A stretch of 29,865 nucleotides of DNA, from positions 1 to 29,865 of IMG/VR virus record IMGVR_UViG_3300034104_004843; one strand, 5' to 3'. A program made the position numbers and the translations under genes. Below the pieces are notes generated by a model. That model saw only the letters and a list, made by a program, of their open reading frames with translations. It had not been told where the DNA came from and ran no database searches. Source of the stretch: a virus. This document shows positions 1-29,865 of this stretch, piece by piece; position 1 is the first letter of the stretch, and each line of letters starts with the position of its first letter.

Positions 1-29
1 TTTGAATATCTCTATCTCAAACTAGAGAC

Positions 30-57
30 TTTACAAAACAGGGATTTTGTGTATAAT
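30..57 (+). promoter_or_regulatory. sigma70-type promoter of the tmRNA gene
   Basis: A -35 box TTTACA (30-35, one mismatch to TTGACA) and a perfect -10 box TATAAT (52-57) are separated by 16 bp, placing the start a few bases before the tmRNA 5' end at 69. An inverted repeat ACAAAA (33-38)/TTTTGT (45-50) overlaps the -35 box and spacer and could be an operator, but nothing else supports that. Confidence 0.7.
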
Positions 58-68
58 AATGATATCTT

Positions 69-422
69 GGGGGCGTAACGGTATCGATTGGATAAAATTT
101 GGTATAATTAGCAAGTAGTGGTTGGTGGAAAGGCCACTTTAAAAATCTACCAAATGCTTTAACTGGCAATAATCAGTTAGCCCTTGCTGCTTAATTAAAT
201 AACAGCAACAATCTTAGAAAGCGATGAAGGTAGCGTTCAAAAGATTGATGTAAAATCCTTCGGCTGCTAGAATAACCAACGGGTTCTAGCCTGAGATTAG
301 TTGGTACGGAAAGATGAATGTTGTTTGTTCTTTAATCTTTCTCAAAACTTATGAACAAAATAAACTTGTAGAGGTTATATTAAAGTTATCACAAGACGGG
401 GATTCGACTTCCCCCGCCTCCA
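69..422 (+). ncRNA. ssrA: tmRNA (transfer-messenger RNA)
   Basis: tmRNA rescues stalled ribosomes by acting first as a tRNA-Ala and then as a short mRNA for a degradation tag. The acceptor stem is GGGGGCG (69-75) with CGCCTCC (415-421), 7 bp including one G-U. The T arm is GGGGA (398-402), loop TTCGACT, TCCCC (410-414). The discriminator is A422 and CCA is not encoded. A pseudoknot-like PK1 is formed by GTGG/CCAC and TTGGTGG/CTACCAA around 118-152. The tag frame GGC...TAA at 165-194 encodes GNNQLALAA and stops with TAA. Assigning GGC as the resume codon is inference from its distance after PK1; ACT just before it is the alternative. The ALAA end is the normal protease-recognised end. Confidence 0.95.
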
Positions 423-444
423 CTTAATATAAAGAAAGAATAAT

Positions 445-564
445 ATGAGTTTATGGAAAAAGTTTTGGAAGAAACTAAAGAAAGAAGAAACTCAAGATTC
501 TGAAAAAATACAAGAAGATAAGTATCTGAAAAAGTTAAAGAAAAAACTCAAGAAATACAAATGA
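445..564 (+). CDS. small lysine-rich protein (39 aa)
   Basis: A 39-codon frame starts at ATG 445 and ends with TGA at 562-564, overlapping the ATG of the endonuclease VII gene by four bases (ATGA), which suggests translational coupling. A purine-rich AAAGAAAGAA lies just upstream as a weak ribosome binding site. The product is highly basic, mostly K, E and L, and would form amphipathic helices, with an aromatic N-terminus (residues 3-8 LWKKFW) that could contact membrane or nucleic acid. I do not recognise a family. The gene is supported by position and overlap only, and it could be a leader peptide. Confidence 0.5.
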   Translation: MSLWKKFWKKLKKEETQDSEKIQEDKYLKKLKKKLKKYK

Positions 565-950
565 GAAAAATTTGTACTTATTGTGGCAAGCGGAAAAATC
601 TTAAAAGTTTTCCCAAACACAGTATGTACAAAGATAATCTAGATAGTAGATGCAGACACTGCATTAAAAAACATAGCAAAGTAAGAAGCAAACTACATAA
701 AAATGCTCCAATAAAACCAGAAGTTTGTGAGTGTTGCGGTAAAGTTCCCTTCAAATGGTGTTTGGATCATGACCATAGTGATGATAGTTTTAGGGGCTGG
801 CTCTGTGAGCCTTGTAACACTGGACTAGGAAAATTAGGAGACGATTTAGATGGTGTAATTAAAGCTGTAAACTATTTGATAATGACAAAAAATAGGAATC
901 AGCAAAATGAATCTTTACAAAAAATGGATTCAACATCTAAAAGAGAATAA
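561..950 (+). CDS. recombination endonuclease VII-like HNH nuclease
   Basis: Endonuclease VII (T4 gp49 family) cleaves Holliday junctions and branched DNA during recombination and packaging. The 129-residue product has two N-terminal CxxC pairs (C5/C8, C31/C34), which look like a zinc site. The endonuclease VII core follows: VCECCG at 55-60, the catalytic DHDH at 69-72, then FRGWLCEPCNTGLGKLGD (77-94). RGxLCxxCNxxLG is the hallmark of this family. It is close in length to T4 gp49 (157 aa) but carries an extra Zn pair in front. The start overlaps the preceding small gene. A generic or homing HNH nuclease is the alternative, but the CNTGLG segment argues for endonuclease VII. Whether it is the main resolvase of this phage is inferred. 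Confidence 0.85.
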   Translation: MRKICTYCGKRKNLKSFPKHSMYKDNLDSRCRHCIKKHSKVRSKLHKNAPIKPEVCECCGKVPFKWCLDHDHSDDSFRGWLCEPCNTGLGKLGDDLDGVIKAVNYLIMTKNRNQQNESLQKMDSTSKRE

Positions 951-951
951 T

Positions 952-1113
952 ATGACATATACTGAGCATCTTATTTTTGCTCTTTTTTATGGATGTACTT
1001 GTTTATTGGCCGGATTTTATCTTATCGTACACTCTGTTTTGCCATGTTTTTTTCCAACAGCAGGAAGCGATTTGGTCACAAAATTAAGCAAACGATTCAA
1101 GGAACAACACTAG
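952..1113 (+). CDS. DUF6356-like small membrane protein (53 aa)
   Basis: The protein starts at ATG 952, one base after the stop of the nuclease gene, with AGAGAATA as a weak binding site. An in-frame upstream ATG at 907 lies inside the nuclease gene and is less likely. One hydrophobic helix spans about residues 8-30. The pattern EH-x3-AL-x-YG-x4-LAG-x5-HSVLP-x-FFPTAGS matches what I remember of the DUF6356 family (EH...AL.FG...LAG...HALLPFLF..TGS), found in bacteria and phages, function unknown. It would sit in the inner membrane with a short basic tail. It is the last gene before the ligase promoter. Confidence 0.6.
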   Translation: MTYTEHLIFALFYGCTCLLAGFYLIVHSVLPCFFPTAGSDLVTKLSKRFKEQH

Positions 1114-1124
1114 ATTGTCGATAC

Positions 1125-1153
1125 TTGACAATAGGATTGGCGTATGGTAGAAT
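1125..1153 (+). promoter_or_regulatory. sigma70-like promoter ahead of DNA ligase
   Basis: TTGACA (1125-1130), a 17-bp spacer and TAGAAT (1148-1153) lie in the only gap between the DUF6356-like gene and the ligase. The predicted start is near 1160, followed by AGGAG at 1165-1169. It has the same architecture as the promoters at 3158 and 4035. Confidence 0.85.
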
Positions 1154-1178
1154 ACGCTAAACACAGGAGACTATTTGG

Positions 1179-2492
1179 ATGATTCACGATTTTAATTATG
1201 TTATGGGAATGGTGCGTGATCTTAGGGCCACTAGTAGCACTAAGGATAAGGAAGGTATTATTCTGGATTATTGTGGACACAATAGTGCCGCAGCATCTTT
1301 CACCAAGAATATTTTGCTTTATACCTATCATCCGTTGTGGCAATACAATGTTACTAGTGATAATCTCAAGAAGAAGAATCATCTTGTAGCCAGAAAAAAT
1401 GAATACAAAAATTTCTTTGATTTGCTTGATGCTCTAAAGAGTCGAAAGATTACTGGACATGACGCTATCTCTGCTGTGAATAGTTTTATCGAACACTATT
1501 CCGAATACGAAGAACTTATCCATTGTATTATCGACAAAGATTTGAAAACCCGTGCTGGTGATAAGATTATCAATAAGGCTATTCCTGACCATATTCCAGA
1601 GTTTAGTGTTGCTCTGGCAGATAAGTACGAGCCTAAACTTGTAGATTGGAAGGATGGGTGGTATGTTAGCAGAAAAATTGATGGTGCTAGATGTGTTGCT
1701 ATTGTTGATAGCAATGGTGATGCTACCTTCTATTCCCGCACGGGAAAAGAATTTGATACTCTTGCTATTGTTAGGGCCGGTATTAAGGCTCTTAACATTA
1801 CTAATGTAGTATTTGATGGCGAACTTTGTCTGGTTGACGATGATGGTAATGAAGATTTCCAAGGAGTAATGAAACAACTCAAGAAGAAAGATCATACTAT
1901 TCCTAATCCGTCTTTTAAAATTTTTGATATGATTACGCACGATGAATTCTATAGTAAGAAAGGTGAGAAGAATCGCCCATATTCTATTCGATATAGTAAT
2001 CTACGAGAAGTAATGAGAGACAATACTTGTGCTTGCCTTAGTGTGCTTGGTCAAGAACTTATCAAAGATGATGACCATTTTCAAGAGTGGGTTAAAAAAG
2101 CATCAGATTGCGGTTGGGAAGGAATAATGGTGAGAGCAAACGAACCCTATAAAGGCAAACGTAGCAAAGACCTACTGAAAGTTAAAAAGTTTTTTGATGA
2201 TGAATACGTTGTTTTTGATGCTGAATTTGGCCCATTCCGATATGTTAAAGATAGTGCAGAATGTGAAGAAACTATGCTATCTTGTGTGTTTATAGAACAT
2301 AAAGGACATATTGTTAGAGTTGGTAGTGGCTTTAGTATAGATCAACGACAAGAGTTTTATGCTGATCCAGATCAAATTGTCGGACAAACAATCACAGTCC
2401 AATATTTTGAAGAGACTAAGAACCAAGAAGGTGGAATTAGTTTGCGTTTTCCCACGTTTAAAATTCTGCATGGTAACACTAGGTCGATATGA
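1179..2492 (+). CDS. ATP-dependent DNA ligase
   Basis: Seals DNA nicks in replication and recombination via a lysyl-AMP intermediate. Of 437 residues, the adenylation motif I KIDGAR is at 166-171 (nucleophile K166). Motif III-like FDGEL is at 212-216, motif IV-like EGIMVR follows later, and motif V is within KDLLKVKKF. These are followed by an OB-fold region (YVVFDAEFG...VGSGF). The order and spacing resemble T4 gp30-type phage ligases, with a helical N-terminal domain of about 150 residues. ATG 1179 is preceded by AGGAG (1165-1169). Its codon use is rich in AAG, GGT and GAT, unlike AT-ended neighbours such as the next gene, suggesting high expression from its own promoter. The stop overlaps the next ATG (ATGA). 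Confidence 0.95.
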   Translation: MIHDFNYVMGMVRDLRATSSTKDKEGIILDYCGHNSAAASFTKNILLYTYHPLWQYNVTSDNLKKKNHLVARKNEYKNFFDLLDALKSRKITGHDAISAVNSFIEHYSEYEELIHCIIDKDLKTRAGDKIINKAIPDHIPEFSVALADKYEPKLVDWKDGWYVSRKIDGARCVAIVDSNGDATFYSRTGKEFDTLAIVRAGIKALNITNVVFDGELCLVDDDGNEDFQGVMKQLKKKDHTIPNPSFKIFDMITHDEFYSKKGEKNRPYSIRYSNLREVMRDNTCACLSVLGQELIKDDDHFQEWVKKASDCGWEGIMVRANEPYKGKRSKDLLKVKKFFDDEYVVFDAEFGPFRYVKDSAECEETMLSCVFIEHKGHIVRVGSGFSIDQRQEFYADPDQIVGQTITVQYFEETKNQEGGISLRFPTFKILHGNTRSI

Positions 2493-3142
2493 TCCAAATT
2501 TATAAAGATCCTCATTATATACATAAATTTGCTATATACGGAGAGAGACATTCTGGAACCAACTTCTTAGAACAAACAATCAAACAGACATTTCATATAG
2601 ACATTACCCATTTTTTTGGCGGTAAACACTGGATGGGATTTGCAGAACCAAATTCTATTCACTATAAAGATAGAGGTATTTTATTTTTTGGAATAGTTAG
2701 ACATCCATATGATTGGATTAGCGGATTCTTTAATATGCCGCACCATGTTCCAAGAAACAACAGGAATAAACTTGAAGATTTTTTATTAAATGAGTGGTAT
2801 TCTGTAGACTCAAAGAATCAAGAAATCATGCAAGATAGGAACTATGAAACAAAACTTAGATATAAAAATATCTTTGAATTAAGAAAATATAAAACAAAAT
2901 ATCTATCAGAAACCATGCCACTAATTGCACAAAATTATGTGTTAATTACCTACGAGTTTCTTGTCAACTATTATGACAAATTTTTAAATATTATTTCTGA
3001 TAGATTTAAACTCTTAAAAAGAGGTACTGGGAGTAGACCTTTTTACAAACCATATGCAATATTAGATGACCATATTAAAAATATTGTTAATTCTCACATA
3101 GACTGGTCTGTAGAGTCTGTGTTTGGCTACTACCCTAGATGA
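2489..3142 (+). CDS. sulfotransferase-like P-loop protein
   Basis: The 217-residue product begins with a strand-loop-helix GERHSGTNFLEQ (18-29) that fits the 5'-phosphosulfate-binding loop of PAPS-dependent sulfotransferases. A later GIVRHPYDWISGF (68-80) fits their 3'-phosphate-binding RHPYD element. It would move a sulfate group from PAPS to an unknown acceptor, possibly a glycan. The family is common in phages and bacteria that decorate sugars. It is coupled to ligase by ATGA and so is probably transcribed with it, but its codon use is AT-ended. That contrast suggests separate acquisition or much lower translation. The sugar-modifying island at 15-21 kb is a plausible functional partner, by inference only. 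Confidence 0.7.
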   Translation: MIQIYKDPHYIHKFAIYGERHSGTNFLEQTIKQTFHIDITHFFGGKHWMGFAEPNSIHYKDRGILFFGIVRHPYDWISGFFNMPHHVPRNNRNKLEDFLLNEWYSVDSKNQEIMQDRNYETKLRYKNIFELRKYKTKYLSETMPLIAQNYVLITYEFLVNYYDKFLNIISDRFKLLKRGTGSRPFYKPYAILDDHIKNIVNSHIDWSVESVFGYYPR

Positions 3143-3157
3143 ACTAAAGAATAGTAC

Positions 3158-3186
3158 TTGACAAGTCGATACTCTTAGTGTAGAAT
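3158..3186 (+). promoter_or_regulatory. sigma70-like promoter ahead of HhH glycosylase-like gene
   Basis: TTGACA (3158-3163), a 17-bp spacer and TAGAAT (3181-3186) fill the gap after the sulfotransferase-like gene. The GGAG at 3203-3206 and ATG at 3213 follow. Confidence 0.85.
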
Positions 3187-3212
3187 CACAGCATAACCCA
3201 TTGGAGACTACT

Positions 3213-3917
3213 ATGATTGTTGAGAACACTGTTATCCCGATTCAGAATACTACTCTTGATAAGAGCAAGGCTGATATTTTCTTCGCTAATTTTCCGCGAG
3301 ATAAGGTTGTAGCATACAAGGACTATTGGGAAAGTGTGCGTCCACAAAATGTGGAAGATATTTTTCGTCGGTATCTCTTTGCGTTTTGCTCCGTTCATAC
3401 GACATGGAAGGGTAATTGTGCCGGATATAATGCTATCAAGAATTTTGCTGAGTGGGTTAACGATCAAGAAGCATTGAAGGAAAAACTCCACAAGAGCGGC
3501 GTTGGTCTACACAATAATCGCACAAAGTATATTTGGGATTTTGCCACAAAGTTTTGGGCTAATCCTAAAGACTTTTATTTTACATCAAAGAAAGGCCACG
3601 TTAAGAAGCGTGACGAAATCGTAAACAAGATTAGTGGTATTGGTTTGGCTAAAGTTAGTTTTGCTCTGGAAATGATTCATCCTAATGAGGCACGAGTATT
3701 GTGTGGTGACGTTCATCAACTTCGCCTTTACGATATGGAACATCTGAAGTATAATAAGAGTAAGAGTGGAACCGATTCTTACAAGAAGATGGAGCGTCAT
3801 TGGGTAGTAAACTGCGGAAAGCATAAAATTCCACCGTATATTGCTCGTTGTCTTTATTGGGATAATCTTCAAAAGAAAGATGATAGTCGTTACTGGAGTT
3901 TTGTTTTGGAGTCATAA
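3213..3917 (+). CDS. helix-hairpin-helix (HhH-GPD-like) DNA glycosylase-like protein
   Basis: I start the gene at ATG 3213 because GGAG at 3203-3206 sits seven bases upstream. An in-frame TTG at 3201 would overlap that site. The 234-residue protein is mostly helical. Around residues 140-150 it has KISGIGLAKVSFAL, which fits the hairpin of HhH DNA glycosylases (LPGVGxKTAxxxL), and CGDVHQLRLY follows near 164-173, in the place of the family's catalytic-aspartate segment (VDTHVxR). This suggests base-excision repair or lesion recognition, or removal of a modified base. No FeS cysteine cluster is visible. Codon use is the AAG/GGT/CGT type. Substrate unknown; it may be a binding protein only. Confidence 0.6.
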   Translation: MIVENTVIPIQNTTLDKSKADIFFANFPRDKVVAYKDYWESVRPQNVEDIFRRYLFAFCSVHTTWKGNCAGYNAIKNFAEWVNDQEALKEKLHKSGVGLHNNRTKYIWDFATKFWANPKDFYFTSKKGHVKKRDEIVNKISGIGLAKVSFALEMIHPNEARVLCGDVHQLRLYDMEHLKYNKSKSGTDSYKKMERHWVVNCGKHKIPPYIARCLYWDNLQKKDDSRYWSFVLES

Positions 3918-3919
3918 AT

Positions 3920-4099
3920 ATGAGTCAAAATGGTAAAGGGGATACTCCTAGACAAAAAGGAGTATCATGGAAAGTTTGGGATAAAAATTACGAACAAATT
4001 TTTGGTAAGAAACAAAAAAAATCAAGTTGGGCAGTTGACAAGCCGATAAAGGATGATAGAATACAAGAGTCTAAGCGAGAGGATCAGTCGCGTGACTGA
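3920..4099 (+). CDS. conserved small phage-type protein (59 aa)
   Basis: Starts at ATG 3920, two bases after the previous stop, with GGAG at 3908-3911. The sequence GDTPRQKGVSWKVWDKNYEQIFGKK resembles in pattern short phage proteins of the type GDxPRP...FxxNWDxIFGKK, whose function is not known to me. The rest is hydrophilic and charged. Its 3' third contains the promoter of the next transcription unit and ends within the leader hairpin. That makes the end of this gene double as regulatory DNA. Confidence 0.65.
   Translation: MSQNGKGDTPRQKGVSWKVWDKNYEQIFGKKQKKSSWAVDKPIKDDRIQESKREDQSRD
4035..4062 (+). promoter_or_regulatory. sigma70-like promoter for the HTH-like gene, leader and 3' RNA
   Basis: TTGACA (4035-4040), a 16-bp spacer and TAGAAT (4057-4062) lie inside the end of the preceding small gene. 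The predicted start, near 4069, is just before a strong hairpin. The same transcript could extend through the structured RNA and tRNA-Leu. Confidence 0.8.
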
Positions 4100-4104
4100 C
4101 TCGC
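4075..4104 (+). promoter_or_regulatory. 5' leader hairpin of the HTH-like gene
   Basis: GCGAG (4075-4079) pairs with CTCGC (4100-4104), and TCAGTC (4084-4089) pairs with GACTGA (4094-4099) around a GCGT loop. A four-base bulge (AGGA) lies on the 5' side. The hairpin begins within about ten bases of the predicted transcript start, a position typical of stabilising 5' hairpins. Confidence 0.6.
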
Positions 4105-4140
4105 AAAGACGGTTGGTTGTTTAAGATTTGGAGGTTGATT

Positions 4141-4422
4141 ATGGCTGAAGTTACTAATGTTGAGAAGCAGAGTCGTGTTCGTTGTGGTGATGAGGCTTTT
4201 CTTGAGGCGGTATATTCGTCCAAGACTTATGCTGAGATTGCTACTAAGACTGGTCAGAAGGTTGCTAGTACGATGGCTCGTTTTGCTCGTACAAAGGCCG
4301 CTCTGGCTAAGAAGGGTATTGAACTTCCTAGTATGGAACGTGCGAAGCCTACCAAGACGGTGGATAATGTCGAGGCTATGGCTGAGTTTGTTCGTCGCCT
4401 CAAGGCTCATAATAACGGCTGA
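4141..4422 (+). CDS. small HTH-like protein (93 aa)
   Basis: ATG 4141 follows GGAGG (4130-4134). A longer reading from 4117 would include the binding site and is rejected. The middle reads AFLEAVYSSKTYAEIATKTG then QKVASTMARFARTKAALAKKGIELP. That fits a helix-turn-helix followed by a basic helix, in the manner of small phage proteins with a predicted recognition helix. It probably binds DNA or RNA; the target is unknown. Codon use (CGT, AAG, GGT) indicates strong expression. The gene sits between a leader hairpin and a downstream RNA whose loop complements its ribosome binding site, so it looks heavily regulated. The basic C-terminal half could also favour RNA binding. Confidence 0.6.
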   Translation: MAEVTNVEKQSRVRCGDEAFLEAVYSSKTYAEIATKTGQKVASTMARFARTKAALAKKGIELPSMERAKPTKTVDNVEAMAEFVRRLKAHNNG

Positions 4423-4431
4423 GAGTCGATT

Positions 4432-4512
4432 GGTAGTCGGCTACAACATTTATAACGGATGAGGTACACAAGCATAATCAACCTCAGACTTGTATTGTTG
4501 TGGTCGATTACT
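4432..4512 (+). ncRNA. structured RNA with a loop complementary to the upstream ribosome binding site
   Basis: Bases 4432-4448 pair with 4496-4512 in an uninterrupted 17-bp stem including four G-U pairs. Inside, ACAAG (4468-4472) can pair with CTTGT (4489-4493), exposing a 16-nt loop. That loop contains CATAATCAACCTC (4473-4485), an exact complement of 4131-4143, which is the ribosome binding site plus ATG of the HTH-like gene. GAGGT (4461-4465) can alternatively pair with ACCTC (4481-4485), giving a competing fold or pseudoknot. TTTT at 4512-4515 follows. Pairings were read by eye. It could be a 3'-UTR-derived regulatory RNA, a cis-element or a terminator/processing structure before the tRNA. 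Confidence 0.6.
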
Positions 4513-4517
4513 TTTAT

Positions 4518-4602
4518 GCCGGGGTGGCGAAATTGGCGAAACGCACGACACTTAAAATGTCGCACACTAGAAACGTTGCGGGTTCGAATCCCGCTCCCGG
4601 CA
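4518..4602 (+). tRNA. tRNA-Leu (anticodon UAA)
   Basis: A complete class II tRNA of 85 nt. The acceptor GCCGGGG (4518-4524) pairs with TCCCGGC, and the discriminator is A4602. The T arm is GCGGG-TTCGAAT-CCCGC. The anticodon stem is CGACA/TGTCG around the loop CTTAAAA with anticodon TAA, and a long variable arm follows. CCA is not encoded. It reads UUA, a codon very common in the AT-rich genes of this window, so it may supplement the host supply. Confidence 0.95.
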
Positions 4603-4630
4603 CTTTAACTAATAACAAAAAGGAAAACAA

Positions 4631-4849
4631 ATGAGCAAAAACACTCTGGAATTTTACAATGTTGGAACTAAGGTTAAGTTGGCAGATGATGTTTATGGAA
4701 ATATTATTACTGTTAGTATTGGCCCTAATCATTCAATCACTTATAAGTGTGGTTGGTGGAATGGTCGAACATATTGTACAGAGACTTTTAACTCTTCTGA
4801 AATAGAGGCTGTTGTTACTACAGAAAAAACTCGCATAGGATTTATTTAA
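4631..4849 (+). CDS. conserved hypothetical protein (72 aa)
   Basis: ATG 4631 has AAGGAAA just upstream. The sequence GTKVKLADDVYGNIITVSIG...ITYKCGWWNGRTY has the pattern of a small beta-barrel (SH3-like) module seen in short phage proteins, with G-x-V-x-GWWNGR near the middle and an acidic helix at the end (SSEIEAVVT). Function unknown. It follows tRNA-Leu and heads a run of small co-oriented genes with no visible promoter of its own, so it may be read from the 4035 promoter. Confidence 0.7.
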   Translation: MSKNTLEFYNVGTKVKLADDVYGNIITVSIGPNHSITYKCGWWNGRTYCTETFNSSEIEAVVTTEKTRIGFI

Positions 4850-4850
4850 A

Positions 4851-5222
4851 ATGAACGAACACTCTAATCCTATTGAGTTTCTAATCGAATTTGCTTGGGC
4901 AAATGGTGCTGATCGTTTTATAGTCAACAACGCCAAAGATGAATTACGCAAACTAAAAGATAATAAGGATAACGAAAACCGCTGGATCAGTTGTGAAAAA
5001 GATTTGGCTAAACTCAGAGAAGAACACAACAAACTTCTTTCTGTTTTTAATTATCCAGTGGCTTATGGTCTTATAAATGACAGACACGATCTTTACGATT
5101 TGAGAATAATGGATAATCCTCATAATGCTGATGAAAAAGTTGTACCACTCTATTCTAATAGAGAAGAATTTTTAACCGGAGATTGGAAGGGATACAATCA
5201 CTATGGTAAGTTTACCAAATAA
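4851..5222 (+). CDS. hypothetical protein (123 aa)
   Basis: Begins one base after the previous stop and its end overlaps the next gene. The N-terminal half is helical and charged, with a probable coiled-coil segment about residues 27-65 (ELRKLKDNKDNENRW...EKDLAKLREEHNKLL). The C-terminal half is rich in Y, D, R and N. There are no recognised motifs and the function is unknown. Support comes from length, spacing and codon use consistent with its neighbours. Confidence 0.65.
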   Translation: MNEHSNPIEFLIEFAWANGADRFIVNNAKDELRKLKDNKDNENRWISCEKDLAKLREEHNKLLSVFNYPVAYGLINDRHDLYDLRIMDNPHNADEKVVPLYSNREEFLTGDWKGYNHYGKFTK

Positions 5223-5532
5223 GTTTTATCGAGGGGTAGTATACAGTGATCCTGACTTTAAACATCCTAATTTTCGTTTTGTTATAGTTGATACAGTAAA
5301 AGAAGTTCAGGATGAATATGGAGAGTGGTATCTAGATATTTTCCATGATTCCACAGAATTTCTAATGCACGATCATTCTTTAGGAAATGTTTTTTATGGA
5401 GTTTATGGATCTTATTGGATAGATATTCCAAAAGGCCCAATTAAACTGTGCGAAACTATAGACTTAACAGAGGCTATACATATTGCTCAGGAAATTATGG
5501 GATCACAAATTGTTGATAAAACCCATGATTAA
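5203..5532 (+). CDS. hypothetical protein (109 aa)
   Basis: Starts at ATG 5203 inside the end of the previous gene, with AAGGGA about ten bases upstream. It is an acidic, aromatic, mainly beta-predicted protein (FYRGVVYSDPD, WYLDIFHDS, YGVYGSYWIDI) with a short helical end. No family recognised. The end overlaps the kinase-fold gene by eight bases. Confidence 0.65.
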   Translation: MVSLPNKFYRGVVYSDPDFKHPNFRFVIVDTVKEVQDEYGEWYLDIFHDSTEFLMHDHSLGNVFYGVYGSYWIDIPKGPIKLCETIDLTEAIHIAQEIMGSQIVDKTHD

Positions 5533-6058
5533 TCCTGATTATCTTATAGACTATAGTGATTGGTTTGACGAAGGTGGTTATTGTCAGGTTTATCCAATAA
5601 AAGACAAAAAAGATTTGGTATTCAAAGAGTTTCGTAATAAAAAGAAAGCACAAGAATCATACAAATATCATAAAAAATTAGCCAAATTCGATCTTGCACC
5701 AAAAATATATAGCAAAATTTGTAAATTAGAATTCTTTCCAGAAGAAGATCTTTATCAACCAGATCCTAGTGATTGGGGATACGTTACAGAGTTAGCAAAA
5801 ACTCATCATGCTAATACTAAAATAAGCATGAAGGATATTCAACTTTTAGTAGATGAAATCTATAATAAGACCGGATTAAAATTTTGGGATTGTCACTGGT
5901 ATAATGTTGGTTTAGTAAAAAGAGGACGAAAAAAGAAAGTGGTTTGTATAGATACCGGAAAAGAAAGTTTTGATGGTAATGCTAATGCTTGGGCAAATCC
6001 AGACCCAGGCCCAAAATGTTCGTACTGTGAAAAGTATGAATGTAAATGTTCTAGTTAG
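5525..6058 (+). CDS. small protein-kinase-fold protein with C-terminal Zn motif
   Basis: I chose ATG 5525; a TTG start at 5483 would lie deeper in the previous gene. The 177-residue protein carries the skeleton of a kinase fold. A G-x-C-x-V stretch (18-22) precedes a possible ATP-binding Lys in LVFKEF (K34). WDCHWYNVG (121-129) matches the catalytic loop pattern D-x-H-x2-N (D122, N127), and CIDTG (141-145) stands in for DFG (D143). A tail with C165, C168, C173 and C175 could bind zinc. The protein is much shorter than a normal kinase and lacks the large C-lobe. Known small phage kinases can act on host proteins or confer immunity, but substrate and activity here are inference. Confidence 0.6.
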   Translation: MINPDYLIDYSDWFDEGGYCQVYPIKDKKDLVFKEFRNKKKAQESYKYHKKLAKFDLAPKIYSKICKLEFFPEEDLYQPDPSDWGYVTELAKTHHANTKISMKDIQLLVDEIYNKTGLKFWDCHWYNVGLVKRGRKKKVVCIDTGKESFDGNANAWANPDPGPKCSYCEKYECKCSS

Positions 6059-6104
6059 GTGTATTATTTAGTGAGATAGTATTTCCTTAAAATAGGAGAA
6101 AACA

Positions 6105-6395
6105 ATGCCCAAAGATTTAGATGATATTTATAAGAAAGTAGATATTTCCGCTAAAGAATTAAACTCTTTGGGTAAAGATCAAGACAAAATACACAAAGAA
6201 GTATTAGATCTTAAAAAACAAATTAAAGATATTTCTTTTAAGGTAGATGCTATGCTAGAGATACTAAATAACTTCACTATTATGTTAGCAGAAGATGATG
6301 AAGATTTAGAAGAAAATTATGATTTTGATAATGATTCGGATGAATCTTGGGTTCCAAAGGAGGACGATTTTTGGGAAGATGATACCGACGAATAA
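6105..6395 (+). CDS. coiled-coil protein with acidic tail (96 aa)
   Basis: Preceded by AGGAGA and an AT-rich 46-base gap. Residues 1-62 form heptad-like repeats (DDIYKKVDISAKELNSLG, HKEVLDLKKQIKDISFKVDAMLEIL). The last 30 residues are strongly acidic, ending EDDFWEDDTDE. It probably oligomerises. Function not recognised. The 3' end overlaps the membrane-protein gene by 17 bases. Confidence 0.65.
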   Translation: MPKDLDDIYKKVDISAKELNSLGKDQDKIHKEVLDLKKQIKDISFKVDAMLEILNNFTIMLAEDDEDLEENYDFDNDSDESWVPKEDDFWEDDTDE

Positions 6396-6675
6396 CTTTG
6401 ATATTAATACCGCCTTAATTATATTTATCACATATTTTATATTGGATATGTTCTATGCTTATTATATTCTTTGCATAGAATCTAGACAAAATTTAATGTC
6501 ATCTTTTATGGCCGGAATGATAACTTCTTTATCAGCATTTGGCGTGGTTAGTTTTAGCCAAAATATGACCTATGTTATTCCACTATTTTTAGGGGCGTTT
6601 GCAGGAACTTACTTTACAATGAAGTTAAAAGAAATCTTGCAATCCAGAAAGCGTAAGGTTGACAACGCGGAATGA
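6379..6675 (+). CDS. small membrane protein with two or three helices (98 aa)
   Basis: ATG 6379 is favoured because a longer in-frame reading (6319) is unusually basic and lies inside the preceding coiled-coil gene; AAGGAGG at 6357-6363 is somewhat distant. Hydrophobic segments span about residues 8-30 (ALIIFITYFILDMFYAYYIL) and 40-75 (with AGMITSLSAFGVVSF and VIPLFLGAFAGTYF). A basic C-terminal tail follows (KLKEILQSRKRK). It would insert in the inner membrane. It has the size range of phage holins, but nothing specific shows this and there is no endolysin beside it. The rIIA promoter begins inside its 3' end. Confidence 0.6.
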   Translation: MIPTNNFDINTALIIFITYFILDMFYAYYILCIESRQNLMSSFMAGMITSLSAFGVVSFSQNMTYVIPLFLGAFAGTYFTMKLKEILQSRKRKVDNAE

Positions 6676-6686
6676 CGATGTATACT
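6659..6686 (+). promoter_or_regulatory. sigma70-like promoter for rIIA-rIIB
   Basis: TTGACA (6659-6664), a 16-bp spacer and TATACT (6681-6686), followed by GGAG and the rIIA ATG at 6718. The -35 box lies within the end of the preceding membrane-protein gene. Confidence 0.85.
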
Positions 6687-6717
6687 TGGAGCATCACAGG
6701 ACACTTGGAGAAACAAA

Positions 6718-9366
6718 ATGAAACTTGCAGATCGAACGGTTGAGGTTCACAGTGCTGGTATTAGTGCGTCGAATCAGTTTACGATTGCTCAAACCAGCAA
6801 AATGTTTAAGATTCTGTCGGATTCTCTTTATTCCGACAAGACTATGGCAGTTATTCGTGAACTTGCCACCAATGCTTATGATAGTCATATTAGTGCTGGC
6901 AATAAGAATCCTTTTAAGGTGACGTTGCCTACTGCTGCTAATCCTAATTTTGCGGTGCGTGATTATGGCACTGGTCTTAGTCAGGCAGATATGGAGAGTC
7001 TGTATACCACCTATGGGGCATCTAATAAGAATGATAGCAACGATTTTGTGGGTTGTCTTGGTCTAGGGTCTAAGAGTCCGTTTGCTTATACCAAGAGTTT
7101 TACTACTACTTCTTATTTTAACGGTACTCAATATACTTATATTGCGGCTATTGATGATACTGGTGTGCCTACGTTGAATCTTATTCATAGTACAGATACT
7201 AACGAGCCTAATGGTCTTGAGATTAGTTTTGCTGTTAAGCAATATGATTTCCAAGAGTTTAGTCAGAAGGCTGTTAGGGTTTTTCATTACTTTAAGAATA
7301 AGCCTATTATTGAGGGTGGTGTTCATTGGGATTTTACCAAAGAATATAGCCAGCGTAATGTGGTTATTGATGGTGATGGGTGGCGTGTTTGCCGACTCAA
7401 TAATGACAATATGAAGTTTCCGAATAATTATCATCGTATTCAAAGCGGCATTATTGCTCTGATGGGTAATATCGCATATCCTGTTGAGGTTTCCCATCTT
7501 GTTGGTGAGGAAAAGGTTGAGACTCCAGATCATATTGCTAAGTGGAATCGTGCCTTTAATAAGGCCGACATTGCTTCTTGGAAGAGTTTCGTAGGTGAAA
7601 TTATCAATCAGGGTCTTTATCTGGAACTTGATTTTGGTATTGGCGAACTTGAGATGGATGTTAGTCGTGAAGGTTTGCAGTATACAAAATCTGTTGTTAA
7701 GACTCTGCGTGAAAAGACCCAGGATATTTTCGTTGAGTTGAAGAAGAATTTCAGCGACAAGATCGCTACTGCTAAAACCAAGGTAGAAGCAATCCAGACA
7801 TATTACCAGATGAATGATCTTGCTGGTGGTTGGGGTGTTGGTGCTAGTTGGACTGATGCTTCTGGTAAAGATCATAGCATTAGTTCTGGTCAGGATATTG
7901 AATACAAGTTGGACAAGGAAGAGAATCTTTATGTGTTCAATTATCGCACAGCAGGATATCGTTCTCGTCGCATGATTTATCTTACCAACCAAATTCATCA
8001 TGACACTCTTACGGGCAAGGGGTATAATTACTGGAATACTAGCGGTAAGAAGAATGGCGGTATGAAGTTCTTCTGGTGCGATATTAGTGCTACAGAAACC
8101 GCTAAGAAGATCGTCACTAAGTATTGCAACACAAATGATTGTTTTGCGTATCTTTTGGTACACACAAAGGATCATACCAATGTGTCTAATGGCTTTAAAA
8201 GTCTAGTTAAGGATGTTGGAGAACATAACATTCTTAATGTATCAGACTATCGTGATCTTATTAAAAGTAGTCCTAAGAATCGTGGCAGCAAGGCCAGTAA
8301 GGGTAGTGTTAGTGATCAAGAAATCTTTTTGATTATTGGAGACACAAAAGATACCAAGAATCTTAACTATGATTACAATGATGCTACTTTTATGAGAAGT
8401 CTTAGCCAGACAAGGCTAGATGATCTTGAAGATGAGGATGAGATTGTTTATCTTCCTATTGTTAGGTATGGTATTGCCGATAGTATTTATCCAGAAATTC
8501 ATAAACTGTGTGGGTACAAGGATTTTCTAACCGGGCATAAGGTAATTGACGATACCAATATCTATGCTATTAAAAAGAGCGTGGTTGATCGTTTAAAGAA
8601 TGATGGCTATAACCTTGTGGATTTTAACACTTGGTTCAAGAAGAGGCTCCAGAAACTAAACGATACCAAATTTAAGAATATCTATCAGTTCAATCATCTT
8701 GTGCAACAGTGCAAGAACGAGTATAATAGCGATGATAAGATGTCCAAGAATTACAGGGAGGGTTATCTTGACAGACAATTTCTTTTCCATATTCTGAATG
8801 TTTTCGGGCTGGAATATGAAAAGTTTATCAGCAAGCGTAGCGTTGTTGATACTATTAATAGTCTAATGATTGTAGAGTTTTTCGCGGACACTATTCATCA
8901 TGAAAGTTTTGATATTCTCAAATTCAAGAAGGATGATTATTACTCTCATATGACAAAGTTGTTGCACGATTTTGGGGTCAATGGTCTTGATAGTGCTAAG
9001 ATTAAAGAGGCCAATGTAGTCTATAATCAAATCAACGCTATGTTGTGTGGTATTTATGACAGCGGAGTTGTTGGTGAATATCAAAAGATTTTCAAGCCTT
9101 CAACCAGCGGTCAATATGATTGTCCCAAGATGGCTGATCTGAGAAAAACGATTAAAGAGGAGGTTGACAGCAACCCGATGATGAAGTATATTATGTGTAT
9201 CCATCCAGTGTCGGGCAATCTGAGAGAACTTAGGAATACTAATCCTCTCAAGCAACTTGATGCTGAACATTATTATGGTCATAGGTCTGATGAGCGTTGG
9301 CTTAATAAGATGGACGATAATCATGTTGAAGAATTGAAGTTGTCGTTTGGTCAAATTATTGGTTGA
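6718..9366 (+). CDS. rIIA: rIIA-like GHKL ATPase
   Basis: T4 rIIA is a membrane-associated protein that, with rIIB, lets the phage grow in lambda lysogens (RexAB exclusion) and affects lysis timing. The 882 residues begin with an Hsp90/GHKL ATP site. The N-box is RELATNAYDSH (E48, N52, D55), the G1 box RDYGTG is at 81-86, and a glycine-rich lid follows (CLGLGSKSPFAY from about 113). The remainder is long and helical, with no other motif I recognise. It is longer than T4 rIIA (about 725 aa). It is preceded by GGAG, and rIIB follows 25 bases later, the classic arrangement. AAG/GGT/CGT codons dominate. It probably counters host exclusion; the mechanism is inferred from T4. Confidence 0.9.
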   Translation: MKLADRTVEVHSAGISASNQFTIAQTSKMFKILSDSLYSDKTMAVIRELATNAYDSHISAGNKNPFKVTLPTAANPNFAVRDYGTGLSQADMESLYTTYGASNKNDSNDFVGCLGLGSKSPFAYTKSFTTTSYFNGTQYTYIAAIDDTGVPTLNLIHSTDTNEPNGLEISFAVKQYDFQEFSQKAVRVFHYFKNKPIIEGGVHWDFTKEYSQRNVVIDGDGWRVCRLNNDNMKFPNNYHRIQSGIIALMGNIAYPVEVSHLVGEEKVETPDHIAKWNRAFNKADIASWKSFVGEIINQGLYLELDFGIGELEMDVSREGLQYTKSVVKTLREKTQDIFVELKKNFSDKIATAKTKVEAIQTYYQMNDLAGGWGVGASWTDASGKDHSISSGQDIEYKLDKEENLYVFNYRTAGYRSRRMIYLTNQIHHDTLTGKGYNYWNTSGKKNGGMKFFWCDISATETAKKIVTKYCNTNDCFAYLLVHTKDHTNVSNGFKSLVKDVGEHNILNVSDYRDLIKSSPKNRGSKASKGSVSDQEIFLIIGDTKDTKNLNYDYNDATFMRSLSQTRLDDLEDEDEIVYLPIVRYGIADSIYPEIHKLCGYKDFLTGHKVIDDTNIYAIKKSVVDRLKNDGYNLVDFNTWFKKRLQKLNDTKFKNIYQFNHLVQQCKNEYNSDDKMSKNYREGYLDRQFLFHILNVFGLEYEKFISKRSVVDTINSLMIVEFFADTIHHESFDILKFKKDDYYSHMTKLLHDFGVNGLDSAKIKEANVVYNQINAMLCGIYDSGVVGEYQKIFKPSTSGQYDCPKMADLRKTIKEEVDSNPMMKYIMCIHPVSGNLRELRNTNPLKQLDAEHYYGHRSDERWLNKMDDNHVEELKLSFGQIIG
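9164..9192 (+). promoter_or_regulatory. candidate internal promoter for rIIB
   Basis: TTGACA (9164-9169), a 17-bp spacer and TATATT (9187-9192) lie inside the 3' end of rIIA, about 200 bases before rIIB. In T4, rIIB also has its own promoters inside rIIA. It is coding sequence, so chance is possible. Confidence 0.45.
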
Positions 9367-9391
9367 TTTCACAGGAAACAGGAGAAATAAC

Positions 9392-10267
9392 ATGAGTGTT
9401 CCTTTTATGTGGGTTGATGGTAATCTTACGTTGGTTCTTAATAATAGAACCTATCAGGTTTTGCCGGATCATATTAACTACAAGATGATTCTTGAGGCGT
9501 TGCCTACCGCGACCTCTGATGAACTTCTTGATATTGTTGATGTTGAAAAGGCAGTTGCTACTTTTAGTGATGGTCTTGTGGAGATTAAGAACGGCCAAGT
9601 TACCTATGAGGGCGAGGTTGTTCATGGTAGTATCAGTAAGCGTATTCTGGAGTTTATGAGCAAGGGTCTGCCTTTTCAGCCTCTTGTTAATTTCCTGAAT
9701 AATCTTATGGATAATCCTAGTATGCAGAGTCAAAAGGAACTCTATGATTTCCTTGAGCATGAACATCTGCCTATTACTGAGGATGGTTATTTCTTGGCCT
9801 ATAAGGCAGTAAGGAGTGATTTTAAGGATAAGTATCGTGGAGTATTTGATAATAGTGTTGGTCGGGTTGTAAAGATGCAACGGGCTAAGGTTGATGATGA
9901 TCGTGCTAGGGGTTGTTCTGATGGGCTTCATGCTGGTGCATTGAACTATGTTGCTGGTTATGGGTCTGTGGATAATGGTGATCGTATTGTGATCGTCAAG
10001 ATTAATCCGCGTGATGTTGTTAGTGTTCCTAGTGATTGTAATTGTGAAAAACTTCGCACTTGCCAATACGAAGTTGTTGGAGAGTATCAAGGTGAACTAG
10101 TCAAGCCTCTTTATTCGGCTAACTTTTCAGAAGATGAGTATGCTGATTATGAGGATGATGAGGATTATGATCTCGACAGTGAATACTGGGATCAGTTTGA
10201 CGATGAAGAAGATGAGGATGATGATGACTATGATTACAACTACGGTGGTAATCAGTACCCTGGCTGA
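9392..10267 (+). CDS. rIIB: rIIB-like protein
   Basis: Partner of rIIA. ATG 9392 follows AGGAG with good spacing; an upstream in-frame start at 9347 would overlap rIIA and is rejected. The 291-residue protein contains the rIIB signature. YDFLEHEHLPITEDGYFLAYKAV (about 110-132) is followed by FDNSVGRVV, then DDDRARGCSDGLHAG and IVIVKINPRDVVSVPSD, matching T4 rIIB in order. The N-terminal half resembles a bundle plus a small beta segment (VTYEGEVV). The last 55 residues are an acidic D/E/Y-rich tail, longer than I recall in T4. Codon use is of the strong class. Confidence 0.93.
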   Translation: MSVPFMWVDGNLTLVLNNRTYQVLPDHINYKMILEALPTATSDELLDIVDVEKAVATFSDGLVEIKNGQVTYEGEVVHGSISKRILEFMSKGLPFQPLVNFLNNLMDNPSMQSQKELYDFLEHEHLPITEDGYFLAYKAVRSDFKDKYRGVFDNSVGRVVKMQRAKVDDDRARGCSDGLHAGALNYVAGYGSVDNGDRIVIVKINPRDVVSVPSDCNCEKLRTCQYEVVGEYQGELVKPLYSANFSEDEYADYEDDEDYDLDSEYWDQFDDEEDEDDDDYDYNYGGNQYPG

Positions 10268-10272
10268 TTAAT

Positions 10273-10289
10273 GACTCCGTAAAGGAGTC
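10273..10289 (+). other. short hairpin after rIIB
   Basis: GACTCC (10273-10278) pairs with GGAGTC (10284-10289) around GTAAA. The next bases are purine-rich, with no T run, so it is not a classical rho-independent terminator. It may protect the rIIB mRNA 3' end or define the 5' side of the tRNA-like element. Confidence 0.5.
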
Positions 10290-10294
10290 GGAAG

Positions 10295-10353
10295 AAAATG
10301 GGCCGCTGGTGCGGATACTAGTTAAGGGAGTGGTTCGATTCCACTACCATTTT
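10295..10353 (+). ncRNA. tRNA-like structure lacking an anticodon arm
   Basis: AAAATGG (10295-10301) pairs with CCATTTT (10347-10353) as a 7-bp acceptor-like stem. CCGC-TGGT-GCGG (10303-10314) resembles a D arm. AGTGG-TTCGATT-CCACT (10329-10345) is a perfect T arm with the GTTCGANTC signature. Only 14 bases join the D and T arms, too few for an anticodon arm, so this is not a decoding tRNA. The 3' side runs into TTTTTT (10350-10355), so it may work as a terminator or processing signal for the rII transcript. A decayed tRNA gene is the other possibility. Confidence 0.5.
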
Positions 10354-10368
10354 TTAAAGAGGTTTACA

Positions 10369-10770
10369 ATGCACGACCCATATGATGACGAAGATGATGG
10401 TTATGATGATGAACATTATGATAAAGACTATAATGATCAATATGATCCATATAAATTCTATTTTCAGTTCGACATGAGTAATACCCCATTGTCAGACTGG
10501 ATTACTAAAATGATTAATGATATAGTAAATAAAGAAATAGACTTGGACAAGATGATAGTGTTTCCTGTGAATAGTTGGAATCCCAATACTGAGAGCAAGC
10601 CAAAACTCCAGTATTTGGGATCCAATTATAATAAAGAGCCTATATGGAAAACTAAATACTTTATATCCAACCCTCTTAATCAAGAATATAAAAAACATTT
10701 ACAAAGCAATGCAGCACATTTTATTAAACAACCCAATTATTACAAGGGTTTGTTTGATATTTTAAATTAA
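10369..10770 (+). CDS. hypothetical acidic protein (133 aa)
   Basis: ATG 10369 has AAAGAGG upstream; an earlier in-frame start (10309) lies inside the tRNA-like structure. The first 28 residues are almost all D, Y and E. The rest has a helix (DWITKMINDIVNKEIDLD) and a basic end. Family unknown. It resembles the rIIB acidic tail only in composition. Confidence 0.65.
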   Translation: MHDPYDDEDDGYDDEHYDKDYNDQYDPYKFYFQFDMSNTPLSDWITKMINDIVNKEIDLDKMIVFPVNSWNPNTESKPKLQYLGSNYNKEPIWKTKYFISNPLNQEYKKHLQSNAAHFIKQPNYYKGLFDILN

Positions 10771-10781
10771 AAGGAGTTTCT

Positions 10782-11207
10782 ATGTCTGACTCAGAATGGT
10801 TTATTGTGCCTGATTTATCAGAGTTTACAGATAAAGCACGATCAATAGTCTATAATAATTTTGGCGTTTGGAACAATAAAACAGATATGGATATCCTTAT
10901 AGATGATGTGGCTCAAAATGAAAAAGCGGAATTTGATAAAGTATTATCTCATCAAGAGAGTTTAGTAATAGTTAAAGAAAATCTGAAAAGAGAAAGAAAT
11001 AAGATCACAAAAAAAATTAGATATATTCTAAACGATGATATATTTGCTGAGATAGTATATAAACTTAATGATAGGATGGTAAGTAATATTATTAGTGGTT
11101 TGGTTCAAAAGGGTTTAGTAGAAACTGCTTTTGATGAAGAGGCCAACGACTTTGTTTTTTGGGTGAAAAATGATCAAGAAGAAAAAGAAAAACCAGAAAC
11201 CGATTGA
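10782..11207 (+). CDS. hypothetical protein (141 aa)
   Basis: AAGGAG precedes ATG 10782. It is helical and charged, with a possible winged-helix-like end: VYKLNDRMVSNIISGLVQKGLVETAFDEEANDFVFWV. That runs helix, short segment, then beta-hairpin-like VETAFD...FVFWV. The central part (LVIVKENLKRERNKITKKIRYIL) is coiled. Function unknown. The end overlaps the RuvA-like gene by 38 bases, suggesting an operon with RuvB. Confidence 0.65.
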   Translation: MSDSEWFIVPDLSEFTDKARSIVYNNFGVWNNKTDMDILIDDVAQNEKAEFDKVLSHQESLVIVKENLKRERNKITKKIRYILNDDIFAEIVYKLNDRMVSNIISGLVQKGLVETAFDEEANDFVFWVKNDQEEKEKPETD

Positions 11208-11598
11208 AATAGATGCTCACTTCAAATATCGATGTCCAAAATCAAATTGCGGATTTGATCATTGGCTATCTTTAAAAGAGTGTCAAACAAAAGACTTTAA
11301 AATAGTTTGTGATTGTGGGTTTGTATTTAAGCCTAAAAAAATATCTAAGATTAAGATAGTTTATTCAGATATTAAGTTGGCGGACAACAAAGAACAACCC
11401 GCCAAGATTATAGAAAAACCTAAAATTCCTGTTGACTTTAAGAACGATTGTGGTAAACTATTGATTAGTTATGGTTTCACAAAAGAAGAAGCGATATCTT
11501 TATGTGAAAAAGCTTTTGAGAAAAATCCGGTTAACAGTTCTGGATTATTGATTAAATATATATTACAAAATTTGGAGCAATTAAATGTCAACAATTAA
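11170..11598 (+). CDS. Zn-binding protein with RuvA domain III-like C-terminus
   Basis: Residues 19-55 contain C22, C27, C47 and C49 in a CPKSNC...CDC arrangement, suggesting a zinc ribbon for nucleic acid or protein binding. Residues about 92-135 read DCGKLLISYGFTKEEAISLCEKAF...SSGLLIKYIL. This has the pattern of RuvA domain III (LxxLGYxxxEAxxxVxxx...SxExLIxxAL), the three-helix module by which RuvA holds the RuvB motor. The RuvB-like gene starts inside its 3' end. The RuvA domains I and II that bind Holliday junctions are absent. A partner of the phage RuvB is the simplest reading, based on this pattern and context. Confidence 0.55.
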   Translation: MIKKKKKNQKPIEIDAHFKYRCPKSNCGFDHWLSLKECQTKDFKIVCDCGFVFKPKKISKIKIVYSDIKLADNKEQPAKIIEKPKIPVDFKNDCGKLLISYGFTKEEAISLCEKAFEKNPVNSSGLLIKYILQNLEQLNVNN

Positions 11599-12478
11599 AA
11601 GGCCAACATCGTTCGACAACATTATCGGTCAGTCAGATGTTGTTACCAGACTCAAAATCTCTACGCTGGGCTGTAAAAAAACAGGTAGCGTCCTCCCTCA
11701 TGTTTTAATTGACGGGCCTCCTGGCCTTGGTAAAACAACCATAGCGGGTGCTATAGCCACTGAGATGGACGTTAATCTATATACCGCAAACGCAGCAAAT
11801 TTGCGTAGTGTTAAAAGTGTTCTGCCTTATCTGCTGCGTATGACAAAAAGATCAGTATTTTTTATAGATGAAATTCATAGGCTACCAAAACTAGTTGAAG
11901 AATTTCTCTATCCGGTCATGGAAGATTTTAAAATTAATATTGTTCTTGAAAAAGAGCCAGAAGAAATTGAAATTCCTGCATTTACTTTAGTAGGAGCAAC
12001 CACTAGCGGAGGTAGTCTTAGTCAGCCGTTTTATGATCGTTTTCAAATCAAAGAACATCTATCTTTCTATACTGATGATGAACTAGCCAAACTAGCAGGA
12101 TTGAATTCAAGTAGTCTAGGACTAGTCATACCAGAATCAGACCTTTTGGAAATTGCAAAAAGAAGCAAAGGAACACCAAGAATTCTAAATGCTAGACTAC
12201 AATGGTATAAAAACTATAAGATGTGTAATGAAGCAGAATCTGATGTTCATAATATTTTTCAACTACAAGGAATTGACGAATACGGTCTAGATGTGTATGA
12301 TAGAATGTATCTAGACATTCTTAAAAATAACAAAGGCAATCCGTTAGGTTTGAAATCCATTAGTTCTCTTACGGGCATAGCGATAGAGACTATTGAAAAT
12401 AGTATTGAGCCATATTTAGTACGAAAAGGATTTGTACATCGCACCCAAAAAGGAAGAGTCATAGGTCAAATATGTTAA
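11585..12478 (+). CDS. ruvB: RuvB-like Holliday junction branch-migration ATPase
   Basis: RuvB is the AAA+ motor that pumps DNA through Holliday junctions together with RuvA. The 297-residue protein has the whole RuvB layout. RPTSFDNIIGQ is at the N-terminus, Walker A GPPGLGKT at 44-51, Walker B FIDEIH at 93-98, VEEFLYPVMEDF follows, and sensor 1 GATT is at 137-140. R152 in QPFYDRF is the arginine finger, and GTPRILNARL is sensor 2. The C-terminus is a winged helix with IEPYLVRKGFVHRTQKGR (about 272-289). It is slightly shorter than bacterial RuvB (about 330-340). GGAG at 11574-11577 supports ATG 11585. No complete RuvA and no RuvC is seen in the window. Confidence 0.9.
   Translation: MSTIKRPTSFDNIIGQSDVVTRLKISTLGCKKTGSVLPHVLIDGPPGLGKTTIAGAIATEMDVNLYTANAANLRSVKSVLPYLLRMTKRSVFFIDEIHRLPKLVEEFLYPVMEDFKINIVLEKEPEEIEIPAFTLVGATTSGGSLSQPFYDRFQIKEHLSFYTDDELAKLAGLNSSSLGLVIPESDLLEIAKRSKGTPRILNARLQWYKNYKMCNEAESDVHNIFQLQGIDEYGLDVYDRMYLDILKNNKGNPLGLKSISSLTGIAIETIENSIEPYLVRKGFVHRTQKGRVIGQIC
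12273..12301 (+). promoter_or_regulatory. possible weak internal promoter for the thioredoxin-like operon
   Basis: TTGACG (12273-12278), a 17-bp spacer and TATGAT (12296-12301) lie inside ruvB, about 170 bases before the thioredoxin-like gene. Each box has one mismatch to consensus. Confidence 0.3.
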
Positions 12479-12855
12479 AAACAATATGCTTTACGTTTTG
12501 TCTTTTATTATTTTCAACAACTATCATTGCTAATGATGGCTTTATTTTATCCTCTATGGAGGAAACACAAAAACTTTCTAAATTAACAAACAAACCTGCA
12601 CTAGTAATATTTGGTGCAGACTATTGCAAGTTTTGTCAGATACTTAAACAAGATATCTTGACTAATCAATTAAGTCCAAGCATAAATGAATATATTATAT
12701 GCTATATTGATGTAAAAGATAATCTTAATCTAAAAAACAAATATAAAATATCTTCTATACCCGACTCTAGAATATTTATTGATAACGAACAAGTGTCTAA
12801 AACCACGGGCTATTCAAAAGACACATATAAAAAGTGGTTAAATAATGATCGATAA
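12472..12855 (+). CDS. secreted thioredoxin-like protein
   Basis: The 127-residue protein has a signal peptide (about residues 1-20: a Lys, a hydrophobic core, then a small-residue IIA end). A thioredoxin fold follows, with active site CKFC (C52, C55) after FGADY and a probable cis-proline in ISSIPDSRIF (about P97). It would act in the periplasm or outside the membrane in disulfide exchange. The shortened CxxC module resembles SoxW or thioredoxin-like families rather than DsbA. Its first ATG overlaps the RuvB stop. It is translationally linked to the next membrane protein. A role on the secreted protease, which has several Cys, is speculation. Confidence 0.75.
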   Translation: MLKTICFTFCLLLFSTTIIANDGFILSSMEETQKLSKLTNKPALVIFGADYCKFCQILKQDILTNQLSPSINEYIICYIDVKDNLNLKNKYKISSIPDSRIFIDNEQVSKTTGYSKDTYKKWLNNDR

Positions 12856-13153
12856 TAATTCTATAATAATATTAGTCATTATTATTTTAATTATTAATTC
12901 GTTTTTTATAGGATACTTATTGGGTCGATCTGTCAGTACAAAGGGTGTATCAAATAATAATACCAAATCATTTTTTAAACGAGAACACGAGAAACTAAAC
13001 ACAAATAATCCTATTTCCATAGACGATAAAAAATTCGTTGCTGATATCAAAACAGATGGATTAGAAAAAAAATATGATTCATTAGGAGATATTAAAAAGA
13101 GTGAAGAAAATATCTCTAATTCTGTAAACAAACTTAAAAACCTAAAGAGGTAG
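12845..13153 (+). CDS. single-pass membrane protein (102 aa)
   Basis: Starts inside the end of the thioredoxin-like gene. Residues about 5-28 are a transmembrane helix (SIIILVIIILIINSFFIGYLLG), followed by an about 75-residue hydrophilic, lysine-rich tail. The C-terminal segment, FVADIKTDGLEKKYDSLGDIKKSEENISNSVNKLK, looks like a helical docking motif. Function unknown. The N-terminus lies outside and the tail inside if the positive-inside rule applies. It lies between a secreted redox protein and the actin-like gene, so it could anchor the latter; that is inference. Confidence 0.6.
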   Translation: MIDNNSIIILVIIILIINSFFIGYLLGRSVSTKGVSNNNTKSFFKREHEKLNTNNPISIDDKKFVADIKTDGLEKKYDSLGDIKKSEENISNSVNKLKNLKR

Positions 13154-13157
13154 TACA

Positions 13158-14159
13158 ATGTCAAAAGGCTTAGACGTAGGAACAAGTTACATAGTATTGT
13201 CTTCAGAACAAGATGGCAATATAGAGTATAAAGACTTTAGAGATGCTTTCTATATAATTAAACCTACCACTCCCGTAGCAACCAAAATGATCGAAAAAGG
13301 TTTAGCTGGAAAAACATTTATCAAAGATAGTGACGGATCGTTTATTATCTTAGGAAAAGACGCTATAGAAAAAGCAGTAGAAAGAAATGATGTTGCAAAA
13401 AGACCCATGTATAGGGGTGTTGTCTCAGCAAAAGAAAAAGACGCAAAAAGAGTACTAGCATTTATTTTAAAAGAAGTAGTCGGAACATCCTCAGAGTCAG
13501 GAGAAAAACTTGTATTCTGTGTTCCTGCACAACCTGTTGATCAAGAAGACGAAGATTTTGATGTTGGATACCATGAAGATGTTGTTAAAAGTGTTTTAGC
13601 AGAATGTGGTTATGATGCTAGAGCAATTAATGAAGCAGAGGCTTTGTGCTACTCAGAATTAGAGGGCGATGATTATACTGGGATAGCAATTAGTTGTGGG
13701 GCTGGTATGACAAATGTTTGTGTTATGTTAAACGGTGAGCCAACAGTAGTCTTTAGTACCACAAAGTCAGGCGATTGGATTGATCGTATGAGTGCTGTAG
13801 CCACAGGAGAAACGGATAGTGTTGTACAGGCTGAGAAAGAGGGTGGTCAATTTAAAATTGGAGAACCCAACAACAATCCTGTCCTTGCTGCGGTATCTGC
13901 ATATTATGAAAGACTAATTGATTATACTACAAAACAATTATCCTCAGCATTAACAGGACATAAGTCTTTACCAAAATTTAAAGATCCTCTCAAAATTGTT
14001 GTTGCTGGAGGAACCTCTCAAGCACAAGGATATATAGAATTATTCACACAAAAACTAGCAGAAAATAACTTCCCTCTTGTAGTCAAAGAGGTCGTCCACG
14101 CTACTGATCCACTTCATGCTGTTTCTAAAGGATGCTTAATAGCGGCCAAAGTATTATAA
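13158..14159 (+). CDS. actin/Hsp70-fold ATPase (ParM/MreB-like)
   Basis: The 333-residue protein has the actin-superfamily signature. Phosphate-1 loop GLDVGTSY is at 4-11, a connect-like INEAEALCYSE near 157-168, phosphate-2 loop AISCGAGMTNVCV near 176-188, and adenosine motif IVVAGGTSQAQG near 278-289. AGAFGG-type Hsp70 peptide-binding domains are absent, so a filament or segregation-type actin is more likely than a chaperone. Phage actins are known to move or partition DNA, but no centromere-like repeat or ParR-like gene is visible nearby. AGAGG precedes ATG 13158. It may serve DNA positioning or virion assembly. Confidence 0.7.
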   Translation: MSKGLDVGTSYIVLSSEQDGNIEYKDFRDAFYIIKPTTPVATKMIEKGLAGKTFIKDSDGSFIILGKDAIEKAVERNDVAKRPMYRGVVSAKEKDAKRVLAFILKEVVGTSSESGEKLVFCVPAQPVDQEDEDFDVGYHEDVVKSVLAECGYDARAINEAEALCYSELEGDDYTGIAISCGAGMTNVCVMLNGEPTVVFSTTKSGDWIDRMSAVATGETDSVVQAEKEGGQFKIGEPNNNPVLAAVSAYYERLIDYTTKQLSSALTGHKSLPKFKDPLKIVVAGGTSQAQGYIELFTQKLAENNFPLVVKEVVHATDPLHAVSKGCLIAAKVL

Positions 14160-14222
14160 TATAATAATATATTCAGTGTATTTAAATAGGATGTTCAGCC
14201 TCTAATAATTACGGAGGATGGT

Positions 14223-14978
14223 ATGCTTAAAAAGATTATATTCTGCATCTTATTTATTAATTTATCAACAATTTTTGCTGGAACAACAGACCCCAATACT
14301 CCAGATCAAAAGTATGTGGATTATGCCAAAGACTTTTATTATGTAGGTAAAATATGTGGATCTTATGAAGACGGCACTAGATTTTGTGCATCTGCTGTAG
14401 CAATAGATGATCATCATATATTAACTGCTGCTCATGTTGTAAAAAATAGTGTTTCGTGTTCGGTTTCTTTTGATGATAAAAAATATAACATAATTACAAT
14501 GACTATACATAAAGATTTCAATGAAAATAAATTTGGAACAGCAGATATTGCTATAGGATATTCAGAAAAATCGTTTGACTTAAAGTTTTATCCACAATTA
14601 TACAATAATAATGATGAAATTGGCAAAGTGTGCTGTATTTCTGGATATGGTTTAACTGGTACATTTAAAACTGGAGCACGCTTATCTGATCAAAAAAAAC
14701 GAGCAGGATCAAATATCATAGATGATATAGAAGATGATATGCTTATTTGTAGTCCTTCTTATCCTCAAGATTCTAATAGAACTTCATTAGAATTTTTTAT
14801 AGCTAGTGGAGATAGTGGTGGTGGTCTTTTTATAGATAGTCGTTTGGCCGGAATAAATTCTTGTGTGATGGCTATTGACAGATCGCCCAAAAGCAAATAT
14901 AATGAACAGTCAGGCCATACTAGGATTCAAAAATTCATCTCTTGGATTGAAGAAAACAAAATTAAAAAACAAAAATGA
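14223..14978 (+). CDS. secreted trypsin-like serine protease
   Basis: The 251-residue protein starts with a signal peptide (about residues 1-19, LKKIIFCILFINLSTIFA). It continues with a chymotrypsin/trypsin-fold protease. The triad is seen as H71 in LTAAHVV, D108 in TADIAIGY and S198 in GDSGGG. C-x-SA at 55-58 and pairs of cysteines (C79, C137, C138, C176, C214) could make disulfides. The GGAGG site at about 14213-14217 sits well before ATG 14223. A secreted trypsin-like protease is unusual in a phage. Targets might be periplasmic or surface host proteins. It is the last gene before a perfect internal promoter that lies in its own 3' end. Confidence 0.85.
   Translation: MLKKIIFCILFINLSTIFAGTTDPNTPDQKYVDYAKDFYYVGKICGSYEDGTRFCASAVAIDDHHILTAAHVVKNSVSCSVSFDDKKYNIITMTIHKDFNENKFGTADIAIGYSEKSFDLKFYPQLYNNNDEIGKVCCISGYGLTGTFKTGARLSDQKKRAGSNIIDDIEDDMLICSPSYPQDSNRTSLEFFIASGDSGGGLFIDSRLAGINSCVMAIDRSPKSKYNEQSGHTRIQKFISWIEENKIKKQK
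14875..14903 (+). promoter_or_regulatory. perfect consensus sigma70 promoter inside the protease gene
   Basis: TTGACA (14875-14880), exactly 17 bp and TATAAT (14898-14903) match the bacterial consensus in all 12 positions. It lies in the 3' end of the protease gene, about 70 bases before the next gene, and would drive the macrodomain and glycosyltransferase island. Confidence 0.65.
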
Positions 14979-15172
14979 AAGACTTTGATAGTTTTGATAG
15001 AAAATCTTTTCGTAAAGAAAAATTAGATAGCAAAAAAAAAGATAGAAAATTATCTAGCGATTTTAGCGAAGAGCAAAGAATTAAAAGATTAAATAAACAA
15101 AATCTAAAGAAAAAAATTCAGGAAATAGCAGAAGAAGAAAAATGGGAAGACTGGGAAAATGAAATACATTGA
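14975..15172 (+). CDS. hypothetical charged protein (65 aa)
   Basis: Coupled to the protease gene by ATGA. It is nearly all K, R, E and D, with no hydrophobic core, ending EEEKWEDWENEIH. The likely form is a helical or disordered adaptor. Function not recognised. The end overlaps the following gene by 14 bases. Confidence 0.55.
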   Translation: MKDFDSFDRKSFRKEKLDSKKKDRKLSSDFSEEQRIKRLNKQNLKKKIQEIAEEEKWEDWENEIH

Positions 15173-15395
15173 GGAAATTTATTCTGGAGATTGTTTTGAA
15201 TTTAAAAATAAACAATATTTATTAACACATGACTTTAAAAAAAATGGTCAAAGATTATGTTATTGTTTATTAGACGGCACAGGAGAATGGTTTGAGCCTT
15301 CTGTTATGGTTGAGATATTTCCTATATATGGACTAGACAATAACAATAATACATATCCTATTAAACCAACACCGAAATCGTCAGATGTTATCTAG
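15159..15395 (+). CDS. hypothetical protein (78 aa)
   Basis: ATG 15159 overlaps the preceding gene. It is predicted mostly beta, with an aromatic Gly-rich centre (YCLLDGTGEWFEPSVMVEIF). The pattern is like a small SH3-type or barwin-type module, and no family is sure. The last codons overlap the Cys-rich gene. Confidence 0.55.
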   Translation: MKYIEEIYSGDCFEFKNKQYLLTHDFKKNGQRLCYCLLDGTGEWFEPSVMVEIFPIYGLDNNNNTYPIKPTPKSSDVI

Positions 15396-15639
15396 ATTAA
15401 AAATATTTGTCTCGTCATTATTCTGGCATATTGCTAGAGGATTGCCAAAAAGTGGAAAACAAAATATCTTAGCAAGATATGACATTTGTAAACAATGTGA
15501 ATCTTATAATCGTCAATACAAAATTTGTAATGAATGTGGATGTAATATATCTAATAAAAGTATTTTTTTAAATAAATTAGCTTGGGCTGATCAGGAATGT
15601 CCTTTAGGAAAATGGGGTAAATATGCAAAAGATAAATAA
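15385..15639 (+). CDS. Cys-rich Zn-finger-like protein (84 aa)
   Basis: An amphipathic N-terminus (residues 1-25) is followed by C35, C38, C48, C51, C53 and C72 in the pattern CKQC...CNECGC...CPLGKW. The same CxxC...CxxCGC...CPxxxW arrangement occurs in short proteins found beside glycosyltransferase genes in phages and bacteria, function unknown to me. It most likely binds zinc. The end overlaps the macrodomain gene. Confidence 0.55.
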   Translation: MLSRLKIFVSSLFWHIARGLPKSGKQNILARYDICKQCESYNRQYKICNECGCNISNKSIFLNKLAWADQECPLGKWGKYAKDK

Positions 15640-16171
15640 AAAACATATATTTTATATTAAAGATAATTTATTTGACAATATTATTAATAAAATTCAAACT
15701 AGTCAAACTAGTCACACAATTATAGTTCCTCATGTATGTAATAATATTAATCTTTTTGATGCTGGATTTGCTGGTCAGATCTCTATTAGATATCCTGTAG
15801 TCAAAGCAAATTTTCACCTTTTAGGTAAGGATGCTAAATTAGGCTATACGCAATTTGTTAAAGCGTACGAAAATACCAAAAAAGAAAGTGAAATTGTTTT
15901 TGCTAATATGATTAGCCAAAATGGTACTATCGGAGCTTTAAATAAACGTCCATTAAATTATGCTTTCTTAATGCGTTGTATGCTTGATGTTAAACAATTT
16001 ATTCAAAATAAAACTAAAGAAGATACAGAACAAATAATAGAAATACATTGTCCAAAATTTGGTAGTGGTTTAGCAGGAGGTCAATGGTCTTTTATTCATC
16101 AGCTAATAATAGATATATGGAAAAATATTCCCGTCTATGTTTATGACTATGACAATAGGAATAAAATATAA
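15623..16171 (+). CDS. ALC1-like macrodomain protein
   Basis: Macrodomains bind ADP-ribose and often remove it from proteins, nucleic acids or metabolites. The 182-residue protein matches the ALC1-like branch in order. VPHVCNNINLFDAGFAGQI (35-53) is the ligand-binding loop. LGYTQFVKA and VFANMISQNGTIG follow, then an internal helix and EIHCPKFGSGLAGGQWSFI (about 141-159), the second binding loop. Typical members cleave ADP-ribose from glutamate, or deacylate. In a phage it may reverse host ADP-ribosylation defence such as DarT-type DNA modification. That is inference; no toxin gene is nearby. The TAATG overlap links it to the methyltransferase. Confidence 0.8.
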   Translation: MQKINKKHIFYIKDNLFDNIINKIQTSQTSHTIIVPHVCNNINLFDAGFAGQISIRYPVVKANFHLLGKDAKLGYTQFVKAYENTKKESEIVFANMISQNGTIGALNKRPLNYAFLMRCMLDVKQFIQNKTKEDTEQIIEIHCPKFGSGLAGGQWSFIHQLIIDIWKNIPVYVYDYDNRNKI

Positions 16172-16785
16172 TGCAAGATCTTATGACACAACAAGATATC
16201 TATAAGGAATTAGATTTTTGGAAAAATTATATACAGCCATATAAAAATTTTAAACATAAACAATATTATATAGATTTTTTTCCATTTTCAGAAATTACTG
16301 GACATTGTTTAGAAATTGGTTGTGGAGGATCTCCCTTTGTTACATATGTGGATAATCCTATATCTAATATAGATTTATCTTTGGTCGATCCTCTAATAAA
16401 TCAAATAGCAGAACTGCCTAGATATGACTTTTTAAAAAATTATCATATTTTTAATTGTAGTCTACTAAATTTTAGTACATTAGAAACATACGACTATATT
16501 ATTTGCTTAAATGTTTTAGATCATTTTCCAAAATATCATACTAATTTTATAGATAAAATAAAAAGTCTTTTAAAGCCTCTCGGTAAATTATTTTTATATT
16601 ATGATATTAGAAAAGAGAATAAAGATGATCACTATAGTATTGATCACAATATAATTTATCAACATATTCATAATAATTTTTCTATAGTTAAAGAATCTTT
16701 AGCTATTAATCCAGAACATAAAGATTGGTCTACAGTATATATGGGATACAGAGCTGTTTTAGAAAATAAACTGGACCACAAATGA
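16171..16785 (+). CDS. class I SAM-dependent methyltransferase
   Basis: The 204-residue protein shows motif I CLEIGCGGSPF (about 49-59), then a DYIICLNVLDHF region (about 110-121) and LLKPLGKLFLYYD (post-motif). This is a Rossmann methyltransferase of the type that acts on small molecules or sugars. Acceptor unknown. Overlaps upstream (TAATG) and downstream (ATGA) place it in the glycan-modifying operon. Confidence 0.75.
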   Translation: MQDLMTQQDIYKELDFWKNYIQPYKNFKHKQYYIDFFPFSEITGHCLEIGCGGSPFVTYVDNPISNIDLSLVDPLINQIAELPRYDFLKNYHIFNCSLLNFSTLETYDYIICLNVLDHFPKYHTNFIDKIKSLLKPLGKLFLYYDIRKENKDDHYSIDHNIIYQHIHNNFSIVKESLAINPEHKDWSTVYMGYRAVLENKLDHK

Positions 16786-17360
16786 ATTATTTACTCGATT
16801 GCGGTACTCATTTTTTTCAGGGATTAAACAAACTAAATGATATCTATAGGTTTGACCATACTTGGCAGATTTATTGTTTTGAGGCTAATCCTATAACATT
16901 TATAAAATCAAAAAAATATTATCCATCTTTTCCAAATATAATACATGAAAATTTGGCTGTTTCTATAAACGAAAATGAATGTATAGTAAACTGCGACATA
17001 AATAATAATGATGAATGTGGTCAGGGATCAAATATATTAACATCACCACCTAATAAAGATATCGTATACAATCACTTGTTCAATTTTATGCCATATAAAG
17101 TGAAAAAATTTGATATCTGTAAATTTTTACAACAACTAAATAACATAGAACAATTAATTATTAAAATTGATATTGAAGGAGAAGAGTTTAATGTAGTCCC
17201 ACATATTTTAAAACACTTTAATTGTTCACTCATCAATACTATATATATAGAATTTCATGAGAGATTTTTTATAGAAGAAATAGAGACTTATCAAAAATTA
17301 AAAATAAAATATAAAGAGTCTTTATCCAAACTTGGTTGCCGCGTGATAGAATGGGAATGA
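16782..17360 (+). CDS. FkbM-like methyltransferase
   Basis: A 192-residue protein. It opens LLDCGTHFFQGLN with the FkbM-type early motif, then IYCFEANPITF (about 31-41). IKIDIEGEEFNVVPHIL (about 127-143) is the family hallmark (KIDIEGxE). FkbM enzymes O-methylate glycans and polyketides. The second methyltransferase in a row suggests that more than one sugar position is methylated. Acceptor unknown. Confidence 0.75.
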   Translation: MNYLLDCGTHFFQGLNKLNDIYRFDHTWQIYCFEANPITFIKSKKYYPSFPNIIHENLAVSINENECIVNCDINNNDECGQGSNILTSPPNKDIVYNHLFNFMPYKVKKFDICKFLQQLNNIEQLIIKIDIEGEEFNVVPHILKHFNCSLINTIYIEFHERFFIEEIETYQKLKIKYKESLSKLGCRVIEWE

Positions 17361-17367
17361 ATAATAT

Positions 17368-18045
17368 ATGAAACTCTACACTCTATATACCGATTCTCAT
17401 GCTGTTTTATTAAATAATTTTTTTCTTCCTTCTGTTAAGAAAGTAAAAAACATAGAACTAATTATTGAACATAAACCACAAGACTGTGCATCTGGACAAT
17501 ATATGCAGAATGGTTGGCTGACAACCATGAAACATAAAGTTCAATATCACATAAAAGCCTGTCAAATATATGACGATGAAATATTTATATATTCTGATTG
17601 TGATGTTATTTTTTTAAATAAAAATTTAGTACAATCTATAATTGATGAAATGGGAGATTGTGATATAGCTTGCCAAAACGATGTTGCCCTCTACAATAAT
17701 AGAGATACTTGTTGTGCTGGGTTCTTTGTTTGTAAAACCAATAATAAGACTGTACATCTTTGGCAAAGTATTTTAGAACACATGAATAGTTTACCAACAA
17801 ATACAAACGAACAAGATCAGTCTTTATTAAATCACTATTTAGATAAAATTGATATTAAATATAAAACATTATCTCATAAATTTTTTACATTAGCAAGACA
17901 TAAACCAGAACTATGGGATCAAAAAAATAACTACTTCGACTTTACTATACCTGATGATATTATTGCATACCATGCTAATTGGACACATGGCATAGAAAAC
18001 AAAATTGCTCTTTTAAATTATGTACAATCTAAAATAAAACAATAA
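17368..18045 (+). CDS. nucleotide-diphospho-sugar transferase-like protein
   Basis: A 225-residue GT-A fold-like protein. It starts KLYTLYTDSHAVLLNNFF, has a DxD-type YSDCDVIFL (about 72-80) for metal and sugar-nucleotide binding, CCAGFFVCKTN after it, and a terminal DQSLLN followed by HANWTHGIENK. This matches the family with N-terminal LYT and a DQxxLN motif seen in GT77-like proteins. Donor and acceptor unknown. It lies between the FkbM gene and the epimerase. Confidence 0.7.
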   Translation: MKLYTLYTDSHAVLLNNFFLPSVKKVKNIELIIEHKPQDCASGQYMQNGWLTTMKHKVQYHIKACQIYDDEIFIYSDCDVIFLNKNLVQSIIDEMGDCDIACQNDVALYNNRDTCCAGFFVCKTNNKTVHLWQSILEHMNSLPTNTNEQDQSLLNHYLDKIDIKYKTLSHKFFTLARHKPELWDQKNNYFDFTIPDDIIAYHANWTHGIENKIALLNYVQSKIKQ

Positions 18046-18047
18046 TT

Positions 18048-18908
18048 ATGAATATATTAATTACAGGACATAAAGGATTCGTTGGAAAATATTTTGTTAC
18101 AAAATATGCTAATCATAATATTGTAGGAATCGACATCAAAGATGGTAACGATGTTAGAGATTTTTTCAAAAAAGATTTTTCTGCTTTTGATTTGGTTATA
18201 CATCTTGCGGCTATTGTAGGAGGCAGACAAACTATAGAGGGATCTCCAATATCTGTTGCTATTGACTTATCGATTGATGCTGAGTTTTTTAGTTGGTGCT
18301 TAAAGGCTAAACCTAAACATATAATATATTTTTCTTCATCAGCAGCATATCCGATTAAATATCAATATTCTAATTCTAATATTAAGCTATCTGAAGATTT
18401 GATAGATTTAGATAATGTAGAATCTCCAGATCTTACTTATGGATGGGCAAAATTAACTGGTGAATATTTAGCTAAATTTGTAAGTCATGAAATTAATACT
18501 ACAATTTTTCGCCCATTTTCTGGGTATGGTTCTGACCAAGATTTGTCCTACCCTTTTCCTTCTTTTATTAAAAGAGCATATGAAAAACAAAATCCTTTCG
18601 AGATATGGGGTGACGGAACACAAGTTAGAGATTTTATACATATTCAAGACATTGTGGATGCTGTTGATGTGTGTGTTCAAAATAAAATTACCGGCACTTA
18701 TAATCTTGGATCTGGCATACCTACTTCTTTTAATGATTTAGCAAATCAACTATGTGATATAGTTGGTTACCAGCCCTATATCCTGCATAAACCATCTGCT
18801 CCTACTGGTGTAATGTATAGGGTTTGTGATCCAACTAAAATGCTAAATTTTTATAAGCCAAAAATTACTTTAGAACAAGGTATTAATTTAGCTTTAAATT
18901 CTATATGA
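18048..18908 (+). CDS. NAD-dependent sugar epimerase/dehydratase (extended SDR)
   Basis: Nucleotide-sugar epimerase or synthase, e.g. of GDP-fucose synthase type. The 286-residue protein has GHKGFVG (7-13, GxxGxxG), LAAIVGG (about 53-59), FSSSAAYP (Ser region 95-102), and the catalytic YGWAK (Y131, K135). RPFSGYGSDQ and WGDGTQVRDFIHIQDIVDA follow, the substrate-binding and GDG-xRDF-V segments. The specific sugar is not determined. The next gene carries a fucosyltransferase-like C-terminus, consistent with deoxysugar supply, but I cannot prove GDP-fucose. Confidence 0.85.
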   Translation: MNILITGHKGFVGKYFVTKYANHNIVGIDIKDGNDVRDFFKKDFSAFDLVIHLAAIVGGRQTIEGSPISVAIDLSIDAEFFSWCLKAKPKHIIYFSSSAAYPIKYQYSNSNIKLSEDLIDLDNVESPDLTYGWAKLTGEYLAKFVSHEINTTIFRPFSGYGSDQDLSYPFPSFIKRAYEKQNPFEIWGDGTQVRDFIHIQDIVDAVDVCVQNKITGTYNLGSGIPTSFNDLANQLCDIVGYQPYILHKPSAPTGVMYRVCDPTKMLNFYKPKITLEQGINLALNSI

Positions 18909-20722
18909 GAGTAGCCCATCGTCTAGCAAAGAAATGTCAATCTGATAATTTGATTAATTTATCCGTTTCTTTTACAAATGCAGACATTTTAAATGATCAT
19001 ATTATTGATGTATTTATCAATAAAAATATAAACATTACAGATAAAAGCATATTGGTTTTGTCTTTAGTTAATAATTGTGGGAATAGTATATACTATATCG
19101 ATAAATTTATTCAAGAACTATCAGAAGTATTTAATAATATTAAATTTTGTTTTTTTTCTAATAACAATAAAGACCCAACACATAAAATCTTAGATAATTT
19201 AGAACAAGCTTATAAAAATAATGTTTATATTATAAGACATAAAGATGAACCTATCTCTATTGTAGATAGAATTTATAAATTTGCAGAATATCGTAATATT
19301 AATTTTATAGAAGCAATTAATAAGTTTGGTACAGATTTTGATTATTTAATAGTTTTTGATTCTGATTTATCTGATAGTATTCCGATTCAACCTATAGTTG
19401 ATAGTCTAAAAATAGAAAACATAGATTGGTCTTGTATAACTGGGAACCATTGTTATAAAAATTCTTCCTATTATTATGACGATCTAGCATTAAGATTTAT
19501 TAATGATCCTATCAATATAAGAGACAAATATAAAAATTTTGATATTTTTTATGGAAAATCTGAATACTGGCTAGATAATTTATATCTAATGAACAATTGG
19601 ATTAAAGTTAAATCTGCTTTTGGTGGTCTTAGTATTTATAAAATGCCAGAAGTTTTAGATATTTTTCATACCCATCATCATTTATATGATATGGAAAACC
19701 TACCAGAATATACTGCTGAGCATATAGCTCTAAATCTTAAACTTACCAAAGATATTTTAATTAATCCTAATATCAAATATACCAATACTGTTAACATAGA
19801 GGGAAAAATGTATAATCATCCTATAGCTTTTGTTCCTAGAGATGCTGGATTCTTTTCTGTATTTAATTTCTATGTGGGGTGTCTAACTCAAGGAGGTAGG
19901 TCATATCCCCTATGGAATAAACAAGAACTACTGAATATGCATAGAACTAATGATCATTTTGCATACTGGACAGAGAATTTTAATTGTTGGTTCGATTATT
20001 TTGAGCCTGTTGAATTTTTTGCTAATGATACAACACATATATCTCAAGAATATTTAAAACTACCAAGATATTCTGGTGAACAAGGACCAGAGGAATTTAG
20101 AATACCAGATAAAACTAAACAATTATTAAAGGGAGATAAAGAAACTTTTAAACAATGGCGAATCAATGTTCATAAGTTTTTCAAAACCTTTGTAAAGTTC
20201 AAACCCGAAATTGTCGATAGTGTCAATGAAATTTGGGACGATAATTTTGGTGATAGTCAGAACATTATCGGGATCCATTATAGACATCCAAGCCATTTTA
20301 TAGAGAGTGGTAAAATATATTTAGAAGACTATTTCTCTAAAATAGATACTATTCTAAAAGAACATCCTAGATCAAAGATTTTTTTAGCGTCTGATAGTCA
20401 ATTTGGTATTTATTCTTTTGTAGAAAGATATGGCAATAGGGTTTTTTATATCCAAGATATTGATAGATTAAGCATGGCGGAGTTTTTACAGTGGGCTTTT
20501 GGATTAGCCGACGGTAAGGCGGATCATGTTGGTTTTATCAACGGGAAAGGATACGAACTTCACCATAAACGAGTAGGCAAAATAGATAATAAAAAAATGA
20601 CCACCGATCTTCTCAAAGAAGTTCTATGTTTATCCCGTTGCAATCAAATTATTAATAATATTTCTAATATTCCATTAGCTATTAGCTATATAAATCCGGA
20701 GGTTGAAATTATCACACTATGA
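18905..20722 (+). CDS. two-domain glycosyltransferase (GT-A plus fucosyltransferase-like)
   Basis: 605 residues, ATGA-linked to the epimerase. The N-terminal half looks like a GT-A enzyme. VFDSDLSDS is the metal-binding DxD region at about residues 150-158. KSAFGGLSIYKM (around 240) and EHIALNLKL follow, the same order as in the next gene, so the two are probably paralogues. The C-terminal third has IIGIHYRHPSHF (about 452-463) and IFLASDSQFGIYSFVERYG (about 490-508). That pattern is similar to alpha-1,6-fucosyltransferases (NodZ/GT23 type), which bind GDP-fucose. I infer a bifunctional enzyme adding two sugars. Acceptor unknown. Confidence 0.65.
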   Translation: MRVAHRLAKKCQSDNLINLSVSFTNADILNDHIIDVFINKNINITDKSILVLSLVNNCGNSIYYIDKFIQELSEVFNNIKFCFFSNNNKDPTHKILDNLEQAYKNNVYIIRHKDEPISIVDRIYKFAEYRNINFIEAINKFGTDFDYLIVFDSDLSDSIPIQPIVDSLKIENIDWSCITGNHCYKNSSYYYDDLALRFINDPINIRDKYKNFDIFYGKSEYWLDNLYLMNNWIKVKSAFGGLSIYKMPEVLDIFHTHHHLYDMENLPEYTAEHIALNLKLTKDILINPNIKYTNTVNIEGKMYNHPIAFVPRDAGFFSVFNFYVGCLTQGGRSYPLWNKQELLNMHRTNDHFAYWTENFNCWFDYFEPVEFFANDTTHISQEYLKLPRYSGEQGPEEFRIPDKTKQLLKGDKETFKQWRINVHKFFKTFVKFKPEIVDSVNEIWDDNFGDSQNIIGIHYRHPSHFIESGKIYLEDYFSKIDTILKEHPRSKIFLASDSQFGIYSFVERYGNRVFYIQDIDRLSMAEFLQWAFGLADGKADHVGFINGKGYELHHKRVGKIDNKKMTTDLLKEVLCLSRCNQIINNISNIPLAISYINPEVEIITL

Positions 20723-21573
20723 ACATACAGGAACTATTACCTCCATCAGCAGAATTTATAGATCGATATAATAATAATATTGAGCTTGGTAAATCTTTTC
20801 TAAAAGATAAAAAAATAGTTATTATTGGTTTGGCCAGAAATATAGCAAATAGTATCGAGGATTCATTATCAAAACTAGTAGACTTTGCACAAAATGCTAA
20901 AGACTATAAAATTATTATTTTTGAAAACGATTCAAGTGATAATACACGCGAGATATTAGAGAATATAAAAAAAGATAATCCTAATATTATAACTCTTTAT
21001 GAAACCCATAATCGACCACAGTTTGGACAGGTACAAGATACAGAGCGTACTATGGCTTTGGCAGAATATAGAAATACTCTAAGAGAGTACATCAATACGC
21101 ATCTGCTAGACTACGATTACGTAATTGTTTCTGATATGGATTTTATTGACTTCAGCGACCTAGGCTGCTATAATTCTTTTGGCTGGTTGGCTCGTCATAC
21201 AGACACAATTGATGCTGTAGCGGGTAATTCTTTTGAATATAAAAACGTAACATTGGCTAATCAAAAAAGTTTATGGAACTACGATAGTTGGGCATTTAGA
21301 TATACATGGTGGAATCAGTTGCCTGTTTTAGATTCTATGACTTATAGTGGAATGTTATGGTTTGGATTTTTTATTATGCCGGTTGGTTCTACAATAATTC
21401 CTGTAAATAGTGCTTTTGGTGGTATGACAATATATAAGACGCATCAATTTGTTCAGGGTACTTATGATGGTTATGATTGCGAGCATGTGTGTTTTCATTA
21501 TAGTTTAAAACAAAAAATACCATCATTTCAGCTGGTATTAAACCCTTCTCAAACAATGGTATTTAAAGAATGA
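20719..21573 (+). CDS. glycosyltransferase, GT-A/CAP59-like
   Basis: The 284-residue protein begins with a helix and then KKIVIIGLARNIANSIEDSL. IIIFENDSSDNTREIL is the nucleotide-binding region (about 75-90), VIVSDMDFID the metal-binding DxD (about 135-144), and VNSAFGGMTIYKT (about 235) and EHVCFHYSL the late region. It resembles the N-terminal half of the previous gene and the cryptococcal capsule alpha-mannosyltransferase-type (CAP59) proteins. GGAGG-like sequence precedes ATG 20719. Acceptor unknown. Another promoter lies in its middle. Confidence 0.7.
   Translation: MNIQELLPPSAEFIDRYNNNIELGKSFLKDKKIVIIGLARNIANSIEDSLSKLVDFAQNAKDYKIIIFENDSSDNTREILENIKKDNPNIITLYETHNRPQFGQVQDTERTMALAEYRNTLREYINTHLLDYDYVIVSDMDFIDFSDLGCYNSFGWLARHTDTIDAVAGNSFEYKNVTLANQKSLWNYDSWAFRYTWWNQLPVLDSMTYSGMLWFGFFIMPVGSTIIPVNSAFGGMTIYKTHQFVQGTYDGYDCEHVCFHYSLKQKIPSFQLVLNPSQTMVFKE
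21146..21174 (+). promoter_or_regulatory. strong-looking internal promoter for the purine-enzyme genes
   Basis: TTGACT (21146-21151), 17 bp, TATAAT (21169-21174), plus TGC right before the -10 box (extended -10). It lies inside the glycosyltransferase gene, 396 bases before the next gene, and would supply the nucleotide genes separately. It is coding sequence, so chance is possible. Confidence 0.5.
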
Positions 21574-21707
21574 CAATCGTTTTATCTTTAGCAATAATTA
21601 TTGGCATTTTAAATTGTATGAAAACTATTTCGGATACAAGATTAGGATATCTTCCAGCCGTCAAACCTTCGAAAAATTTAATCAGTTTTACTTTTTTAAA
21701 TGAATAA
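21570..21707 (+). CDS. small hydrophobic protein (45 aa)
   Basis: The frame overlaps the preceding stop by four bases (ATGA) and the next gene by eight, filling an otherwise empty gap. Residues about 2-14 are hydrophobic (TIVLSLAIIIGIL), suggesting a membrane or signal anchor; the rest is polar with a few basic residues. Function unknown. Evidence is the overlap geometry only. Confidence 0.5.
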   Translation: MTIVLSLAIIIGILNCMKTISDTRLGYLPAVKPSKNLISFTFLNE

Positions 21708-22242
21708 TCGTCTACACAATCAAAGAGTTTATCTCGCTGGTGCTATGGACAGAGTTGCTGATCGTGGTACAGGTTGGCGAGATAGTATAACTCCATTCTT
21801 ACAAAGTTTAGAAATTGTGGTATTCAATCCGATTAGTAAGCCTACAGATATTGGATTAGAAGATCATGATACTCATCAAATCAAAACTAAGCTCAAACAA
21901 ATGGGCAGATATGACGAATTAGCTGCTATGATGAAAACTATTCGTAGTGTAGATTTACGTCTAGTAGATATTAGTGATTTTTTAGTAGTCAATCTAGACT
22001 TAGATATTCATCCATGCGGCACATACGAAGAAATTACATGGGCCAACCGACAAAAAAAACCCATTATCATACATATGGTCCAAGGTAAGGGTCATGCTCC
22101 AGATTGGTTGTTTGGAATGATTCCTCATCAAATGATTTTTTCCAACTGGGATGAAATCAAAAACTATCTAAATCATATTAACAATTCAGAAAATATAGAC
22201 ACACATAAAAGGTGGTATTTCTTCAATGCAAAAAATAATTAA
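21700..22242 (+). CDS. nucleoside 2-deoxyribosyltransferase-like protein
   Basis: The 180-residue protein has YLAGAMD near the start (11-17), the hallmark of the nucleoside deoxyribosyltransferase-like Rossmann family. SVDLRLVDISDFLVVNLD (about 75-92) and GTYEEITWANRQKKPIIIH follow, the latter holding the catalytic Glu (about E107-108). These enzymes swap or hydrolyse the N-glycosidic bond of nucleosides. It sits directly before GMP reductase, which suggests purine salvage or base rerouting. Substrate not shown by sequence. Confidence 0.7.
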   Translation: MNNRLHNQRVYLAGAMDRVADRGTGWRDSITPFLQSLEIVVFNPISKPTDIGLEDHDTHQIKTKLKQMGRYDELAAMMKTIRSVDLRLVDISDFLVVNLDLDIHPCGTYEEITWANRQKKPIIIHMVQGKGHAPDWLFGMIPHQMIFSNWDEIKNYLNHINNSENIDTHKRWYFFNAKNN

Positions 22243-23344
22243 CGAAACAAAACTAGATTTTGATGACGTTTTGATTAGGCCAAAACGATCTACTCTGAAT
22301 AGTCGAGCAGAAGTAGATTTGGTTCGTACTTTTAAATTTGCTCATAGTCCACGACAATTAAATTGTGTACCGATTATGGTGGCAAATATGGATACTGTTG
22401 GTACATTTGAAATAGCTAAATCGTTATGTAAACAGCAAGCTATCACCTGTCTGCACAAACATTATAAAACAATAGATTATGTTGCATTTTATATTGATCA
22501 TAGCATAGTTAATAAAAATCTTGCTTTTTATTCTGTTGGCACAAGTCAGAAAGATATAGAAAAAGTAATTGATGTATTTGATCAAATTAAAAGACTTGGC
22601 TTTGAAACACCAAATATTTGTTTGGATGTTGCTAATGGATATACTGAACAATTTGTAAAAACGGCTGCTCATATTAGAAAATTATTTCCAGAAATTATTA
22701 TTATGGCTGGTAATGTTGTTACTCAAGAAATGGTCGAAGAACTAATTATTCATGGAAAAGTCGATATAGTCAAGGTCGGTATAGGGTCAGGCAGTGTTTG
22801 TACCACTCGTTTAAAAACGGGCGTCGGATACCCTCAATTGAGTGCTGTGATGGAGTGTTCGGATGCTGCTCATGGTCTTGGTGGGCATATTTGTTCTGAC
22901 GGAGGCTGTAAAATAGTCGGAGACATTTGTAAGGCTTTTGGTGGTAATGCTGATTTTGTAATGTTGGGTAGTATGTTTGCTGGTGCTGATGAGTGCGAAG
23001 GAGAATGGAAATACGAATGGAAAATGAGAAGTGGTGGATGGCAACCTTTTGACCCACAATCTCCTGATGTTGAAAAACGCAAAGTATCATTACAATATTA
23101 TGGAATGAGTAGCAAAAACGCTATGGATAAACACCATAACGGAGTTGCAGAATATAGAACAGCAGAGGGTAAGTGTGTCATAGTACCATATAAAGGAAAA
23201 GCAGAAGAAATATTACAAGACATTTATGGTGGTATGCGTAGCGCGTCCACATACATAGGAGCCACAAAAATAAAAGACTTTGGAAAAAAAACAACATTTA
23301 TTCAAGTAAACAACACACACAATAAAATTTATGAAAAAAATTAA
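22226..23344 (+). CDS. guaC: GMP reductase
   Basis: GMP reductase turns GMP into IMP with NADPH, releasing ammonia. The 372-residue TIM-barrel protein starts LDFDDVLIRPKRSTLNSRAEVDL (10-32) and has IMVANMDTVGTFE (about 51-63). VGIGSGSVCTTRLKTGVGYPQ follows, with the catalytic Cys at 192. GSVCTTR is the form typical of GMP reductase, and CBS domains are missing. HICSDGGCKIVGDICKAFGGNADFVMLGSMFAG completes the barrel. IMP dehydrogenase is the alternative but less likely. The start overlaps the previous gene by 17 bases, with AAAGGTGG upstream. Confidence 0.88.
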   Translation: MQKIINETKLDFDDVLIRPKRSTLNSRAEVDLVRTFKFAHSPRQLNCVPIMVANMDTVGTFEIAKSLCKQQAITCLHKHYKTIDYVAFYIDHSIVNKNLAFYSVGTSQKDIEKVIDVFDQIKRLGFETPNICLDVANGYTEQFVKTAAHIRKLFPEIIIMAGNVVTQEMVEELIIHGKVDIVKVGIGSGSVCTTRLKTGVGYPQLSAVMECSDAAHGLGGHICSDGGCKIVGDICKAFGGNADFVMLGSMFAGADECEGEWKYEWKMRSGGWQPFDPQSPDVEKRKVSLQYYGMSSKNAMDKHHNGVAEYRTAEGKCVIVPYKGKAEEILQDIYGGMRSASTYIGATKIKDFGKKTTFIQVNNTHNKIYEKN

Positions 23345-24446
23345 TTTAAACTGTCCAATTAACGGTACGGGCTATGGTATAACATCTCTTAATATAGCCA
23401 AAGCATTAGTGTCTCTAAATATAGATTTATGTTTATTTCCTATAGGATCTAAGATAGAAGTAAATTCATTATTAGATGCGGAAATTATCAAAACATTGAT
23501 GAAAAAAAATGAGTTCTTCCCATACGAAGCTCCGTGTTTAAAAATTTGGCATCAACACGATTTAGCTACTAAAATCGGTAACGGTCATTATTATACTTTT
23601 CCATTTTTTGAGATAGATACTTTATCCAAAAAAGAAATTCATCATTTAAATTGTAGTGACTATATATTTGTAGCTTCTTCTTGGGCCAAAAATATATTAA
23701 TTAATAATGGAGTTAAAAAACCCATCTACACTGCGCCGCTCGGTGTTGATATGAATATTTTTTATGAACCAAACAAAATTAAAGTAGAACAAGAAAATTA
23801 TATCTTTTTTCATATAGGAAAATGGGAACACAGAAAATCTCAAGATATTTTATTAAAGACTTTTGATCAAGCATTTTCAGATAAGGATAATGTGGAACTA
23901 AGACTTGTTCCATTCAATCCGTTCCTGTCTGAGCAAGAAAACGATTATTGGTTTAATTTAGTAGATGCTTGTAAACTCAGAGATAAAATTAAAATATTTG
24001 GTAGACTGCCTACTCAATACAATTTGGCTGAATTTATATTTCATGCAGATTGTGGTGTTTTTATATCTAGAGCAGAAGGTTGGAATAACGAGGTTATAGA
24101 AACTATGGCTATGAATAAGCCGGTGATTACAACAAACTACTCAGCCCACACAGAGTATTGCAATGATAAAAATTCTTATCTTGTCAATATAGATCGACTA
24201 GAACCAGCAAATGATGGAAAATGGTTTCATGGCGAAGGTAAATGGGCAGAATTGGGCCAAAATCAAATAGATCAAACAGTAGAATATATGAGATATGTGT
24301 ATAATAATCGTATAGACTCTAATCCAGAAGGAGTAAAGGCTGCTGAAAAATACTCATGGACTAGAACAGCAGATATTATAAATCAAACTTTTATAGGGAA
24401 TAATAGCTATTATGCCAATACCAAAACCAGAAAAAAACGAAGATAA
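23331..24446 (+). CDS. glycosyltransferase, GT4-like
   Basis: 371-residue GT-B fold glycosyltransferase. N-terminal GTGYGITSLNIAKAL is at about 12-26, TAPLGVDMNIFY the mid-hinge, and IFFHIGKWEHRKSQDILLKTF starts the donor domain. SRAEGWNNEVIETMAMNKPVITTNYS (about 246-271) is the GT4 hallmark with the nucleotide-binding EGxxxEVIE. The donor sugar is unknown. It overlaps GMP reductase by 14 bases and the DUF5872-like gene by 35, so it is placed between sugar and structural modules. Confidence 0.8.
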   Translation: MKKINLNCPINGTGYGITSLNIAKALVSLNIDLCLFPIGSKIEVNSLLDAEIIKTLMKKNEFFPYEAPCLKIWHQHDLATKIGNGHYYTFPFFEIDTLSKKEIHHLNCSDYIFVASSWAKNILINNGVKKPIYTAPLGVDMNIFYEPNKIKVEQENYIFFHIGKWEHRKSQDILLKTFDQAFSDKDNVELRLVPFNPFLSEQENDYWFNLVDACKLRDKIKIFGRLPTQYNLAEFIFHADCGVFISRAEGWNNEVIETMAMNKPVITTNYSAHTEYCNDKNSYLVNIDRLEPANDGKWFHGEGKWAELGQNQIDQTVEYMRYVYNNRIDSNPEGVKAAEKYSWTRTADIINQTFIGNNSYYANTKTRKKRR

Positions 24447-25080
24447 ACAAAAGTTTATACAACGTTGCATGAGCAACGATACAATGAAAAAAGATTACCC
24501 CAATAATAGTCAAAGAATAGCAGTATGTTTAGGTCAAACAACAAAAAATAAAGGGTCTATATTATCTTCAGTATTAGATATTTTGGGTTTTTCATTTGGT
24601 GAATATTGTGAAGAATGCGGATCTGAAGAAAATTTGACTATTGCTAATTTAATTATTCCGTCAGAAGAAGACTATGTTGATTTTGGCGAAGATGTTGAAG
24701 AATTTGATGTTACAAGTATTGCTAAAACTAAATACGAATATTTAGATCCAGATACGCAAGAAACATTTTATTTTGATCAAAAGAGAAACTACAAAAAAAA
24801 TAATAAATATTTAAGATATGTCGGAGAAGCCAAAGGTTCAGAATATCAAGGTAGAAAAGTAACATTAAATAAACCATTTAGAACACCTGACGGCCCTAAA
24901 AAAATGAGTGTCTATGTAAAGAATGAAAAGGGCAATGTCGTAAAAGTAAACTTTGGTGATCCAAATATGAAAATTAAGAAAAATATTCCAGAAAGACGCA
25001 AAAGTTTTAGAGCAAGACACAACTGTGATAATCCTGGACCAAAATATAAAGCCCGTTATTGGTCATGTAAGGCTTGGTAA
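24412..25080 (+). CDS. DUF5872-like phage structural-module protein
   Basis: The 222-residue protein begins FIQRCMSNDTMKKDYPNNSQRIAVC (15-39), a motif found near phage prohead/portal proteins. The C-terminus is VKVNFGDPNMKIKKNIPERRKSFRARHNC then PGPKYKARYWSCKAW (about 178-222), matching what I recall as DUF5872 (FGDPxMxIKKxxPxRRxSFRARHxCxxPGPxxKARYWSCxxW). It also has CEECGSEENL at about 60-69. A prohead or scaffold-associated role is the usual context; no assay exists in the sequence. The start overlaps the glycosyltransferase gene. Confidence 0.7.
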   Translation: MPIPKPEKNEDKQKFIQRCMSNDTMKKDYPNNSQRIAVCLGQTTKNKGSILSSVLDILGFSFGEYCEECGSEENLTIANLIIPSEEDYVDFGEDVEEFDVTSIAKTKYEYLDPDTQETFYFDQKRNYKKNNKYLRYVGEAKGSEYQGRKVTLNKPFRTPDGPKKMSVYVKNEKGNVVKVNFGDPNMKIKKNIPERRKSFRARHNCDNPGPKYKARYWSCKAW

Positions 25081-25742
25081 TGAATTTAAGCTATTTCTTA
25101 TCAAAAGATAAAATCGATTCTATCGGTTATGAGACTATATATCTAGAAAAACCAATTTCCAATCTTATAGATTTTGAGTGGAAAAATATTCTAGCTGCTC
25201 CTCCTAAAAACACTAGCGAAACAACAACAAAGGAATTACTACTAATAGCAAAGTCTACAAAAAATAGATCTGTTAAAGATATCGAGTTAATTCATAATGT
25301 TGACCAAAACCTAGATGAGCCCTTTATATTACTGCTCAATAAATATAATATAAAATATCCACAAAATTATATTGATCTATTTTATGATATAGTGCATCCA
25401 GTATTACTTAACACCAAAAGTTATTGGAATAGAGCAAGACCCAACCAATTAGCCAAATATTTTAATATGACTATTAATGTATTAGTAACAGACACCCACC
25501 ACACAGCAGCATATCCTTCTGGACATACGGTGTATAGTAACTTAGTGGCTAATATACTTAAAGATTTGTTTCCACAAATTAACACAAAAGAATTAGACCA
25601 TATAGTAAATGAAACAGCACGAGCCAGAGTATTACAAGGAGTTCACTTTTCTAGCGATAACAAAGCGTCCATAATTTTTAGCGATTACATGTTCCAAAAA
25701 CTACATCCAAAACTAAGGAAATATTACAATGACACGATTTAA
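25080..25742 (+). CDS. PAP2-family phosphatase (acid phosphatase-like)
   Basis: ATG 25080 overlaps the preceding TAA (TAATG). In 220 residues the three PAP2/haloperoxidase motifs are present in order. KSYWNRARP is K-x6-RP (near 113-121), AAYPSGHTVYS holds PSGH (near 146-149), and RARVLQGVHFSSDNKAS has the R-x5-6-H-x3-D late part (near 190-200). The catalytic His is in the last motif. The protein has no obvious signal peptide or long transmembrane helices, so it would act in solution on phosphomonoesters, lipids or nucleotides. Acid phosphatases of this class lie in several phages, role unknown. Confidence 0.8.
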   Translation: MNLSYFLSKDKIDSIGYETIYLEKPISNLIDFEWKNILAAPPKNTSETTTKELLLIAKSTKNRSVKDIELIHNVDQNLDEPFILLLNKYNIKYPQNYIDLFYDIVHPVLLNTKSYWNRARPNQLAKYFNMTINVLVTDTHHTAAYPSGHTVYSNLVANILKDLFPQINTKELDHIVNETARARVLQGVHFSSDNKASIIFSDYMFQKLHPKLRKYYNDTI

Positions 25743-26361
25743 TGATATTCTTAACGGAATTAAGAGCGCTGTTGATAATACTAAGGCTCAAACAGATATT
25801 TATCCAGAAAACGAATATGAAGATAATAGATTGAGTTTAATTTCTAATGATGATATAGAAATGAAAGACGAAGATTCGTCTGATATGAATGAATATAAAC
25901 AAAGTTACTATGATATGAGTGTAGGCTCCTTAAGAGCGATCATGAACCACGCAAAAGACATTCTAGACTATCTAGATAGCCCTATGGTAAAAGAAAATTT
26001 GACCGCGCCACACTTACAAGGTATAATCGCCGTAGCAGAGGATCATATGAGAGGTATCCACGATTTTGTAATGTTTGTGGAAACAGATGACGATGACTAT
26101 GAAGAAACAGAGTCCGAAGTCAAAAACATTCCAGACCAAGAAAAAAAACGAAACAAGGTAAAAATTTCAGATTTACCACATTATGAATACCAATATAAAA
26201 AGTATCCCGGTGTCACAACAACTATGGGCGAATCTAAAAAGCCAGGATTATGGGAAAATATCAGAAAGAAAAAAGAAAGAGAAGGAAAAAAATATCGTCC
26301 AGCCAAACCCGGAGACAAAGATAGGCCAGATCCAGAATCTTGGAAACAAGCACAAAAATAA
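25729..26361 (+). CDS. virion-type conserved phage protein (210 aa)
   Basis: The region MSVGSLRAIMNHAKDILDYLDSPMVKENLTAPHLQGIIAVAEDHMRGIHDFVMF (about 63-116) is the pattern of a conserved protein found in T4-like and marine-phage structural modules. The C-terminal KPGLWENIRKKKEREGKKYRPAKPGDKDRPDPESWKQA resembles a tail motif present on several phage capsid-assembly proteins (KPGLWxNIxxKRxR...PxPGxxxxPxxEdx). N-terminal acidic spacers follow FNDILNGIKSAV. I infer a structural or assembly role without certainty about head or tail. Confidence 0.65.
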   Translation: MTRFNDILNGIKSAVDNTKAQTDIYPENEYEDNRLSLISNDDIEMKDEDSSDMNEYKQSYYDMSVGSLRAIMNHAKDILDYLDSPMVKENLTAPHLQGIIAVAEDHMRGIHDFVMFVETDDDDYEETESEVKNIPDQEKKRNKVKISDLPHYEYQYKKYPGVTTTMGESKKPGLWENIRKKKEREGKKYRPAKPGDKDRPDPESWKQAQK

Positions 26362-26389
26362 ACTTGTATCATTGGACTGATATTTAAAA

Positions 26390-26704
26390 ATGCTTGATTT
26401 AGAGGATATTATATATTTGGAATGGCTATTTAATAGGCTTTTATATAAATATCAAGATAATCCAATTTATATAAATAAAGCCAAAAACACTCTTCAAAAA
26501 ATAAAAAACCCACAAATAGACATAACAGATATAGAGCTAAACAAGATACTTGCTAAATATTTTATAGACTTTAATCTCGATAAAGAAGATAATATAGGAT
26601 ATAACAACGAAGATAGGATTCGATTAAGACTTACTATTAGATCAATAATAGAAGATATTATTAGTAATAATATTCCGGACAATACTCAGATTCTCATTAA
26701 CTAA
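26390..26704 (+). CDS. hypothetical protein (104 aa)
   Basis: ATG 26390 follows a 28-base gap with no clear ribosome binding site. The protein is helical and acidic-to-neutral, with long amphipathic helices (LEWLFNRLLYKYQ, DIELNKILAKYFIDFN, RLTIRSIIEDIISNN). Function unknown. It could be a head completion or neck protein by position, but this is only a guess. Confidence 0.55.
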   Translation: MLDLEDIIYLEWLFNRLLYKYQDNPIYINKAKNTLQKIKNPQIDITDIELNKILAKYFIDFNLDKEDNIGYNNEDRIRLRLTIRSIIEDIISNNIPDNTQILIN

Positions 26705-26718
26705 ATAAAGGATAATAA

Positions 26719-27369
26719 ATGCTATTACAAATGAACGGCATAGGCAAACAAAAAATTACATATAAAGATCATACAAATATTACTTTTGATAACTTAGACG
26801 ATTATCTCATATTAGCAAAAAAAGCAATATCAAAATTCTCCCATCCTATGTCAAAAAAAATGCTTAAAGATGAAGATGCTATATCTTTAGTTGCTAATGC
26901 CATTATGATGGCAGATTGGAGATGGGATGAAAACTACCAAAGTAAACAAGGAACTAAAAAAACAAAATATTCCTACAGAAACCAATGTGCTATTTGGGCA
27001 ATTCAAACCTATTTATCGAAAGAGTATCAAAAGAATAAAAAATATGATAAAATCTATTCTTTAGATTATGTTTCAGAGTCGGAGGATAGTATCGCTCATA
27101 ACCTAGTTGAAGATAAAAAAAATTTAACACCATATGAAATTGCAATCAAAAACGAAAAAGAAGATAATACTAGTGGTCTGGTAGAAATAATCTTGAGCCT
27201 TGATTGTTTGTCTGATAGACAAAAAGACTATCTTAAATTATACTTTTTAGAATCAGAGACTTTTGAAAATATTGGGAAAAAATACGGCATTACAAGAGAA
27301 GCTGTGAGACAAGGACTAAATAAAGCTATATTAACAATAAGGAGTCATATCAGTGAATTCTCAATATAA
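26719..27369 (+). CDS. phage RNA polymerase sigma factor (gp55-like)
   Basis: The 216-residue protein ends with a sigma region 4: LSDRQKDYLKLYFLESETFENIGKKYGITREAVRQGLNKAILTIRSHI (about 165-212), a helix-turn-helix that reads promoter DNA. The upstream half (about 35-110, AISKFSHPMSKK...DWRWDENYQ...QCAIWAIQTYLSKEYQK) fits a reduced region 2. T4 gp55 is 185 residues and drives late genes. A late role here is inferred from its structural-module neighbourhood. AAGGA precedes ATG 26719. Confidence 0.8.
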   Translation: MLLQMNGIGKQKITYKDHTNITFDNLDDYLILAKKAISKFSHPMSKKMLKDEDAISLVANAIMMADWRWDENYQSKQGTKKTKYSYRNQCAIWAIQTYLSKEYQKNKKYDKIYSLDYVSESEDSIAHNLVEDKKNLTPYEIAIKNEKEDNTSGLVEIILSLDCLSDRQKDYLKLYFLESETFENIGKKYGITREAVRQGLNKAILTIRSHISEFSI

Positions 27370-27733
27370 AATTATCATACATCCCATAGTACTAACAACA
27401 CAAATAGAATTAAACAAGCAATATGTATTATCTGGCTCAGATAAAGAGTGGAAGCCTATAACTTTCAATCTAGATGAAAGCATCTTAGAAGATATAAATT
27501 ATAAAATTATTGAAAAAATGAAAACATATATTTTCGTAAACGAATTAGAACTTTTACCACAACTGATAAATATTAAAAAATCTATCACAGAAGATAATGC
27601 AGTAGATATTATCTACGGCTTCGTGGTTGGTTTTACTAATAATATAAATAATTGTTTTTGGCTAGAATTTAATGTATTAGAAGAAAAAGAATATAGTAAT
27701 CTAATATTAGAAGTAATTCAAAAGCTAAATTAA
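27353..27733 (+). CDS. hypothetical protein (126 aa, GTG start)
   Basis: I accept GTG 27353 because AAGGAG ends eight bases before it, inside the sigma gene's end. The protein alternates strands and helices (YKIIIHPIVLTTQIELNKQYVL, ELLPQLINIKKSI), with WLEFNVLEEKEYSNLILEVIQKL at the C-terminus. No family recognised. Its place next to sigma and structural genes suggests a baseplate or assembly helper, unproven. Confidence 0.6.
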   Translation: MNSQYKIIIHPIVLTTQIELNKQYVLSGSDKEWKPITFNLDESILEDINYKIIEKMKTYIFVNELELLPQLINIKKSITEDNAVDIIYGFVVGFTNNINNCFWLEFNVLEEKEYSNLILEVIQKLN

Positions 27734-27736
27734 ATT

Positions 27737-28075
27737 ATGTTCAACTTTTTTAAAAAAAATAATAAACCAATAGAAGAAACCGATAAAACTAATGCTATTA
27801 CTATATTATTAGAAAATACAGATCCTTATATTCATATTTCTATTATGAATACAGATAAAGATAGTGTAATAAATTTAGCTAAGGTATTATATCAATTAAA
27901 TACGGGACAATACGCTACTCACATGATGAATATTTTATTAGAGCTAAGCAAAGAGGATGCTCACATAGCTTTATTTGTTTCTCAAGTTATGACAGATTGG
28001 GTTTATCAAATAGAAGCCCAAAGAACAATAAATGAACCTTATGTCAAACCAACAGCTTTTGGTAATAATAAATAA
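27737..28075 (+). CDS. hypothetical protein (112 aa)
   Basis: Starts three bases after the previous stop with FNFFKKNNK, an amphipathic N-terminus. It is otherwise helical (DSVINLAKVLYQLNTGQYATHMMNILLELSKEDAHIALFVSQVMTDWVYQ). Unknown function. It is of the size of small chaperone or neck proteins in T4-like phages, but there is no direct support. Confidence 0.6.
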   Translation: MFNFFKKNNKPIEETDKTNAITILLENTDPYIHISIMNTDKDSVINLAKVLYQLNTGQYATHMMNILLELSKEDAHIALFVSQVMTDWVYQIEAQRTINEPYVKPTAFGNNK

Positions 28076-28078
28076 ACT

Positions 28079-28474
28079 ATGAATAAAATTATATGGGAAA
28101 AATGGAACGATCCGTTTGGAGAAAATTTAGATGAAGTCAAATGGAATAGTTATGATAACGAAGAACTAGACGAAGAAACAGAATTTTTAGATAAACAAGT
28201 TATACAGAATGCTAAGCCTATAAAAGTGATAGCAACTCCTGCGGGATTAATTCCATATAACGAACATACCGCATCTAGTAAAATTTTTAATTTTTGGGTA
28301 GGACATACTAATTTTAATATTTCAAAAAATATAATGGAGACCATAGAAAATTGTGAAGGGGTAGAATTATTAGATGTTTTTACCAGATATAGATTTAGAA
28401 TAGCTGTTGGAAAATGTTTTACAGATAATGAGGTAATGGCAAATATTACAGAAAAAATCAATGGGAACAGATAA
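28079..28474 (+). CDS. conserved hypothetical phage protein (131 aa)
   Basis: An acidic N-terminal 40 residues (DDxxDEVKWNSYDNEELDEETEF-like) is followed by a conserved-looking region ASSKIFNFWVGHTNFNISKNIMETIENCEGVELLDVFTRYRFRIAVGKCF (about 62-112). That has the look of a small alpha/beta domain. I do not know its role. It is adjacent to the ClpP-like gene, with a 14-base overlap. Confidence 0.6.
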   Translation: MNKIIWEKWNDPFGENLDEVKWNSYDNEELDEETEFLDKQVIQNAKPIKVIATPAGLIPYNEHTASSKIFNFWVGHTNFNISKNIMETIENCEGVELLDVFTRYRFRIAVGKCFTDNEVMANITEKINGNR

Positions 28475-29141
28475 CGAACAACCTAGTATTCTACATGATA
28501 TTCATGACTATAGTATAGATGTAGAAAACAGAGAAATATATTTGCATTCATATTTTTCAGATGATGATAATAATGAACCCGGTGTTGATTACAGGTCAGC
28601 CATAACTTTTGAAAAAAATCTTAGATATCTTAATCTATTATCATTAGATCCTATATTAGTTCATATGCACTTGCCAGGAGGAGATTGGCAAGATTGTTTG
28701 GGTATATATGATAATATTAAAAATAGTAAAAGTCCTGTCTGTATAGTGGCCTATGCTAAGGTCGAATCTAGTAGTACGGTTTTATTACAAGCGGCCGATT
28801 TACGCATTCTTAGCGCTAATACTAATTTTCTAGTTCATTACGGCTCTATTAGTGTGGATAATGAACACAAAGCAGCATTAAGTATGATACAATGGAGCGA
28901 AAAAGAGAGCGAAAAGATGATAGATATCTTTACTGAAAGGTGTATGAATAGTAAGATTTGCAAAGAAAAAAATTGGAAAAAGATGATGGTTAAAAAACAC
29001 ATCATCACACAACTTGCCACAAAAAGAGATTGGATTCTAACATCTGAACAAGCTGTTGATTATAATTTTGCTGATGGTGTTTTGGGTAGTAAAAAATTTC
29101 CTAATATAGACTATATCAAAAACTATATGAAAAAATTATAA
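28461..29141 (+). CDS. ClpP/crotonase-fold serine protease
   Basis: A 226-residue ClpP-like protein. LPGGDW (71-76) is the oxyanion/substrate loop, VESSSTVLLQAAD has the likely nucleophile S103 in the ClpP AxxSMGxxxLxAG position, and FLVHYGSI gives the catalytic His H126. The last triad residue is not obvious. In phages a ClpP-like enzyme can be the prohead protease, cutting scaffold and capsid proteins. An N-terminal 20-30-residue acidic extension and a D/N-rich stretch at 33-38 are unusual for host ClpP. Position in the structural module supports the prohead reading. Confidence 0.75.
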   Translation: MGTDNEQPSILHDIHDYSIDVENREIYLHSYFSDDDNNEPGVDYRSAITFEKNLRYLNLLSLDPILVHMHLPGGDWQDCLGIYDNIKNSKSPVCIVAYAKVESSSTVLLQAADLRILSANTNFLVHYGSISVDNEHKAALSMIQWSEKESEKMIDIFTERCMNSKICKEKNWKKMMVKKHIITQLATKRDWILTSEQAVDYNFADGVLGSKKFPNIDYIKNYMKKL

Positions 29142-29142
29142 A

Positions 29143-29814
29143 ATGTATATTGATTTTGCTATTATCGACACAGACATTAATGATACTCAAGCAAAAGATA
29201 TCATTAAATATGTTATAGATAATAATTGTGTTAATAGCATTACAATTCCTTACTATTTTGGCAAGCTTATTAAACCATATATTAATAATAACGGTTGTGA
29301 TTTTTCTTGTTTTATAGATTATCCTCTAGGAATATCAGATTCTAAAACTAGAATTTTTGCTGTGGATCAGGCTATTAAAAGCGGATTTAATACCATAGAT
29401 GTTTGTGTGCCGCAAAATTTAGCGGCCAATAGAAAATATGATAAAATTAGAGAAGATATTAATTCTATAGTTGAAATTGCTAAAGATAAAAATGTCAATA
29501 TTAGATATATTTTAGAGTACAGAAAATTTGACCACTTTTGTCTAAAAAAAATATGTGAAATTTTTGAAAATCTAGGTGTAAAGTATGTATTTCCATCCAC
29601 CAGTTATTTTCTAGATAATTTAGCGGACAATATTTTAGCTTCTATATTTTTATATAACAATTCTAAAGATTTAAAAATTATATGTACTGGTAATGTTTGG
29701 ACAGATAAACATTTTGATACTATGATTAAATCTGGACTATTTGGATTTAGGACAACCTCAACCCACACCCTAAACAATTTTATCAAGTTCAATTTAACCA
29801 AACAAAAAAAATAG
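29143..29814 (+). CDS. DeoC-like aldolase-fold protein lacking the usual catalytic lysines
   Basis: The 223-residue protein follows the DeoC (deoxyribose-phosphate aldolase) barrel order: CFIDYPLGISDSKTRIFAVDQAIKSGFNTIDVCVP (56-90), a DI...VEIAKDKNVNIRYILEYR segment, YVFPSTSYF (148-156), and ICTGNVWTDKHFDTMIKSGLFGFRTTS near the end. In DeoC the Schiff-base lysine lies in VKTSTGF; here that position is Phe150. The second lysine in KASGG is Ile/Cys. It is therefore probably a non-aldolase. Overlap by one base separates it from the protease gene. Confidence 0.6.
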   Translation: MYIDFAIIDTDINDTQAKDIIKYVIDNNCVNSITIPYYFGKLIKPYINNNGCDFSCFIDYPLGISDSKTRIFAVDQAIKSGFNTIDVCVPQNLAANRKYDKIREDINSIVEIAKDKNVNIRYILEYRKFDHFCLKKICEIFENLGVKYVFPSTSYFLDNLADNILASIFLYNNSKDLKIICTGNVWTDKHFDTMIKSGLFGFRTTSTHTLNNFIKFNLTKQKK

Positions 29815-29865
29815 TGGTGTATAGATAATTATCCATCATTCTATAGTAACTTATACGGAGTAAAA
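29815..29865 (+). promoter_or_regulatory. start of the next unit: ribosome binding site and possible late promoter
   Basis: A CGGAG sits close to the window end, apparently the binding site of a gene beginning beyond it. TATAGATA (29820-29827) differs by one base from T4's late promoter TATAAATA, and GATAATTATC (29824-29833) is a perfect palindrome. These are weak signals in AT-rich DNA. Confidence 0.35.

Follow-up and report, generated by a model that had tools for sequence, protein, structure and literature searches.

Self-regulation of bacterial mRNAs through their 3'-UTRs is known from very few cases, of which icaR of Staphylococcus aureus is the best studied and serves as an experimentally established precedent for 3'-UTR/5'-UTR pairing (PMC3868564). 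There, a UCCCCUG motif in the long 3'-UTR of a bacterial host gene pairs with the SD of the same regulator-encoding mRNA, which blocks translation initiation and leaves the duplex open to RNase III (PMC3868564). In the hok mRNA of the plasmid R1 hok/sok system, the 3' end folds back on the 5' region, pairing with the far 5' end, and the message stays untranslated; processing removes the 3' end and thereby activates the toxin. This fold-back inhibition is also mentioned in PMC3868564. Among phages, hairpins that sequester the ribosome binding site (RBS) time the expression of the T4 genes e, soc, 49 and I-TevI, and the T4 tRNA region encodes two RNAs, RNA C and RNA D, whose role is unknown (PMC3014915).

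The element described here lies in the virus record IMGVR_UViG_3300034104_004843, a stretch of 29,865 bases that was studied at its full length and is referred to below as the window; its genes include tmRNA, DNA ligase, endonuclease VII and rIIA. Between the stop codon of a gene for an HTH-like protein and a tRNA-Leu gene we find a hairpin with a loop that complements the RBS and start codon of that HTH gene (Table 1). The hairpin is shown to have a conserved structure, to be strictly linked with the HTH gene and to carry a loop that is complementary to the RBS and coevolves with it. We consider it likely (probability about 0.68) that the hairpin is a 3'-UTR cis-antisense switch acting on its own HTH mRNA, although pairing in the cell, repression, RNase P maturation and early shut-off are all inferred.

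Compared with icaR, the phage element is compact: within 81 nt, a hairpin combines a covarying stem with a competing local GAGG helix and a 13-nt complement long enough to cover the start codon, and the adjoining tRNA possibly sets the 3' end. The likeness is one of mechanism, and no sequence relationship is claimed. Two features of the icaR type are present, namely, a 3'-UTR complement to the SD of the same message and a complementarity that is under selection (and absent in one class of relatives, type 2 below); by analogy, it is likely that the phage hairpin works like icaR-type 5'-3'-UTR autoregulation, with both the translation block and the exposure to RNase III remaining inferences. Like the hok message, the phage mRNA may fold back on its own 5' region; the complementarity is seen and the folding in the cell inferred, and here it is the SD and the start codon themselves that would be paired. 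The phage locus shows no recognized gene for a toxin or an antisense RNA, the gene product being a 93-aa HTH-like protein. The T4 RBS hairpins likewise belong to phage mRNAs in which base pairing hides the SD or the start codon; those hairpins are local to the start site and are made by the position of transcription start, whereas the masking strand of the present element lies in the 3'-UTR behind the gene. RNA C and RNA D resemble it in being encoded in a phage tRNA region, without any claim of homology, the difference being that the present element goes with an mRNA and that a candidate target can be named for it.

Table 1. Features of the HTH transcription unit (positions in the window)
Feature	Positions	Strand	Basis or remark
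Sigma-70-type promoter TTGACA-N16-TAGAAT, CGATA in spacer	4035..4062	+	near-consensus; would drive the HTH transcription unit
5'-UTR two-helix hairpin, GCGT loop cap	4069..4110	+	fold shared with relatives
RBS, spacer and start codon GGAGGTTGATTATG	4130..4143	+	putative target of the loop; includes the exact complement of 4473-4485
Gene of the 93-aa HTH protein	4141..4422	+	weak PHROG 323 and Sigma70_r4_2 matches; predicted three-helix bundle
Conserved 3'-UTR hairpin RNA, whole element, 81 nt	4432..4512	+	covariance model R1 from this study, 76.6 bits
P1 stem, 5' arm	4432..4448	+	minimum-free-energy fold; covaries in relatives
P3, 5' arm UGAGGU, local copy of the SD letters GAGG	4460..4465	+	GAGG nearly invariant in 45 variants
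Antisense segment CATAATCAACCTC	4473..4485	+	exact complement of the RBS/start site
P3, 3' arm ACCUCA; CCTC able to pair with local GAGG or SD	4481..4486	+	predicted fold, alignment
P1 stem, 3' arm	4496..4512	+	minimum-free-energy fold; covaries in relatives
tRNA-Leu(UAA)	4518..4602	+	begins 5 nt past the hairpin

An earlier note on this stretch, made from sequence alone, had placed a 17-bp stem at this position, and its coordinates, sequence and stem all held: P1 is the minimum-free-energy fold, and the hairpin folds with z scores of -5.1 (98 nt) and -6.3 (76 nt) relative to shuffles, compared with -0.8 for the opposite strand. Within P1, the predicted inner helix is P3, which covers the ACCTC part of the antisense segment and leaves about 15 nt of the loop open, AUAAUCA included. 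The further claim of a GAGGT/ACCTC alternative fold that hides the loop was supported, with GAGG/CCTC as the conserved inner helix. The inner stem ACAAG/CTTGT that had also been proposed failed: its letters are present, the predicted fold does not contain it, and 28% of the alignment cells are paired, as in shuffles. An H-type pseudoknot of ACAAG/CTTGT with GAGGT/ACCTC was rejected on the ground that ACAAG/CTTGT is not conserved.

Two other candidate readings of the region were set aside. The opposite strand was ruled out as a functional RNA, having no special fold. As for an intrinsic terminator, no terminator-like site (a G+C-rich stem directly followed by a T run being required) is present at 4432-4520; a T-run after the hairpin occurs only in a few relatives, such as L102 and L112, and most have the tRNA within a few nucleotides.

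Scans of IMG/VR with the HTH gene yielded 237 loci where a position could be assigned to the gene, some of them overlapping records of one contig. They represent a large family of freshwater phages, about 100 distinct loci from large phages, and nearly all of the 237 carry the hairpin directly 3' of the stop codon. By their loops, the elements fall into three classes: type 1, to which the window belongs (68 distinct RBS/element combinations), type 2 (17) and type 3 (2). The comparison of homologues that the earlier note had suggested did reveal covariation in the stem. Across 45 distinct aligned type-1 elements, 97% of the cells are paired over the whole structure, and 10 of the 16 P1 pairs show changes on both sides; cells with both-side changes number 85, against 16 in shuffles, a level that none of 500 shuffles reached. 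P3 behaves differently, with GAGG/CCTC nearly invariant and none of its four pairs covarying in the same 45 variants. Such invariance is expected if CCUC is fixed by the SD, and CCTC is indeed retained where GAGG has become GAGA (L033, L108) or GTGGG (L376). The loop letters GCACA are conserved as well, although RBS pairing does not require them, and remain unexplained. At the gathering score, Rfam 15 recognizes only the tmRNA and the tRNA in the window, with no credible match for 4432-4512; the hairpin thus represents a new phage RNA family outside Rfam 15. The tmRNA gene itself (69-425) was detected by Rfam with 116.6 bits and missed by ARAGORN.

The element is strictly linked to the HTH gene. 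A DNA-pattern scan that made no use of this gene returned 80 places, 75 of which have it directly upstream, the others being one contig edge and four chance matches, so that linkage holds in 75 of 75 assessable places. With the covariance model, each of 15 large contigs contains at most one copy. On its other side, the hairpin is followed by a tRNA gene in all 87 relatives tested. This gene is tRNA-Leu(UAA) in 79 of them; in the other 8 it is called as a tRNA-Phe and bears an intron. Four loci have about 430 nt inserted between hairpin and tRNA, and there the hairpin remains with the HTH gene.

The earlier note had also reported that the loop is the exact complement of the start region about 330 nt upstream, and this held: GAGGTTGATTATG (4131-4143) and CATAATCAACCTC (4473-4485) are exact 13-nt complements, 329 nt apart. 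No 13-mer complement arose in 20,000 dinucleotide shuffles of the 81-nt element. Because an exact 13-nt inverted repeat appears somewhere in the 444-nt transcript in 2.5% of shuffles, and a few other such repeats exist in the whole window, the match in a single sequence is suggestive and not compelling; its strength comes from its conservation. In 64 of the 68 distinct type-1 loci, the loop forms at least 8 contiguous Watson-Crick pairs with its own RBS (13 in 17 of the 68), a level reached by 1.5% of shuffled loops, and complementarity to the start region is absent in type 2. On the whole type-1 contig G001, the loop's own RBS is its best match among 313 gene starts.

Energetically, the duplex in the window is worth -17.8 kcal/mol, against 12.0 for opening the P3/loop side and 3.7 for opening the RBS, a net gain of only about -2; over 71 loci, the net pairing energy is favorable in 64, with a median of -4.1 kcal/mol. 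These energies leave out the penalty for pseudoknot topology. A near-balanced exchange between the local and the distant GAGG is the kind of balance that a switch requires, but the calculation alone does not prove pairing.

The main support for the pairing comes from the joint evolution of loop and RBS. Using a tree of 91 coding sequences and a parsimony count of changes in the RBS core (GAGGNNNN), we found that the core GAGGTTGA changed 11 times over 1.25 branch units where the loop lacks TCAACCTC and only twice over 5.65 units where the loop has it, a 25-fold higher rate in the lineages that have lost the complement (p 3.6e-7). Control sites (4 and 8 nt upstream of the SD, first codons, promoter) gave ratios of 0.6- to 1.5-fold, none significant. 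With an extended set of loci, each loop scored by how it pairs with its own RBS, 14 changes fell in unpaired and 3 in paired lineages (p 4e-6), all three of the latter being exchanges between GAGGTTGA and GAGGTTTA. Resting on a parsimony count and on an ORF tree that is short and of poor resolution, the p-value is indicative only.

Matched changes point the same way. The common combination is RBS GAGGTTGATTAT with loop ATAATCAACCTC; RBS GAGGTTTATTATG is matched by loop ATAATAAACCTC in L327, L328, L368 and L370 and by loop AATAAACCTC in L376, so that RBS core GAGGTTTATT occurs with loop core AATAAACCTC in both L327/L368 and L376. A G-to-T change in the RBS is thus paired with a C-to-A change in the loop in two lineages, whose independence could not be established (AU p 0.63), leaving one or two events. 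At greater distance, L282 (75% protein identity) has retained both the element and a 13/13 complement. Conversely, L283, L284 and L285, in which the tRNA follows about 10 nt past the stop codon without a hairpin, lack the RBS core, and their RBS spacers (ACTTAAACA, ACAATTAAT and ATTAACAA) are without TTGA. A permutation within types did not show loops to fit their own RBS significantly better than permuted ones, either in type 1 (p 0.39) or in type 2 (p 0.23); this comparison lacks power, type-1 RBS variation being almost nil. On this evolutionary evidence, RBS and loop are coupled, and the complementarity is kept by selection in type 1. Regulation in cis of the HTH start site, one of the two possibilities raised in the earlier note, is thus supported by coevolution, the regulation itself being inferred.

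The surroundings of the element are conserved in turn. In each of 89 distinct relatives, a TTGACA promoter precedes the start codon by 101-110 nt, and the two-helix 5'-UTR hairpin is found in 75 of 75, with 50 different outer stems and a median z of -3.1; an Rfam 15 search of 4055-4150 gave no credible match for it, and it is apparently missing from the element-less L283. Because linkage, tRNA, promoter and 5' hairpin are all conserved, the HTH gene likely forms a transcription unit of its own, whose mRNA is structured at both ends and for which no transcript data are available. The gene preceding the unit (3201-3917) likely encodes an 8-oxoguanine DNA glycosylase-like (Ogg-HhH) protein (Pfam E 3.4e-9).

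As to the HTH protein, it matches PHROG 323 (D5-like transcriptional regulator) weakly (E 6e-4) and Sigma70_r4_2 at E 0.003, under the cut-off. Its predicted model is a three-helix bundle over residues 18-57 (mean pLDDT 73), with which a fold search found nothing below E 0.4. More than 150 relatives of the protein exist in IMG/VR, while searches of isolated phages by DNA and by protein returned none, and blastn of the phage collection with window positions 4100-4640 gave no match. A host was not assigned: the genome collection gave only two matching contigs, from a Chitinophagia MAG and a Flavobacteriales MAG, which are possibly mis-binned phage contigs and were not trusted.

Type 2 departs from this picture. 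Its 17 distinct loci keep a hairpin (stem CTTCCAACTACAT/ATGTAG..GGAAG, hairpin TAGA/TCTA), with RBS complementarity that is mostly weak and a canonical RBS in about a third; the L075/L076 lineage again has an 11-bp RBS match. From the fact that the scaffold persists with mostly weak complementarity, we infer that the hairpin probably has a second role, most simply 3'-end protection, or else that type 2 has another target. No convincing site for the type-2 loop was found among the gene starts of G006. The type-2 loop has conserved letters of its own, ACATAGACAA (e.g., in L152 and L062), the complement of which, TTGTCTATG, would include a start codon.

Several other explanations deserve consideration. 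The hairpin could be merely a 3'-end stabilizer or a processing element for RNase P or RNase III at the mRNA-tRNA junction, its RBS complementarity being incidental. In favor of this view, the tRNA begins 5 nt downstream in the window and a tRNA follows in every relative tested, and every element type has the long, nearly perfect stem, even type 2 without the complement. Yet it leaves unaccounted for why the RBS core is frozen only where a loop complement exists, and it explains neither the matched double changes nor invariant loop letters beside a freely varying stem; moreover, L283-L285 do without the hairpin although their tRNA follows the stop codon closely, and the four insertion loci part hairpin from tRNA. 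We regard it as unlikely. Also unlikely is an inverted DNA operator, in which the HTH or another protein would bind the RBS sequence and its inverted 3' copy, for example, in autorepression by looping. The gene product does resemble a DNA-binding HTH protein, and two copies of one site would likewise covary; against this, the second copy is always antisense and lies in a loop closed by a covarying RNA stem, the match stays fixed at the SD and ranges in length from 8 to 13 nt through variation at the spacer/start-codon end, no other copy exists in the window with up to 1 mismatch, and a few loci (L122, L076) keep the pairing only via G-U wobble.

We consider two further alternatives to be very unlikely. 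One is a trans-acting small RNA, the other possibility raised in the earlier note, in which the hairpin, once processed, would be set free and base-pair with further messages of the phage or the host. Cleavage by RNase III and RNase P would yield the hairpin as a stable product, and one more gene start of G001 (L245 near 8711) has GGAGGTTGATTTAATC upstream, with 10 nt complementary to the loop, and is a possible trans target. However, the loop's own RBS is its best target on G001, the motif GAGGTTGAT is rare upstream of other genes, and the HTH gene accompanies the element in every case, a linkage that a trans-acting RNA would not need. Action in cis is much better supported because the element is single-copy and always lies behind its own target gene. 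The other alternative is that a protein recognizes the loop, for example a host factor or the HTH protein itself as an RNA-binding autoregulator, and that loop and RBS resemble each other as two copies of its site. The conserved GCACA, not needed for RBS pairing, and the conservation of the 5'-UTR hairpin would fit this idea, but the RBS copy is a reverse complement, and one RNA-binding protein would not read both.

Under the preferred reading, the cis-antisense switch, a strong early promoter would produce a transcript that opens with a hairpin and continues through the RBS and the HTH coding region to a 3' hairpin abutting the tRNA. RNase P cleavage at the 5' end of the tRNA would make the hairpin the 3' terminus of the mRNA; in the few lineages with an inserted gene before the tRNA, this terminus would instead be set by termination. 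The long stem would shield it from 3' exonucleases. The loop, by means of its open nucleotides and the CCUC strand of the weak 4-6 bp closing helix, is predicted to pair with the SD, spacer and start codon upstream and to block 30S binding. CCUC would thereby swap partners between the local GAGG, with the RBS free, and the SD GAGG, with the RBS masked, and the HTH message would turn off its own translation once its tail is transcribed. That the effect would be repression is inferred because the pairing falls on the SD and start codon.

A bolder version of this reading, which we judge to be less likely than not, is a self-timed early regulator mRNA with hairpins at both ends, a 3' end made by RNase P and a two-state loop closing on its own start, possibly gated by the HTH protein, with type 2 as a case of a lost or changed target. 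If this is true, each mRNA of the phage RNA family would serve as its own antisense. The natural variants supply evolutionary evidence for 3'-UTR pairing together with a ready compensatory set, and type 2, without the complement, and L283-L285, without the element, offer natural comparison sets. The switch would give a proposed role to an unnamed RNA that heads phage tRNA genes and would be a compact, testable design for a self-limiting message.

Some minor observations concern the flanking sequences. The roughly 430-nt insertion is found in L139, L112, L175 and L212, about 100-530 nt past the HTH stop codon; by eye, and without a family search, its end read on the reverse strand resembles an HNH endonuclease. 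The tRNA after the element has an intron of about 200 nt in its anticodon loop in 38 of the 87 relatives tested, and one of these introns (L023:5394-5593) matches the group I model RF00028 with E 2.8e-10 and 44.1 bits, just under the gathering score of 50; the tRNA-Leu of the window is without an intron. Finally, several instances of the promoter form TTGACA-N2-5-CGAT-N7-10-TANNAT are found within some 20-kb stretches of the phage genomes, with examples at 3158-3186 and 4035-4062 of the window and in L246, L267 and L271; it is probably a phage early promoter class, in which the conserved CGAT of the spacer is unusual.
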